The notes beneath the pieces are model-generated. The model worked only from the letters and a program-made list of their open reading frames with translations, ran no database searches and had not been told where the DNA came from. The position numbers and the translations under genes were made by a program. This document shows, piece after piece, positions 1 through 58,168 of a stretch of 58,168 nt of DNA. Each line of letters starts with the position of its first letter. The first letter of the stretch is position 1. Source of the DNA: Bacteroidales bacterium (lineage in GTDB: Bacteria; Bacteroidota; Bacteroidia; Bacteroidales; UBA7960); NCBI GenBank assembly GCA_007118495.1, contig SKRM01000014.1, positions 1 through 58,168 on the forward strand. The letters run 5' to 3'.

Positions 1-315
1 TAGCCGTCGCAAGCGACGGCGGTTGAAAAGTTGGTCTGTGGCATTATCAACTTTTAAACTCATTAACCTATCAACTGCGGCGCAGCCGCAAAAGTAGAAA
101 GTAGGGCTCGGCGCGGGGCGCAGCCGCCTAACACGGCGCAGCCGCAAAAGCAGAAAGGGAGCAGCGACTGGCGATCAACTAACTCCCTTTCGTGCATCGA
201 TCTACAAAAAGAATACCCGTAGAGGTACAATGATAGGGCAAAGCTTTTACATCATCAAATATAATAGACAGAAAACATTAAATCGACTTATTTCTTTTGT
301 TGAATGGTCAAGGGG
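1..315. repeat. Repeat-bearing non-coding edge of the window
   Basis: No gene is supported here. A perfect hairpin lies at 3-20 (stem GCCGTCGC/GCGACGGC, two-base loop). An 8-bp inverted repeat pairs AAAAGTTG (26-33) with CAACTTTT (48-55). The 11-mer GGCGCAGCCGC occurs at 79-89, 117-127 and 135-145; the first and third copies are followed by AAAAG[T/C]AGAAAG. This resembles dispersed intergenic repeats, but whether copies exist elsewhere in the genome cannot be seen. The rest, up to the stop codon at 316, is A/T-rich without an obvious signal. Confidence 0.6.
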
Positions 316-747
316 TTATGATAATCCGTGTTTGTAGATCAACCAGCGTTCTACATCTTGCATAATGGCAAGAATAATATAGGGTACCCACATATGCAGG
401 GCAACTTCAAAAGACTTTTGCCAGGTGTTGTAGTCCTGAATCAAATGCAGCAACAAACCCAGCACCGGAAGCAGAAGCAGTTGCCTGAATATTCCTCCTT
501 TCAGGGGGTAAAAAGTCAGAAAACTGTAGAAATCTGCGCCCTTGGCAATGGATTTGTTAATTCCCTCTTTAAGATTTATGGTAAACAGCACATATATGAC
601 TGTAAGAAACAGTGATAATTTGAGCCCGATATGGTTTGTCCCATACATCAAAGTAGCATAGGCTGCCCAAATCAAAAACACTAAGGGTAGTTTAATCAGT
701 GAGCGATTCAGACGGTTGTATGAAAAATACATTCTAATCAGTTTCAT
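316..747 (-). CDS. Small integral membrane protein, function unknown
   Basis: The 143-aa product is strongly hydrophobic, with about four candidate membrane segments (roughly residues 20-36, 42-57, 86-104 and 115-130) and a basic N terminus (MKLIRMYFSYNRLNRSLIK). I do not recognise a family. Its ATG overlaps the TGA of the upstream lipoprotein gene (ATGA, 744-747), which strongly suggests co-translation. By position it could be a membrane partner of that lipoprotein, for example for anchoring, export or protection. This role is inferred from context only. Confidence 0.65.
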   Translation of the reverse strand: MKLIRMYFSYNRLNRSLIKLPLVFLIWAAYATLMYGTNHIGLKLSLFLTVIYVLFTINLKEGINKSIAKGADFYSFLTFYPLKGGIFRQLLLLPVLGLLLHLIQDYNTWQKSFEVALHMWVPYIILAIMQDVERWLIYKHGLS

Positions 748-1673
748 GGTATTTTTGGTTTAATATTTTCAGGATCATCTTCATTTTCCCTTAAAGTCCA
801 GTAATAATAGCCAGCTGAGAATACGACCGAAGATTTTGCGAATATAGATCCGGCCGAAGCCAGAAAGCCGCCCCAGCCGCCTAAAATGCTTGCTGCAACG
901 ATTGCTTTGGAATTGCCCATACATGCCAGGACACCTGCTACAGCATCTGCTTCTGCTATTTCACCCACCAGTTTCCAGTCGATGGTTCCTCCTCCCTCTT
1001 TATGATCTGTCCATTGGGATATGATCTGCTGCCATGAACCAATTGAGCTTAAACCTACACTAGCATTGTTGTTAACTATGAATACTTCGTGCTCATTGAG
1101 TTGATTTGTGGCATTCGACATCAATTCATCCAGTTTTTCCTGAATAAAATCAAGGTGCTCATCCGGGCACTCCTTTTTGGAATCTGTGGTTATTATTTCT
1201 CCGATTTTTTGAGAAAACATGGCAATTTTGTCAAAATCAACCAGATCGTTTTCGTATTCGTCGTTTGATTTTAATTGTTTTACCATAACGTCAAGCCAAT
1301 TCTTTGTTTCTTGTCCCGATAAAACTGTGAATAAGTCGATCGCATCCCGGGTTATTTGTAACCCCCTCAGATCAGGTTCAAAATTCCAATCGAATGTCTC
1401 TGCGTAATCATTGATATTATGCCCCATTAAACCCATAACCTGGTCGAATTTCATGTTTAATAAACCGGATCCCGGATGCAATTGCATCTCTTTAACAACG
1501 TGAGCGATCCCAAGTCTGTGAAACCTTTCTACGTCAGCGGTAATTAACTCCGCCAATTGTTCAGGGCATTCTTTATCCGGTTGCCGGGTGCTGAGCTCTT
1601 CATCAGCACATGCTGTAAATAGTCCCGACAAACATAGCAAGATTGCTGACAGTTGTAAAATTCTTTGTTTCAT
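744..1673 (-). CDS. Predicted lipoprotein with Gly/Ala-rich hydrophobic C terminus
   Basis: The 309-aa product starts with a lipoprotein signal peptide; the lipobox is LFTAC with Cys at about residue 22. The mature part is acidic and soluble-looking up to about residue 225. Then comes WKLVGEIAEADAVAGVLACM, followed by a Gly/Ala/Ser-rich hydrophobic stretch (about 255-285) that includes SILGGWGGFLASAG. A W-x-V...ADA...G opening before a small-residue-rich hydrophobic tail recalls tails I have seen on uncharacterised, bacteriocin-like Bacteroidota proteins, but this is a weak resemblance. The gene is the first of a two-gene unit with the membrane protein at 316-747. Function unknown. Confidence 0.7.
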   Translation of the reverse strand: MKQRILQLSAILLCLSGLFTACADEELSTRQPDKECPEQLAELITADVERFHRLGIAHVVKEMQLHPGSGLLNMKFDQVMGLMGHNINDYAETFDWNFEPDLRGLQITRDAIDLFTVLSGQETKNWLDVMVKQLKSNDEYENDLVDFDKIAMFSQKIGEIITTDSKKECPDEHLDFIQEKLDELMSNATNQLNEHEVFIVNNNASVGLSSIGSWQQIISQWTDHKEGGGTIDWKLVGEIAEADAVAGVLACMGNSKAIVAASILGGWGGFLASAGSIFAKSSVVFSAGYYYWTLRENEDDPENIKPKIP

Positions 1674-1795
1674 TTTTTTACATTTGTGGTGTTAAACATC
1701 ATTGTTTAATAACCTCATCCCAAAGAAGATTTTGCGGTCATTGGCGGGATGGGGTTTCTTATGTTGGCATTTTGCGTTTGGAAAGATGCCGCCTG

Positions 1796-1815
1796 TGCCA
1801 GATCACACTCTGGCA
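1796..1815. promoter_or_regulatory. Perfect inverted repeat TGCCAGA-N6-TCTGGCA
   Basis: The arms 1796-1802 and 1809-1815 are perfectly complementary over 7 bp with a 6-bp spacer (TCACAC). It is not followed by a T tract, so it looks more like a protein-binding palindrome than a terminator. Confidence 0.35.
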
Positions 1816-1888
1816 ATCACTCCCCTATACCCTGGTCGCCTGGCAATCGTGGTATATTTATCAGGCAATGATATGTAAAACCTGCATA

Positions 1889-1904
1889 TGGTCATTCATG
1901 ACCA
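1889..1904. promoter_or_regulatory. Inverted repeat TGGTCA-N4-TGACCA
   Basis: A perfect 6-bp inverted repeat with a 4-bp spacer, the second of five palindromes in the gap upstream of the permease gene. It could be an operator. Confidence 0.35.
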
Positions 1905-1945
1905 GACCAGAATGATTTTATCTGTACTGTTTTTCAGTCTGAATG

Positions 1946-1963
1946 GTCACATCAGGGTGTGAC
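1946..1963. promoter_or_regulatory. Inverted repeat GTCACA-N6-TGTGAC
   Basis: A perfect 6-bp inverted repeat with a 6-bp spacer (TCAGGG). TGTGA/TCACA half-sites are typical of CRP/FNR-family regulators, but here they stand in the opposite orientation and order, so no regulator is assigned. Confidence 0.35.
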
Positions 1964-1980
1964 TACCACAGTGTATTGAT

Positions 1981-1998
1981 TTGTCCAATTACGGACAA
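1981..1998. promoter_or_regulatory. Operator candidate TTGTCC-N6-GGACAA
   Basis: The arms are perfect (1981-1986, 1993-1998). The centre lies 21 bp from that of the next palindrome (2001-2020), about two helical turns. Both share the half-site TTGTYC/GGACAA, which fits two dimers on one DNA face. The pair lies about 240-280 bp upstream of the permease start. Confidence 0.45.
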
Positions 1999-2000
1999 TA

Positions 2001-2020
2001 TTTGTTCATGAATGGACAAA
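2001..2020. promoter_or_regulatory. Operator candidate TTTGTtCATgaATGgACAAA
   Basis: A 20-bp near-palindrome (one mismatched pair, lower-case t/g). It carries the same TTTGT...ACAAA ends as the perfect palindrome just before the second permease gene (55586-55605), and its ATGGACAAA arm resembles the neighbouring site at 1981-1998. Confidence 0.45.
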
Positions 2021-2260
2021 AAACCGCTCAATAAAAAATCCACAAAACGCGGTATATGAACGCAGTAAAACGATGGGCATTGATTTTGATAATTGTTTTG
2101 AGAACGACAATTGTTGTGTTCGTTTGCAGTTAATCATCCGTTCATGAGCATACCAGGTGATTGAAACTTTAAAACATTGAATGATTTACTGTAACATCCC
2201 GGCCCAACAGATCGTCAGATAGACAATGACTTATTCGAGCAACCAACGAAAACAAAAACC

Positions 2261-4678
2261 ATGACGCGTCATTTATTCAGATTCAGCTTTCGGTCACTGA
2301 AAAGACAAGGCGGATACGTTACCATCAATGTTCTGGGCCTTGCCATTGGTATGGCTTGTAGCCTGATGATCTCTTTATTTGTGATCCACGAGCTCAGCTA
2401 TGATAAATACCATGAACACCGTGATCAGATCTATCGTTTGGGGCTACATGGTATAATGAGCGGACAGGAAATCAAGGCTGCATACGTTGCTCCTCCTGTT
2501 GCGCCAGCTATGGCCAGAGAATTCCCTGAAGTTGAGAACTTTCTTCGCATGCAAATTTGGGACGAGACCATTATTCAGGTTGAAGACAGGTATTTTACTG
2601 AAGACCATTTTGCGTTGGCAGATTCTTCCTTTTTTGATTTCTTCTCCATTCGCCTGCTACGTGGAAATGCAGAAACGGCCCTTACTGAACCCTTTTCTGT
2701 GGTGCTTACAGAGACGGCGGCCGCAAGAATTTTTGGAGATGAGGACCCCCTGAACCAAACGATACGTGCCGGAGGCATGGAAAACCATTTCAGGGTTACG
2801 GGTATTATGGAAGACATTCCGGCAAATACCCATTTCAGTGTGGGCATGATCGGGTCTTTTGTCTCCCTGCCACAGCACAATAGCGATCATTGGCTTAACA
2901 ATAGTTATTTTTCGTATTTAAAACTGTTTCCCGGGTCAGATCCGGAAGCTGTCAAAGACAGGTTTGAAGATTTGATTCTGAAATATGTCGGCCCCCAGGT
3001 AAAACAATTAATGGGTATTTCAGTTGAAGATTTTTTGGCCATGGGAAACAGCTACAACTATTTCTTGCAACCGCTTTCAGAAATCCATTTAGATCCCACG
3101 ATAGAGTACCATCATCAACCCGCCAATGACCCAAAATACCTTTGGATATTCGGAGGGATTGGTTTGTTGATTCTGGTTATTGCCTCCATTAACTTTATGA
3201 ACTTGTCCACCGCGCAGGCAACCAAACGCGCCAGGGAGGTGGGTATGAAAAAAGTAATCGGGTCAACAAGGGGCATGCTGATCACACAGTTTGTCACGGA
3301 GACGGTGCTATTGTCATTTTTGGCCCTTTTTATTGCAGTCATTCTGGTTGAGTTCACTTTACCTTTTTTCAACAATATTTTGTCTTTGAGTCTCAATCTC
3401 TCTTACCTGAAAACCTGGTATGTAATTCCTGGCATGTTGCTCCTTGCTGTATTGGTTGGCTTATTTGCTGGTAGTTATCCAGCGTTTTACCTGTCCTCGT
3501 TCAATCCGGCCACGGTGTTGAAGGGAAAGACAAACGGAAAACAAAATACCCGTTTGAGACTTGGTCTGACTGTTCTTCAGTTTGCCATTTCTATCATGCT
3601 TATTTCGGGTTCGGTGATCATGTACAGGCAATTAACCTTCATGACCAATAAAGATCTTGGGTTTGACAAGGAAAACATTCTGGTCGTAAGGCGGGCTTAT
3701 GTTTTGGGTGGACAGGTTGATGCCTTTAAGACCGAACTACAGGCCATACCGGGGGTTACCTCTGTGTCCGCTTCAACCGCTATCCCCGGCAGAAGCAACA
3801 GCAATAACGGATACACCATCAGGGGGCGTCAGGATGAATCTTTTTTGATGACCACATTTTGGGTGGATTATGATTTTCTGGAAACATTTGGAATAACTAT
3901 GGCAAATGGTCGTTTTTTTGATCCTGATCTGCTGACAGACCAGCAGGCTTGTATCCTTAATGAAAGTGCTGTCAGAAACTACCACCTTGACGACATTGCA
4001 GAGACCAGGATTGTTTCTGTATTTGGAGGTGGTGAACCAACGGTGCTTCCCGTTATCGGGGTGATGGATGACTTTCACTATGAATCACTAAGGTATGATA
4101 TTTCGCCTGCCATCCTGCTTTTCAAACATGACAATATTCACTGGGGTTATGTGAGTTTACGTTATGAGCCTGGTATGTTAAGGAGGGTTCTTCAGGAAAC
4201 CGAAAACATATGGGACTCGTTTACTGCCAGTGAGCCCATGCTGTATTATTTTATGGATGATGATTTCAACCGCCTGTATCGCGAAGAGGAGCAAAATGCC
4301 CAGCTATCTGTGATATTCACCATTTTGGCCATCATCATTGCATCCATGGGACTTTACGGTTTGACGGCCTTTTCTCTGCAACAGCGGACCAGAGAAATTG
4401 GGGTGCGTAAAACTTTTGGGGCCAGCATTGCAGATATCTGGTATCTGGTTTGCAAAGATGTAATGGTTCTGGTGGCCGTGGCCACAGTAGTTGCCTGGCC
4501 ATTGGTTTATTGGGTAGCTGGCAACTGGTTACAGAATTATCATTACCGCATCAGCATGCAGCCACCTGACTTTTTGCTTGGATTTGTCATAGCAGTTATA
4601 ATTGCATTGGCTACCATCAGCTACAGAGTGCTGCGGACGGCATCCATGAATCCGTCCATGTCTCTGCGATATGAATAA
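2261..4678 (+). CDS. MacB/FtsX-type ABC transporter permease
   Basis: The 805-aa protein has the two-module layout of large Bacteroidota ABC permeases. It shows an N-terminal membrane helix (about 21-43), a MacB-like periplasmic core (about 50-240), an FtsX block with three helices (about 290-410, containing FMNLSTAQATKRAREVGMKK), then a second helix (about 430), a second periplasmic core and a C-terminal FtsX block (about 680-800, with QQRTREIGVRKTFGAS). These proteins work with a separate ATPase, and none is adjacent here. The family includes exporters and lipoprotein- or peptide-handling mechanotransmission complexes; the substrate is unknown. A paralogue with the same layout lies at 55615-57987. 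The upstream region carries palindromes. Confidence 0.9.
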   Translation: MTRHLFRFSFRSLKRQGGYVTINVLGLAIGMACSLMISLFVIHELSYDKYHEHRDQIYRLGLHGIMSGQEIKAAYVAPPVAPAMAREFPEVENFLRMQIWDETIIQVEDRYFTEDHFALADSSFFDFFSIRLLRGNAETALTEPFSVVLTETAAARIFGDEDPLNQTIRAGGMENHFRVTGIMEDIPANTHFSVGMIGSFVSLPQHNSDHWLNNSYFSYLKLFPGSDPEAVKDRFEDLILKYVGPQVKQLMGISVEDFLAMGNSYNYFLQPLSEIHLDPTIEYHHQPANDPKYLWIFGGIGLLILVIASINFMNLSTAQATKRAREVGMKKVIGSTRGMLITQFVTETVLLSFLALFIAVILVEFTLPFFNNILSLSLNLSYLKTWYVIPGMLLLAVLVGLFAGSYPAFYLSSFNPATVLKGKTNGKQNTRLRLGLTVLQFAISIMLISGSVIMYRQLTFMTNKDLGFDKENILVVRRAYVLGGQVDAFKTELQAIPGVTSVSASTAIPGRSNSNNGYTIRGRQDESFLMTTFWVDYDFLETFGITMANGRFFDPDLLTDQQACILNESAVRNYHLDDIAETRIVSVFGGGEPTVLPVIGVMDDFHYESLRYDISPAILLFKHDNIHWGYVSLRYEPGMLRRVLQETENIWDSFTASEPMLYYFMDDDFNRLYREEEQNAQLSVIFTILAIIIASMGLYGLTAFSLQQRTREIGVRKTFGASIADIWYLVCKDVMVLVAVATVVAWPLVYWVAGNWLQNYHYRISMQPPDFLLGFVIAVIIALATISYRVLRTASMNPSMSLRYE

Positions 4679-4689
4679 GAACCTATTGA

Positions 4690-5508
4690 TTAACGGAGCA
4701 AGCGGCTTTTGCTCTCCACCTTTATTAAGTGGGGTATGAGCTCTTGCTCCATTTCGTCTACAGTCTGACAATACCTGAATAACTTCAGGTCTTTTTCACT
4801 GATAGTTCCCAACTCAACCAACTTTGGGATATTGATTACCTGATCCCAGAACTTTCTGTCATAAAGGATGATCTTCAGTTCTTTTTTGATTTTCCCTGTC
4901 TGGACAAGAGTCAGTACCTCCATGAATTCATCCAGGGTGCCGAATCCGCCGGGAAAAATCACAAAAGCTTTCGCAGTAAAAACAAGCCATAGCTTACGCA
5001 TGAAAAAGTAATGAAACTCAAAGTTCAATGAGGGGTCAATATATGGGTTTGGCTCTTGTTCAAAGGGCAGGCTGATATTGAATCCGATGGTTTTACCTCC
5101 TGCAAGTTTGGCTCCCTTGTTGGCTGCCTCCATAATACCCGGACCACCACCGGTGGTTACTATGAAACGGCTATGGGGTGTGTACCTTTCTTTTGCCCAC
5201 TTGGTCAGACGTCTTGATAGTTCAGCAGCATCTTCGTAATACCTGGACATATCAAGGTCTCTTTGTGCCAGCTTCAATTCTTTTTCGGTTGTATTACCGG
5301 CCGTCTTTAGTAAATCCAGTTTTTTTTGTGCCTCCTTTTGGGGCAATGTGCGCGCTGAGCCAAAAAACACAATAGTATCCTGGACTTTGTTTTTACGCAG
5401 TCTTGATTTTGGTTCAAGATATTCTGACAGTATCCTGAGTTCTCTGGCAGCTGGAGAGTTCAGAAATTTTGCGTCCTGATAGGCTTTTGGTGGTTTTTTA
5501 TTTTCCAT
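4690..5508 (-). CDS. LOG family protein (Rossmann-fold nucleotide hydrolase)
   Basis: The 272-aa product carries both LOG hallmarks: GGGPGIMEAANKGA (about residues 121-134) and PGGFGTLDEFMEVLTL (about 185-200). The family was once called lysine decarboxylase-like; characterised members cleave nucleoside 5'-monophosphates (cytokinin riboside 5'-monophosphate phosphoribohydrolase activity). The N terminus of about 90 residues before the fold is longer than in minimal LOG proteins. The gene lies 15 bp downstream of ggt and is probably the last gene of the minus-strand run that starts at rsmE. Its 3' end faces the permease stop 11 bp away. Confidence 0.88.
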   Translation of the reverse strand: MENKKPPKAYQDAKFLNSPAARELRILSEYLEPKSRLRKNKVQDTIVFFGSARTLPQKEAQKKLDLLKTAGNTTEKELKLAQRDLDMSRYYEDAAELSRRLTKWAKERYTPHSRFIVTTGGGPGIMEAANKGAKLAGGKTIGFNISLPFEQEPNPYIDPSLNFEFHYFFMRKLWLVFTAKAFVIFPGGFGTLDEFMEVLTLVQTGKIKKELKIILYDRKFWDQVINIPKLVELGTISEKDLKLFRYCQTVDEMEQELIPHLIKVESKSRLLR

Positions 5509-5523
5509 ATGTTAAGTTTTAGG

Positions 5524-7215
5524 TTAATAGCCGGCGGCCTGGCCGTCTTTGCGTGACTCTGAGGCGCCGTAATAAACTTTATTGACCGGATCCCACATAA
5601 TGGCCTGGTATCCACCAAATGGTCCGTTGGCCCATTGGATGGTATGGCCTTTGCCCATGAGGGTTCTGATGGTTTCGTAGGGGAACCCCGACTCCAGGTT
5701 CAGCGTACCTCCGTTGGTCATGCGCTGACCGGTTGGTTCTGATGAGCCGGTATGGTGTATCCTGGGTGCATCACCGGCTTCCTGCAGGTTCATGCCAAAG
5801 TCAATCAGGTTTATTACGATTTGCGCGTGTCCCTGAGGCTGCATAGCTCCACCCATGACACCAAAACTGATGTGGGGTTGCCCGTCTTTGGTGATAAATC
5901 CGGGGATGATCGTGTGGAACGGTCTTTTTCCTGGTTCATAGGTGTTGAAATATCCCGGACTGAGGGTAAAGCCCTCACCCCGATTCTGGATAACAAATCC
6001 CAGCCCGGGAGGGGTCATGCCACTACCCATTCCGCGGTAGTTGCTCTGAATGAGCGAAACCATATTGCCGTCTTTATCGGCCACGGTTAAATAAATGGTG
6101 TTGGGTTGTTCCGGGATACCCGGATCGTAACGTCTGGCAGCCCTTTGGGGATCAATGAGCTGACGTCTTTCTTCAGCATACTCTTTGGATATCAGTCGGT
6201 TGACGGGTACCGGGCTGAAATCCATATCTGCGTAGTAATGCGCCCTGTCTTCAAAGGCAAGCTTTTTTGCTTCGACAAAAAGATGAATGTATTCAGCACT
6301 GTATAACCCCATGGAGGCTATGTCATAGGTTTCAAGGATGTTCAATATCTGCAATACGGCTATTCCCTGGCCGTTTGGGGGTAACTGCCAAACATCGTAG
6401 CCCCGGTAGTTGGTCGAAACAGGATCAACCCATGTACTGGTATGTGCTGCCATGTCTTCAAAGCTCAGAAATCCACCATTATCGCGGATGTACGTTTCAA
6501 TGGTTCTGGCAATATCTCCCCTGTAAAAGGCATCACGTCCTTCTCTTGCAATGGTTTCATAGGTGTTCGCCAGGTATGGGTTTTTGAAGATCTCTCCCTT
6601 TTGGGGCATTTGCCCGGCAGGCATATAGGTTTCAGCAAAATTGGGGAATCGCCCAAGAACAGGTGCTGATCGTTCCAGGTAGTAGGCTATAAGCTCAGTC
6701 ACAGGGAATCCCTGTCTTGCATAGTCAATGGATGGTTGCAGAATATCTGTCATTGGCAGACGTCCGAATTTCTCATGCATTTCAAACCAGCCGTCAACTG
6801 TTCCAGGAACACTAACTGTGAGGGCTCCGCGCTGTGGTATGTATTGATATCCATTTTCAATGAAATACTCTCTGGTAAGTGTTTTGGGTGAGCGGCCACT
6901 GGCATTGAGTCCGTGCAGCCGACCGCTTTCTGCATCCCATATGATGGCAAAAAGATCGCCTCCGATTCCGCAACCTGTAGGTTCCATCAAACCAAGGGCT
7001 GCATTGGCGGCAATAGCAGCATCAACGGCACTTCCCCCCTTCTTTAAGATATCCAGGGCTATCTGTGTGGCCAGGGGGTGGCTGGTTGCTGCCATTCCGT
7101 TCTGGGCTATGACCTCTGAACGCGTGGCGAACTGATGCCCGGTAATGCGATCTTGACCAAAAGCCTGAAAAACTGTCATGCAGATCAAAGCAGAGATAAT
7201 GAATAGTTGTTTCAT
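5524..7215 (-). CDS. ggt: Gamma-glutamyltransferase family protein
   Basis: This Ntn-hydrolase matures by self-cleavage and transfers or hydrolyses gamma-glutamyl groups, for example of glutathione. The ATG at 7215 gives a 563-aa protein with a signal peptide (MKQLFIISALICMTVFQAFG), so it is exported. Features are GGSAVDAAIAANAALGL near the N terminus, a predicted cleavage and catalytic Thr at about residue 373 in TIYLTVADKDGNMVSLIQS, the glycine motif GVMGGAMQPQGHAQ, and the usual ending SRKDGQAAGY. These fit the YwrD-like branch. It is followed after 15 bp by the LOG gene and preceded by the BrkB-family gene. A start 27 bp further upstream is possible but would bury the signal peptide. Confidence 0.9.
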   Translation of the reverse strand: MKQLFIISALICMTVFQAFGQDRITGHQFATRSEVIAQNGMAATSHPLATQIALDILKKGGSAVDAAIAANAALGLMEPTGCGIGGDLFAIIWDAESGRLHGLNASGRSPKTLTREYFIENGYQYIPQRGALTVSVPGTVDGWFEMHEKFGRLPMTDILQPSIDYARQGFPVTELIAYYLERSAPVLGRFPNFAETYMPAGQMPQKGEIFKNPYLANTYETIAREGRDAFYRGDIARTIETYIRDNGGFLSFEDMAAHTSTWVDPVSTNYRGYDVWQLPPNGQGIAVLQILNILETYDIASMGLYSAEYIHLFVEAKKLAFEDRAHYYADMDFSPVPVNRLISKEYAEERRQLIDPQRAARRYDPGIPEQPNTIYLTVADKDGNMVSLIQSNYRGMGSGMTPPGLGFVIQNRGEGFTLSPGYFNTYEPGKRPFHTIIPGFITKDGQPHISFGVMGGAMQPQGHAQIVINLIDFGMNLQEAGDAPRIHHTGSSEPTGQRMTNGGTLNLESGFPYETIRTLMGKGHTIQWANGPFGGYQAIMWDPVNKVYYGASESRKDGQAAGY

Positions 7216-7269
7216 GATGTAGTGGTTTTTATTGTGCAACATATGTTGTTACTGGTAATTGTTTAAAGC

Positions 7270-8199
7270 TTACTCCATGGCTGCCGGGTATTTATCCTCC
7301 AAATCCTCATAAAGGATGGCATTTTTTCTGGCCCTGATTCCATGTCCGAATTTGTTGGCAAACTGCCGGGTAAATTCTGCCCCAAAAAGGATGATCATGG
7401 CCACATAAGATACCCATATCATGATCAGTATAATGGCTCCGGCACTTCCATAAAGGGAGGCCGGGTCATAATTGATGAAGTAGACCCTTAGCCCATATTG
7501 ACCCAGAGTGAATAAGATGGCCGTGAGGATTGCCCCAATCCATACTGATCTCCACCTGATAACAGCATCGGGCAGAAACTTGAACATAAGCGCAAACAGT
7601 GTGCTGATTACAACAAGAGCCAGACCGTAATTTGACAGAATTGGCAATAGCCTGCCGGTTTCTTGCCAATAGGTCATGATCCAGTCACTCAGGGCAGCTA
7701 CCACAGTATTGATGACCATAGACATAAGCAGCAGAAAGCTTATGGCCAGGACAAGCCCAAAAGACAGCAAGCGATCTTTTAGGTACTTCAAAAATGCCTG
7801 TTTGGGTTTTGGAACCACCCCCCATATCCGGTTCAGAGATAACTGCAGGTGGTAAAAGAAGGTGGTTGCTCCAAAAAGCAGGAGGCCGACTCCCGCAACC
7901 ATGGCAAGCCTTGACGAACCTGTATCAGCTGCGCTGGCTACCATAGCCTCAACGGCTTTTGCGGTGTCGCTCCCTACCATGTCAGCTATGCGTCCTGATA
8001 ATTGTTCTGAAACGGCTTCTTCTCCAAAAAAGTAGCCGACCATGACAATGACGATGAGCAATAGGGCTGGTAGTGAAAAAATGGCGTAATAAGACAGGAT
8101 GGCACTTTGACGCCAGGGTCCGGATTCATTCCAGTGGATGGCAGTATCGCGGAATACCTCCCATAGCTTGATTGCTGATGTTTTTAACTGTTTCGACAT
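7270..8199 (-). CDS. YihY/BrkB family inner-membrane protein
   Basis: The product has about six membrane helices in the YihY/BrkB arrangement. Family-typical stretches are AILSYYAIFSLPALLLI (near residue 35) and YGSAGAIILIMIWVSYVAMIILFGAEF (near 250). The family was misannotated as RNase BN; its role is unclear (permease or virulence factor BrkB). I chose the ATG at 8199 because it comes one base after the TGA of the DUF4159 gene (8201-8203), suggesting coupled translation. In-frame ATGs at 8223 and 8241 would overlap that gene. Confidence 0.88.
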   Translation of the reverse strand: MSKQLKTSAIKLWEVFRDTAIHWNESGPWRQSAILSYYAIFSLPALLLIVIVMVGYFFGEEAVSEQLSGRIADMVGSDTAKAVEAMVASAADTGSSRLAMVAGVGLLLFGATTFFYHLQLSLNRIWGVVPKPKQAFLKYLKDRLLSFGLVLAISFLLLMSMVINTVVAALSDWIMTYWQETGRLLPILSNYGLALVVISTLFALMFKFLPDAVIRWRSVWIGAILTAILFTLGQYGLRVYFINYDPASLYGSAGAIILIMIWVSYVAMIILFGAEFTRQFANKFGHGIRARKNAILYEDLEDKYPAAME

Positions 8200-8200
8200 A

Positions 8201-8872
8201 TCAGTTTGACGTTGTTGTGTCATTTTGCCTGTTAAATACATATTGCAGTATATTGGCGCCCATCTGCAAAGCCTTTAATCTCACTTGTTCAGGATTGCTG
8301 TGTACTGCCTGATCTTCCCACCCGTTGCCCAGATCTACCTCGTAGGTATAATACAAAACCAGCCTGCCTTCATATATGATACCAAAGCCCTGTGGTGGTT
8401 TTCCGTCATGTTCATGAATTTTAGGCGGTCCGTCAGGAAATGAGAATGTCTGATGGTATATGGGGTGGGAGTGAGGAAGTTCAATAAGTTCGTGATCGGG
8501 AAACACCTTCTGGATTTCGCGACGAAAATAAGGATCCAGACCATAGTTGTCATCTACATGGAGAAATCCACCTGCGATGAGATAATTGCGCAGGTTCTCT
8601 GCTTCCTGGGCAGAAAACACCACATTCCCATGCCCTGTCATATATACAAATGGGTAGTTAAAAAGCTGAGCACTGCCCACTTCAACGGTTCCGATCAGGT
8701 TGCTGATGCTTGTGGCGGTGTGTTCATTTGCAAAGCGGACCAGGTTGGGGAGTGCCGTCGGGTTTGAATACCAGTCACCACCGCCCCGGTATTGAAGGGT
8801 GGCTATCTGGTAGTATTGTGCATGTACCGGGATAACGGCCAACAGAAAGAAATATAAGAGTATGATTCTCAT
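8201..8872 (-). CDS. DUF4159 domain protein, exported
   Basis: The 223-aa product has an N-terminal signal peptide (about 18 residues, ending VHAQ). The body matches DUF4159, with ATLQYRGGGDWYSNPTALPN near the N terminus, YMTGHGNVVFSAQE, and GGFLHVDDNYG before an HSHPIYHQTF segment. DUF4159 has a glutamine-amidotransferase-like fold in which the aligned position tends to carry different residues; no enzymatic activity is established. It lies between rsmE (20-bp gap) and the BrkB gene (1-bp gap), so it is co-transcribed with both. Confidence 0.88.
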   Translation of the reverse strand: MRIILLYFFLLAVIPVHAQYYQIATLQYRGGGDWYSNPTALPNLVRFANEHTATSISNLIGTVEVGSAQLFNYPFVYMTGHGNVVFSAQEAENLRNYLIAGGFLHVDDNYGLDPYFRREIQKVFPDHELIELPHSHPIYHQTFSFPDGPPKIHEHDGKPPQGFGIIYEGRLVLYYTYEVDLGNGWEDQAVHSNPEQVRLKALQMGANILQYVFNRQNDTTTSN

Positions 8873-8892
8873 GTCTGATGTCGGTTAATTGG

Positions 8893-9603
8893 TTATTGTA
8901 AAAGCCCGTTCATGGTATTGACCTGTATGCAAAGGGCAAGGGCCGCCGTTTCTGTCCGTAACCTCTCTGCACCCAGACTTATGGGGCGAAATCCTTTGCT
9001 GATGGCAGCTTCAATCTCAGTTCCCGAGAAATCTCCCTCAGGGCCAACCATGATGACAGTATCTGATCCAGCTTTGTAGTCATTGGCCAGATTTGTTCTG
9101 TTAGTTGCGATGCAGTGGGCAATGTAAGTCTGACCCCCGGCCTGTTGTTTCAGAAAGGTCTGCACATCAATTGCCGGATTCAGTTTTGGCAGATAAGCCC
9201 TCAATGACTGTTTCATGGCAGCTGCCATGATTTTTTCCAGCCTTTGTGGTTTTATAATCCTTCTCTCAGATTGTTCGCAGATGATGGGCGTTATTTCATC
9301 AATTCCGCACTCGGTACTTTTTTCAAGGAACCATTCAAACCTGTCAATGTTTTTAGTGGGTGCAACGGCCATGTGTAAATGGTAGCTGCGTTTACCAAAT
9401 TGGTCCTCCCTGCTGATTTGCTGCAGTACAACCCTGCGGTGATCAGCAATAATAATTGACGCCCTGACCCAACTTCCTTTACCGTTTGTTACAATTACCT
9501 GTTGGCCTTCGCTGAGTCTTAATACCCTTGTACAATGTCTGGACTCTTCGTCGTTCAGCCCTATGTGCTGATTGTTTGTGTCTGGAGAGAAAAAGACATG
9601 CAT
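8893..9603 (-). CDS. rsmE: 16S rRNA (uracil-1498-N3)-methyltransferase
   Basis: This SPOUT-class methyltransferase modifies U1498 of 16S rRNA in the 30S subunit. The 236-aa length is normal. Motifs include SRHCTRVLRLSEGQQV in the N-terminal RNA-binding part, EKSTECGIDEITPI, and the knot motifs VGPEGDFSGTE and SLGAERLRTETAAL near the C terminus. It is the first gene of the minus-strand run rsmE-DUF4159-brkB-ggt-LOG and is divergent from the transporter gene at 9698. Confidence 0.95.
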   Translation of the reverse strand: MHVFFSPDTNNQHIGLNDEESRHCTRVLRLSEGQQVIVTNGKGSWVRASIIIADHRRVVLQQISREDQFGKRSYHLHMAVAPTKNIDRFEWFLEKSTECGIDEITPIICEQSERRIIKPQRLEKIMAAAMKQSLRAYLPKLNPAIDVQTFLKQQAGGQTYIAHCIATNRTNLANDYKAGSDTVIMVGPEGDFSGTEIEAAISKGFRPISLGAERLRTETAALALCIQVNTMNGLLQ

Positions 9604-9697
9604 GCTATAATCCGTTCAGTAAAGTTTGCTAATTTCGATTGCAGGCTTGTCAAACAAAGATAATGGAAATCCGTTGATTCATTATATATCCGTTTGT

Positions 9698-10630
9698 ATG
9701 CAAAAATTGCTGCAACTTCTGAATCACCGTGATTTTGTTCTGGTACTTGCCCTGGTCACAGGTTTTGTTCTTGGAGAACGCACACAACCCCTTGCCGAGG
9801 TGTCTATGTGGTCATTGGCACTGGTTATGGTCTTTGCAACTACCGGCTTTTCGTTCAGCAACTGGATGCCCGTCTCCAATGCTTTAAAACCTCTTGGTTT
9901 ATCTGTTCTGTTGAATTTCGGTCTTTACGGGACGATCGTTATTGTGCTTTCCTGGCTGTTTTTTCGTGATAGCGGCTTTTCATATTTTGTTGGATTGGTT
10001 TTGGTGGTTGCTTCTCCCCCGGGGCCTTCGGTGATACCATTTGCAGCACTGTTAAAGGGTGATGATAACTTTTCTGTTACCGGTGTTTTTGGTTTGCACC
10101 TTTTGGCCATGATCATAACTCCCGCTATTTTGCTGATCTTTCTGGGTCAGGCATTGATCAACCCCCTGATCATCATGAAAATCATGATCCAACTGATACT
10201 TATTCCATTGATCATTAGCCGGTTGTTAAGGCATAAGGCTATTTTGCCGAAAATTCAGGGCTTGAGAAATATCGTGATAAAGTGGGGCTTCTTTTTGGTG
10301 ATTGTTCCCATTGTGGGGATGAGTGTTCCGGCCTTTAGAATGGAGCCTGTGTCTGTTCTGAAAATATCCGGTATTATGGTGGCGGCCATGTTTGTTACCG
10401 GATTTCTCTATCATGTTTTTATGATCAGGGCTGGCAAAGACAGGGGCTTTGTCATAAGCAGTACACTTGTAATGGTAATTAAAAGCAGTGCATTTGCAGC
10501 AGTTACCGCTTTCACCTTTTTTCCGGGTGACGCCCGTGTAGCGCTGCCTTCTGCTGTGGTCAGCGTATTTGTGACAACTTTTATTGTATTCTACTCCCTC
10601 TTTGTGAGGTGGTACGATCGACGAAGCTGA
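9698..10630 (+). CDS. BASS-like membrane transporter
   Basis: The 310-aa product (ATG at 9698) is almost entirely membrane-embedded, with about nine or ten segments. It resembles the bile acid:sodium symporter/arsenite-carrier fold: a PPGPSVIPFAALLKGDDN segment sits at a helix break after VASPP, and a second conserved-looking break is near VMVIKSSAFAAV. The substrate is not predictable. The in-frame ATG-like start at 9626 adds a polar stretch that would not fit the first helix, so the downstream start is preferred. Its stop codon abuts the stop of the convergent MFS gene (10630/10631). Confidence 0.65.
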   Translation: MQKLLQLLNHRDFVLVLALVTGFVLGERTQPLAEVSMWSLALVMVFATTGFSFSNWMPVSNALKPLGLSVLLNFGLYGTIVIVLSWLFFRDSGFSYFVGLVLVVASPPGPSVIPFAALLKGDDNFSVTGVFGLHLLAMIITPAILLIFLGQALINPLIIMKIMIQLILIPLIISRLLRHKAILPKIQGLRNIVIKWGFFLVIVPIVGMSVPAFRMEPVSVLKISGIMVAAMFVTGFLYHVFMIRAGKDRGFVISSTLVMVIKSSAFAAVTAFTFFPGDARVALPSAVVSVFVTTFIVFYSLFVRWYDRRS

Positions 10631-11935
10631 TCAGGCCAATACTTTCTTCTCTACCAGCGGATACCTGATCTCTGACCATCTCATGATGGCACTGCCAATG
10701 ATCAGGCTTGTGATTGCGATTGAAAATGCAATTGTGAATCCCCACAGCTCGTAAAAGAGCACTCCGATAATGGGTGCGAATAATGACCTCAGTGCTGTCA
10801 GACCCAGGTGAATTGACTGATAAATGCCGGCTTCTTCAGGTGCACAGAAATAGGCTGATCCGATACTCCACATCAGGGCCATGGTTGCGGCAAATATTCC
10901 GTGAAAAAGGATATAAAAGGTCATGGTGTGGTACAGGGTAATGCCCCAAAACTCAACATAGCTATCAAAGTATTGGGTCAGCACAAGCGTAAAGATGTAG
11001 GTGGCCATTGACAGAAAAGGGATGAGAGCAAACCGCCTGGGGTCAATGCGTCCGATCAATCTGCCAAAAAAAGGCAGGATGGCGATGGCCAGCAGGTTAT
11101 ATGCATTGCGGTAGAAGGCCACACTTGAGTAATTCAGTCCGAGTCCGTGTTCCCAAAACAGTATGATAACCGTGTAAGAACCCATGAAGCCAAATCCATA
11201 GAACATAAAACCAATCTGAAAATGTCTGTATGGTATATTTTTTATGAGGACATTGGTCATCTCATGTATTGATTTTTTAATGCCCTGCCAAATAGAATCA
11301 CTGATACCGGCTGCCTCTTCACGGTAGGGGATCATTGAAAGTAAAAAGATTGAAATGACACCCAGAACAGCTGCTGCCGGAAAAATATTTGCAAAAACAT
11401 AATGGTTGGCATCAAGTGCCCACCCGTAGGCAAATGTGGTTGTCATCATGACAATCTTATTCACCGTTGTGGCATAGCTGTAAAGCCTTCCGAAATTATC
11501 GTGTGAGTAGGCATTTTTCAGAAAGAGATTGATGCTTGGAAACACAATGGGGTTGGCCAGGTAATATACCAGGAAAATGACCAGAAAAATGTAGTGATAT
11601 ATTGAATCGCCGGTGAGTTGCTCAGGGCTCCGCGGGAAAAAAAACAACAAGAGCAGGGGAAGCCTGGTGATAATGGCAGTTCGCCTGAGCAGTTTTTTCT
11701 TGTTGCGAATCTGACGTAAAAAAGTGCTGAAGAAAATAAGTACAAGAAATACAAGCGTTGAGAACTGAAATAATACACTTACCTGGTAACCCGATCCCAA
11801 CAGGCTTTTTACAAATACGAATTCATTTAATGCAATTAGCCCGGCCAGTATCCCCTCTATAAAAGAGTAAGACATATGCAGGCCAAAGGTTTTTCGCTCT
11901 TCTGCCTGTAGCTCTGATATGTTGAAAACGCGCAT
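10631..11935 (-). CDS. MFS transporter
   Basis: The 434-aa product (ATG at 11935) has about twelve membrane segments, with a polar loop and the basic RQIRNKKKLLRR segment after the second helix and a central hydrophilic loop (about 205-230). It fits a major facilitator fold; the substrate is unknown. The longer version from 11986 adds 17 residues without membrane or signal character. The gene is divergent from the TlpA-like gene at 12075. Confidence 0.8.
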   Translation of the reverse strand: MRVFNISELQAEERKTFGLHMSYSFIEGILAGLIALNEFVFVKSLLGSGYQVSVLFQFSTLVFLVLIFFSTFLRQIRNKKKLLRRTAIITRLPLLLLFFFPRSPEQLTGDSIYHYIFLVIFLVYYLANPIVFPSINLFLKNAYSHDNFGRLYSYATTVNKIVMMTTTFAYGWALDANHYVFANIFPAAAVLGVISIFLLSMIPYREEAAGISDSIWQGIKKSIHEMTNVLIKNIPYRHFQIGFMFYGFGFMGSYTVIILFWEHGLGLNYSSVAFYRNAYNLLAIAILPFFGRLIGRIDPRRFALIPFLSMATYIFTLVLTQYFDSYVEFWGITLYHTMTFYILFHGIFAATMALMWSIGSAYFCAPEEAGIYQSIHLGLTALRSLFAPIIGVLFYELWGFTIAFSIAITSLIIGSAIMRWSEIRYPLVEKKVLA

Positions 11936-12074
11936 ATTACAAGAATCTGGCCAGAAAAAGAAAGTGATACAATTTTTAAGGCGCAAAGTTACACCGCTTC
12001 AGTGAAATAAAGTGTTTTTCCTAAAAAATCCTTACTTTTACATACCTTAAACACACATCCCAAAAAAACAAACA

Positions 12075-13478
12075 ATGAAAAAGTACTTCATCATCGCATT
12101 GATGGCGGCTCTTGCTGCATGTTCCACTCCGGCTGATCATACCACCATTACCGGACAGGTTCAAAACCCCCAGGGAGAAAGTATAGAGATTTTTTATGTG
12201 ACCAATCTGGCCAGCAACGACACCGAAATGGTAAAAGTTGAACTGGATGAAAATAACAGGTTTGAAGCAGTCTTGCCACTAAAGGATGCCCGCTTTGTGA
12301 ATCTTCGCGGCAGCCAGCGGCTGATCCCGCTTTTCCTCGAGCCTGGTGCAGAAATAAACGTGGTGTTTGATGGGTCAAATCGTGAATCCATCCCTGTAAT
12401 ATCCGGTGATAAATCACTTGAAAGCAGTTTGCTTGCAGCCTATGATATTGAGATCGCTTCAAGGTATAGCTATGTGCTTACATTGCGTGAAGCAGCCAAT
12501 TATACCCCCGAAGAATTTGTTGATCATGCCTGGACAATTTACGAGGAAAAGATCAGCTACCTGGAATCTGATCACAGGTACCATGAACTTTCCCAAACAT
12601 TTATTGATGGTATGCATACCAATATTCTTTATGACACCTATGGATTATTGCTTGAATATCCTGCGGCAGCCCGTCGGTTTGGACAGCAGACTGAATTGAT
12701 TCTGCCCGATGGCTATTTTGATTTTCTTGAAGACGCGGTTGTGTCAAATGATAACTTTGTATTATCCCGACCCTATTTCACTTTTATGGTGAATTACTTA
12801 AGGCACCATATTGCTGAAAACAGGGCCTCTGATGAAATCCGGCCAATGACACGACTGCAATTTGATTTTGCCCGTGAGTTGTTTACCGGCGAGATTCGTG
12901 ATATGATCATGGTTCAGCAAGTTACATCGGGCCTGAATTTTGGAAGCTTTCAAGATGGACTCGACATGTACAATGAGTTCGTGGCAATGAGACCCTCAGA
13001 GAAACTACGCAAAGTGGCTGAAAAGGAATATGACATCGTCATGGCACTTGCACCAGGCCAACCGGCTCCCGAATTTACGTTGACCGACATTAACGGTAAA
13101 GAGGTTTCACTGAGTGATTTTCTTGGAAAGGTGGTTTACCTTGATTTCTGGGCTTCGTGGTGCGGGCCATGTATGCAGCAGGTGCCCTATGCAAGGGAGT
13201 TGAAAAAGCGTATGGCAGATCAGGATGATCTGGTATTTCTGTATATTTCGGTTGATACCGACCAGCAGGCCTGGCGAAACAAGGTGGCTGAAGAGAACAT
13301 TCAGGGTGTTCACCTCAATGTTTCGGGTTTTGCTCAGGATGTTCCCCAAAGCTACAACCTGAAGGGAGTCCCCACCTTTTACATTATTGGGCGCGACGGT
13401 CTCATCTTTGATAACAGACCTCCCAGACCAAGCCATGCCAATATTGATGAAGTAATGCTTGCGGCTTTGAACCAATAA
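12075..13478 (+). CDS. TlpA-like thioredoxin-fold lipoprotein (copy 1)
   Basis: The 467-aa product has a short lipoprotein signal (MKKYFIIALMAALAACS, Cys at 16), an N-terminal beta-rich domain (about 22-110, DUF4369-like), a helical middle, and a C-terminal thioredoxin domain (about 330-467). The domain opens with PAPEFTLTDINGKEVSLSD and carries WASWCGPC (redox Cys pair) and the cis-Pro motif GVPTFYIIG. Such proteins act at the cell envelope in disulfide reduction or peptide and haem-related maturation; the client is unknown. It is followed 36 bp later by a paralogue of the same architecture. Confidence 0.92.
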   Translation: MKKYFIIALMAALAACSTPADHTTITGQVQNPQGESIEIFYVTNLASNDTEMVKVELDENNRFEAVLPLKDARFVNLRGSQRLIPLFLEPGAEINVVFDGSNRESIPVISGDKSLESSLLAAYDIEIASRYSYVLTLREAANYTPEEFVDHAWTIYEEKISYLESDHRYHELSQTFIDGMHTNILYDTYGLLLEYPAAARRFGQQTELILPDGYFDFLEDAVVSNDNFVLSRPYFTFMVNYLRHHIAENRASDEIRPMTRLQFDFARELFTGEIRDMIMVQQVTSGLNFGSFQDGLDMYNEFVAMRPSEKLRKVAEKEYDIVMALAPGQPAPEFTLTDINGKEVSLSDFLGKVVYLDFWASWCGPCMQQVPYARELKKRMADQDDLVFLYISVDTDQQAWRNKVAEENIQGVHLNVSGFAQDVPQSYNLKGVPTFYIIGRDGLIFDNRPPRPSHANIDEVMLAALNQ

Positions 13479-13514
13479 CCCATTTTGTTCTTTTAATAAA
13501 TAATCATGTTACCC

Positions 13515-14936
13515 ATGCGAAAATTCTTGTTTCTGATTGCACTGGCTGGCTTGGTTTCATGCGGACCAGTAGCTGATTTAAACGAAGTTGAACTTACCGG
13601 AACGCTTGATAATCATCAGGACGGGCCTGTTGAATTGAACTTCTTCCGTGATTTTATTAATAATGACCGGAAAGTTATATCACTTGATCTGGATGAGGAC
13701 AATGCCTTTATGGCACATTTTAAAGTGAATGAAGCTGTGATGGCCACGCTGACTACCGCCCGTGGAAGTCTTCAGGTATTTCTGGAGCCTGAAACACCTT
13801 TACACCTTGAAGGCGACGCACGTCAGCTATCTCAGGTCAGGTTTACGGGAGCAGGCAGTGCTGAAAACAATTTTCTTGCAGATTACCGTAACCGGCTTGA
13901 ACCAACCATTCCCCGGTCATTGATCAATGAGAAGGTAAGAGATCTTGAACCTGCTGAATTCATATTGTTTGCAGACAGTATTACCGGATTGAAATGGCGT
14001 TTTTTTGAAGACCATATCCAGCATCATGCGCTTAGCCCGGCATTTTCCAGGTTCTTTGAAACCCAGGTGCATTATGAGAAATTCCAGCTGCTTCTTGATT
14101 ATCCCTCACTGCATCAACGTTTAAATCAAAAAGATGCCCTTACTGTACTGCCAGATCATTATTATGACTTTCTGGATCAGGCTACGGCGTTTGACGGAGA
14201 CAGGTTGAATAACCTTACTTATGTTAATTTTCTGCTGGCCTATCTGGGGCACCGGCGGTTGGTTGATGAGGTGGATTTTCCCGACGGAACTTCAGCCCAT
14301 GTGGCCAATTACCACCTGGCGGGTAAATTTTTGACTGGTCAGACAAAATATTATATGCAGGCGTTGGCAGTAAGTCGTGAAATGAATTCAGGTGATCTTG
14401 ACATGGCCATGGAACTCTTTAATGAGTATATGGCGATCAGTCCGGTTGAAGACTACAAGCAAAGATTGCAGGGTGAACTTTCGAGGATTGAGTCGCTGTG
14501 GGCAGGAAACCCGGCTCCTGATTTTACCATGACCGATATAAACGGTTATGAAGTATCCATGAGTGACTACCTGGGCAAGGTGGTTTACCTGAAGTTTTGG
14601 GCTTCATGGTGTGGCCCCTGTATGCGTGAGGTTCCTCCTGCCGCAGAATTGAAAAAGCGCATGGAAGGCGAAGAAGACCTTGTGTTTATGTACGTGTCCA
14701 TTGATACTGATCCCATAGCCTGGGCGAACCAGGTTGAACGCCATGGCATCACAGGGATACATACCAGAACACCCGGAAGAGAAAGAGGTGTTCCGGCCAT
14801 GTACCATGTGAGATGGATTCCGACTTTTTATATTATTGGCAAGGATGGCCAAATTTATGATCACCGGCCACCAAGGCCAAGTGATGGAGAATTGCTGGAT
14901 GAAGCCCTGAAGGCTGCACTTGCTGCAGAGGTATAG
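13515..14936 (+). CDS. TlpA-like thioredoxin-fold lipoprotein (copy 2)
   Basis: The ATG at 13515 gives 473 aa with a lipoprotein signal (MRKFLFLIALAGLVSCG). The layout matches copy 1: a beta-rich N-terminal domain, a helical middle and a C-terminal thioredoxin domain with PAPDFTMTDINGYEVSMSDY, WASWCGPC and the cis-Pro motif WIPTFYIIG. The two copies share the pattern LGKVVYL-x-FWASWCGPCM and end with D-x-RPPRPS, so they are tandem duplicates that have diverged mostly outside the redox domain. The stop faces the ABC ATPase stop across one base. Confidence 0.92.
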   Translation: MRKFLFLIALAGLVSCGPVADLNEVELTGTLDNHQDGPVELNFFRDFINNDRKVISLDLDEDNAFMAHFKVNEAVMATLTTARGSLQVFLEPETPLHLEGDARQLSQVRFTGAGSAENNFLADYRNRLEPTIPRSLINEKVRDLEPAEFILFADSITGLKWRFFEDHIQHHALSPAFSRFFETQVHYEKFQLLLDYPSLHQRLNQKDALTVLPDHYYDFLDQATAFDGDRLNNLTYVNFLLAYLGHRRLVDEVDFPDGTSAHVANYHLAGKFLTGQTKYYMQALAVSREMNSGDLDMAMELFNEYMAISPVEDYKQRLQGELSRIESLWAGNPAPDFTMTDINGYEVSMSDYLGKVVYLKFWASWCGPCMREVPPAAELKKRMEGEEDLVFMYVSIDTDPIAWANQVERHGITGIHTRTPGRERGVPAMYHVRWIPTFYIIGKDGQIYDHRPPRPSDGELLDEALKAALAAEV

Positions 14937-14937
14937 T

Positions 14938-15651
14938 TTACCCTTCTGCCTGTAGGGCAAAATAGCGTTCTACTTCACCCATATCATCCCGGAGAGGGGA
15001 AAGGTCTTTTATGATCTTTCCCCTTTCAAGTAAAATTACCCTGCCGCAAATATCGGTGAGGTGATTGAGGTTGTGACTCGAAACCAGCATGGTTGTTTTC
15101 CTGGCTTTACCTAATGAATCGAGCATGCGCTTGATGACAATCTGAGAGCTGGGATCAAGGTAATTAAAAGGTTCGTCAAGAACCAACAGGCCAGGATTGA
15201 CCATCATGGCGGCCATGATACCTACCTTTTGCTTGTTGCCTGTTGACAGTTGCCTGATGTATTTTTTTGTGTCCAAAAGTTCATCACCCATGAATCTGAT
15301 GAAAGGGTTCAGGTTTTTCCTGACCGTATCTGCATCCATGTTGTGAAGTTTGCCCACAAAACGGAAGTATTCATCGGGGTTTAAAAACTCAATAAGGAAA
15401 CCCTCATCAAGATAACCAGCGGTATAGCTTTTCCAGTGTTCGCTTCCAGAGACATTTTGACCCTCTATACAGACTTCTCCTTTGGTGGGCTTTATCAGGT
15501 CAAGTATCAGACGCAAAAGGGTGGTCTTGCCTGCGCCATTATTGCCCACAATTCCCGTGAGTGTTCCAGGTTCAATCTGGAGGTTCTCAATACCAAGGGC
15601 TGTTTGCACTCCATATTTTTTTACCAGTTGTCTGATGTCGATTGTGACCAT
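14938..15651 (-). CDS. ABC transporter ATP-binding protein (partner of DUF5687 permease)
   Basis: The 237-aa ATPase has Walker A GNNGAGKTT (about 36-44), a Q-loop region, signature LSTGNKQKVG (about 135-145), Walker B LLVLDEPFNYLD and the switch His in SSHNL. Its ATG directly follows the TAA of the DUF5687 permease gene (15651/15652, no gap), so the two form one exporter. Substrate unknown. Confidence 0.93.
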   Translation of the reverse strand: MVTIDIRQLVKKYGVQTALGIENLQIEPGTLTGIVGNNGAGKTTLLRLILDLIKPTKGEVCIEGQNVSGSEHWKSYTAGYLDEGFLIEFLNPDEYFRFVGKLHNMDADTVRKNLNPFIRFMGDELLDTKKYIRQLSTGNKQKVGIMAAMMVNPGLLVLDEPFNYLDPSSQIVIKRMLDSLGKARKTTMLVSSHNLNHLTDICGRVILLERGKIIKDLSPLRDDMGEVERYFALQAEG

Positions 15652-17154
15652 TTATTTTTCTCTGTATTTGTTAAGATAAACATGTTTGGCCCTTTCAAAA
15701 CGATGGGCTGCTGCCCTGATCCAGCGTCTGTGAAAGAGCATGAATACAAAACCTGTAAACCCTGCGAGCAGACTAAATGATTGCAGATAGGAAAGGGGCA
15801 GTGCCACTGCCAGGGCAAACACGGGCAGGATTGACATAAAGATCAATAAGACTGTTATAAAAAGTCTTCCACTCAGTCCTTCTGCATTGAAAAACGATTG
15901 ACCATTTGGATCAATTCTGGTGGAGTTACCGATTCCGGTATAGAAAAGCAGTGCAAAAACGGGTCCTGTTATATAAAAAAGAAGGGCCAAAAGCAAATAT
16001 AGCAGACCGGGGTTGATCCATATAATGAATGGAAGCATGATAATGAACTGAACTATGGCCAGCAAAACATAAAAGTAATACCTGCTTGTAATCATGGTTG
16101 ACATGGGGAGTTGTTTCGAAGCAAGCAAGTCAAAGAACCGGCTTTCCCAGGAGAATGCAAACTGGAGGTGGTACATGCCATATGAGCCCATAAACATCAT
16201 TAGCACGGGTGCCATGCCGGTTGCTGTTTCTTCGGTCATATTGTAGAGCAGAAATACCAACAGGGGTATCATCAGGGGGTATTGATAAAAATTATTCCTT
16301 GCACGTTTATTTCTTGTGATCAGCTTCCATTCTAACTCCCAAAGGTGTCCGTGTACGGGAATGTGATTAAAAAATTTCTCCATTGGATTATGCCCGGTCA
16401 ATTCAACATTTCCGCTTTCACCGGCCCAGCTGTAAAACGATTGTCTGAGCCCCGTTAACGACATCAGCTGTAATGCAATGATTGTGCAGATGATTGCGAT
16501 AAAAACCAGGGGGTGACCAGATATAAAAGCGCGGCTAATATGCAAAGAAATGTGCATATATAGTTCCCGGTCAATGACACCCCCCAAGCCAAGGTGGAAT
16601 ATGATCAGGATAGCGGCCAACAGAAATTTGTGCCATTTGTTTGGCCAGGTTTTTAGCCAGAATATGATGGCATGGTTCAATGCACCCAGCAAAAAACAAG
16701 CTGCCAGTGCATGCCAAAATGAAAAATATCCTGAATCCATAGCAGACATAGTCCTGAAAAATGGGATCAATAGCGCCAACAGGTAGAAGTTGAGGGGACT
16801 AAGCCATGACCTTGCCACAATGAAACCTGATAGAAATTTTCTTGAAATGGGTAAAACCAGATAGGGCTTGATGCTCTGCCGGGGAATTTTCTGCATAAAA
16901 AAACGGGTCAGCAGATCACCGGCATATATGTAAAGCAAAAGGGAGAAAAAACTGTCAAGGATATTTTGCTCAGGGAAAAACCCCTCGAGCAGTGATGGAA
17001 GGAACAGCCCCAACATATAAAGGTACCAAATGAGAATCAGCGCAAGAAAACCCATGATGGCTTTCACCATCATGCTTTTTCCGAGGTAATGGGCACGCCT
17101 TAACTTAAGGGATGCATGCAGTATTAAGGTTTTAGCTGTTTGCCAGGTCTGCAT
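15652..17154 (-). CDS. DUF5687 family ABC transporter permease
   Basis: The 500-aa product has about ten to twelve membrane segments and matches the Bacteroidota DUF5687 group of ABC-2-like permeases. Examples are an N-terminal LRRAHYLGKSMMVKAIMGF, a central ELEWKLITRNKRARNNFYQY loop before the second half, and a C-terminal amphipathic tail. It pairs with the ATPase encoded immediately downstream with zero spacing. Neither DUF5687 substrates nor mechanism are established. Confidence 0.88.
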   Translation of the reverse strand: MQTWQTAKTLILHASLKLRRAHYLGKSMMVKAIMGFLALILIWYLYMLGLFLPSLLEGFFPEQNILDSFFSLLLYIYAGDLLTRFFMQKIPRQSIKPYLVLPISRKFLSGFIVARSWLSPLNFYLLALLIPFFRTMSAMDSGYFSFWHALAACFLLGALNHAIIFWLKTWPNKWHKFLLAAILIIFHLGLGGVIDRELYMHISLHISRAFISGHPLVFIAIICTIIALQLMSLTGLRQSFYSWAGESGNVELTGHNPMEKFFNHIPVHGHLWELEWKLITRNKRARNNFYQYPLMIPLLVFLLYNMTEETATGMAPVLMMFMGSYGMYHLQFAFSWESRFFDLLASKQLPMSTMITSRYYFYVLLAIVQFIIMLPFIIWINPGLLYLLLALLFYITGPVFALLFYTGIGNSTRIDPNGQSFFNAEGLSGRLFITVLLIFMSILPVFALAVALPLSYLQSFSLLAGFTGFVFMLFHRRWIRAAAHRFERAKHVYLNKYREK

Positions 17155-17211
17155 ATTTGCTGTTATTGTATTGCAAGTTTACGTATTCTTTATGGAAGTA
17201 CCACCGAAAGA

Positions 17212-17886
17212 TCATACAGGGCTGATGTGCTGTTGCTGCTTAAGCCCCATAAGTATAGGGAATGCCCGCCTGACATCCTGCTCTGAAACAACTATGCTGA
17301 TTTCATTTGAAGTGGAGATTACTTCGCATATATTGATCCCTGCCCAGGCCAGCTGTTTCAAAATATGGTAATAAATACCAGATATCCTGGTATTGTCGCG
17401 CGGAAGCCTGATGCTAACCGAACTGAGTCCGGTTTGCTGGCTGATGCGTTTCTCACCGGCAAATATTTTTTTAATGGTTTTGTCCAGTGAGCTGCTGGTG
17501 ACAATGGTGGTTTCCATAACCCCTTGTGAGAAGGTGCAGAAGACGTCTTTGTCGTTGCTGATGGCCTCCATGAGTTGTCGCTGACACCCAGGAAGTGTGG
17601 CTGAGTTCTCAAAGGTGTGGTCACTCAGACCTGAACGGACGATAAGATCTCCCAGTTTCTCCATAAAATCGCGTATGCCTTTTGTGACAGGGTAAGGACA
17701 TGATGGAGGGCGGCGGCTGATGGCCATAATAATAGCATTTTCCTGCACCTTTTTATGGGTAAGCCTTTCAACATCAGGTTTGATTTTTCTTGCCAACGCT
17801 GAAATATTGATGAGGTTTTCCATGAGAGCCTCTTCCATGTAGGGTGATGCGGATAGCAAGATGTCAACTGCTTTGGCTATTTGCAT
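17212..17886 (-). CDS. ACT-domain protein related to aspartate kinase regulatory region
   Basis: The 224-aa product has a helical N-terminal half with an HKKVQENAIIMAISRRPPSC segment. The C-terminal half (about 120-220) resembles paired ACT domains of aspartokinases: SSVSIRLPRDNTRISGIYYHI, LAWAGINICEVISTSNEISIVV. No kinase domain is present. It lies divergent from lysA (144 bp between start codons), suggesting a ligand-responsive role in lysine/aspartate-family metabolism. This role is inferred from neighbours; the protein has no recognised DNA-binding motif. Confidence 0.75.
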   Translation of the reverse strand: MQIAKAVDILLSASPYMEEALMENLINISALARKIKPDVERLTHKKVQENAIIMAISRRPPSCPYPVTKGIRDFMEKLGDLIVRSGLSDHTFENSATLPGCQRQLMEAISNDKDVFCTFSQGVMETTIVTSSSLDKTIKKIFAGEKRISQQTGLSSVSIRLPRDNTRISGIYYHILKQLAWAGINICEVISTSNEISIVVSEQDVRRAFPILMGLKQQQHISPV

Positions 17887-17936
17887 AATGTTAAAAATTT
17901 AACACAAAGTTACAAAAATGTTTAATGTATTAAAAA

Positions 17937-17969
17937 ATTTCACCAAGTGATCATGGAGCTGTTTCTTTG
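17937..17969 (+). promoter_or_regulatory. Candidate lysA promoter
   Basis: TTTC (17937-17940), a 21-bp spacer and TTTCTTTG (17962-17969) resemble the Bacteroidota -33 TTTG / -7 TAnnTTTG pair (one mismatch in each). Transcription from here would start after an in-frame ATG at 17947 and so supports the lysA start at 18031. Confidence 0.4.
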
Positions 17970-18030
17970 CAACCGCAAACAAAAGAATTTTAATTGCAGG
18001 ATACCTACTGCAGCAATCTTACAAATCATC

Positions 18031-19248
18031 ATGGAACATTTGCCCCTGATCCCCAATCTGGAAAATCACCCGACACCCTATTATATGTATGATATGGGCT
18101 TGCTTGAAAAGACGCTGAAACAGGCTGCCGAAGCTTCAGGCCGGTACGGATATCATATGCACTATGCCATGAAGGCCAATCATCAGAAAGAGATATTGAC
18201 TGCTGTAAATCAGCATGGCCTTGGGGTAGATTGTGTGAGTGGATATGAGGTGCAGGCTGCCCTCGATCTTGGTTTCGATCCTTCAGAAATTGTCTTTGCC
18301 GGTGTGGGCAAGACAGATGCTGAAATACGCCTGGCATTGCAAAATGATATCTTCTGTTTCAATTGTGAATCTGTTGAAGAATTGCAGGTTATTTCAGCAA
18401 TTGCTGAAATGGAGAAAATGACTGCGCGGGTTGCCTTGCGGGTAAATCCCGGTGTGGATGCGGGCACACATCATCACATAACAACCGGACTCACTGAGAA
18501 TAAGTTTGGAATCCAGCTGCCACACCTGCAAAAGGCATTGCAAATTTGTGCTGAAAACATCCACTTGCACTTCATGGGCCTTCACTTTCATATCGGATCA
18601 CAAATTACTTCAAATGAACCATTCATAAATTTGGTACACCGGGTTAACTGGATTTGGGATCATTATAACATAAACGACTATGGGCCATGTATGCTAAATC
18701 TTGGTGGAGGTCTTGGGGTGGATTATGAAAATCCTCTACTTAATCCAATGCCTGATTTCGCGGCTTTTTTTGCGATGATTTCCAGCAATCTGAATATTCC
18801 TGATCATATCAGTATTCATTTCGAGCCTGGCAGAAGCCTTGTGGCCCAATGTGGCTCATTGATCACCCGGGTATTATACGTTAAGGAAGGCCTGCACAAA
18901 CAGTTTATTATTGCTGATGCAGGAATGACAGAGATCATGCGCCCAGCCCTATACGGTGCCAGGCACCGCATTGACAACCTCAGCCGCTCCACTGGCCAGG
19001 TGAAAACCTATGATGTGGTCGGACCTGCCTGTGAATCAAGTGATGTATTTGCCAGTGATCTGCGTTTATCGTCAACCCACAGGGGTGACTTGCTTGCCAT
19101 TCGTTCTTGCGGGGCCTATGTGCAGTCAATGACCCTAAACTACAATTTACGACCTGCAGCAGAGCCCGTTTTTTACTATCCTTCTTTCAACAGACTTAAA
19201 TCATTATTTGAAGGAATTCCTGAACCTTTTATGCAAAAAGCTGTTTAG
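18031..19248 (+). CDS. lysA: Diaminopimelate decarboxylase
   Basis: This PLP enzyme makes L-lysine from meso-diaminopimelate, the last step of the DAP pathway. The 405-aa product has the PLP lysine in HYAMKANHQ (K48), the barrel glycine-rich motifs NLGGGLGVDYE and EPGRSLVAQCGSL, and the active-site GPACESSDVF. The start at 18031 gives the usual short N terminus before TPYYMYDMGLL; a start at 17947 would add 28 residues without family counterpart. It is divergent from the ACT-domain gene. Confidence 0.93.
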   Translation: MEHLPLIPNLENHPTPYYMYDMGLLEKTLKQAAEASGRYGYHMHYAMKANHQKEILTAVNQHGLGVDCVSGYEVQAALDLGFDPSEIVFAGVGKTDAEIRLALQNDIFCFNCESVEELQVISAIAEMEKMTARVALRVNPGVDAGTHHHITTGLTENKFGIQLPHLQKALQICAENIHLHFMGLHFHIGSQITSNEPFINLVHRVNWIWDHYNINDYGPCMLNLGGGLGVDYENPLLNPMPDFAAFFAMISSNLNIPDHISIHFEPGRSLVAQCGSLITRVLYVKEGLHKQFIIADAGMTEIMRPALYGARHRIDNLSRSTGQVKTYDVVGPACESSDVFASDLRLSSTHRGDLLAIRSCGAYVQSMTLNYNLRPAAEPVFYYPSFNRLKSLFEGIPEPFMQKAV

Positions 19249-19315
19249 TGCTTGGACGCCATTTATTAAACAAATGTATTCTTGTCTGATCATGGACAGG
19301 ATGTGTTATTTAATG

Positions 19316-19323
19316 TATCTTTG
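19316..19323 (+). promoter_or_regulatory. Candidate -7 element TATCTTTG for the pterin genes
   Basis: An exact match to TAnnTTTG 23 bp upstream of the PTPS start codon. No clear -33 TTTG is seen at the expected distance. Confidence 0.4.
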
Positions 19324-19346
19324 GTGTCACAATCAAACAGTTGCAT

Positions 19347-19757
19347 ATGCGAATCACCCGGAGAGAAACATTTAATGCCGCACATCGCCTTTACCGTCCT
19401 GATTGGGATGACATGAAAAATATGGAGGTTTTTGGCAAGTGTTCAAATCCACGGTGGCATGGTCATAATTATGTTCTCTTTGTTACAGTTGAGGGTTCCG
19501 TTGATCTGCAAACGGGTTTTGTTATAAACCTGAAAGAATTAAGCCGAATCATTGAAGAACACGTAATCCAGAAACTTGACCATAAGAACATCAACCTCGA
19601 AGTGGATTTTATGCAAGGAAAACTGGCTTCAACTGAAAACCTGGCCATAGGTATCTGGCAGCAACTTGAACAACCTGTGACCGATGCAGGTGGCAGCTTA
19701 TTCTGCGTTAAACTGATAGAAACTGAAAACAATTTTGTAGAATATTTCGGAAGCTGA
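19347..19757 (+). CDS. ptpS: 6-pyruvoyltetrahydropterin synthase-type enzyme
   Basis: The 136-aa enzyme acts on dihydroneopterin triphosphate, the product of the neighbouring folE gene. Zinc ligands are H13, H38 and H40; catalytic candidates are C32, D78 and H79. The motif is C-x5-HGH ([10 protein letters not shown]), the spacing of 6-pyruvoyltetrahydropterin synthases, not the C-x3-HGH of Que[13 protein letters not shown] and [13 protein letters not shown] also look like the eukaryotic-type enzyme. The ATG at 19347 is used; a TTG two codons earlier is less likely. It could still be a QueD in function, but the motif favours a biopterin-type product. folE follows after 47 bp. Confidence 0.82.
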
Positions 19758-19804
19758 TTGTAACTACGTTTACTGCAGACAGCTTCATTAAAACTATAAT
19801 AGTC

Positions 19805-20446
19805 ATGGCATCTGAAATTAACCGTGATATGGTCATCGAGAACAAAATGGATGACTATGAGAAAATTGATCAGTATAATCCCAAAAAGATCAGCCAGCTT
19901 TCTTCTCATTACCGGGAGGTGCTGTCACTGGTGGGTGAAGACCCTGAGCGCGAAGGTCTTGAAAAAACACCTGAGCGCGTGGCAAAGGCCATGCAGTTTC
20001 TTACCCATGGCTATGATCTTGACCCTGCTAATATTCTGCGCTCAGCTATGTTCAAAGAAGACTACCGGCAAATGGTCATTGTCAAAGATATAGAGATATA
20101 CAGCATGTGCGAACACCATATGCTTCCCTTTGTAGGCAAGGCCCATGTTGCCTATATCCCCAATGGCTATATCGTCGGACTGAGTAAGATCCCCAGGGTG
20201 GTTGATGCCTATGCACGCCGTTTGCAGGTTCAGGAAAGACTTACTACGCAAATCAAGGAATGCCTGCAGGATACCCTCAAGCCTTTAGGTGTTGCGGTGG
20301 TTATTGAAGCCCACCATTATTGTATGATGATGCGGGGTATTCAAAAACAAAACTCTGTGACAACCACCAGTGATTTTACAGGTGCTTTTTTAACAGATAA
20401 GACCAGGGCAGAGTTTATCCACCTGTTGGGTTCAAACCTGCATTAA
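19805..20446 (+). CDS. folE: GTP cyclohydrolase I
   Basis: This enzyme converts GTP to 7,8-dihydroneopterin triphosphate, the entry to folate and pterin synthesis. The 213-aa product has zinc-site residues in CEHHMLPF (C102, H105) plus the later Cys in HHYCMMMRG, and the FolE stretches [15 protein letters not shown] and VQERLTTQI. The N terminus of about 30 residues before the fold is variable in the family. It is co-directional with, and close to, the PTPS gene whose substrate it makes. Confidence 0.95.
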
Positions 20447-20536
20447 TCCTGCAAGGGACGCATTAAGTATAAGTTTGAGGTTGATGGGGTGCAGCATTTG
20501 GTGGTTTTTTTGCGTATACACAAGAAACCACTTCGT

Positions 20537-21787
20537 ATGAAAACATATTATATGATAATTAAACTTTGTTTTTTATTCTGCCTTTTGGGCGGAATTACCG
20601 CATGTGAGAAAGATAACGGAGCAGAGCCCGGTTTTATGCCCAAGCATATCGAGTTGACCAGCCGGGGATCTGAAGTAATCAGTCACAGCAATGCATTTGG
20701 GGTAAATTTGTATGTCGCACTTGCCAGTGAAAAGGCTGGGAATATGATGATATCACCCCTAAGTGCCAGCGCGGTTCTCACCATGTTATTAAATGGTGCT
20801 GATGCTGAAACCTACAGTCAGATAAGGCAAATGCTTGGTTATTCTGATAATATTGACCTGGATGGTATCAATGAGGCGTATAGAAGTTTGGTTGGCCAAC
20901 TGCTTGTAGTTGATCCGAAAGTTGCTTTGACTTTGTCCAATGCAGTATTTTACCGTGATGACTTTGAAGTGAAGAAACCTTTTATGGAGGCAATGAACAA
21001 TGATTTTGATGCCAGTATAGAGGCCCTTGACTTTAAAGATCCATCTGCTGTTGAGGTTATCAATGGCTGGGCAAGTGCAAAAACAGAGGGCCGGATATCA
21101 CAGGTGCTTGAAGAGATTGATCCTGAGATGGTAATGTTTCTGCTGAACGCATTGTATTTCAAGGGAGATTGGACATACCAGTTTGATAAAAACAAAACCA
21201 CTGATGAGGATTTTTTCCTGGATAACGGCACGGTTATTTCGGTTCCTTCTATGAAAGGGAATAAAAAGACAAGAGTCTATGACGGCCATGGATATAGTGC
21301 AATTGAGCTACCCTATGGACAGAGTAATTTTACCATGGTTGTCGTGGTTCCTGATCATGGGTTGGATCAATTCGGTATTGGATTAAGCCCTGAAAGCTGG
21401 ATGCAGCTTACTTCTGGCTTAGACAAAAATTCAGTTTTTTCTGAGACCGTGGTGCAAATGCCACGCTTTTCATTCGATTTTGAAGCTGAACTCAATGGTC
21501 AGTTAGAAGCGCTGGGGATGATCGATGCATTTGATGAAAACCTGGCTGATTTGTCAGGCATATCCGATTGGGACATATTTGTTTCTATGGTCAAGCAGAA
21601 TACGTTTATAGAAGTGGGTGAAGAAGGTACTGAGGCAGCCGCAGTCACAACTGTGGGTGTTGGTGTAACTAGTGTTGGTCCTGAACCCGGCCCAGGCTAT
21701 TTTATTATTGACCGCCCATTTGTGTTTGCCATCAGAGAACGCACCACCAATACCCTGCTTTTTATTGGAAAAGTGGAGACTCCCTGA
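20537..21787 (+). CDS. Serpin-family lipoprotein
   Basis: Serpins trap serine or cysteine proteases by inserting a cleaved reactive loop. The ATG at 20537 gives 416 aa with a lipoprotein signal (GGITAC lipobox), so it is probably surface- or periplasm-anchored. The hinge EEGTEAAAVTT (from about residue 362) has the small residues needed for loop insertion and so predicts an inhibitory serpin. By usual hinge spacing, P1-P1' would be Thr378-Ser379 in VGVGVTSVG. The C-terminal FIIDRPFVFAIRE and LLFIGKV are typical. A lipoprotein serpin, miropin, is known in Tannerella forsythia. The weak hairpin at 21837 may end transcription. Confidence 0.93.
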   Translation: MKTYYMIIKLCFLFCLLGGITACEKDNGAEPGFMPKHIELTSRGSEVISHSNAFGVNLYVALASEKAGNMMISPLSASAVLTMLLNGADAETYSQIRQMLGYSDNIDLDGINEAYRSLVGQLLVVDPKVALTLSNAVFYRDDFEVKKPFMEAMNNDFDASIEALDFKDPSAVEVINGWASAKTEGRISQVLEEIDPEMVMFLLNALYFKGDWTYQFDKNKTTDEDFFLDNGTVISVPSMKGNKKTRVYDGHGYSAIELPYGQSNFTMVVVVPDHGLDQFGIGLSPESWMQLTSGLDKNSVFSETVVQMPRFSFDFEAELNGQLEALGMIDAFDENLADLSGISDWDIFVSMVKQNTFIEVGEEGTEAAAVTTVGVGVTSVGPEPGPGYFIIDRPFVFAIRERTTNTLLFIGKVETP

Positions 21788-21836
21788 TTTGCCTGTCACT
21801 ACAAGGTAATCTCAATTGATTCTCATGAAATTTTGT

Positions 21837-21863
21837 AAACATGTGAATTATTGCATGTTTTTG
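21837..21863 (+). terminator. Possible weak terminator after the serpin gene
   Basis: AAACATG (21837-21843) pairs with CATGTTT (21854-21860), followed by TTG. The stem is short and A/T-rich, so this is a tentative call. Confidence 0.3.
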
Positions 21864-21967
21864 TCTTAGGCTCCCTGCCGAAAAATGCCTATATTGCAAT
21901 AAAAAGGATACCTGAGGCTCTCTAATCACAATGGAGTTGGGTTTTTTATGTATAAAATATAGGTATT

Positions 21968-23011
21968 ATGAAAAAATCAAAGCGTTATGTTTTTTTTAGT
22001 CTGGCTTTGGCGGGCTTTGTTCTCTTCTTTACAACATCATGTGATGATTCAGCCAATCCGCCTTCTGTAACCACTGCTGAAGTAAGTGGCATTACATCAA
22101 CAGAAGCCGCGAGTGGCGGGAATGTTACTGCAGATGGTGGTGATGCGGTAATTGGACGTGGTATTGTTTGGGGTACCTCTTCAAACCCCAGCATTGAAGA
22201 CAATGAAGGGCAGAGAGCCTCTGGCAGCGGAGTTGGTGAGTTTACCAGCGCCATGACCGGCCTGACCCCTGGCACAAATTACCATGTCAGGGCTTATGCC
22301 ACCAATAGCGAAGGTACCAGCTATGGTGAAAACCTGGGTTTTACAACCGATGAACCTGAACCGGAATATCTCTCGCCGGGCAATTGGGATAATGCTACAT
22401 CTGCCGTAAATTACAACTGGGGTGCAGGCGAGGGCTTTATCTTTGGTACAAATATTTATAATGACAAGGCTTATGGTCAGATATTCAATATCAGCCAGAG
22501 TTATGAAATATATGGAGCGGTATACTGGATTGGTGTCCGCAGGGGAACCACAGGAAACATTGATTTTAAGATTTGGAACTACAGCGGTGGCCAGGTGGGA
22601 CAAGTGCTGGGATCAAAATCAATTCCTGTTGCAGACATAACTCCCACGGTGCAATTGGCTGATGCCATCTACGTTGAATTTGATGAGCCTGTGGTTGTGA
22701 CTGGCAACTTCCTTATTGGTGCTGATTTTACAGGAATGGGAGCCTATGTTGAAGGGGAGAATGAGCTGGGCAATATTTCAAGCGAAATAGGTGATGGACT
22801 GGGTGCCAATCTTGCCCTGGTTCTTGAAGCAAATGACCAGTGGGTTTCTGTAGGCGCTGATTACAACGTTGATGTAGATATTGCTATTTTCCCCTGGGCC
22901 ATGGCTACAGGAAAAACATCAGCAATCAAGTCTGCGCCAATCCATGACAGACCTGTGCCCGCACATCTGCCATTTGTTGGAAGTTCTCCGGTTTCGTCTC
23001 CAAGACGTTAA
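21968..23011 (+). CDS. Lipoprotein with FN3-like domain
   Basis: The 347-aa product has a lipoprotein signal (TTSCDDS, Cys at about 27). Residues about 35-130 form one repeat of the FN3-like type common on Bacteroidota surface proteins: GGNVTADGGDAVIGRGIVWG ... GLTPGTNYHVRAYATNSEG. The C-terminal part (about 140-320) is a Gly/Asp-rich beta domain with YWIGVRRGTTGNIDFKIW, which I cannot name. There is no type IX sorting domain. It ends in a proline- and serine-rich tail. Function unknown. A good terminator follows. Confidence 0.75.
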   Translation: MKKSKRYVFFSLALAGFVLFFTTSCDDSANPPSVTTAEVSGITSTEAASGGNVTADGGDAVIGRGIVWGTSSNPSIEDNEGQRASGSGVGEFTSAMTGLTPGTNYHVRAYATNSEGTSYGENLGFTTDEPEPEYLSPGNWDNATSAVNYNWGAGEGFIFGTNIYNDKAYGQIFNISQSYEIYGAVYWIGVRRGTTGNIDFKIWNYSGGQVGQVLGSKSIPVADITPTVQLADAIYVEFDEPVVVTGNFLIGADFTGMGAYVEGENELGNISSEIGDGLGANLALVLEANDQWVSVGADYNVDVDIAIFPWAMATGKTSAIKSAPIHDRPVPAHLPFVGSSPVSSPRR

Positions 23012-23032
23012 GTTGTTTTGAGCAAGTAATTC

Positions 23033-23063
23033 AGCCCTGTACTTAGCGTACTGGGCTTTTTTT
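23033..23063 (+). terminator. Rho-independent terminator
   Basis: AGCCC-T-GTAC pairs with GTAC-T-GGGCT around the loop TTAGC (one T/T mismatch), and a T7 tract follows. It ends transcription of the FN3-type lipoprotein gene ahead of fabD. Confidence 0.8.
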
Positions 23064-23114
23064 GCTTCCCGGTACCGGCAAATATGGCTAATGTAAAGGA
23101 TTGCCGAAAATATG

Positions 23115-23122
23115 TAACTTTG
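23115..23122 (+). promoter_or_regulatory. Candidate fabD -7 element TAACTTTG
   Basis: An exact TAnnTTTG match 39 bp upstream of the fabD start and downstream of the terminator, so well placed to start a new transcript. The -33 element is not clear. Confidence 0.45.
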
Positions 23123-23161
23123 CGCGTCAAAACATTGTAGTTGTATAAATAGTTTCAGATC

Positions 23162-24040
23162 ATGAAGAAAGCATATGTTTTTCCCGGACAGGGGGCGCAA
23201 TTTGTTGGAATGGGTAAAGATCTCTATGATGGGTCTGCACAGTCAAAGGAGTTGTTTGAAAAAGCCAATGAAATTCTTGGCTTTCGCATTACCGACCTGA
23301 TGTTCGGGGGTACAGATGAAGATTTGCGACAAACCAGGGTAACCCAGCCCGCTATTTTTCTGCATTCAGTTATTCTGGCCCAAAGCCTGGGAGATGGGTT
23401 CAAACCCGATATGGTGGCAGGCCATTCACTGGGCGAGTTTTCAGCATTGGTGGCTGCCAAGGCCCTGACATTTGAAGATGGTCTGATCCTGGTCTCAAAA
23501 CGGGCGCAGGCCATGCAGAAAGCCTGTGAAGCTGAACCGTCAACCATGGCCGCCATTTTGGGGCTGGATGATGAGGCGGTTGAAAGTGTTTGTGCAGGCA
23601 TATATGAAATTGTGGTACCTGCCAATTACAATAGTCCCGGCCAGGTCGTTATCTCAGGAAGTGAGCAGGGTATTGAAATTGCCTGTGAAAAATTAAAAGA
23701 GGCAGGGGCCAAACGCGCACTCCCCCTCAAGGTAGGTGGTGCATTCCACTCTCCATTGATGGAGCCTGCCCGCATAGAGTTGGCTGAGGCGATAAACCAG
23801 GCATCTTTTAAGCCGCCGGTATGCCCTGTTTACCAAAACGTAAATGCTATGCCAGCTACTGATCCCGATCAGATCCGTAAAAATCTGATTGATCAACTCA
23901 CATCACCTGTCAGGTGGACGCAGACGGCCAGAAATATGATCGCAGACGGTGCTGTCACTTTTGTTGAAGTGGGGCCAGGAACTGTTCTTCAGGGACTTAT
24001 CAAAAAACTTGACCGGAACATTGAAGCTTTTAGTGCATAA
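23162..24040 (+). CDS. fabD: ACP S-malonyltransferase
   Basis: This enzyme loads malonyl groups from malonyl-CoA onto acyl carrier protein for fatty-acid synthesis in the cytosol. The 292-aa length is normal. It has the FPGQGAQFVGMGKDL opening, the nucleophile Ser in GHSLGEFSAL (about residue 90), the catalytic His in GGAFHSPLM (about 194) and the closing EVGPGTVLQGLIKK. It stands alone, bounded by terminators on both sides. Confidence 0.95.
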   Translation: MKKAYVFPGQGAQFVGMGKDLYDGSAQSKELFEKANEILGFRITDLMFGGTDEDLRQTRVTQPAIFLHSVILAQSLGDGFKPDMVAGHSLGEFSALVAAKALTFEDGLILVSKRAQAMQKACEAEPSTMAAILGLDDEAVESVCAGIYEIVVPANYNSPGQVVISGSEQGIEIACEKLKEAGAKRALPLKVGGAFHSPLMEPARIELAEAINQASFKPPVCPVYQNVNAMPATDPDQIRKNLIDQLTSPVRWTQTARNMIADGAVTFVEVGPGTVLQGLIKKLDRNIEAFSA

Positions 24041-24048
24041 TCAACCAG

Positions 24049-24081
24049 AATCCCGGCTTGCTGATTGATCCGGGGTTTTTT
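24049..24081 (+). terminator. Rho-independent terminator after fabD
   Basis: AATCCCGG (24049-24056) pairs with CCGGGGTT (24070-24077; one G/T pair) and runs into a T6 tract. It lies immediately before the GTG of the antiporter gene. Confidence 0.7.
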
Positions 24082-24092
24082 ATAATCACGCT

Positions 24093-25040
24093 GTGCTGGC
24101 ATATATTCTCTTTATTGCTGGTTTTGTTTTTCTCGTCTATGGAGCCAACTGGCTGGTAGACGGAGCGGCATCCATTGCCAAAAAGCACAACATATCACAT
24201 GTGGTTACAGGGATGACCATTGTGGCACTGGGTACATCTGCTCCTGAGTTGGTCGTTAACCTGGTGGCCAGTTTCAGGGGAACAGCCGATGTGGCTTTTG
24301 GCAATATTCTCGGAAGCAATATTTCAAATATATTTCTGATACTTGGAATATCTGCTCTGATCTTTCCCCTGGCAGTGAACAAAAACACGTTCTTGAAAGA
24401 AATTCCCTTTGCCCTGCTTGGCGCTGTGCTCATCGGAATACTTGCCAATGACCTGCTACTGGGTGATGGAACGTCGATTGTGCGGCGGAGTGATGGTTTG
24501 GTTTTAATGATTTTTTTCGGCCTTTTCATGGTATATGCCATTGGAATTGCAAAGAAGAAAGATCTGATTGAAGTTCCAGCAATTAAGGAATTTCCATTGG
24601 GCATGGCATTGATCATGATTTTGGCCGGGATGCTCGCACTGGTAGCCGGAGGGCGGTGGATTGTTCAGGGTGCTGTTGAGATTGCAGGACGATTTGGGAT
24701 GAGTGAAGCAGTCATTAGTCTTACCATCGTAGCTCTGGGTACTTCCTTGCCAGAATTGGCCACTTGTGTGGTAGCAGCCCTGAAACGTAATGCCGACATG
24801 GTTATTGGGAATATACTGGGATCAAATATCTTTAATGTGTTTTTTGTTTTGGGTGTAAGCGCTGTTATCAAACCACTACCCTTTAACAAGACGCTGAATT
24901 TTGATATTTTGGGAGGGATATTGGCTGTGGTGATTCTATGGCTTTTTATTTTGTCTTCACGACAGAAAACATTGAAACGCTGGCACGGTGGTGTGCTGCT
25001 TGCTTTTTATGTGGCCTATATAACTATCCTTTTGGTTTGA
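24093..25040 (+). CDS. Calcium/sodium antiporter (CaCA family)
   Basis: The 315-aa product, starting at GTG, has about ten membrane helices and the two internally duplicated alpha-repeats of cation/Ca2+ exchangers: GTSAPELVVNLVAS with GNILGSNISNIFLILG, and GTSLPELATCVVAA with GNILGSNIFNVFFVLG. The acidic Glu in each GTS-x-PE motif binds cation. It resembles E. coli YrbG. It probably exports Ca2+ in exchange for Na+ or H+. It is convergent with rfbB. Confidence 0.92.
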   Translation: MLAYILFIAGFVFLVYGANWLVDGAASIAKKHNISHVVTGMTIVALGTSAPELVVNLVASFRGTADVAFGNILGSNISNIFLILGISALIFPLAVNKNTFLKEIPFALLGAVLIGILANDLLLGDGTSIVRRSDGLVLMIFFGLFMVYAIGIAKKKDLIEVPAIKEFPLGMALIMILAGMLALVAGGRWIVQGAVEIAGRFGMSEAVISLTIVALGTSLPELATCVVAALKRNADMVIGNILGSNIFNVFFVLGVSAVIKPLPFNKTLNFDILGGILAVVILWLFILSSRQKTLKRWHGGVLLAFYVAYITILLV

Positions 25041-25110
25041 AGAATTTCCCAAAGGTGCCACCTGGTTTGTATGCACATGTTCTTTTAAGGACGCCTGGCT
25101 AAGCCTTGTT

Positions 25111-26160
25111 TCAGCTTCCATATTGTTGCTGATAGTAAGTCTGGTAATCACCTGAGGTAACCTGATTTAACCAATCTTCATTCTCAAGATACCAGTCAAC
25201 GGTTTTGTCAAGCCCTTCTTCAAAGGTCACCGAAGGTTTCCATCCGAGCTCATCCAACATCTTGGAGGCATCTATGGCATAACGAAGGTCGTGTCCGGCC
25301 CTGTCTTTCACGTAGGTGATCAGTTTTTCTGATGTTCCGGCTGCCCTGTCCAGTTTTTTATCCATGATCTTACATAGCACCCTGATCAGGTCAAGGTTTT
25401 TCCACTCATTGTGCCCCCCGATATTGTAGGTTTCACCTATACGTCCTTTGCGCAGGATCAGGTCAATGGCCATGGCATGGTCAACCACATAAAGCCAGTC
25501 ACGTACATTTTCTCCTTTACCGTAAACCGGGAGGGGTTTGTTGTGGATGATGTTATTGATAAACAGCGGAATCAATTTTTCAGGGAACTGGTTTGGTCCA
25601 TAATTATTGGAGCAGTTTGACAGTATAACAGGCAGACCGTAAGTGTGGTACCATGCCCTGACAAAATGGTCACTTGAAGCCTTGGATGCTGAGTAGGGGC
25701 TTCGTGGGTCATATGGTGTCTCTTCGGTAAAAAGGCCATCTTCTCCCAGTGAGCCATATACTTCGTCGGTGCTTATATGGTAAAACTTTTTGTCATGGTA
25801 GTCTTGATTCCATATATGCCTTGCTGCATTAAGCAAATTCACTGTTCCCAAAACATTGGTGTGTACAAAGGCCATGGGGTTGGCAATGGAACGATCTACA
25901 TGTGATTCGGCAGCCAGGTGGATTATGGTATCAAAACGGTACTGCTCAAAAAGTGAAAATACCTTGTCTTCATCCACAATGTCGCCCTTCACGAAACGGT
26001 AATTCGATTTCTTTTCAACATCAGTCAGGTTCAACAGGTTTCCGGCGTAAGTCAGATTGTCGATATTCACTATAAGGTTGTCAGGGTAATTGTTGACAAA
26101 TTGTCTCACCACATGAGAGCCAATAAAGCCGGCACCTCCGGTAATTAATATATGCTTCAT
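25111..26160 (-). CDS. rfbB: dTDP-glucose 4,6-dehydratase
   Basis: This enzyme makes dTDP-4-keto-6-deoxyglucose, the branch point to dTDP-rhamnose and other deoxysugars. The 349-aa SDR protein has the NAD motif ITGGAGFIGSHVV (residues 5-17), the AAESHVDRS motif, the T-D-E catalytic stretch ISTDEVYGSLG and YSASKASSDH with the YxxxK pair. It ends the minus-strand nucleotide-sugar run, 12 bp after galE. The rest of the rhamnose pathway (rfbA, C, D) is not in the window. Confidence 0.94.
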   Translation of the reverse strand: MKHILITGGAGFIGSHVVRQFVNNYPDNLIVNIDNLTYAGNLLNLTDVEKKSNYRFVKGDIVDEDKVFSLFEQYRFDTIIHLAAESHVDRSIANPMAFVHTNVLGTVNLLNAARHIWNQDYHDKKFYHISTDEVYGSLGEDGLFTEETPYDPRSPYSASKASSDHFVRAWYHTYGLPVILSNCSNNYGPNQFPEKLIPLFINNIIHNKPLPVYGKGENVRDWLYVVDHAMAIDLILRKGRIGETYNIGGHNEWKNLDLIRVLCKIMDKKLDRAAGTSEKLITYVKDRAGHDLRYAIDASKMLDELGWKPSVTFEEGLDKTVDWYLENEDWLNQVTSGDYQTYYQQQYGS

Positions 26161-26172
26161 TTTTTTTGTTTT

Positions 26173-27210
26173 TTAGCTTTGGTTTACTATACCCGCTGCC
26201 AAGTTTTTTTCCCAGATCCAGGCTGAATACATCATTTCTTCAAGCCCAAGTTCAGCCTTCCATCCCAGTTTCAGATTGGCCAGGCTGGTGTCGGCCCATA
26301 CTTGTTCTATGTCTCCTGTCCGTCTGCCGGCAATTTCGAATGCAAGATCCAGACCAGTTGTTTTTTCGAAAGCCTTTATGACCTCCATCACACTGTGGCC
26401 ATTGCCTGTTCCTAGATTGAAGACCTCATATGGGGTTTCATTTTTTTGCTGAATCAGTCTGTCTATGGCAACCACATGTGCTTTTGCAAGGTCTGTAACA
26501 TGAATATAATCACGAATACAGGTGCCATCGGGGGTGTTGTAGTTATCTCCAAATACCTTTAAAACATTTTGTTTTCCGATGGCCGTCTGGGTGATGAATG
26601 GTACCAGGTTTTGGGGCGTCCCCAGGGGTAATTCTCCAATGAGTCCGCTTTTGTGGGCTCCCACCGGGTTAAAATACCTGAGAGAAATGGCCCTGATGTC
26701 AATGGTGCCGACGGTATCGCGGATAATGTCTTCGCATATTTTTTTTGTGTTGCCGTAAGGCGATGTGGCATGCTTCAGGGGTGCAGATTCTGAAACCGGG
26801 AGTTCGTCTGGTTGACCATATACTGTGCATGATGAAGAAAACACCAGCTTATCCACACCATGTTCTGCCTGGCATTTCAGAAGATTGATCAATGACAGCA
26901 AGTTGTTATGGTAATATTTCAGGGGCTGTCCGACAGACTCACCTACCGCTTTATGTGCAGCAAAATGTATGACACCGCAAATATTTGAATGCTTTTCAAA
27001 AAGCAGGTTTAGTTGATCTGAATCACAAAGGTTGAACTGTTCAAATATGGGAATCTGACCCGTAATTTTGTGTATGAGGCCGACCACTTTTTGAATGGAG
27101 TTTGACAGATCGTCTACAATAATGACGGTGTAGCCGCTTTTTTGCAGTTCAACCACAGTGTGCGAACCGATATATCCGGTACCTCCTGTAACCAGCACTT
27201 TTTTCTCCAT
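26173..27210 (-). CDS. galE: UDP-glucose 4-epimerase
   Basis: This enzyme interconverts UDP-glucose and UDP-galactose, in some members also the N-acetyl forms. The 345-aa SDR has VTGGTGYIGSHTVVEL at the N terminus, FAAHKAVGES, the SSSCTVYG segment and the catalytic Tyr-Lys pair in SPYGNTKK. The ATG at 27210 removes three residues before the fold. It lies in the nucleotide-sugar run between the UDP-sugar dehydrogenase and rfbB. Confidence 0.92.
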   Translation of the reverse strand: MEKKVLVTGGTGYIGSHTVVELQKSGYTVIIVDDLSNSIQKVVGLIHKITGQIPIFEQFNLCDSDQLNLLFEKHSNICGVIHFAAHKAVGESVGQPLKYYHNNLLSLINLLKCQAEHGVDKLVFSSSCTVYGQPDELPVSESAPLKHATSPYGNTKKICEDIIRDTVGTIDIRAISLRYFNPVGAHKSGLIGELPLGTPQNLVPFITQTAIGKQNVLKVFGDNYNTPDGTCIRDYIHVTDLAKAHVVAIDRLIQQKNETPYEVFNLGTGNGHSVMEVIKAFEKTTGLDLAFEIAGRRTGDIEQVWADTSLANLKLGWKAELGLEEMMYSAWIWEKNLAAGIVNQS

Positions 27211-27230
27211 ATCATACAACGTATCAGCTG

Positions 27231-28529
27231 TCAGAAACTCCAGTATGTAAGTTCCTTTATCTTATTCCTGTATATACCTTTGATGTCAAAGAGAATGCCT
27301 TTTTGGTCATCTCTTAGCATGCGAATAAAATCGCTTTCTGTTAATTGCAGATAGTCATCATGACTAACCGCCACTACTACAGCATCATAATCATGGTCAT
27401 ATTGTTCAATGAGTGAAAAACCATACTCTTCTGCAACCTCAGTATTGTCGGCGTACGGATCGGTTACATCCACTGTGACACCGTAGCTTTGAAGTTCGCT
27501 GATCAAATCAGACACCCTTGAGTTACGGATATCACTGACATTTTCTTTGAATGTAATACCCATAACCAGTATCTTGGTCTGTAAAACGTTTTTGTCTGCA
27601 GCGATTAGCTTTTTTACCAGTTGCTTGGCGGCGTAGAAACCCATTGAGTCGTTTACAAAGCGACCTGAATTGATCACCTGGGCATGGTATCTGTATTCTT
27701 TGGCCTTATAAACAAGGTAGTAGGGGTCAACCCCAATACAATGCCCGCCAACCAGGCCGGGAAAGAATTTCAGAAAGTTCCATTTGGTGCCTGCTGCTTC
27801 AAGCACATCATAGGTGTTGATGCCCATGCGGTTGAAAATGATGGATAACTCATTCATCAAGGCAATATTCACATCACGCTGCGTGTTTTCAATTATTTTG
27901 GCAGCTTCGGCAACTTTGATTGTGGGAGCGCGGTGAACGCCAGCCTTGATGATCAGCTCATAGGTTTTTGCAATATTGTCAAGTGATTCTTCATCACAAC
28001 CTGAAACTACTTTTTTGATGGTGGTAATGGTGTTTACCTTGTCACCCGGATTGATGCGCTCGGGTGAAAAACCAACCTTAAAGTCTTTCCCTGCTTTAAG
28101 CCCTGACAATTCTTCCAAGAGCGGGACGCAGTCTTCTTCAGTACAACCCGGGTATACGGTTGATTCATACACCACATAGTCGCCTGGTTTAAGAATATTC
28201 CCTACGCTCCTGGTAGCTGCAAGTAGTGGCCTTAAATCAGGCAGGTTGTGGTCATCAATGGGTGTCGGAACCCCAACTATATGAAAGTTTGCTGCGCGCA
28301 AATCTTCTGCATTGCTGGTAAATTTGATGTCGCATCCCTCAAAGGCAGTTGCCTGAAGTTCTTTGCTTGGGTCTTCATGCCTTCGCATTTTCTCAACCCT
28401 GTCTTCTTTGATGTCGAAACCAATGACCCTGATCTTTCTTGCAAATTCCAGTGCTATGGGCAGTCCGACATACCCAAGCCCTACCACTGACAATACGGCT
28501 TCTTTTCTGATGAGCTTCTCATACATCAT
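27231..28529 (-). CDS. UDP-N-acetylhexosamine 6-dehydrogenase (TviB/WbpO/WbpA type)
   Basis: This NAD-dependent enzyme oxidises C6 of a UDP-sugar to the uronic acid. The 432-aa product has the Rossmann motif VVGLGYVGLPIALEFA, PTPIDDHNLPDL, YESTVYPGCTEE, the catalytic Cys in GGHCIGVDPYYL, and the C-terminal VMGITFKENVSDIRNSRV. The sequence style is that of the TviB/WbpO group, which acts on UDP-GlcNAc or UDP-GalNAc; the substrate is not decided by motif. In context with the acetyltransferase and aminotransferase it probably makes UDP-GlcNAcA for a diacetamido-uronic acid. Confidence 0.9.
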   Translation of the reverse strand: MMYEKLIRKEAVLSVVGLGYVGLPIALEFARKIRVIGFDIKEDRVEKMRRHEDPSKELQATAFEGCDIKFTSNAEDLRAANFHIVGVPTPIDDHNLPDLRPLLAATRSVGNILKPGDYVVYESTVYPGCTEEDCVPLLEELSGLKAGKDFKVGFSPERINPGDKVNTITTIKKVVSGCDEESLDNIAKTYELIIKAGVHRAPTIKVAEAAKIIENTQRDVNIALMNELSIIFNRMGINTYDVLEAAGTKWNFLKFFPGLVGGHCIGVDPYYLVYKAKEYRYHAQVINSGRFVNDSMGFYAAKQLVKKLIAADKNVLQTKILVMGITFKENVSDIRNSRVSDLISELQSYGVTVDVTDPYADNTEVAEEYGFSLIEQYDHDYDAVVVAVSHDDYLQLTESDFIRMLRDDQKGILFDIKGIYRNKIKELTYWSF

Positions 28530-28604
28530 ATATATTCTATTTAATGGTTATTATAATTGTTGTACTATAGAATTTATTGTTTGCAGGTCATTGAATCATC
28601 TATC

Positions 28605-29195
28605 TTAAACAAGTTTTACCTTATTGTCTTCAAGCTTGTATTTTTGCCCGCTTTCTTTACATATGGCTTCGCCTTCAGCGTTGAATTCCAATCGATGACC
28701 GTACTCACTCATCCACCCGACATGCCTGGCCGGATTGCCGACAACCAGGGCATATGCGGGCACATCCCTGATTACCACGGCACCTGCACCTATGAAGGAA
28801 AATTCGCCGATCTCAATGCCGCACACAACAGTTGCATTGGCTCCGATTGAGGCTCCCCGCCGAACAAGGGTTTTTACATATTGATCTCTCCTGATTACAG
28901 CACTCCGTGGATTGACGATATTGGTAAAAACCATTGAAGGACCCAAAAACACATCATCCTCACATATTACCCCTGTATAAATGGATACATTGTTCTGTAC
29001 CTTGACATTGTTTCCCAGTTTTACACCGGGTGAAATCACCACATTCTGGCCCAGGTTACAGTTTTCTCCTATTTCACAGTCAGGCATAATATGAGAGAAA
29101 TGCCAGATCTTCGTCCCTTTCCCGATGTTGCATCCGGAATCTATCACAGCCGTTTCGTGACTAAAGTAGTTTGGTTGTTTTGGTTGCTGACTCAT
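28605..29195 (-). CDS. Left-handed beta-helix N-acetyltransferase (WbpD/WlbB-like)
   Basis: The 196-aa protein is built of hexapeptide repeats (for example [39 protein letters not shown]), matching the enzymes that N-acetylate the 3-amino group of UDP-2-acetamido-3-amino-uronic acids. The key features [20 protein letters not shown] and NPRS are present. It is flanked by the dehydrogenase and the aminotransferase that would respectively act upstream of it and supply its amino substrate. The order fits UDP-GlcNAc(3NAc)A synthesis. Confidence 0.88.
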
Positions 29196-29271
29196 GGGTT
29201 GCAGCTTATTGATTATACGTTAATGATTGCAGTTTGGGTGTCACTGTCCGGATATGTATTGCGATTGTTTG

Positions 29272-30402
29272 TTAACGATTGCAGAACCCCAGTACAGTTT
29301 CTGTTATATAGGTCAGTTGCTCTTCGTCAAGCTCGGTATGCATAGGAAGTGAAATAACCCGCTCGCTGAGTTCTTCTGTGACAGGAAAGTCACCTTGTTT
29401 GTATCTCGGATCAGTGTATGCTTTTTGCATATGCATCGGAACCGGGTAATAGACCATGGCGGGAATGTCTTTTGACTGCAGGTATTCTTGCAATTCGAAA
29501 CGGTTAATGCCGCTGGTCTTTAAAGTATACTGGTGAAAGACGTGGGTTGAAAAATCACTTCTGACCGGAATACTTAGTTTTGGGTGCCCACCAAAGGCCT
29601 TGTCGTAATAATCTGCAGCGTTTTGGCGTGCACTGGCATAGTCATCAAGCCTGCGCAGCTTGATGCGTAAAATGGCTGCCTGCATGCTGTCAAGTCTTGA
29701 GTTGACTCCGACAGAATCATGGTAGTATCTTACTTCCATACCATGGTTTACAATGATACGTAGTTTTTGGGCTAGCTCACTGTTATTGGTAAATATGGCG
29801 CCTCCATCACCATAGCATCCGAGGTTTTTTGATGGGAAAAACGAGGTACAGCCTATGTGGCCAATGGTGCCGGTTTTTTTCCGGGTGCCGTCGTTGAATA
29901 TATATTCTGATCCTATGGCCTGCGCGTTGTCTTCAATGATGTAAAGCCCGTGTTCATCAGCTATTCCCAAAATGGGTTCCATATGAACGCTCTGTCCGAA
30001 CAGGTGTACTGGCACCACAGCCTTTGTCTTTGGTGTAATGGCCTTTTTAAGTGCTCCAGGATCCATGTTGAAAGTATCAGGATCGACATCAACCAATACA
30101 GGAGTTAAACCCAACAGGGCAATTACTTCAACGGTAGCCACAAAGGTAAATGAAGTGGTAATCACCTCGTCTCCGGGTTTCAGGTCAAGGGCCATCATGG
30201 CAACCTGCAGGGCATCGGTTCCATTGGCGCATGGAATGACATGCCTGACATTTAAATATGCTTCAAGCTCACTTTGAAAATCTTTGACTTCAGGGCCATT
30301 GATGTATTGGGTTGAACGGATCACATTCAGTACAGCAGCGTCAATTTCTTCTTGCATATTTTCATACTGACGCTTCAGGTCAACCATTTGTATTTTTCTC
30401 AT
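29272..30402 (-). CDS. DegT/DnrJ/EryC1/StrS sugar aminotransferase (WbpE/WlbC-like)
   Basis: The 376-aa PLP enzyme installs an amino group on a keto nucleotide sugar. It has GTDALQVAMMAL, SFTFVATVEVIALLG, VHLFGQ, EDNAQAIGSEY (PLP ring contact) and the Schiff-base Lys in TSFFPSKNLGCYGDGGA. By neighbours it should act on UDP-2-acetamido-3-keto-uronic acid. The ATG at 30402 begins the conserved MRKIQMVDLKRQY; the longer form from 30426 adds eight residues. It is the first gene of the five-gene minus-strand run and divergent from waaA. Confidence 0.92.
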   Translation of the reverse strand: MRKIQMVDLKRQYENMQEEIDAAVLNVIRSTQYINGPEVKDFQSELEAYLNVRHVIPCANGTDALQVAMMALDLKPGDEVITTSFTFVATVEVIALLGLTPVLVDVDPDTFNMDPGALKKAITPKTKAVVPVHLFGQSVHMEPILGIADEHGLYIIEDNAQAIGSEYIFNDGTRKKTGTIGHIGCTSFFPSKNLGCYGDGGAIFTNNSELAQKLRIIVNHGMEVRYYHDSVGVNSRLDSMQAAILRIKLRRLDDYASARQNAADYYDKAFGGHPKLSIPVRSDFSTHVFHQYTLKTSGINRFELQEYLQSKDIPAMVYYPVPMHMQKAYTDPRYKQGDFPVTEELSERVISLPMHTELDEEQLTYITETVLGFCNR

Positions 30403-30515
30403 CTGAATATCAATAAAAATGAACAATTTTTATACTATACGGGCTGCCACAAAGATAAAAATTATTTATTCCGGTACTAATTCAATTTCAGTTTTTAAAG
30501 CATTTGAACTTTAGC

Positions 30516-30523
30516 TATCTTTG
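30516..30523 (+). promoter_or_regulatory. Candidate waaA -7 element TATCTTTG
   Basis: An exact TAnnTTTG match. A transcript from here would begin near 30530, so the ATG at 30548, and not the upstream TTG at 30521, is the likely waaA start. A weak -33 (T-rich, 30492-30496) lies 19 bp upstream. Confidence 0.45.
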
Positions 30524-30547
30524 GCTGCTGTTTTGAATACGTCTGCC

Positions 30548-31801
30548 ATGCGCCTTATATACACATTTTCAGTCTATTTATACACCGGCATCTCCATGCT
30601 TGTTTCACTGTTTTCTGCCAAGGCACGCTTATGGCTGAGGGGCAGGCAAGGCATTCTGACTCATATGGAGCAGGCAGCATGGCAGATGGCAAAAGAACAA
30701 GATCCGAAACCTGTAATTTGGTTTCACTGTGCTTCACTTGGTGAGTTTGAACAGGGCAGACCTGTCATTGAGCAATTTCGAAAAGACTTTCCCAATTGGT
30801 GTATCCTGTTGACATTTTTTTCACCCAGCGGGTATGAAGTACGCAAAGAGTATGCACAAGCCGACCATGTTTTTTACCTTCCGGTTGATACACCTGCCAA
30901 TGTTTCAAGCTTTCTGAACATCTGGAAACCCGCTATGGCAGTATTTGTGAAGTATGAGTTTTGGTTTAACTATCTGCATGCACTACAACAGCGCCAAATT
31001 CCCCTGTACTTCGTTTCATCTGTTTTCAGACCTGGCCAGCATTTTTTTAAATGGTATGGGGGTTGGAGTCTCAGGCATTTGCGTTCTGTTACAAGGATAT
31101 TTGTTCAGGATGCGTATTCTGCCAGGTTACTGTCAGACCATGGGGTTCTCAATGTGAGCCAAAGTGGTGACACCCGCTTTGACAGGGTCTTTACCCTGAT
31201 GCAGTCACCGGTTCAGTTTCCTCTTGTGAAAGAATTTTCAGAGGGCCACAGGGTGATTGTTGCAGGAAGTTCCTGGCCCGCTGACGAAGCCTTATTGGAG
31301 TCATTGACCCTGGACAATGTGAGGTTTATTATAGCGCCACACGAAGTACACAATGAAAGAGTACGCAACTTGATGCAGCGATGGAAAGGCAAGGCTATCA
31401 GGTTTTCAGAATTAAAAGAGGGAGTTCCCGCTGATGCAAAAGCATTGGTCATTGATACCATTGGGATGCTTTCAAGTCTTTATCAGTACGGTGACATGGC
31501 ATTGATCGGGGGTGGATTTGGAAAAGGAATCCATAATACCCTCGAAGCTGCAACCTTTGGATTGCCGGTACTTTTTGGCCCCAATTATGAAAAGTTTACC
31601 GAAGCGAGAGAATTGATAGCTCTTGGTGGGGCTTTTTGTGTTCGTTCACCTGAAGAATTCCAAAACAGGGTAAATTACCTGCTTGCATATGAGGACAGAC
31701 TGAAGGAGGTGTCAGAAACATGCAGGCAATATGTGATCGGGCAAAAAGGTGCCACGCAGGTAATCATGGACGAATTGCGGCTTAAAGCAGCAGATTATTG
31801 A
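30548..31801 (+). CDS. waaA: 3-deoxy-D-manno-octulosonic acid (Kdo) transferase
   Basis: This inner-membrane GT30 glycosyltransferase adds Kdo from CMP-Kdo to lipid A precursor. The 417-aa product has an N-terminal membrane anchor, WFHCASLGEFEQGRP with the catalytic Glu of the GEFE motif (about residue 60), VFVKYEFWFNYL, and the C-terminal GT-B motif IGGGFGKGIHNTLEAATFGLP. It implies a Kdo-containing lipopolysaccharide. It is divergent from the nucleotide-sugar run, which fits a shared envelope-polysaccharide theme. Confidence 0.93.
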   Translation: MRLIYTFSVYLYTGISMLVSLFSAKARLWLRGRQGILTHMEQAAWQMAKEQDPKPVIWFHCASLGEFEQGRPVIEQFRKDFPNWCILLTFFSPSGYEVRKEYAQADHVFYLPVDTPANVSSFLNIWKPAMAVFVKYEFWFNYLHALQQRQIPLYFVSSVFRPGQHFFKWYGGWSLRHLRSVTRIFVQDAYSARLLSDHGVLNVSQSGDTRFDRVFTLMQSPVQFPLVKEFSEGHRVIVAGSSWPADEALLESLTLDNVRFIIAPHEVHNERVRNLMQRWKGKAIRFSELKEGVPADAKALVIDTIGMLSSLYQYGDMALIGGGFGKGIHNTLEAATFGLPVLFGPNYEKFTEARELIALGGAFCVRSPEEFQNRVNYLLAYEDRLKEVSETCRQYVIGQKGATQVIMDELRLKAADY

Positions 31802-31808
31802 ACATTAT

Positions 31809-31838
31809 TTTGAACTTGAACAAAGTTTTATTATTTTG
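31809..31838 (+). promoter_or_regulatory. Candidate promoter of the small membrane protein gene
   Basis: TTTG (31809-31812), an 18-bp spacer and TTATTTTG (31831-31838; one mismatch to TAnnTTTG). It fits the start at 31875 better than the ATG at 31851. Confidence 0.35.
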
Positions 31839-31874
31839 GTCTGATCAAGAATGAACCAAACGAACCTGCATGTT

Positions 31875-32255
31875 ATGAATTTTTTGGTAAAAGTACTTGT
31901 TTCCACCTTTGCGGTGGTCATTACGTCATATTTACTCACTGGAGTTCAGGTTGAAAGTTTCACCACTGCCATCGTCGTGGCTTTTGTATTGGCTGTCCTG
32001 AATGCCTTGCTGAAACCCTTTCTGATCATCCTGACCATCCCGGTAACCATTATGAGTCTGGGTATTTTCCTGTTGGTTATTAATGCTTTTATTATTCAGC
32101 TGGCTGCCTACATAGTCAGGGGATTTGAAGTGCATAATTTTTGGTGGGCCCTGCTTTTCAGTGTAATACTTTCGGTGGTTTCGTGGTTTTTGGAACTCCC
32201 CGCAAGGTCGGGCCGGGGAACAAGACATGGAGGATACAACCAGCGACTTGACTAA
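31875..32255 (+). CDS. Phage-holin-like (PF04020-type) small membrane protein
   Basis: The 126-aa product has four membrane segments in the arrangement of the widespread 'phage holin family' PF04020 proteins. The VLAVLNALLKPFLIILTIPVT segment with its N-x-x-L-K-P core is the family hallmark, and there is a short basic tail (RSGRGTRHGG). These are chromosomal proteins, not phage genes; function unknown. The in-frame ATG at 31851 would add eight residues. Confidence 0.85.
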   Translation: MNFLVKVLVSTFAVVITSYLLTGVQVESFTTAIVVAFVLAVLNALLKPFLIILTIPVTIMSLGIFLLVINAFIIQLAAYIVRGFEVHNFWWALLFSVILSVVSWFLELPARSGRGTRHGGYNQRLD

Positions 32256-32333
32256 TTTCTATTCAACTGTTTTTGTTTGTTTTGGGTGCCTGTTTAGGCT
32301 GTTTGACTAAATTTATTTCCCGTAAGGCTAAAA

Positions 32334-32358
32334 CCCGGAAATCCTTTGCCGGGCTTTG
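32334..32358 (+). terminator. Possible weak terminator
   Basis: CCCGG (32334-32338) and CCGGG (32349-32353) form a short stem with a 10-base loop, then CTTTG. Only 5 bp of stem, so tentative. Confidence 0.3.
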
Positions 32359-32388
32359 TTTTCATAAAGCATATTTCTTTTATTTTTA
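32355..32388 (+). promoter_or_regulatory. Candidate promoter of the M28 peptidase gene
   Basis: TTTG (32355-32358), a 22-bp spacer and TATTTTTA (32381-32388; one mismatch to TAnnTTTG). An upstream in-frame start at 32389 would lie at or before the transcript start, so 32452 is preferred. Confidence 0.35.
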
Positions 32389-32451
32389 GTGCCGGTTTCA
32401 TTTGATCAACCGGCATTCCATTCATCTATTTACCCAAACAACTTATACAAC

Positions 32452-33984
32452 ATGAATATTTATCGTTTAGCTAGCCAGATGGTACTGCTGCTTTTGGTAC
32501 CCTTTGTGTTACATGCTCAGCAAGAACCTGTTGACCTTCAGATGGTTCAAAAAATCAAGCATGAAGGATTACAAAACTCGGGCATCCGTGATATTTCTTT
32601 TTACCTGACAGATGTGGTTGGCCCCAGGCTTTCAGGATCATCAGGTCTGGAAAGGGCCTATGTGTGGACAAGCCAACAAATGGAAGAGTGGGGCTTATTT
32701 AATGTTGAGGTGGTACCCTGGGGAGAGTTTGGTGCAGGCTGGGACAATGAAAAGTTTTACATTTCAATGACCGAACCATATTATCAGCATCTGATCGGAG
32801 TTCCAAGGGCCTGGACAAGGGGTACGGATGGCCGGATTTCGGGAGCACCTGTACTTGTTAATATCCAGACTGAAGAAGACTTTGAAAAATACCGCGGACA
32901 GTTGAGGGGGAAAATCGTTGTAACTCCTGTTAGCTCTGAGCCTTCGCTTTCGTTAAATCCTACAGGACACAGGTATGGTGATGAAGATCTGGAGAATCTG
33001 GCCCGACTTCCTGAGGTAAGATCGCCCAATTATGGTAATGTGGTAAGTGGTCCTTCAGATTTTGCTGCTCGTCGCGCATTCAATTCACGGTTGATGGCCT
33101 TTTATGAAGATGAAGGCGTAGCCGCCATATTGCGGGGATCAGGCACATTCGGAACAGTACGCTCAGGAGGCTCAAGACTTGCAGCCGGAGCAGAACCACC
33201 TGTGGCCCAGGTTGACTTGACCTTCGAACACTACGGACGTATTGTACGTTTGCTCGAAGCTGGTATTGATGTTTCTGTCGATCTGGAAATCAAAAACCGC
33301 TTTCTTACTGAAGACACCAAGGGGTATAATGTAATGGCTGAAATACCCGGCACTGACCGCAATCTGAGGGATGAAGTGGTGCTGATAGGCGGACACCTTG
33401 ATTCATGGCATGCCGGAACAGGTGGTAATGACAATGCAGCTGGCGTGGCTGTTATGATGGAGGTGATGCGCATATTGAAAGCATTGGACGTTCAACCCAG
33501 GCGTACCATTCGTATCGGATTGTGGGGAGCTGAAGAACAAGGTTTGTTTGGCTCAAGGGGCTACGTGTCTGAACATTACTATGATCGCGAGACGGGTAAA
33601 AAACCCGATTATGATAAGCTTTCGGCTTACTTTAATGTGGATAACGGATCAGGAAAGATCAGGGGAATATGGCTTATGGGAAATGATGAGGCCAGACCCA
33701 TTTTCGAGGCCTTGCTGGAGCCTTTCCATGATATGGGCGCAACAACTGTCACACTCAGAAATACAGGCAGTACAGACCATGTGGCATTCAATTCAGCAGG
33801 ACTGCCAGGATTTAACATGTTACAAGACAGGCTTGATTACGGCAGGGGATATCATACCAATATGGATACTTTTGAACGCATGGAATTGGGAGATATGATG
33901 CAGGCTGCCGTTGTTGTTGCCAGTCTGGTTTATCATGTGGCCATGCGCGATGAGCGCATCCCCCGCAAGGTCTTTAATCCTTAA
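32452..33984 (+). CDS. M28-family zinc metallopeptidase, exported
   Basis: The 510-aa product begins with a signal peptide (LLLLVPFVLHAQ). A PA-like insert lies at about residues 125-250. The peptidase core carries all five M28 zinc ligands: His in GGHLDSWH, Asp in GGNDNAAG, the Glu pair in GAEEQG, Asp in YFNVDNGSG and His in GSTDHVAFN. M28 enzymes are mostly aminopeptidases or carboxypeptidases (PSMA/Q-type); specificity is not predicted. It probably acts in the periplasm or outside the cell. The stop faces the msrA stop across 3 bp. Confidence 0.93.
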   Translation: MNIYRLASQMVLLLLVPFVLHAQQEPVDLQMVQKIKHEGLQNSGIRDISFYLTDVVGPRLSGSSGLERAYVWTSQQMEEWGLFNVEVVPWGEFGAGWDNEKFYISMTEPYYQHLIGVPRAWTRGTDGRISGAPVLVNIQTEEDFEKYRGQLRGKIVVTPVSSEPSLSLNPTGHRYGDEDLENLARLPEVRSPNYGNVVSGPSDFAARRAFNSRLMAFYEDEGVAAILRGSGTFGTVRSGGSRLAAGAEPPVAQVDLTFEHYGRIVRLLEAGIDVSVDLEIKNRFLTEDTKGYNVMAEIPGTDRNLRDEVVLIGGHLDSWHAGTGGNDNAAGVAVMMEVMRILKALDVQPRRTIRIGLWGAEEQGLFGSRGYVSEHYYDRETGKKPDYDKLSAYFNVDNGSGKIRGIWLMGNDEARPIFEALLEPFHDMGATTVTLRNTGSTDHVAFNSAGLPGFNMLQDRLDYGRGYHTNMDTFERMELGDMMQAAVVVASLVYHVAMRDERIPRKVFNP

Positions 33985-33987
33985 AAA

Positions 33988-34644
33988 TTATTTATTGCGG
34001 AGCATGTCTTCAAACATGCCTTTGAACTTTTCAACTTTGGGAAGAATCACAAACTGGCAATATGCCTGGGTTGGGTTCTTCTCAAAGTATTTATGATGGT
34101 ATTGCTCCGCTTCATAAAAAACCTTTGCCTGACTTATTTCTGTCACTATGGGATTATCCCATATCTTTTCCTGGTCTAGTCTTTTCTTTACCTGACTGGC
34201 AACTTCCTTTTGTTCTTCACTATGATAAAAGATAACCGACCTGTATTGTGTTCCCACGTCTGCACCCTGGCGATTGAGGGTGGTGGGGTCGTGGGTGCGG
34301 AAAAACACTTCTAATAATTGAATGAATGAAATTATATTTGGGTCAAAACTAATCCGGATTACTTCGGCATGTCCTGTTGAACCGGTTTTTACATCTTCAT
34401 AGCTTGGGTTTTGGGTTTGTCCGCCAGAATATCCCGGAACCACATGGCTTACGCCATTCAATCTCGAAAAAATGGCCTCTGAACACCAGAAGCAACCGCT
34501 GCCAAATACCGCGGTTTGAATATCTTTTGTCTGTTCTTCTTTTGCCTGTGTCATGGTATGATTCATATCATTTATAAACGGATTGATTGCCATCATGTTG
34601 ATGGATAAAACGAGTAAAGGTAAGGTATGGAGAATGCCCGTCAT
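33988..34644 (-). CDS. msrA: Peptide methionine-S-sulfoxide reductase
   Basis: This enzyme repairs methionine-S-sulfoxide in proteins. The 218-aa product has an N-terminal hydrophobic leader (about 20 residues), so it may be exported, then the catalytic motif GSGCFWCSEA, GYSGGQTQNPSYEDVKTGSTGHAE, and RQGADVGTQYRSVIFY. The active-site Cys is the first of GCFWC; the second Cys makes a CxxC, and another Cys lies near the C terminus (QAYCQF) as candidate resolving residue. It lies 60 bp downstream of the alcohol dehydrogenase gene on the same strand. Confidence 0.93.
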   Translation of the reverse strand: MTGILHTLPLLVLSINMMAINPFINDMNHTMTQAKEEQTKDIQTAVFGSGCFWCSEAIFSRLNGVSHVVPGYSGGQTQNPSYEDVKTGSTGHAEVIRISFDPNIISFIQLLEVFFRTHDPTTLNRQGADVGTQYRSVIFYHSEEQKEVASQVKKRLDQEKIWDNPIVTEISQAKVFYEAEQYHHKYFEKNPTQAYCQFVILPKVEKFKGMFEDMLRNK

Positions 34645-34704
34645 GTCAGCTGTTTTGTATTATAAACAACAGACTGGTAAAAAAGTTGCAAAGGGGCTGG
34701 ATAA

Positions 34705-35850
34705 TCATCGCATCGACCTGGCAAGCTGCCTGTGATCTTCGTCAGACAATGTATGGAAGATGCCTCCAACTTTGTTGATCCGCATGACCTCAAGTAATTC
34801 ACCGATTGCCCCATCGTCTGCCTTAATTCCTGCCTGGCTTAAGGTTACCGGACAGTTCATCTGACTGAAAAATGTGCTGAACATCTCAATCACTTTGTCT
34901 GGTTCACTGACCTGAAATATACACTTGCCCAATTCGCTGATACGCTGGGGAATCCTGCTTTTCTGCAACTCCAGCCAGGCCGGATAGGCAATGGTGAGGG
35001 AGGCTCCGTGGGGGATGTCCCACAATACACTCAGGCAGTGGCCAATGGAGTGTACACCCCAATCCTGTGACTTTTTTCCATGTACCGTAAGTCCATTGAG
35101 TGCCATGGTGGCTGCGTACATAATCTTTGCCCTTAACTGGTAATTGTTTGGGTTTTTCAATAAGTCGGGACCATAATCCATGGCTTCTTGTATGATCGAA
35201 ATGATAAAACGATCGGTAAGGCTTGATTCTCCCTCGCCAAACCAGGCTTCAAGGGAGTGTGCCACCAGATCGGCAATGCCGTAGGCTGTGTAATCAGGTG
35301 GTACACCCAGGGTGAATTCCGGATCGAGAAAGCTGTGCCGGGGGTATAGCAGTTGGTGACCGTAACCAATCTTTTTCTTCAATTTATTGTGTTGTACAAC
35401 GGCATAGGCATTCATTTCTGATCCTGTCGCCGCCAGCGTTAATACGCTGATAAGCGGCAGTGCTTTCGAAGGCTTTTTGCTTCCGTCAACAAAATCCCAT
35501 CCTGAGTGCTCTGCCGGTATGCTTATGGCAATTATTTTTGCACTGTCAACAACGCTTCCCCCACCAATGGCAATGACCATATCTGCTTTTTCTTTTCTGC
35601 CCATTTCAGCAGCTTGATCCACGTCTTCTATGATTGGATTTGAGCGTATGCCTTCATAAATGACCACCTCGATCCCTGCTGCCTTGAGGCTTGCATAACT
35701 CTGGTCAAATGAGCCATTACTCCGGGCAGAACCCCGGCCCATAACAATAAGGGCTTTTTTACCAAAATTTGTGGCAACATCGCCCAACTTACTGACGACG
35801 CCTTGCCCAAAATGTAGTTTTACCGGGTTGTATATGACAAAATTTTCCAT
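34705..35850 (-). CDS. Iron-containing alcohol dehydrogenase (YqhD/BDH-like)
   Basis: The ATG at 35850 gives 381 aa beginning MENFVIYNPVKLHFGQG, the family start. The NAD(P) motif is GGGSVVDSAKIIA; metal-ligand residues lie in ADLVAHSLEAWF and WGVHSIGHCLSVLWDIPHGA. VLTLAATGSEMNA is typical of the butanol dehydrogenase/YqhD group, which reduces short aldehydes, usually with NADPH. It may detoxify aldehydes or support fermentation; the substrate is not predictable. It is divergent from the phosphofructokinase gene. Confidence 0.92.
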   Translation of the reverse strand: MENFVIYNPVKLHFGQGVVSKLGDVATNFGKKALIVMGRGSARSNGSFDQSYASLKAAGIEVVIYEGIRSNPIIEDVDQAAEMGRKEKADMVIAIGGGSVVDSAKIIAISIPAEHSGWDFVDGSKKPSKALPLISVLTLAATGSEMNAYAVVQHNKLKKKIGYGHQLLYPRHSFLDPEFTLGVPPDYTAYGIADLVAHSLEAWFGEGESSLTDRFIISIIQEAMDYGPDLLKNPNNYQLRAKIMYAATMALNGLTVHGKKSQDWGVHSIGHCLSVLWDIPHGASLTIAYPAWLELQKSRIPQRISELGKCIFQVSEPDKVIEMFSTFFSQMNCPVTLSQAGIKADDGAIGELLEVMRINKVGGIFHTLSDEDHRQLARSMR

Positions 35851-36107
35851 AGTCAGATGTATTATCAAATTGGTCTTTACTGTATAAAGAACAAAAATAC
35901 TTGATTTTACAGTCTTCACCTATTAACATTCTACGAATGGAAGACAAGCGCTGGTCTGATGGACAAAAAAACAGACGCACCTCAAAGGTTCGCGTGCTTT
36001 TTTTAACTTTACACGATATTTTTATTATGAATAAAATGGGTTTTCGGATGTTCCATATAAAGAGAGACCCCCTGAAAAAGAATAAAAACTTAAAAAACAT
36101 ATAAAAA

Positions 36108-37298
36108 ATGAATATAAAGACAAAGAAAGGAACCATTGCCATATTAACGGGAGGAGGAGATGTCCCAGGATTGAACCCTGCCATCAGGGCTATTACGATC
36201 AGGGCGTTACGTGAAGGGTACAGGGTAATCGGCATCAGGAGGGGATGGGCCGGACTGATGGAGCTAAAGCGTGATCCCAAGGCCAGAAATAGCGAAAACT
36301 ATCTGGATCTTTCAGAAGATATTGTAAATAAAGCCGGACGAACGGGTGGGACATTTTTGCATACATCCAGAACCCGCCCCAGCCACGTTCCCGCAAAACA
36401 TGTTCCTGAACATCTGAAAGACCAATATAAGGATGATATAAATGACCTGACTCCTGAAGTATTAAAGAATATTGACTTTCTTGGTATTGATTTTCTTATC
36501 CCCATCGGGGGTGACGATACCTTAAGCTATGGTGTAAGGATGTATCAGGAAGGGGTTAAGGTTGTAGCCATCCCCAAAACCATGGACAATGACGTTCCCG
36601 GAACTGACTACTGTATTGGGTTCAGTACCTGTGTTACCCGTACCATTCATATGGCCAATCTACTCAGAACATCAGCGGGTTCACATGAACGTATCCTGGT
36701 TATGGAAGTATTCGGCCGCTATGCCGGATTTACTGCGCTGCTCCCCACTATGGCTGGAGCAGCCAATCGATGCGTGATTCCTGAATACAAGTTTAATATA
36801 GAGCACCTGACTGAACTATTGATTGAAGACAGACGCAATAACCCCAGTAATTATTCGGTTGTGCTTGTTTCAGAGGGTGCCACCTTTGAGGGCGTTGATA
36901 TGATGTTCCAAAGCCAGGAGAAGGATATGTATGGGCACGCCAAATTGGGTGGAATTGGAGATGCCATATCGATGAGAATTAAAGAACTAAGCCCAAAATT
37001 CAATAATGGCCAAAGGGTTGAGACCATAAACCAATACCTTGGCTATCTTGTCAGGTCGGGTGACCCTGATGCCATTGACAGCATTGTACCCATGGCTTAC
37101 GGAAATCTGGCACTTGATTTGATTCTGAAAGGGATTCATGGCAGGCTGGTCATATTGAAAAATGGTCGCTATGATAATATCCCCGTGGATATTGTAACCA
37201 GCACCAATAAATTAATTGATGTGGAGAAACACTATAACATTAAACGGTTGCGACCGGTCTATGAGTCATTTATTGATAAACCACTTTTCCTGATATAA
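36108..37298 (+). CDS. pfp: Phosphofructokinase, PPi-type specificity residues
   Basis: This enzyme phosphorylates fructose 6-phosphate in glycolysis. The 396-aa protein has LTGGGDVPGLNPAIRA at the N terminus, the nucleotide-site motif IGGDDTLSYG and PKTMDNDVPGTDYCIGF. At the two positions that separate phosphoryl donors it carries Asp137 (GGDD, where E. coli PfkA has Gly104) and Lys157 (PKTMDND, Gly124 in E. coli). Both are the PPi-dependent state, so pyrophosphate is the likely donor and the reaction is reversible. EVFGRYAGFTALLPTM is also family-typical. A bidirectional terminator follows. Confidence 0.9.
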   Translation: MNIKTKKGTIAILTGGGDVPGLNPAIRAITIRALREGYRVIGIRRGWAGLMELKRDPKARNSENYLDLSEDIVNKAGRTGGTFLHTSRTRPSHVPAKHVPEHLKDQYKDDINDLTPEVLKNIDFLGIDFLIPIGGDDTLSYGVRMYQEGVKVVAIPKTMDNDVPGTDYCIGFSTCVTRTIHMANLLRTSAGSHERILVMEVFGRYAGFTALLPTMAGAANRCVIPEYKFNIEHLTELLIEDRRNNPSNYSVVLVSEGATFEGVDMMFQSQEKDMYGHAKLGGIGDAISMRIKELSPKFNNGQRVETINQYLGYLVRSGDPDAIDSIVPMAYGNLALDLILKGIHGRLVILKNGRYDNIPVDIVTSTNKLIDVEKHYNIKRLRPVYESFIDKPLFLI

Positions 37299-37330
37299 AA
37301 AAAAGGCGGTCAATAACCGCCCTTTTTTTT
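37297..37330. terminator. Bidirectional rho-independent terminator
   Basis: An A8 tract, GGCGGT (37305-37310), loop CAATA, ACCGCC (37316-37321), one C and then T8. It serves the phosphofructokinase gene on the plus strand and the DUF4168 gene on the minus strand. Confidence 0.88.
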
Positions 37331-37346
37331 ATGATTTAAGTTGGTT

Positions 37347-37802
37347 TTACTGAACCAACTCTTGTATGCGCTCCTGCAGCTCAGGATTCTGCTGATATTC
37401 CATCATGATCTCCTCATATTTTTCAATGGAGAGGCCTTCTTCTTCAATAGATTCGATGAGTATGGCTTCAAGCTCTATCTGGATTTTTTCAATTTCACCG
37501 GCTACTTTTAAATATTGCTCCAGTTCTTCCTCACTGAGTCCGATCTCTTCAAGTGCAATTTCTTGTGTCTGCAGCATGATTTCATTGAATCTTTGGACAG
37601 TCATTTCTTCTTCCTGGATTGAAGCAATCATCTGTGCCTGACCCTGTTGCTGGATAGAAATCACCTGAACCACTGCGTTGGCAAAGCTTTGAAGCTCTTT
37701 GTCAGTAAATCCGCCCGGGTTGGCTTTAATTGTTCCTGTAAAAATGAAAACGAGTGCCAGCGTTAAAGTCGCCGCAATGTGATGCTTTTTTAAAAAATAC
37801 AT
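37347..37802 (-). CDS. DUF4168 domain protein, exported
   Basis: The 151-aa product has an N-terminal signal peptide (about 27 residues, ending IKAN) and a Gln/Glu-rich helical body with two similar blocks, DKELQSFANAVVQVISIQQQ and SEEELEQYLKVAGEIEKIQI, as in DUF4168 proteins. It is acidic, probably periplasmic and coiled-coil-like. Function unknown. It shares the bidirectional terminator with the phosphofructokinase gene and is divergent from mutS. Confidence 0.82.
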   Translation of the reverse strand: MYFLKKHHIAATLTLALVFIFTGTIKANPGGFTDKELQSFANAVVQVISIQQQGQAQMIASIQEEEMTVQRFNEIMLQTQEIALEEIGLSEEELEQYLKVAGEIEKIQIELEAILIESIEEEGLSIEKYEEIMMEYQQNPELQERIQELVQ

Positions 37803-38121
37803 ATCTGTTTGTTTGATTGAAAAATAGAAAACTAGCTGTTAGTAGGGCAAAACTACAAAAGTATGTACAAAAGGCCAAACTGGTTCTCTGTTTTAACATA
37901 CATTGGCAGATCAGGTAAATGGCTAACAGAAGGAGTCGCTTCGCTTTCACATGAACCGAGTCACCCCTCTTAATGCTTTTCCAGGTGATGATTATGGTAA
38001 TGGCAAGCTCACTCTTACCGATTTTATCAAAGTCATTTCAAGAGTAATTTTTTGATGCGTTACCGTGTAATAACGCATGAAAAAAAAATCATGTACATTT
38101 GTGTGAAAACCCCAGTTCAGC
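37803..38121. other. Divergent intergenic region DUF4168 / mutS
   Basis: 319 bp without a supported gene. It carries the palindrome and -7 element of mutS described next; the rest (37803-38050) shows no clear signal beyond A/T-rich sequence near the DUF4168 start. Confidence 0.5.
38055..38101 (+). promoter_or_regulatory. mutS promoter with overlapping palindrome
   Basis: ATGCGTTA (38055-38062) and TAACGCAT (38071-38078) form a perfect 8-bp inverted repeat with an 8-bp spacer. An exact -7 element, TACATTTG, lies at 38094-38101, 20 bp before the mutS start. The palindrome sits where a -33 element should be, and no T tract follows it, so an operator is more likely than a terminator. Confidence 0.45.
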
Positions 38122-40746
38122 ATGGCAAAATCTTCATCTCAAAACGTTGAAACTCCTTTGATGAAGCAATATTCAGGGATCAAGGCCAAACACCCTGATG
38201 CCTTGTTATTGTTCCGTGTCGGTGATTTCTATGAGACTTTCGGTGAGGACGCCATAAAGGCAGCCGGGATACTGGGCATTGTACTTACAAGACGGGCAAA
38301 TGGGGCTGCTTCATATGTTGAACTGGCAGGGTTTCCGTACCATGCCCTGGACACCTATTTGCCAAAACTTGTTAAGGCCGGGCAAAGGGTTGCCATCTGT
38401 GAGCAGCTTGAAGATCCCAAACAGACAAAGACCATTGTCAAAAGAGGCGTAACTGAATTGGTTACCCCAGGGATATCATTCAGTGAAAAAGTATTGGAGC
38501 ATAAGGAAAACAATTTTCTTGCTGCCCTGCACATTGAGAATGAATTATCAGGTATTGCCTTGCTCGACGTTTCAACAGGTGAATTTTTTGTTGACCGGGG
38601 CAACCGGGAGTATGTTGATAAACTCTTGCAAAGTTTTCGTCCCAGCGAGCTGGTTGTGCAAAAGAAGGTGAAAAATCAGGTTCTTGCTTTGTACCCTGGT
38701 AAGTTTCATCTGACTACCCTGGATGATTGGGCATTTACCTGGGATTTTGCCGATGATATCCTGCGCAAACATTTTGAAGTTATTTCACTCAAAGGCTTTG
38801 GTATTGAAGGCCTCCCTGAAGGCATTATTGCCGCCGGAGCCATCATGCAATACCTGCATGATACACGCCATGATCAGCTTCCCCACATAAATCGCATAAC
38901 CCGTATTGATGAAAGCCGCTATGTCTGGCTTGACAAGTTCACCATCAGAAATCTGGAGATTATTGATTCAATGAATGAGGGTGCCACAACCCTCAAAGAA
39001 GTACTGGACCATACCAACACACCAATGGGGAGCAGGTTGCTTCGGCGCTGGATCATGTTGCCTCTTAAAGATCGGTCGGGTATTGCTGAACGACACGATG
39101 TGGTTGAATATATGTTGAAAAACAACACATTTGTTGATGAGCAATCTACATTGCTTAAAGAAGTTGGCGACCTTGAGCGGCTAATCTCGCGGGTGGCTGT
39201 GGGAAAAACAGGGCCAAGGGAGCTGCTGCAGATTCGCAAAGCCCTCATGGTAACAGACCCTATGAAAAAATTGTGCGTCGAAAGTGGTTGCAAACCTTTG
39301 GTTAATATGGCCCGGGGCTTTGATGCGTGTGAAACCATTCGTAACAGGATTGCCCGTGAGATAAAAGAAGATGCTCCTGCTTTGACTATAAAGGGTAACA
39401 TTTTTAATGAAGGTGTTTCAAAAGATCTTGATGAATTAAGAAGCATAGCCTATTCAGGAAAGGATTACCTTGCCTCACTTCGCCAACGCGAGATTGAGCG
39501 TACGGGCATTCCGTCTATAAAGATTTCATTTAACCAGGTTTTTGGTTATTACCTCGAAGTAACAAATACACACAAGGATAAGGTTCCTGATGACTGGCAG
39601 CGTAAACAAACACTGACAAATGCTGAGCGGTACATAACCCCCGAGCTTAAGGAGTATGAAGTGAAGATACTCAGCGCTGAAGAAAAAATACTTGAATTGG
39701 AAACATTTCTGTTTCAGGAACTGGTTGATGCGCTGACAGAATTTATTAAACCCATACAAACCAATGCCCGCATCATGGCGATGATTGACTGCCTTCTGTC
39801 ATTCGCGTCAGTAGCCAGGCAGTATAACTATGTCAGGCCGCAAATGAATGATTCATTGGTACTTGATATACAAGGTGGCCGTCATCCGGTAATTGAAAGA
39901 CAGCTGCCTCCTGGTGAAGATTATGTGGCCAATGATGTATACCTTGATCATGAAACACAACAGATCATTGTCATCACCGGGCCCAATATGTCGGGTAAAT
40001 CGGCTTTGTTAAGGCAAACGGGGCTGATTGTTCTGCTTGCACAGATGGGAAGTTTTGTCCCTGCGCAGAAAGCTTCCATTGGCGTGGTAGACAAGGTTTT
40101 TACCCGTGTAGGTGCTTCAGATAATATTTCAATGGGAGAATCAACCTTTATGGTTGAGATGAATGAGACAGCCAGCATTTTGAATAATATTTCAGACCGA
40201 AGTCTGATTCTCCTTGATGAGATCGGCAGGGGAACAAGTACTTATGACGGAATCAGTATTGCCTGGGCAATTGCAGAATTTTTGCATGAACACCCGATGT
40301 TCAGGGCAAAAACGCTTTTTGCAACCCACTACCACGAGTTGAATGAGATGGCTGAATCTTTTTCCCGGATAAAAAACTACAATGTTTCAGTAAAGGAGGT
40401 GAAGAACAATATTGTTTTTCTCAGAAAGTTGGTGCCCGGCGGGAGTGAACATTCATTCGGAATCCATGTAGCCCGTATGGCCGGAATGCCGCGTTCAGTA
40501 ATAGATCGTGCCAACAATATCATGACACAGCTTGAAAGGTCGCATAGCCATGATGAACTTACTGGCAAAAATGAAAAGAAAACCGGCAAAGGGAGAGATG
40601 ATTACCAACTGAGTTTTTTCCAGCTGGATGATCCACTTTTACTTCAGATCAGAGATGAAATTTTGCGTACGGACGTCGATAACCTGACTCCCGTAGAGGC
40701 ACTTATGAAACTAAACGAGATCAAGCGGCTGTTGGGTAAAAAATAG
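38122..40746 (+). CDS. mutS: DNA mismatch repair protein MutS
   Basis: This protein recognises mismatches and starts repair. The 874-aa product has the mismatch-contacting Phe-x-Glu in [10 protein letters not shown] (about residue 38), the connector and clamp domains, Walker [14 protein letters not shown] (about 619-631), Walker [17 protein letters not shown] (about 692-707) and the ATPase-dimer motif [11 protein letters not shown]. The C-terminal tail includes SFFQLDDP and [11 protein letters not shown], as in full-length MutS1. The stop lies five bases from the stop of the convergent ompH gene. Confidence 0.97.
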
Positions 40747-40751
40747 AAGAA

Positions 40752-41267
40752 TCAATTCCTGTATCCCATGCGCTGAAGCACATCGTCACTCAGATCATAG
40801 CGTACATCGGTAAAGATCATGGATACCCCACCTGCCTTGTCAAAGATTACAGCATAATTACCCCTGGTGGCAATTTCCTGGACTGTTTCAAATATGCGGT
40901 CTTGAATGGGCTGCATTAGCTCCTGCCGTTTTTTGAATAAGTCTCCCTCCTGGCCAAATCGCTTCATTTGAAGTTCTTTGGCCTCTTGCTCAAGAGTTAT
41001 GATCTGGTCTTCACGCTGCCGCTTCATTTCGGCTGGCAATAAGGGGGCTTCGGCCTGGTACTCCCGGTAAAGCCTTTCCACTTCAGCAAACTTATTTTCA
41101 ACTTCTGCCTGCCACTCGATGGCCAACTGTTCAATTTCCCTTTCAGCAGCCTGGAATTCGGGGATGTTGTCAAGTATGTACTCTGAGTCTATGTAAGCAA
41201 ATCGCTGTCCCCAGGCTGTGATTGATATGGCAGCTATAATGAGGGTAAGAAACAGGTGTTTTTGCAT
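40752..41267 (-). CDS. ompH: OmpH/Skp-family periplasmic chaperone
   Basis: The 171-aa product has a signal peptide (about 20 residues, ending AWGQ) followed by the typical FAYIDSEYILDNIPEFQAAE opening and a long charged coiled coil (about 45-120). Skp-type chaperones hold outer-membrane proteins in the periplasm on their way to BamA. Its place directly downstream of bamA supports this. It is the last gene of the envelope operon; many Bacteroidota carry two ompH copies after bamA, and here only one is seen. Confidence 0.92.
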   Translation of the reverse strand: MQKHLFLTLIIAAISITAWGQRFAYIDSEYILDNIPEFQAAEREIEQLAIEWQAEVENKFAEVERLYREYQAEAPLLPAEMKRQREDQIITLEQEAKELQMKRFGQEGDLFKKRQELMQPIQDRIFETVQEIATRGNYAVIFDKAGGVSMIFTDVRYDLSDDVLQRMGYRN

Positions 41268-41300
41268 GTTGTGGTCCTCCTGGAACTTTAAATGTTAGGG

Positions 41301-43802
41301 TTAATCAAGTGATTGTCCGATTGAAAAGTGGAACTGGCGGCCACCGCTATCGGGGCGACCTGGGATATCATCAAAACCATAACCGTAATCAATGCCCAAT
41401 AATCCAAACATGGGTAGGAAAACCCTGACCCCAACGCCGGCCGACCTTTTTATGTCAAATGGGGTAAAATTTCTTAGCTCTGAAAAGGCATTACCACCTT
41501 CAACAAATGCCAGGGCATAAATAGTGGCCATGGGGTTCAGAGAGAGGGGGTAGCGTAATTCAAGTGTGTATTTGTTGTATGCATTGGCCCCGATAAATTC
41601 TCCTGCTTTGTTGGTAGGTGTAAGGGAGGAATTCTCATATCCCCTGAGTGCGATTACTTCTCTTCCGTCAATTTCCCATCCGGTAAGGCCATCACCGCCA
41701 AGGTAAAATCTCTCAAAAGGAGGATATCCTATGTCAGGGTTGTAGAATCCGAGAAATCCGAAGCGGAACCTGGCCGTAATGATCAGATCTGCAAAGACTG
41801 GAGCATACCAGTTCCCCTTGAATTTCCATTTATGATATTCAAGCCACTTGTATTTTTCCCGGTCTTCTGCGCCTGACATATCTTTTCCGGTGATGCTGGT
41901 ATAGGGCGGAGTCACTTGCAATGACAGTGAAACCTCTGATCCTTGTCTTGGGAAGAGGGTGGCGTCGGTTGCATTTCTCCCCAACACGACGTTGTAGCTC
42001 AGGTTGTTAGATCGGCCATTGTCAAAAATGAATCTGATGGGACTATTCAGGATATCATAATGCTGATAGCTGATGAACTGCTGCAGGAAAAAGTAGTCAT
42101 CAGGCCATGATAAACGCTTGGCCAAACCAACAGAAGACCCGATAATGGAATAGTATCCGTAATTTGGATGGCTCCGGGCCAGGTTCTGCCGGTGGGTAGT
42201 CTGGTAAAAGGAAACACTTAGCGCGTTGGGTCTTTTCCCTCCCAGCCATGGTTCGGTAAAGGAAGCGCTATACGAAATATACCCTCTGCCATAGGTTTGC
42301 GCCCTAAGCGAAAGCCTTTGTCCATCACCTGTGGGCAAAGGGCGCCATGCTTCTCTGTTGAAAATATTCCGGGTTGAAAAATTACTGAATGAAATACCTA
42401 CAGTACCTATTATGCGGTTGGCTCCCCAACCACCCGAAAGTTCTATCTGGTCGGCAGAGGTTTCTTCGACAATATATTCAAGGTCTACTGTATTGTCAGC
42501 CGGATTTGGGATAGGATTCACGTCGATTTTTTCCTGGTCAAAGAATCCCAGCTGGATGATTTCGCGTTGACTTCGGATAATAGCTGAACGACTAAACAAT
42601 TGCCCGGGTCTGGTTCGAATCTCGCGCATAATCACATGGTCATTGGTACGGGTATTTCCACTGATTGTAACCCGGTTTATCCTGGCCTGTTCGCCTTCGT
42701 GTATCCTGATCTGCAGATCAATTGAATCATTGACAACAGCAACCTCAACCGGAGTGAGCTGGAAAAACAGATACCCAATGTCCAGGTAAAGTGAACTCAC
42801 ATCACCCTGCTCCATGTTCATGAACAGGTTTTTTTCCAGCTTGTTTTGGTTATATACATCGCCTGGTCTGATATCCAGCACATCGTTGAGGGCCTCTTCC
42901 GGGTAGACCGTATTCCCTATCCATTCAATGTTGCGAAAGTAATAGGTTGGGCCTTCATAAATGTGCAGATCAATCTCGATGCGGTCATCGGCCACAAAAT
43001 ACACGGTATCCTTGACAATATTGGCATCTCTTTTACCTAATTCGTTATATCTTTCAATGAGACGCTGCTTATCTTCTTCAAATTCATCCTCAACCAATTT
43101 GGACGAAGAGAGTATAAAACGCAGGCTTCTCTCACGGGTGTCTTTCATCAGCCGTTTGATCTGCCTGTCAGATAGTGTTTCGTTGCCGTAAATGTTGATG
43201 TTACGTATTCTGGTTCGGTTTCCGCGGTCAACATGGAATTCAAGAACTATTCCATTCACCCGCATGGTATCTTCATACTGCCGGATATCAATGCTCGGTC
43301 TCAGAAACCCCTTTTCCATGTAATAATCTCTGATGGCGCTTTCAGCTCTGTATAAAAGGCTTTCAGTAAGGATATCACCCCTGACCAGATTTAGTTTATC
43401 CCTGAGGTTGTCTGCATCTGAACGTCTGGCACCCTTGAACTCATACCGGGTCAGGCGTGGCCTTTCAGTAACTTCTATATCCAGAAAGACCAAATCATCC
43501 TGGATAGATGTGATCGCGATATTTACGTCTCTGAAAAGGTCTTGCCGCCACAAATTGTTAACGGCATCGGCAATGCCTTCACCCGGAATGACAATAGTCT
43601 GGCCAACAATCAGCTGACTGATTACGATGACAATATGGTCTTCGGTATGTACATTGCCAGATACAGATATTCCACCAATCTGATATTCTCTTGGGTTGCG
43701 GGGGTCAATGACAATCTGGCTCCCTGTAAGCACCTGCTGGGCTGATCCGCTTATGGAAAAAAGGAATATTGTTAAAAAGAAAAGCAGAATGGATTTATTC
43801 AT
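41301..43802 (-). CDS. bamA: Outer-membrane protein assembly factor BamA
   Basis: This Omp85 protein inserts beta-barrel proteins into the outer membrane. The 833-aa product has a signal peptide, about five POTRA domains (about 45-440; motifs such as FKGARRSDADNLRDKLNL and VTISGNTRTNDHVIMREIRT) and a C-terminal barrel with SASFTEPWLGGKRPNALSVS and the loop-6 region FYLGGDGLTGWEIDGRE. The last strand ends FHFSIGQSLD. The ATG at 43802 begins the signal peptide. It is flanked by uppS and ompH in the envelope operon. Confidence 0.95.
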   Translation of the reverse strand: MNKSILLFFLTIFLFSISGSAQQVLTGSQIVIDPRNPREYQIGGISVSGNVHTEDHIVIVISQLIVGQTIVIPGEGIADAVNNLWRQDLFRDVNIAITSIQDDLVFLDIEVTERPRLTRYEFKGARRSDADNLRDKLNLVRGDILTESLLYRAESAIRDYYMEKGFLRPSIDIRQYEDTMRVNGIVLEFHVDRGNRTRIRNINIYGNETLSDRQIKRLMKDTRERSLRFILSSSKLVEDEFEEDKQRLIERYNELGKRDANIVKDTVYFVADDRIEIDLHIYEGPTYYFRNIEWIGNTVYPEEALNDVLDIRPGDVYNQNKLEKNLFMNMEQGDVSSLYLDIGYLFFQLTPVEVAVVNDSIDLQIRIHEGEQARINRVTISGNTRTNDHVIMREIRTRPGQLFSRSAIIRSQREIIQLGFFDQEKIDVNPIPNPADNTVDLEYIVEETSADQIELSGGWGANRIIGTVGISFSNFSTRNIFNREAWRPLPTGDGQRLSLRAQTYGRGYISYSASFTEPWLGGKRPNALSVSFYQTTHRQNLARSHPNYGYYSIIGSSVGLAKRLSWPDDYFFLQQFISYQHYDILNSPIRFIFDNGRSNNLSYNVVLGRNATDATLFPRQGSEVSLSLQVTPPYTSITGKDMSGAEDREKYKWLEYHKWKFKGNWYAPVFADLIITARFRFGFLGFYNPDIGYPPFERFYLGGDGLTGWEIDGREVIALRGYENSSLTPTNKAGEFIGANAYNKYTLELRYPLSLNPMATIYALAFVEGGNAFSELRNFTPFDIKRSAGVGVRVFLPMFGLLGIDYGYGFDDIPGRPDSGGRQFHFSIGQSLD

Positions 43803-43812
43803 TGTTGGCAAA

Positions 43813-44574
43813 TTATTTCACTTCGTTTATTGTTGCCGGCGGCTGACACTTCAGCTTGCCAAATCGGCGTTCGCGGCGCTGGTATTCTATGATGGCCTGG
43901 ATAAGGTGTTTTCCCCTGAAATCTGGCCATAAGACGGGGGTAAAGTACAATTCGGTATAGGCTAGCTGCCACAGCATAAAATTGCTGATCCTTAACTCTC
44001 CGCTTGTACGGATGAGCAAATCGGGATCGGGGATACCTGCGGTTTCTAAAGCCTGTTGAAAGTGGGTATCGTCTATCTCGTCGGGTGATAATTCATTATT
44101 GGCCACTTTTTGGGCAATTTTTCTTGTTGCATTGACGATTTCCCATCTTGCACTATAACTCAGGGCTACATTGACAGTCAGCCGGGTGTTTTTGCTGGTA
44201 AGTGCAATTGCATCTTCAAGCTGTATGCGGCATTTTTCAGGCAGAGAATCAAGGTCTCCTATGGCCCGAATCCTGACACCATTTTCGTTGAGCTCGGGTG
44301 TTTCAGTTTGGATGGCTTTTACCAACAGATCCATAAGGGTTTCGACTTCTTCTACCGGCCGGCACCAGTTTTCTGTAGAAAATGCAAAAAAAGTGAGATA
44401 GGGCACCCCAATCTCGCCTGCAGTTCTAACTGTATCCCTGATAGATTCGACCCCGTGCTGATGACCGAATATACGCTGCTCCCCCCTTTGTTTGGCCCAC
44501 CTTCCGTTCCCATCCATTATCAGGGCAATATGCCCTGGAAGTTTATCCTTGTTAATACGTTGTTTCAGATCCAT
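43813..44574 (-). CDS. uppS: Isoprenyl transferase (undecaprenyl diphosphate synthase)
   Basis: This cis-prenyltransferase makes the C55 lipid carrier for peptidoglycan and polysaccharides. The 253-aa product has the catalytic Asp in HIALIMDGNGRWAKQRG, FFAFSTENWCRP, LSYSARWEIVNA and the C-terminal PDLLIRTSGELRISNFMLWQ with the RxxxRxxN-like substrate site. It lies 10 bp upstream of bamA. Confidence 0.96.
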   Translation of the reverse strand: MDLKQRINKDKLPGHIALIMDGNGRWAKQRGEQRIFGHQHGVESIRDTVRTAGEIGVPYLTFFAFSTENWCRPVEEVETLMDLLVKAIQTETPELNENGVRIRAIGDLDSLPEKCRIQLEDAIALTSKNTRLTVNVALSYSARWEIVNATRKIAQKVANNELSPDEIDDTHFQQALETAGIPDPDLLIRTSGELRISNFMLWQLAYTELYFTPVLWPDFRGKHLIQAIIEYQRRERRFGKLKCQPPATINEVK

Positions 44575-44672
44575 TATCTATCAATAAATTATGCCTGTCC
44601 GAAAGGTGGCACAAATTTCCTAAAATTGTGGGAGAAATAAAAGGAAATGCCCAAAGTTTAAGAAAATTTAAG

Positions 44673-45383
44673 CTAATAGGGGCAAATAGCGCGGCTTCTG
44701 TCTTTAAACCTGATGCTGACTGATAGCCCGGCAAAGGAATACCAGTCGTTGTTTTTCGGATTGCCTTTCATACTGACCTGATCAATGTAATCTGTTCCTG
44801 TATAGCGCATTCCCCATTCGATTCCGCCTGTAAGGTAGCGGTTTATATGATATTTTAATCCTATCCCGAATACATATGAATAACTATAGTTTTTATACAG
44901 ATCCTGGTCCGGATCGTTCACAATGGCTAATTCAGCAGGATCCCAAACAATTATATTAACGTCATCCTCTTCTGGGGTAAAGTTAAAACCCCCTATGCCA
45001 CCGAAAATATATGGGCTGTATCTTGTTTTTGGATTTCCGGCCTCAAACGGTAAAAAATTAACCTCAAGCTGCAAGGCTGCTTCCATAATCGTAGATTGAA
45101 AGATATAGAGGTCTGGCGGGGTTATATCGTAAGGGCTTGTTTCATCTGTTCCGCCTGCTTGCATATATAAAAAACTGAATCGTCCGGATATATGGGGGTT
45201 GAAATTATAACGGGCAAACCCGCCATAGGCTGGTTCAGGGTTTAGAAAATGTGTGGTGGGGTTCAGGTCGCCCAGGTAGTATGAGGTGCCGACCATCAGG
45301 CCTGCCTCAACTTTTTGCCCCCACGAAAATGTCGAAATGGCCATCAAGCCTGACACCAACAATACAATGCTACCTGTTCTCAT
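44673..45383 (-). CDS. DUF6089 outer-membrane beta-barrel-like protein
   Basis: The ATG at 45383 gives 236 aa with a signal peptide (ending FSWGQ). The body is an alternating beta-strand sequence typical of DUF6089: VGTSYYLGDLNPTTHF, GGFARYNFNPHISGRFSF, PYIFGGIGGFNF and a C-terminal SFAGLSVSIRFKDRSR. This family of small barrels regularly sits between nadK and uppS/bamA in Bacteroidota. Function unknown. Confidence 0.88.
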   Translation of the reverse strand: MRTGSIVLLVSGLMAISTFSWGQKVEAGLMVGTSYYLGDLNPTTHFLNPEPAYGGFARYNFNPHISGRFSFLYMQAGGTDETSPYDITPPDLYIFQSTIMEAALQLEVNFLPFEAGNPKTRYSPYIFGGIGGFNFTPEEDDVNIIVWDPAELAIVNDPDQDLYKNYSYSYVFGIGLKYHINRYLTGGIEWGMRYTGTDYIDQVSMKGNPKNNDWYSFAGLSVSIRFKDRSRAICPY

Positions 45384-45463
45384 GTATAATCTGTTATTTT
45401 CTCGGGAATCAGTTGTCAATCGTCCGATAACAGGAACGATGTCCTTACAGGATTATTTTATTT

Positions 45464-46342
45464 CTAGTTTCTTTTATCGAGCCCCCAGGCAAGCTTGTTG
45501 CGAATGGTTTTGTAAAAATCTTTCTGACCCACGCAAATGAGATTAATGGAAAAAGGTGCCCGCCTGATTAGCAGCTCTGCGGTTGTGTTCAGGGGCTTTG
45601 ATCTGGAATCAAGCAAAACGAGATAGTCTTGGGTCCTTCCGGAGATGCGCAACTTTACTCTGCTGCTGTCAGGAATGACTATGGGTCTGACGGTCAGGTT
45701 ATGGGTGGCGATGGGGGTAATGATGAAAGTTTGGCTTTCAGGCGATATGATGGGGCCTCCGCAGCTGAGAGAGTAACCGGTTGACCCGGTGGGTGTGGCC
45801 ACAATCAGTCCGTCTGCCCAGTAAGTATTCAGAAAAAGATCATCCACATAGGCGCTGATAGATATCATGGTGGAGTTGTCTCTTTTAATGACTGTGAGTT
45901 CGTTGAGGGCATAATTGATTGTGCCAAACAACTCAGGTGGTGACTGCAATTGCAGCATGGCTCTGCTGTCAATGGAGTAATCTCCCTCAATCAGGGCCTT
46001 TGCTGCATATTCGGTCTCGTCAGTTGAAATGGCTGAAAGAAATCCGAGCCTGCCCGTATTGATGCCCATTACGGGAATACCTGAGTCCTGGAGTAGGGTA
46101 ATTGTATCCAGAAGGGTGCCATCGCCACCGATACTGATCAGGCAGAATGTGTCAGGTGGGGGTTTTTCTCCGTTTTTTAGAATCTGGAGGGGTTTATTGA
46201 ACTGGATATGTTCTTTGATTCTGGTGTAGAAGCTTTCATAGACCAGAAATATTGAAGCCTTCGACTCCAGTATCCTCACCAGCTTATTCATCTGGTCAAA
46301 AAATGCAGGATCAAGTGCCCGCCCGAAAAATGCCACCTTCAT
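45464..46342 (-). CDS. nadK: NAD kinase
   Basis: This enzyme makes NADP from NAD with ATP. The ATG at 46342 gives 292 aa and starts MKVAFFGRAL, the family opening; a longer reading would run into rodA. Motifs are GGDGTLLDTI (residues 72-81) with the catalytic Asp, GINTGRLGFLSAI, NELTVIKRD, ADGLIVATPTGSTGYSLSCGGPI and ITPIATHNLTVRPIVI. It lies between rodA and the DUF6089 gene. Confidence 0.96.
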   Translation of the reverse strand: MKVAFFGRALDPAFFDQMNKLVRILESKASIFLVYESFYTRIKEHIQFNKPLQILKNGEKPPPDTFCLISIGGDGTLLDTITLLQDSGIPVMGINTGRLGFLSAISTDETEYAAKALIEGDYSIDSRAMLQLQSPPELFGTINYALNELTVIKRDNSTMISISAYVDDLFLNTYWADGLIVATPTGSTGYSLSCGGPIISPESQTFIITPIATHNLTVRPIVIPDSSRVKLRISGRTQDYLVLLDSRSKPLNTTAELLIRRAPFSINLICVGQKDFYKTIRNKLAWGLDKRN

Positions 46343-46394
46343 GTTGTAGTTTTTTTCGAAGGTAAATAAAATTGGTAAAAAGCAGAGCCGTGCA

Positions 46395-47657
46395 TTATAG
46401 CATGTCAAGCCTTTTTGCATCAAGTTTCAGGAAAGTAAACAGCATGAGTGTCATCCCCCAAAGCGATGATCCGCCGTAACTTATCAATGGTAAAGGGATT
46501 CCGATAACGGGCACCAGTCCGATGGTCATCCCAATATTGATCAAAAAATGGAAGAAGATGATGGAGATTATACTATACCCGAACACCCTGCTGAATACCG
46601 ATTTTTGTCTTTCAGCCAAAAGCATTAACCTGAAAAGCAAAGCAAGAAAAAGTCCTATGGTGACAGTGGTTCCCACAAACCCCCACTCTTCTCCGATGGT
46701 GCAGAATATGAAATCGGTGGTTTGCTCCGGAACAAAATTGAATTTTGTTTGTGTGCCGTTCAGAAATCCCTTTCCCCATAACCCGCCTGAACCAATGGCA
46801 ATCTTTGACTGATTCAGATTATATCCTGCCCCCTGAAGATCAATTCCACCATGGATAAGCACCTCGATTCTGGCTTTGTGGTGGGGCTCAAACAGGTTCT
46901 CGTAAATATGGTCAACGGCGTATACATACAGAGATATAATGAGGAATAATCCAAATAGCTGAAGTACCGCCTGTACTTTTTTTCTGAGAATAAAGGCTAT
47001 GATCATGGTGAGCAGACCAAGGGCCCCTATAATGATGAACTCATTCAGCAAAAGTGTAAGGACGAATAATGTGATGGCCAGGGCGCCAAAAAACAACACC
47101 AGCCCGCCTATAACCCCTTCGCGATACAGAACCAGTATTAATGAACCAAATACCAGGGTGGTTCCCACATCTTTTTGCAAGAGCACCAGGGCTGCAGGCA
47201 AAGCGATAATGGCTATGGCCTTTATCCGGAACATCATGTCGGGGGTCTTGGTACGAATACTTGAAAACCAGGATGCCAGGGCCAGGGCCGTGGCATATTT
47301 GGCCACTTCTGAAGGCTGAAATGCAAATCCGCCTATCCTGAACCAGGCTTTGGTTGCATTGATCTCAACTCCAAAAAACAAAACCCCAACCAAGACTACC
47401 AGAAAAACCATATAAATTATCCAGGAAAAGCTGGTGAAAAATCTGACATCGAGCATTAAAACTGCCGCGCCCAGCAATAAGGCGGTGATAATCCACACCA
47501 TCTGTTTTCCATAACTAGTGCTGAGGTCAAAAATATGTTTGTGTGCTTCAGTGTATTCAACCGCAAAGATATTGAGCCAGCCAATGGAGATCATCAGCAG
47601 GTATAAAAAGATGACCGGCTTGTCAATATCTTTGAATATGTTAAACTGCGGTCTCAT
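46395..47657 (-). CDS. rodA: Rod shape-determining protein RodA (SEDS glycosyltransferase)
   Basis: This SEDS peptidoglycan polymerase works with PBP2 in cell elongation. The 420-aa protein has about ten helices, KAWFRIGGFAFQPSEVAKYA (the conserved loop), LLQKDVGTTLVFGSLILVL, and the catalytic-loop stretch NFVPEQTTDFIFCTIGEEWG, then LISYGGSSLWGMTLML. The ATG overlaps the last codons of mrdA (47654-47657, ATGA), so the partners are co-translated. Confidence 0.96.
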   Translation of the reverse strand: MRPQFNIFKDIDKPVIFLYLLMISIGWLNIFAVEYTEAHKHIFDLSTSYGKQMVWIITALLLGAAVLMLDVRFFTSFSWIIYMVFLVVLVGVLFFGVEINATKAWFRIGGFAFQPSEVAKYATALALASWFSSIRTKTPDMMFRIKAIAIIALPAALVLLQKDVGTTLVFGSLILVLYREGVIGGLVLFFGALAITLFVLTLLLNEFIIIGALGLLTMIIAFILRKKVQAVLQLFGLFLIISLYVYAVDHIYENLFEPHHKARIEVLIHGGIDLQGAGYNLNQSKIAIGSGGLWGKGFLNGTQTKFNFVPEQTTDFIFCTIGEEWGFVGTTVTIGLFLALLFRLMLLAERQKSVFSRVFGYSIISIIFFHFLINIGMTIGLVPVIGIPLPLISYGGSSLWGMTLMLFTFLKLDAKRLDML

Positions 47658-49489
47658 GGGTTTGGTGTTAAAAAGCTGGCCTCTAGCACTCTTTGTTCAA
47701 ACCAGCTACGTTTTACCTCACCGGTGAGGTATTTTTCTATCATCAGGCTGGCTATCGGAGCGGCCCAAACAGACCCGTATCCGGCATTCTCCACCACCAC
47801 CGATATGGCTATCTGAGGGTTGTCAACAGGGGCAAATGCCACAAAGACAGAATGGTTTTCACCATGTGGATTTTGAACGGTTCCTGTTTTCCCTCCCATG
47901 GCTATTCCGGGTATCCTCGAAAAGTTTCCTGTTCCCTCTTCAACAACCAGATGCATGGCCTTTACCATGGTTTCAAAATGTTCCTTGTCAATATCAATAT
48001 GGTTAAAGCCTTGCACATCGCTGTTTTGATTGTCGGGACTGCCAATGGCTCTGACAATATGGGGGGTGTGGTAATAACCCCGGTTCGCGATGGCGGCAGT
48101 CATATTCGCAAGCTGTAAAGGTGTTACCCCCAGCTCTCCCTGTCCGATTCCAAGTGAAAGGATGGTTTGTGACCTCCATCCCGACGGACCATATATCCTG
48201 TCATAATAATCTGAACTAACTACAAGTCCGCTTAGTTCATGAGACAAATCGCTTTCGAAGGGCCTCCCGATGCCAAAACTCATCACATGTCTTCTCCAGT
48301 GGGTAAAGGCCTCTTGTATGCTGTTGAAACCACTCTGGTTGATGGTGTTCTGAAATATGATGCTTGAATAGGTGTTGCAGCTGTATTGAATACCTGTTAT
48401 GGCATTGACAGGACTGGGATGGGAACGACATCTGATGCTGATACCCCTTGTGTGGTATATGCCGGAGCAACTGAATGAGGTGGAGGGTGTCACAATACCA
48501 TCCTGGAGAGCGATAAGGGTATTGACTATCTTGAAAACAGAACCAGGTGGATACTGGGCCTGAAGAGCTCTGTTGAAAAGCGGCTTAAGGGGGTCGTTTT
48601 GCAATGAGCGATAGTTTCTGGTTCTTTGTCTTCCGACCAAAAGCCCGGGATCAAATGATGGGGAAGATACCAGTGCAAGGATTTCACCGGTTGATGGTTC
48701 AATGGCCACAATACTGCCCCTTTTGTTCTTCATGAGTTGCTCACCGTAGGTCTGCAGTATGTGATCAAGTGTGGTATATAGATTCTGGCCTGCTATGGCA
48801 AGGGTGTCGTAACGCCCGTCCTGAAATGGCCCGATATCGCGGTTTAACACATCTACCATGCGTATCCGGATGCCCTTCTGGCCACGAAGAATTTCCTCAT
48901 AAGCACTTTCCAGCCCGCTGATCCCGATGAAGTCACCTGGCCTGTAGTAGGGATCGTTGCTGATGATATTCGGCCCGGCTTCACCCACATAACCAAAGGT
49001 GTGGGTAGCGATGGGGTAGCTGTATTTTCTGAGGGTTCTGGGCTGTACATAAAATCCCTGAAAACGGAAAAGTTTTTCTTGAAATGCAGCAAAGGTGGTT
49101 TTTGAAATTTGTCGCTCGAAAACTGAAGCCCTGAAACGGGAGTGGCGTCTGGCTTGCAACAGGCGGCTCTCAAATGTGTCAATATCTATACCAAGTAAAT
49201 TACAGAATTCAAGGGTGTCAATTTCCCATACCTGACCGGGGATGACCATCAGGTCGTAGTGGGCTTCATTGTATACCAGCAATTCACCATTGCGGTCGTA
49301 TATCAGTCCGCGGGTAGGATAGTCGGTAATGTGTCGCAGGTAATTGCTTTGTGCTGACATTTTGTATGAGGGATCAGCAATTTGCAGTATGAACAGCCTA
49401 CCCAACAGCAACAAAGCCGAAACCAGGATGATTCCTGCTATCACTTTTCTGCGGTTATCGAATTGGGTGGTTTTTACCTTAATGTGCAT
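47654..49489 (-). CDS. mrdA: Penicillin-binding protein 2 (transpeptidase)
   Basis: This enzyme cross-links peptidoglycan during elongation together with RodA. The 611-aa protein has an N-terminal membrane anchor (about 15-36), the pedestal domain beginning HITDYPTRGLIYDRNGELLVYNEAHYDL, and a transpeptidase domain with the SxxK serine in PPGSVFKIVNTL, SxN in YSCNTYSSI and KTG in GGKTGTVQNPHGEN. It is the first gene of the minus-strand envelope operon. mreBCD, usually nearby, is absent within the 196 bp before the divergent gene at 49686. Confidence 0.95.
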   Translation of the reverse strand: MHIKVKTTQFDNRRKVIAGIILVSALLLLGRLFILQIADPSYKMSAQSNYLRHITDYPTRGLIYDRNGELLVYNEAHYDLMVIPGQVWEIDTLEFCNLLGIDIDTFESRLLQARRHSRFRASVFERQISKTTFAAFQEKLFRFQGFYVQPRTLRKYSYPIATHTFGYVGEAGPNIISNDPYYRPGDFIGISGLESAYEEILRGQKGIRIRMVDVLNRDIGPFQDGRYDTLAIAGQNLYTTLDHILQTYGEQLMKNKRGSIVAIEPSTGEILALVSSPSFDPGLLVGRQRTRNYRSLQNDPLKPLFNRALQAQYPPGSVFKIVNTLIALQDGIVTPSTSFSCSGIYHTRGISIRCRSHPSPVNAITGIQYSCNTYSSIIFQNTINQSGFNSIQEAFTHWRRHVMSFGIGRPFESDLSHELSGLVVSSDYYDRIYGPSGWRSQTILSLGIGQGELGVTPLQLANMTAAIANRGYYHTPHIVRAIGSPDNQNSDVQGFNHIDIDKEHFETMVKAMHLVVEEGTGNFSRIPGIAMGGKTGTVQNPHGENHSVFVAFAPVDNPQIAISVVVENAGYGSVWAAPIASLMIEKYLTGEVKRSWFEQRVLEASFLTPNP

Positions 49490-49582
49490 ATGGCTTTTTG
49501 AAGCTTGGGTGCGGGGTGCTGTTTTCTTTTACAAAATTAACCATTCAACTGTTAATCAGTGATTATTTCTCCGCATTTTTTT

Positions 49583-49590
49583 TACCTTAG
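49583..49590 (+). promoter_or_regulatory. Possible -7 element TACCTTAG of the dehydrogenase/gatED unit
   Basis: It matches TAnnTTTG in all but one position and lies about 95 bp upstream of the start at 49686. No clear -33 element is visible, so this is tentative. Confidence 0.25.
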
Positions 49591-49685
49591 CCAGGCCTGG
49601 ACATTTGGCTCAGTGATGCTTTTCGCATGTCTGACCAATCGTCGTATTCAAAACAGATTCAAAAAGATTCAAAAAAGCAAACGGT

Positions 49686-50828
49686 ATGTCAAAAAAAAGA
49701 ATCATCGTACTAGGTGCCGGCATGGTAGGTAAGGCCATCGCCATTGATTTATCACGGTCGCATGATGTAACATCGGCAGATATTGACAAAGATTCACTTG
49801 AATATCTATCAGAAAATTATCCGGTTAAAACCATAGGTGTTAACCTCATGGAAGAAGACAAGATCACCAGGCTGGTATCAGGATATGATCTGGTTATCTC
49901 GGCAGTTCCTGGCTTTATGGGTTTTGATACCCTCAGGACAGTTATAGAGGCAGGAAAGAATATTGTGGATATATCATTTATGCCCGAAGACTTTATGGAA
50001 TTGAATGGATTGGCGGCAGAACGTGGCGTGACGGCCATAACTGATTGCGGGATTGCTCCCGGAATGCCCAATCTGATTGTTGGTTATCACAATGAATTTA
50101 TGGAGATAGAGCATTTTGAGTATACTGTTGGTGGCCTCCCCCGGATAAAGGTATACCCCTTTTATTATAAAGCACCTTTTTCGCCCATTGATGTAGTTGA
50201 AGAGTACACCCGTCCGGCCAGGTATGTTGAAAAGGGAAAAGCCATGGTTAAGCCTGCCATGAGTGAACCTGAACTGATGTTCTTTGATAGGGTTGGTACC
50301 CTGGAGGCTTTCTATACCGACGGGCTGAGGTCACTGTTGAAGAATATGGAACACATACCAAATATGAAAGAAAAAACATTGAGGTACCCCGGTCATATTC
50401 AGCTAATACAAGCATTGATGACCGCTGGCTTTTTTGATAAAGAACCACTGACGGTTAACAATACCCCCATCAGGCCTATTGACTTTACAAGCAAGGTCCT
50501 GATCCGTGACTGGAAGCTTGACCCTGATGAGCCCGAATTTACGGTTATGCGTATTGAGTTGACCGGACGTGAAGGTGGTGCAAAAAAGAAAGTTACCTAC
50601 GAGCTTTACGATGTGTATGATCAAAAAGAGAAGTTGTCATCTATGGCCCGGACTACCGGATTTACTGCCACAGCCAACGCTGAACTGATAATGGGTGGCC
50701 ATTTTACCGGCAAAGGAGTTTTTCCGCTCGAGCTGGTGGGCATGGATGAAGAGTGTTATGATTTTGTCATGAATTACCTGGCAGAGAGAAACGTTACATT
50801 TACAAAAACTTCAACCCAGGATGAATAA
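49686..50828 (+). CDS. Saccharopine/lysine 6-dehydrogenase-family protein
   Basis: The 380-aa product has the Rossmann opening IIVLGAGMVGKAIAIDLS, the saccharopine-dehydrogenase stretch ITDCGIAPGMPNLIVGY and a C-terminal half with VGGLPRIKVYPFYYKAPFSP and LRYPGHIQLIQALMTAGFFD. This layout fits saccharopine reductase-like and lysine 6-dehydrogenase proteins; the reaction is not decided. It overlaps gatE by 8 bp, so the three genes are one translational unit. Most Bacteroidota make lysine through DAP (lysA is in this window), so the enzyme is more likely degradative than biosynthetic; this is inferred. Confidence 0.85.
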   Translation: MSKKRIIVLGAGMVGKAIAIDLSRSHDVTSADIDKDSLEYLSENYPVKTIGVNLMEEDKITRLVSGYDLVISAVPGFMGFDTLRTVIEAGKNIVDISFMPEDFMELNGLAAERGVTAITDCGIAPGMPNLIVGYHNEFMEIEHFEYTVGGLPRIKVYPFYYKAPFSPIDVVEEYTRPARYVEKGKAMVKPAMSEPELMFFDRVGTLEAFYTDGLRSLLKNMEHIPNMKEKTLRYPGHIQLIQALMTAGFFDKEPLTVNNTPIRPIDFTSKVLIRDWKLDPDEPEFTVMRIELTGREGGAKKKVTYELYDVYDQKEKLSSMARTTGFTATANAELIMGGHFTGKGVFPLELVGMDEECYDFVMNYLAERNVTFTKTSTQDE

Positions 50829-52803
50829 ACCACTTTCACCGGCCCGGAACTATCGCCACACCATGCAAGAAATAGGCTATGTTCAGCGAAAGCAGGCCAC
50901 CCAGAACGACTACGACCGGATCGGATTCATGTCAGGACTTGAAGTCCACCAGCAATTAGATACACGGGAGAAATTATTTTGCCGGTGCCCGGCAGGAAAA
51001 TATGAACAGGATGATGTGTTCGATGCCGAGGTAATACGTCATATGCGCCCAACACTGAGTGAGCTGGGCGAATACGACGGAACTGCCCTTATGGAGTTTA
51101 AAACCAGAAAGAACATTGTTTACAGGATCAAAAATGAAACTACCTGTACCTATGAGGTGGATGACACCCCACCTTTTCCTGTCAACCGTGAGGCATTGGA
51201 TATAGCCATCAGGATATCCCTTCTGAAAAAACTAAATATTGTTGGAGAGGTTCACATTACCCGAAAACAATACCTTGATGGAAGCATCCCCACCGGTTTT
51301 CAACGAACAGCCATTATCGGGGTTGAGGGTGTCATTTCACTTCGAAACAAAACAGTCAGGCTTATCCAGTTGAGTCTTGAAGAGGATTCGTGCCGTGAAA
51401 TTTCAGATGTAGGCCATTGGCGCGTATATAAGACTGACCGGCTTGGCATGCCACTCATTGAAACGGTTACCTATCCGGATATGCTCAATCCTGACGAAGT
51501 GGCTGAGGCATGTCAGATAATACGCTTTTTAAACAGGAGTTCAGGCCAGGTGAGAACAGGCATAGGTGCAGCCAGACAAGATGTTAACGTGAGTTGCAGA
51601 GGTGGAACAAGGGTTGAAATCAAGGGTGTATCACGTATACGATGGATACCGGAGCTTACCCACAATGAAGCATTCAGGCAGTGGGCCCTGCTTCATATCC
51701 GTGATAAATTGCTGAAAAAGATAAAAACTCCAACCCATTGGGAAATGATTTCAATGGAGTCTGACCCATCTGCATTTGGATGCAGGTCAAGGGCATTAAA
51801 GGGGTTAAAAAATAATGGTTTGAAGCTTTATGCTGTTAAACTACCGGGGTTTAATGGGATTCTTTCACACTTTACCCAGCCGGGAAAAACCTTTGCCGAT
51901 GAGCTGAGTGACCGTCTGAAGGTAATTGCGTGCATTGAAAAACCCAATATGACCACCCATGATTGCCTGAAACCACTTGAGGGCGAAGAAGTATTCCAGA
52001 AAGTGAGAAAACATTTAGGTTGCCGGGCTGGAGATGCCGCATTGCTGATATGGGGCCCTTCTGATGATATACCTACGGCACTTGAAACTATTAATGAGCG
52101 CTGCAGGATGGCTTTTGAGGGTGTACCCAACGAGACCAGAAAGTCATTTGCCGACGGTACGACCATATTCGAAAGGGTCTTGCCTGGTGCTGACCGTATG
52201 TATCCTGATACAGATTCTGCCCCCATCCCATTGAAAGATGAGCACATAACAAAACTGGGAGAGGACCTCCCGTTGCTAACAATTGAGGCCTATCATGTGA
52301 TGAAGGGGTGGGGTGTGCCCGAAGATACCTATCATTATATTTTTAAAAACAACCTGTTTCCGCAGCTGAAACAAATGGTTGATGGGGGAGAGGACCCTGT
52401 TTTTGCAGGCACATTGCTTGGCCACAGTATGAAGTTTGTTGAAGGGCATTATGAGCGGGCGAGTGGTTTTCGGTACAGTCTCATTGGGGACATGCTCAAA
52501 GCCCTCAGAAACAGAAAGCTGAGAAGGGAGTTGATGACACTTATTCTGCCCGTGATTTATGTCCATCCGAAAATGGATCTTGATTCTGTACTGATAAGTA
52601 TTGGGTTTAAAAAAATGGATGCTGACCAGATACTCTCAAATACGGGTTTTTTAAGGGAAAAATTCAGAGCCATACGCCGCAAACCAGACCGGGAGGCAGA
52701 AGTGAACTGGTTAATGGGTCAGTTGCGTGAGCACGCCATAGGGAATATTGATCTGAGAGAGCTGAGAATGAGCCTGGAACAAATTATTGACCATAAAGAA
52801 TAA
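50821..52803 (+). CDS. gatE: Glu-tRNA(Gln) amidotransferase subunit GatE (archaeal type)
   Basis: In archaea GatE is the kinase/amidotransferase half of GatDE, which turns Glu-tRNA(Gln) into Gln-tRNA(Gln). The 660-aa product (archaeal members are near this length) has the cradle-domain opening GFMSGLEVHQQLDT, CRCPAGKYE, RKQYLDGSIPTGFQRTA, ETVTYPDMLNPDEVAE and VRTGIGAARQDVNVS. It also has an AspRS-like insertion (about 330-440), the hallmark PGADRMYPDTDSAPIPL and a YqeY-like helical tail (about 590-655). The insertion and tail order exclude plain bacterial GatB. It overlaps the dehydrogenase gene upstream by 8 bp and gatD follows after 3 bp. Confidence 0.92.
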   Translation: MNKPLSPARNYRHTMQEIGYVQRKQATQNDYDRIGFMSGLEVHQQLDTREKLFCRCPAGKYEQDDVFDAEVIRHMRPTLSELGEYDGTALMEFKTRKNIVYRIKNETTCTYEVDDTPPFPVNREALDIAIRISLLKKLNIVGEVHITRKQYLDGSIPTGFQRTAIIGVEGVISLRNKTVRLIQLSLEEDSCREISDVGHWRVYKTDRLGMPLIETVTYPDMLNPDEVAEACQIIRFLNRSSGQVRTGIGAARQDVNVSCRGGTRVEIKGVSRIRWIPELTHNEAFRQWALLHIRDKLLKKIKTPTHWEMISMESDPSAFGCRSRALKGLKNNGLKLYAVKLPGFNGILSHFTQPGKTFADELSDRLKVIACIEKPNMTTHDCLKPLEGEEVFQKVRKHLGCRAGDAALLIWGPSDDIPTALETINERCRMAFEGVPNETRKSFADGTTIFERVLPGADRMYPDTDSAPIPLKDEHITKLGEDLPLLTIEAYHVMKGWGVPEDTYHYIFKNNLFPQLKQMVDGGEDPVFAGTLLGHSMKFVEGHYERASGFRYSLIGDMLKALRNRKLRRELMTLILPVIYVHPKMDLDSVLISIGFKKMDADQILSNTGFLREKFRAIRRKPDREAEVNWLMGQLREHAIGNIDLRELRMSLEQIIDHKE

Positions 52804-52806
52804 TCC

Positions 52807-54192
52807 ATGACCGAAGATTTTTTTCAGGGATACAAAGGTGAGGCGCTTAAGACGCTAAAAAAGTATAATGTGAGGGTCTGGGGTCAGGCCAATGTTGAAA
52901 CTACCAGGGGAAACTTTATTGGAACCGTATTGCCCAGATCAGAAAATGACGACGACGGGCATATTGTACTTAAGATCCCTACGGGGTATAATGTGGGTGT
53001 TTCAGTTGCCAACATAACCTCTATGAAGGAAACCGGGTATAAAAAGGCCAATTACAAAATACCTGAGAAAGAATTTCCTTATACCAGCGGGTTGCCTGCT
53101 GTCAAGCTAATCGGTACTGGCGGCACCATCGCTTCAAGGCTGGATTACCGGACAGGCGCCGTGATTCCTGCCTTCTCACCTGGAGAGCTCTATGGGGCGG
53201 TGCCTGAACTGGCAGACATATGCAACCTGACCACCGAGAAAGTATTTGCGGTTTTCAGCGAGAATATGGGGCCTGAGCAATACAGGAAACTGGCGGTGGC
53301 CATCGGTAAGGAAATTGAAAACGGCATTGATGGTATTGTGATAGGTCATGGCACAGACACACTTCACCACACGGCAGCCGCGTTGACCTATATGGTGCAG
53401 GATCCACCGGTGCCCATCGTTCTGGTGGGCTCACAACGTTCTTCTGACCGGCCCTCATCAGATGCTGCCCTTAACCTGATGCATGCCTGCTATACAGCTG
53501 GCCATGGTGGCATTGCTGAGGTCATGGTGTGTATGTTTGGTCCCACCTCTGATGAGTACGCCTTGCTGCACAGGGGTACAAGGGTCAGGAAGATGCATTC
53601 CTCATACCGGAGTACTTTCAGAACCCTGGGGGATATCCCACTGGCCAAGGCCACCACAGAAGGTGTCATTCCCATCAAGCAGGATTTTAAGAGCCGGCGC
53701 AAGGACAGGAAAGTCACCATCTTGCCCTACTTTGAAGAAAAAGTCGCCATTATCTATTATTATCCGAATATGCAACCGGATATGGTGGATTCACTGATTG
53801 CCAATGGCTATAAAGGCATTATCATCGCAGGTACCGGTCTTGGACATGTGAACAAGCCTCTATACCCTGCCCTGGCGCGTGCCCAAAAGGCCGGGGTTGC
53901 CGTTTATATGACAGTACAAACCTTATGGGGCTACACCCAGATGTTTGTGTATGAGACTGGCCGGGAGATGATGGCCCTGGGGGTTGTTCCTGCTGAAAAC
54001 ATGCTGCCGGAGGTCGCTTATGTAAAACTTGGCTGGGCTCTGGGCCAGACCAGCGACCTGGACGAAGTCAAAAAGATCATGCTGACCCCCATGCATGATG
54101 ACATCACACCCAGAGAGCCTTACAATGGCTATTTGGTTTACCAGGGCGGACTGCCTGAGGTGGAGGAATTTATTAAACGATTCAGAAAATAA
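52807..54192 (+). CDS. gatD: Glu-tRNA(Gln) amidotransferase subunit GatD (archaeal type)
   Basis: GatD is the asparaginase-fold glutaminase of GatDE that releases ammonia for GatE. The 461-aa product starts with the GatD-specific beta domain (about 20-75: GTVLPRSENDDDGHIVLK, YNVGVSVANI), which ordinary asparaginases lack. The asparaginase active site follows: T107 in GTGGTIAS, T183-D184 in HGTDT and K262 in RVRKMHSS. It begins three bases after gatE. Sampled stretches are G+C-rich (34 of 60 bases at 53161-53220, 36 of 60 at 53401-53460), unlike much of the window. Confidence 0.93.
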   Translation: MTEDFFQGYKGEALKTLKKYNVRVWGQANVETTRGNFIGTVLPRSENDDDGHIVLKIPTGYNVGVSVANITSMKETGYKKANYKIPEKEFPYTSGLPAVKLIGTGGTIASRLDYRTGAVIPAFSPGELYGAVPELADICNLTTEKVFAVFSENMGPEQYRKLAVAIGKEIENGIDGIVIGHGTDTLHHTAAALTYMVQDPPVPIVLVGSQRSSDRPSSDAALNLMHACYTAGHGGIAEVMVCMFGPTSDEYALLHRGTRVRKMHSSYRSTFRTLGDIPLAKATTEGVIPIKQDFKSRRKDRKVTILPYFEEKVAIIYYYPNMQPDMVDSLIANGYKGIIIAGTGLGHVNKPLYPALARAQKAGVAVYMTVQTLWGYTQMFVYETGREMMALGVVPAENMLPEVAYVKLGWALGQTSDLDEVKKIMLTPMHDDITPREPYNGYLVYQGGLPEVEEFIKRFRK

Positions 54193-54260
54193 GAAGCTGG
54201 ATGTTAGATGTTTAATATATTTTCATCAGAAATTAGAAGCCAGTTACCAGCAATCATAAA

Positions 54261-54305
54261 TTCCAACCAAATGAATTTCAAACAAATGAGTTCCAAACAA
54301 CTAAT
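54261..54305 (+). repeat. Three 15-bp tandem repeats across the GH3 gene start
   Basis: Units TTCCAACCAAATGAA (54261-54275), TTTCAAACAAATGAG (54276-54290) and TTCCAAACAACTAAT (54291-54305) run in phase with the reading frame. The first two each contain an in-frame ATG (54271, 54286), so the gene has two equivalent candidate starts. Confidence 0.7.
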
Positions 54306-55416
54306 TGTGATCCTTGCGCCCCTGTTTTTGGTGCTGCTTTATGCTTGTTCATCTAATGATGATCCGAAACCGGATGACGATTCTCTGGAAAAGAAGATCG
54401 GCCAGATGCTGATTATTGGATTCCGCGGAATGGTTATTGATGAGCAAGACCAGATCTATGACGACATCGCCAGCGGTCGCGTTGGTGGCGTATTGCTGTA
54501 TGATCTCGATGTGGCCCTGGGGTTTACGCCCCGCAACATCGAGTCTCCGCAGCAGGTGATCAACCTCAACAACCAACTGGCCGGACTTGCAAAAGAGTAT
54601 CCCCTGCTGATCAGCATTGACCAGGAGGGTGGCCACGTAGCACGGCTTAAGGAGGCTTATGGCTTTCCGGCCACAGTATCGGCCGAGAGCCTCGGCACAA
54701 CGAACAACGACGAAACCACCCACTTTTACAGCCGGAGCATTGCACAAACGCTGTCCGGACACGGATTTAACGTGAACCTGGCACCTGTAGTGGATGTGAA
54801 CACCAATCCCGATAGTCCGGCCATTGGCGCCATCGAACGCAGCTTCTCCGACAACCCGGCCATCGTGACCCACCACGCCGGCATCTTCATTGATGAGCAT
54901 CATAATGAGAACGTGCTTACCACTTTGAAACATTTCCCCGGACACGGCAGTGCTGCAGATGACTCCCACTATGGTGTGACGGATGTGACAGACACCTGGG
55001 ACGAGATCGAACTCATTCCTTACCAAAACCTTATACAACAGGGCAAGGTCGATATAGTGATGACAGCACACATCTACAATGCCAACTGGGACGCTGATTA
55101 TCCGGCTACGATGTCGAAGAATGTGATCACAGGCATCTTACGCAACCAGCTGGGCTTTGACGGGGTAGTCATTTCAGACGACATGAACATGGGCGCCATC
55201 ACTGAATATTATGGCCTTGAAGAAGCCATTTTCCGCAGCCTGGATGCCGGCGTCGACATTCTGCTCTTTGCCAACAACATGGTGTATGATGAGCTCATCG
55301 CCATCAAAGTACGTGACATCATCCTTGATCTCATTAAAGATGGCACCATCACCGAGGCGCGCATACAGGAGTCTTACGACAGAATCATGGTTTTGAAAGG
55401 GAAATTGAGCAAGTAA
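54286..55416 (+). CDS. GH3-family beta-N-acetylhexosaminidase-like lipoprotein
   Basis: The 376-aa product (ATG at 54286; 54271 also possible) has a lipoprotein signal (LLYACSS) and a GH3 (beta/alpha)8 domain with SIDQEGGHVARL, FNVNLAPVVDVN, the His-Asp pair in KHFPGHGSAADDSHYG and the nucleophile Asp in VVISDDMNMGAI. KHFPGHG-x4-DSH is the NagZ signature, so it probably cleaves GlcNAc linkages in peptidoglycan or glycans, here at the envelope and not in the cytosol. G+C is high in places (35 of 60 at 54781-54840). It lies 93 bp after gatD; whether it belongs to that operon is unclear. Confidence 0.9.
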   Translation: MSSKQLIVILAPLFLVLLYACSSNDDPKPDDDSLEKKIGQMLIIGFRGMVIDEQDQIYDDIASGRVGGVLLYDLDVALGFTPRNIESPQQVINLNNQLAGLAKEYPLLISIDQEGGHVARLKEAYGFPATVSAESLGTTNNDETTHFYSRSIAQTLSGHGFNVNLAPVVDVNTNPDSPAIGAIERSFSDNPAIVTHHAGIFIDEHHNENVLTTLKHFPGHGSAADDSHYGVTDVTDTWDEIELIPYQNLIQQGKVDIVMTAHIYNANWDADYPATMSKNVITGILRNQLGFDGVVISDDMNMGAITEYYGLEEAIFRSLDAGVDILLFANNMVYDELIAIKVRDIILDLIKDGTITEARIQESYDRIMVLKGKLSK

Positions 55417-55585
55417 CTGGCAAAAAATTCTGTAAATAAGAAAGGCTTGGATACAGGATTACTCTGGTTTGCTGTACGTCTGTGAACATCCAATGTACAA
55501 TTATTAAACAAACATGTGTTTGGTTTAAGTATATTGATGAATTTAATGCATTGACCATTAATTAAGTACTTTCTGTGGCCTCGTT

Positions 55586-55605
55586 TTTGTATTGGCAAAT
55601 ACAAA
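55586..55605. promoter_or_regulatory. Perfect palindrome TTTGTATT-GGCA-AATACAAA
   Basis: Perfect 8-bp arms with a 4-bp spacer, ending nine bases before the permease start codon at 55615. Its ends (TTTGT...ACAAA, 20 bp in all) match the near-palindrome at 2001-2020 upstream of the first permease. As a hairpin it would cover the translation start region; as DNA it could bind a dimeric regulator. Confidence 0.5.
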
Positions 55606-55614
55606 TTTGCTACA

Positions 55615-57987
55615 ATGAATCTATTTTACACATTTAAGATTGGGCTGCGAAATTTTCTGCGCCACCGCTTCTATTCTTTTTTGAATATCCTGGGTTTTGC
55701 TTGCGGCATTACCGTTTTTGTATTTGTAAGCCTTTTTGTGGTTGATCAATACTTGGTTGATCGCACCCACAGTCACCGTGGGCAGATCTTCCGGCTTGAG
55801 GGTGAAATGGAACTTGGGAGCTGGGCTGTTACCGGCACATTGCACGGACCTTATTTACAGGAGAACTATCCTGAGGTAGAAAAAGTACTGCGGGTCAACA
55901 CTTATTTATTTAGTGCAGTAGACATCATTGTGGATGATGAGGCCTTTCATGTTCCGGATATTGTTTTGGCCGACACCACATTTTTTGATTTTTTCCCCTT
56001 TGAGTTTTTAGCAGGTAGCCGGGAGCACGCCCTGACAGACAAATACTCCATTGTGATTACCCGCAAACAGGCGGAGAATATTTTTGGGCACCTTGACGTA
56101 GTGGGCAAAACAATCAACATGATGGGGCGGTTGCCCTTGCAAATCACCGGTGTCATAGAGAATCCCACACATACCCACCTGCCGTTTGAGGGGATAACCC
56201 CCATGGTGTTGCTTGAGGATTTCCACAACAGACCCAATGTGTTGTATGAATATGACAGTTGGAATAATATCACATTTCTATGGCTCAGGAAAGGCACAAA
56301 TATTCAGGAGCTGGAAGTGAAGATCAATGACAGTTTCAGGCCCATGTTGGAGGAATTGGCGGGGCTAGTTGGGGTGGAGGAGCAAAAAGATTACTATCTG
56401 CGGCCCCTTCAGGATATTTATTTTGCAGAAGAGGTGGCGTTTGAACCATCCATCAGGAAAGGAGATCGAAGATCGGTCAATTCATTTGCGCTGATTGCCC
56501 TGTTTATTCTGGTCATAGCAGGGATCAACTTTATCAACCTTTCAACAGCCAGGGCTTTTGTCCGCTCAAAGGAAGTGGGGGTAAAGAAGCTGTTGGGCAG
56601 TACAAGGCAGCAGCTCATCCTCCAATTTCTGATGGAGGCAATCATGGTCACAGCTTTTGCGGTGTTACTTTCGACCCTGTTTATTGATTTACTCCATCCT
56701 TTTTTTTATGATCTCACCGACACCAATTTTCGGTTAAGTGATTTGCCGCTGACAATCAATGTACTGATCGTAATCGCTGCTGTTTTGCTGGTGGGTTTCT
56801 TGTCAGGAATTTATCCTTCTTTTTACCTGACCACCTTCCAGCCGGCTGCCGTATTGAAAGGACAAAAAATGCCCATGGCTGGTGGTGGCTCTTTTTTTAG
56901 AAAATCCCTGATCGTTTTCCAGTTTGCCATTTCCATTGCATTGATTTCAGCCACCATCATTGTATTTGATCAGATAGCGTATATGAAGAACCGGTCATTG
57001 GGCATGGAAATGGACAATGTGTTGTTTTTTGATTTTGATCCGGTTCATAGAAAAGGATCTTTTAAAAACCAGCTGCTTGAGCACCCTGACATTATAGCGG
57101 TAAGTTATGCAAATGCGCCTCCAGGTGCTATTCGCTCGCAGAATTCGGGTGAGGTGAATGGTGAGCGCAGACAATATATATACCTGGGCGGTCATGCTGG
57201 TCTACTCCCCCTATTGGGCGTTAATCTTGTTGTGGGTGACTATTTTAATCCTGAATTGCGATCTGACCTGGGCAAGGTAATTGTCCTCAATGAGCGCGCC
57301 GTCAGGGCATTTGGGTTTCAGGGGCCCTATCAGGAAGTTGTCGGCCAGGAAATCTTCGGCAAGCGGATTGTAGGCGTTGTGCCTGATTTCCACTTTAATT
57401 CTCCCCATGATGCGATGCTGCCATTGGTGATTGGTTGGGATGAGGATTATTCGTTCAAGGCCCTGGTAAAAACCAGTGGGGTGAACACACCTGAGGTGAT
57501 GGCGTATTTGCAATCGGTAAATCGGGAGTTCATGCCCCACAGAGCCTTCCGACCGCAATCCCTCGACGTTTTTTACAACCGGCATTATGCCTCTGAAGAA
57601 TTATTCGGAATCATTGTACTCACCTTTTCACTGTTTGCCATTCTCATTGCATGTCTCGGACTATTTGGACTGGCGTCCTATATGACAGGCCAGCGCACCA
57701 AAGAGGTGTCTGTCCGCAAGGTTTTGGGGGCCAGTGTTTCCGGTTTGTATGGGTTGCTTTTGAAGGATTTCCTGCTGCTCGTGGCGATTGGGTTCCTGAT
57801 AGCCTTACCGGTGGTTTGGTATCTGATGGGGCAATGGCTTGCTACCTTCCCCTATCAAACCAGCCTGACTGTCTGGCCTTTCATTGCCAGTGGATTTATT
57901 TCCGTTCTGCTGACAGTGCTTACCATTAGCTACCACGCTTACAAAATTTCGTTGGTTAATCCTGCCTGGGCATTGAAATATGAATAG
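55615..57987 (+). CDS. MacB/FtsX-type ABC transporter permease (second copy)
   Basis: The 790-aa protein has the same two-module layout as the one at 2261-4678: N-terminal helix (about 20-43), a periplasmic core, an FtsX block with FINLSTARAFVRSKEVGVKK (about 305-325), a second helix and core, and a C-terminal FtsX block containing TGQRTKEVSVRKVLGAS. The pair are paralogues with moderate similarity, shared motifs and different loops. No ATPase gene is adjacent. The upstream 20-bp palindrome and the downstream 18-bp hairpin mark it as a single transcription unit. Substrate unknown. Confidence 0.9.
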   Translation: MNLFYTFKIGLRNFLRHRFYSFLNILGFACGITVFVFVSLFVVDQYLVDRTHSHRGQIFRLEGEMELGSWAVTGTLHGPYLQENYPEVEKVLRVNTYLFSAVDIIVDDEAFHVPDIVLADTTFFDFFPFEFLAGSREHALTDKYSIVITRKQAENIFGHLDVVGKTINMMGRLPLQITGVIENPTHTHLPFEGITPMVLLEDFHNRPNVLYEYDSWNNITFLWLRKGTNIQELEVKINDSFRPMLEELAGLVGVEEQKDYYLRPLQDIYFAEEVAFEPSIRKGDRRSVNSFALIALFILVIAGINFINLSTARAFVRSKEVGVKKLLGSTRQQLILQFLMEAIMVTAFAVLLSTLFIDLLHPFFYDLTDTNFRLSDLPLTINVLIVIAAVLLVGFLSGIYPSFYLTTFQPAAVLKGQKMPMAGGGSFFRKSLIVFQFAISIALISATIIVFDQIAYMKNRSLGMEMDNVLFFDFDPVHRKGSFKNQLLEHPDIIAVSYANAPPGAIRSQNSGEVNGERRQYIYLGGHAGLLPLLGVNLVVGDYFNPELRSDLGKVIVLNERAVRAFGFQGPYQEVVGQEIFGKRIVGVVPDFHFNSPHDAMLPLVIGWDEDYSFKALVKTSGVNTPEVMAYLQSVNREFMPHRAFRPQSLDVFYNRHYASEELFGIIVLTFSLFAILIACLGLFGLASYMTGQRTKEVSVRKVLGASVSGLYGLLLKDFLLLVAIGFLIALPVVWYLMGQWLATFPYQTSLTVWPFIASGFISVLLTVLTISYHAYKISLVNPAWALKYE

Positions 57988-58000
57988 GTTTGAATATTTT

Positions 58001-58042
58001 ACAGAAACGGCCATTCCCACCAAAGGGAATGGCCGTTTCTGT
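58001..58042. terminator. Perfect 18-bp hairpin between permease and tRNA-Leu
   Basis: ACAGAAACGGCCATTCCC (58001-58018) and its exact complement (58025-58042) flank the loop ACCAAA. It lies between two convergent genes, so a bidirectional terminator is the natural reading. No T tract follows on either strand, so it may instead be a transcript-end stabilising hairpin. Confidence 0.7.
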
Positions 58043-58050
58043 AATCGCAG

Positions 58051-58135
58051 TACCCGGAGCCGGGCTCGAACCGGCACGGCCGCAATGGCCACAGGATTTT
58101 AAGTCCTGGGTGTCTACCAATTCCACCATCCGGGC
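58051..58135 (-). tRNA. tRNA-Leu (anticodon UAA)
   Basis: The minus strand folds into a class II tRNA. The acceptor arm is GCCCGGA/TCCGGGT, the D arm includes GTGGAATTGGTAGACAC, the anticodon arm is CAGGA-CTTAAAA-TCCTG with anticodon TAA, a long variable arm (about 15 nt, TGGCC.../...GGCCG) follows, and the T arm is GCCGG-TTCGAGC-CCGGC. The discriminator base is A (58051), and CCA is not encoded. Confidence 0.93.
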
Positions 58136-58168
58136 GTACTTTCGCGCTTACAAAGTTATAAGAAAGAA

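What the first reader, a model, noticed from the sequence alone, without database searches (positions are those of the whole stretch)
50821..54192. Archaeal-type GatD-GatE pair in a Bacteroidota operon
Both genes are complete and carry features that separate them from bacterial GatB and asparaginase: the GatD N-terminal beta domain plus the T107/T183-D184/K262 active site, and the GatE AspRS-like insertion, PGADRMYP signature and YqeY-like tail. GatDE is the glutamine-charging route of archaea; bacteria normally use GatCAB or GlnRS. Here it is translationally coupled to a lysine/saccharopine-dehydrogenase-like gene. Possibilities: a redundant Gln-tRNA route acquired from archaea, or a GatDE pair with a new substrate in amino-acid metabolism. 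The link between the three genes is not explained by known archaeal biology, so this is the best candidate for an undescribed system in the window.
Basis: partly seen in the sequence, partly recalled or inferred. Interest (0 to 1): 0.85.

Follow-up and report, generated by a model that had tools for sequence, protein, structure and literature searches.

The report
Second GatDE clade, accompanying glutaminyl-tRNA synthetase
A two-protein enzyme that reviews call exclusively archaeal, used there to make glutamine-loaded tRNA, sits in this bacterium as part of a separate branch spread over many bacterial phyla, usually in cells that already own the enzyme it is thought to replace, so its real job is an open and testable question.

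Summary
In detail: window 50821-54192 carries a complete, conserved gatE-gatD pair. The interpretation changes: it is neither a local archaeal import nor a three-gene amino-acid system. It belongs to a second GatDE clade, split from classical archaeal GatDE with FastTree support 100 in the GatE and GatD trees. The best 80 hits of one scan bear 17 phylum-level bacterial names, and the clade also occurs in 14 of 97 genomes of one archaeal phylum. Two 2022 reviews call GatDE exclusively archaeal. The pair does not replace GlnRS: the window genome has GlnRS, no GatB and a discriminating-type GluRS, and 43 of 50 genomes with this clade have GlnRS. In the archaeal phylum GlnRS (reviewed as absent from archaea) occurs in 21 of 97 genomes and tracks this clade (10 of 14 carriers, 3 of 71 with classical GatE only). 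Inside the window's own order there is no such association. Rare neighbours are GlnRS, glutamine synthetase and tRNA-Gln; the dehydrogenase link is confined to one family. Most likely it is a Glu-tRNA(Gln) amidotransferase that repairs or backs up charging beside GlnRS (0.5); a different substrate is the main rival (0.25). Substrate and physiology are inferred, not shown.

The parts
49686..50828 (+). Saccharopine-dehydrogenase-superfamily gene (380 aa), overlaps gatE by 8 nt; family-level neighbour, probably not part of the GatDE system
   Evidence: Pfam Sacchrp_dh_C and Sacchrp_dh_NADP; best PDB 3abi, 212 bits; linked only in the window's family
50821..52803 (+). gatE, clade-2 GatE, 660 aa
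50893..51720 (+). GatE catalytic part, aa 25-300 (boundary set by me), with conserved E41, H43, E187, E188 and DGSIPTGFQRT
   Evidence: 131 of 274 columns at 90% or more in the bacterial rows; 53 of them with the same residue at 90% or more in classical archaeal rows
51721..52095 (+). GatE region aligned to the insertion of archaeal GatE, aa 301-425 (boundary set by me)
   Evidence: alignment only
52183..52206 (+). PGADRMYP signature of GatE (aa 455-462)
52546..52803 (+). C-terminal tail of GatE (aa 576-660), the tRNA-elbow-binding part in archaeal GatE (PMC4810234)
   Evidence: at least 60 residues in 101 of 101 clade-2 GatE rows; helical in the model
52807..54192 (+). gatD, clade-2 GatD, 461 aa, 3 nt behind gatE
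52894..53016 (+). GatD_N beta domain (aa 30-70)
   Evidence: Pfam PF18195, 40.4 bits against 25.7
53125..53592 (+). Stretch holding the amidase active-site residues T107, T183, D184, K262 of GatD
   Evidence: identical in 131 of 131 aligned GatD; invariant

Best explanation
The window's gatED encodes a member of a second GatDE clade that works beside GlnRS. GatD releases ammonia from glutamine or asparagine; GatE, holding tRNA with its insertion and tail, phosphorylates the side-chain carboxylate of glutamate on tRNA-Gln and amidates it, so that any Glu-tRNA(Gln) made by error or under low glutamine becomes Gln-tRNA(Gln). GlnRS stays the main charging enzyme; GatDE is a repair or backup enzyme, and in the few genomes without GlnRS it may carry the route alone. 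Shown: complete coupled genes, catalytic residues, purifying selection in relatives, the two-clade tree, coexistence with GlnRS, and some glutamine-related neighbours. Inferred: the substrate, the amide donor, the repair role (chemistry as known for archaeal GatDE).
For: All four GatD amidase residues are kept in 131 of 131 rows, the GatE catalytic core is strongly conserved, and the tRNA-binding tail is kept in 101 of 101 rows (rows were preselected at 560 aa or more, but of 142 clade-2 GatE ORFs only 4 are shorter and all 4 are cut by a contig end), which a tRNA-free substrate would not require. GlnRS coexists: own genome; 43 of 50 clade-2 genomes of many phyla, Bacteroidota and one archaeon included; 26 of 29 GatD carriers against 79 of 266 non-carriers in other classes of the window's phylum (GlnRS counted at E below 1e-90); in the archaeal phylum 10 of 14 clade-2 carriers against 3 of 71 with classical GatE only. 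Three archaea (G536, G560, G569) hold both GatE kinds, so the kinds are not simply interchangeable. Neighbours: GlnRS directly beside gatED in G084 and G111; glutamine-synthetase-family genes beside it in L179, L184, G536 and G557; tRNA-Gln within 150 nt in archaea G620 and G557. In the order GluRS has the discriminating-type Arg in 21 of 21 GatE+ genomes, so bulk Glu-tRNA(Gln) is not expected and repair fits better than a main route.
Against: No biochemistry. Within the window's own order GatE and GlnRS are not associated (37 of 46 against 40 of 52), because GlnRS is nearly universal there. The associations are not corrected for phylogeny and are clustered by family; nearly all genomes are MAGs. 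Carriers without GlnRS over the cut-off: G384, G411, G348 (of 29 in other classes); G504 and G539 (no GatB either), G492, G520, G534 (with GatB), G514 (GlnRS fragment), G533 (no class-I Glx match at all) of the 50; G595, G616, G612, G624 of the 14 archaeal ones; 9 of 46 in the order. The neighbour links are few, most loci have none. Both tRNA-Gln of the window genome have U1-A72, not the A1-U72 that archaeal GatDE reads (PMC9499178, passage). Just over half of the order sample (52 of 98) lacks GatE over the cut-off, so the role is dispensable. Clade-specific changes lie beside invariant catalytic motifs, which could mean another substrate.
Confidence: 0.5

Rival explanations
1. Clade-2 GatDE has a changed substrate: another aminoacyl-tRNA, or a glutamate-like carboxylate without tRNA, in glutamine or nitrogen metabolism.
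For: 18 sites are fixed differently in bacterial clade-2 and in classical archaeal GatE (85% and 80% thresholds), several beside the invariant catalytic motifs (T88, Y111, D115, T116, Y151, I156, P157, C191); at 14 of 18 the archaeal clade-2 rows share the bacterial residue. GluRS is discriminating-type in the 21 GatE+ genomes tested, so the classical substrate should be scarce. Glutamine-synthetase-family neighbours.
Against: The tRNA-binding tail is kept; glnS and tRNA-Gln occur as neighbours; four archaeal carriers show neither GlnRS nor a classical GatE (G612 also has an unclassified 112-residue fragment).
Confidence: 0.25
2. It is the ordinary two-step route: GluRS charges tRNA-Gln with glutamate in vivo and GatDE completes it; GlnRS is the spare.
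For: Catalytic and tRNA-binding parts are intact; two carriers, G504 and G539, show neither GlnRS nor GatB.
Against: GluRS with the discriminating-type Arg in 21 of 21 GatE+ genomes, the same as in 19 of 19 readable GatE- genomes; GlnRS is under the cut-off in only 9 of 46 GatE+ genomes of the order sample, 7 of them under 90% complete. The Arg alone is not proof (PMC3927822 reports no effect of changing it in H. pylori).
Confidence: 0.13
3. A three-gene system with the dehydrogenase in lysine or other amino-acid metabolism.
For: 8-nt overlap with gatE in the window and adjacency in most fetched loci of the window's family; the dehydrogenase too is under purifying selection (dN/dS 0.033-0.082).
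Against: The ortholog was not found next to gatED outside that family; the L177 case is a distant homologue.
Confidence: 0.05
4. A recently transferred, nearly neutral passenger, or contamination of MAGs.
For: Patchy presence inside genera and families; nearly all sources are MAGs.
Against: dN/dS 0.011-0.089 in near pairs; present in a named strain, Clostridium tagluense A121, and on a 5.16 Mb archaeal contig.
Confidence: 0.03

Closest known systems
Archaeal GatDE (Glu-tRNA(Gln) amidotransferase; PDB 2d6f, 1zq1)
   Same: Gene content, domain order, GatD active site, GatE catalytic motifs, predicted fold (Foldseek E 3.6e-37 to 2d6f chain D)
   Different: Separate clade (FastTree support 100 in both trees); 18 clade-specific GatE sites; found mainly in bacteria and mostly beside GlnRS; gatE before gatD on one strand in 127 of 146 loci, median gap 1 nt
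Bacterial GatCAB
   Same: GatB and GatE share the catalytic domain (PF02934)
   Different: GatD is an asparaginase-type amidase, not GatA; no GatB in the window genome; a strong GatB match in 15 of 50 clade-2 genomes
GatCAB beside GlnRS and AsnRS (Bdellovibrio, Deinococcus, Thermus; PMC4206432, start of the abstract seen in a listing, one passage)
   Same: An amidotransferase kept beside the direct charging enzymes
   Different: There the accepted use is tRNA-dependent asparagine synthesis by GatCAB (recalled); here the pair is GatDE and the neighbours concern glutamine
Type I asparaginase
   Same: GatD amidase fold (TIGR00519 372.5 bits against 260.5)
   Different: GatD_N domain, GatD equivalog over its cut-off, coupled to gatE

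Membership tests
GatDE amidotransferase | GatD over its curated cut-off, with N-terminal domain and T/T-D/K active site | tested here: met
GatDE amidotransferase | GatE over its curated cut-off, with GatB/GatE catalytic domain | tested here: met
   (TIGR00134 well over; NF003107 456.1 against 456, only just)
GatDE amidotransferase | GatE insertion and tRNA-binding tail | tested here: met
   by alignment and length; no separate Pfam hit
GatDE amidotransferase | Amidation of Glu-tRNA(Gln) | not testable with these tools
   needs an assay
Classical archaeal GatDE clade | Falls among classical archaeal GatE and GatD | tested here: not met
   other side of a branch with FastTree support 100
Indirect glutamine route (ND-GluRS plus amidotransferase, no GlnRS) | Absence of GlnRS | tested here: not met
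   GlnRS 774.8 bits in the own genome
Indirect glutamine route (ND-GluRS plus amidotransferase, no GlnRS) | Non-discriminating GluRS | tested here: inconclusive
   Arg at the T. thermophilus 358 position and GlnRS without gatCAB point to discriminating; one residue is not proof (PMC3927822)
Indirect glutamine route (ND-GluRS plus amidotransferase, no GlnRS) | A1-U72 tRNA-Gln as read by archaeal GatDE | tested here: not met
   U1-A72 in both tRNA-Gln found; 30 of the 36 tRNA matches were fetched as loci
GatCAB | GatB in the genome | tested here: not met
   single PF02934 match, the gatE

The most novel reading that the evidence does not exclude
Clade-2 GatDE is the second half of an unrecognised translation-fidelity module, GlnRS plus a dedicated Glu-tRNA(Gln) repair amidotransferase, that has moved between bacteria and archaea and let some Thermoplasmata-type archaea adopt GlnRS, with tRNA-Gln genes altered at the discriminator base beside glnS.
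Probability: 0.3. Interest if true: 0.88.

Novelty: new variant of a known kind. Interest (0 to 1): 0.74.

Why it matters
GatDE is cited as an archaeal signature protein and GlnRS as absent from all archaea (PMC8762117, PMC9499178; passages read). Both statements are contradicted by the genomes searched here, with the caution that most are MAGs. If the pair repairs tRNA-Gln charging beside GlnRS, many bacteria have an undescribed quality-control step; if it has a new substrate, a conserved enzyme family is misnamed in databases. Clostridium tagluense A121, a named strain, makes it testable.

Tried and rejected
A general dehydrogenase-GatDE system was rejected: family-level only. A non-discriminating GluRS in GatE+ genomes was looked for and not found (21 GatE+ with one of them, G092, a partial GatE under the cut-off, and 20 GatE- of which one gene was cut). 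A second, archaeal-like tRNA-Gln in the window genome was looked for in 30 of 36 tRNA matches and not found. A sigma-70 promoter and terminator scan of 49400-55700 was near the shuffled expectation (16 against 11.6 and 5 against 6.5). tblastn of GatE against plasmids showed no clade-2 relative in the 30 of 37 rows listed, only GatB-like hits under 32% identity and one haloarchaeal GatE at 37.5%. ABC-ATPase and aminotransferase neighbours (clusters) were judged unspecific. A tRNA-like hit before gatE in L309 was dropped as doubtful by eye. L177's dehydrogenase was first noted as a second case and then dropped on its score. The GatE model is weak in the catalytic loops and was used only for the fold match.

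A preliminary Fisher test used 10 of 12 against 3 of 73 archaeal genomes; after more sequences were classified it was replaced by 10 of 14 against 3 of 71 (p 8e-8, not corrected for kinship). Ten of the 71 (G598, G583, G573, G593, G589, G626, G564, G614, G632, G597) were counted as classical by TIGR00134 score or by a split match like that of classified ones, not by their own sequence. G620 is placed in clade 2 only narrowly by HMM (501 against 438 bits). The Poisson estimate (152 loci, a few from one genome reached twice) assumes 3,000 genes per genome and was made after seeing the cases, so it is indicative only. Rows left out before counts: GatE under 560 aa, L173 and L317 in the conservation table; GatD under 380 aa, second fetches, and two thirds of the Bacteroidota loci below L132.

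Literature: ten searches, of which one search listed 10 of 27 papers and concerned GluRS. No title, abstract start or passage that I saw in them describes GatDE in bacteria or GlnRS in archaea. Passages were read in PMC7373986, PMC8007984, PMC8762117, PMC9499178, PMC13047044, PMC4206432, PMC4810234, PMC3927822 and PMC3532385; no paper was read whole. The library lacks most subscription papers, and Sheppard and Soll 2008 is not held, so prior description elsewhere is possible.

Full report
1. The genes. gatE (50821-52803) and gatD (52807-54192) are complete and follow each other with 3 nt between them. Curated models identify both, and the closest solved structures are the archaeal GatDE complexes 2d6f and 1zq1. 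The GatE model matches the same structures (Foldseek E 3.6e-37 to 2d6f chain D, 33% identity, TM-score 0.57 by query length; mean pLDDT 80.8 but low in the catalytic loops). GatD keeps its four catalytic residues in 131 of 131 aligned rows; the GatE tail is kept in 101 of 101 clade-2 rows. Those rows were preselected for length, but of 142 clade-2 GatE ORFs only 4 are shorter than 560 aa and all 4 are cut by a contig end. dN/dS in near pairs of relatives is 0.011-0.030 (gatD) and 0.040-0.089 (gatE); against the window itself dS is saturated in 11 of 12 comparisons.

2. The own genome. It has one GatB/GatE-type match, this gatE; a GlnRS of 564 aa with a tRNA-Gln(CUG) beside it; and one bacterial GluRS whose residue at the T. 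thermophilus Arg358 position is Arg. PMC3927822 (passages read) tabulates 12 of 14 Bacteroidetes with one GluRS, GlnRS and no gatCAB, and calls the prediction of a discriminating GluRS from that combination robust; it also says that changing the Arg had no effect in H. pylori. Both tRNA-Gln found have U1-A72 (30 of 36 tRNA matches fetched). So glutamine charging should not need GatDE here.

3. Spread. 46 of 98 genomes of the genus, family and order sample (own included) have GatE over the cut-off, and 30 of 394 genomes of the phylum sample have GatD over it: the own genome and 29 in other classes, none of 93 in the same class outside the order and none of 5 others of the order in that sample. 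These carry 17 phylum-level bacterial names (Bacteroidota included), one archaeal name (L198) and one named strain, Clostridium tagluense A121. Names are those of the record titles, mostly MAGs. In the loci counted gatE precedes gatD on the same strand in 127 of 146, with a median gap of 1 nt (a few genomes were reached twice).

4. Tree. In FastTree analyses of 131 GatE and 131 GatD, all classical archaeal rows (28 and 29) lie on one side of a branch with local support 100, and the bacterial rows with the archaeal clade-2 rows on the other. The GatE tree places archaeal clade-2 sequences near the base, and G620 as a long branch there; this suggests, but does not prove, an archaeal origin, and the root is imposed. 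The GatD tree warns of long branches that meet. Eighteen GatE sites separate the bacterial rows from classical archaeal ones, several next to invariant catalytic motifs; 14 of the 18 are shared by the archaeal clade-2 rows.

5. GlnRS. Of 50 clade-2 genomes (50 of the 80 loci, Bacteroidota and one archaeon included, two of them also among the relatives), 43 have GlnRS over the cut-off and 15 have a strong GatB match. In the other classes of the phylum GlnRS occurs in 26 of 29 GatD carriers and 79 of 266 non-carriers (E below 1e-90; not corrected for kinship, and strongly clustered by family). Inside the window's own order there is no association (37 of 46 against 40 of 52).

6. An archaeal phylum. 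L198 is titled Thermoplasmata archaeon. In 97 genomes of its phylum GlnRS is over the cut-off in 21, although reviews say that all known archaea lack it (PMC9499178, PMC8762117; passages read). In G536 the GlnRS lies on a 5.16 Mb contig beside an archaeal LysRS (TIGR00467 552 bits against 147.55). Clade-2 GatE occurs in 14 genomes, 10 with GlnRS; among 71 with classical GatE only (61 classified by their own sequence, 10 by score or pattern), 3 have GlnRS; among 12 without GatE over the cut-off, 8 have it. G536, G560 and G569 have both GatE kinds. Four carriers (G595, G616, G612, G624) show neither GlnRS nor a classical GatE; incomplete MAGs may explain some, or clade-2 GatDE may make Gln-tRNA alone there.

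7. Neighbours. GlnRS is directly beside gatED in G084 (glnS-gatE-gatD) and G111 (convergent), 2 of 152 clade-2 loci; glutamine-synthetase-family genes flank it in 4 (L179, L184, G536, G557), of which L179 and L286 (G557) pass the GlnA cut-off, L184 is partial and G536 is a divergent member below it; in G084 a divergent member lies about 4.5 kb before glnS. tRNA-Gln lies within 150 nt of the gat genes in archaea G620 and G557. Most loci have no such neighbour. The dehydrogenase next to the window's gatE recurs as an ortholog only in its family.

8. Reading. The kept tRNA-binding parts, the amidase, GlnRS coexistence and the glutamine-type neighbours favour a Glu-tRNA(Gln) amidotransferase; the discriminating-type GluRS and the presence of GlnRS argue that it repairs or backs up rather than carries charging. 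A changed substrate is the chief rival, because the clade-defining changes sit by the catalytic motifs. No result here measures activity.

Noticed in passing
L272-L277, L280 (archaeal phylum of G536): GlnRS genes in archaea (21 of 97 genomes over the cut-off); tRNA-Gln genes lie near GlnRS in 5 of the 6 loci kept. By eye from the ARAGORN output most of these tRNA-Gln have G73 rather than the archaeal A73, while one of three in G536 and the one in L275 keep A73.
   Followed up: partly
L198 4347-5873, L130 84-1589: A divergent glutamine-synthetase-family protein (both GS domains, about 222-226 bits to GlnA, below the 429 cut-off) shared by an archaeon and a genome of the window's order near gatDE (phmmer 528 bits between them).
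   Followed up: partly
window 46395-49489: Penicillin-binding protein 2 and RodA/FtsW-type genes, divergent from the dehydrogenase-gatE-gatD genes; the same arrangement in most fetched loci of the window's family.
   Followed up: no
window 54208-55416: Glycoside hydrolase family 3 gene 15 nt after gatD; its cluster was found in no other of the 60 loci compared.
   Followed up: no
window 58050-58135: tRNA-Leu(UAA) at the window end; in 7 same-genus loci tRNA-Leu(UAA) and tRNA-Gly(GCC) lie 3-536 nt from gatD.
   Followed up: no
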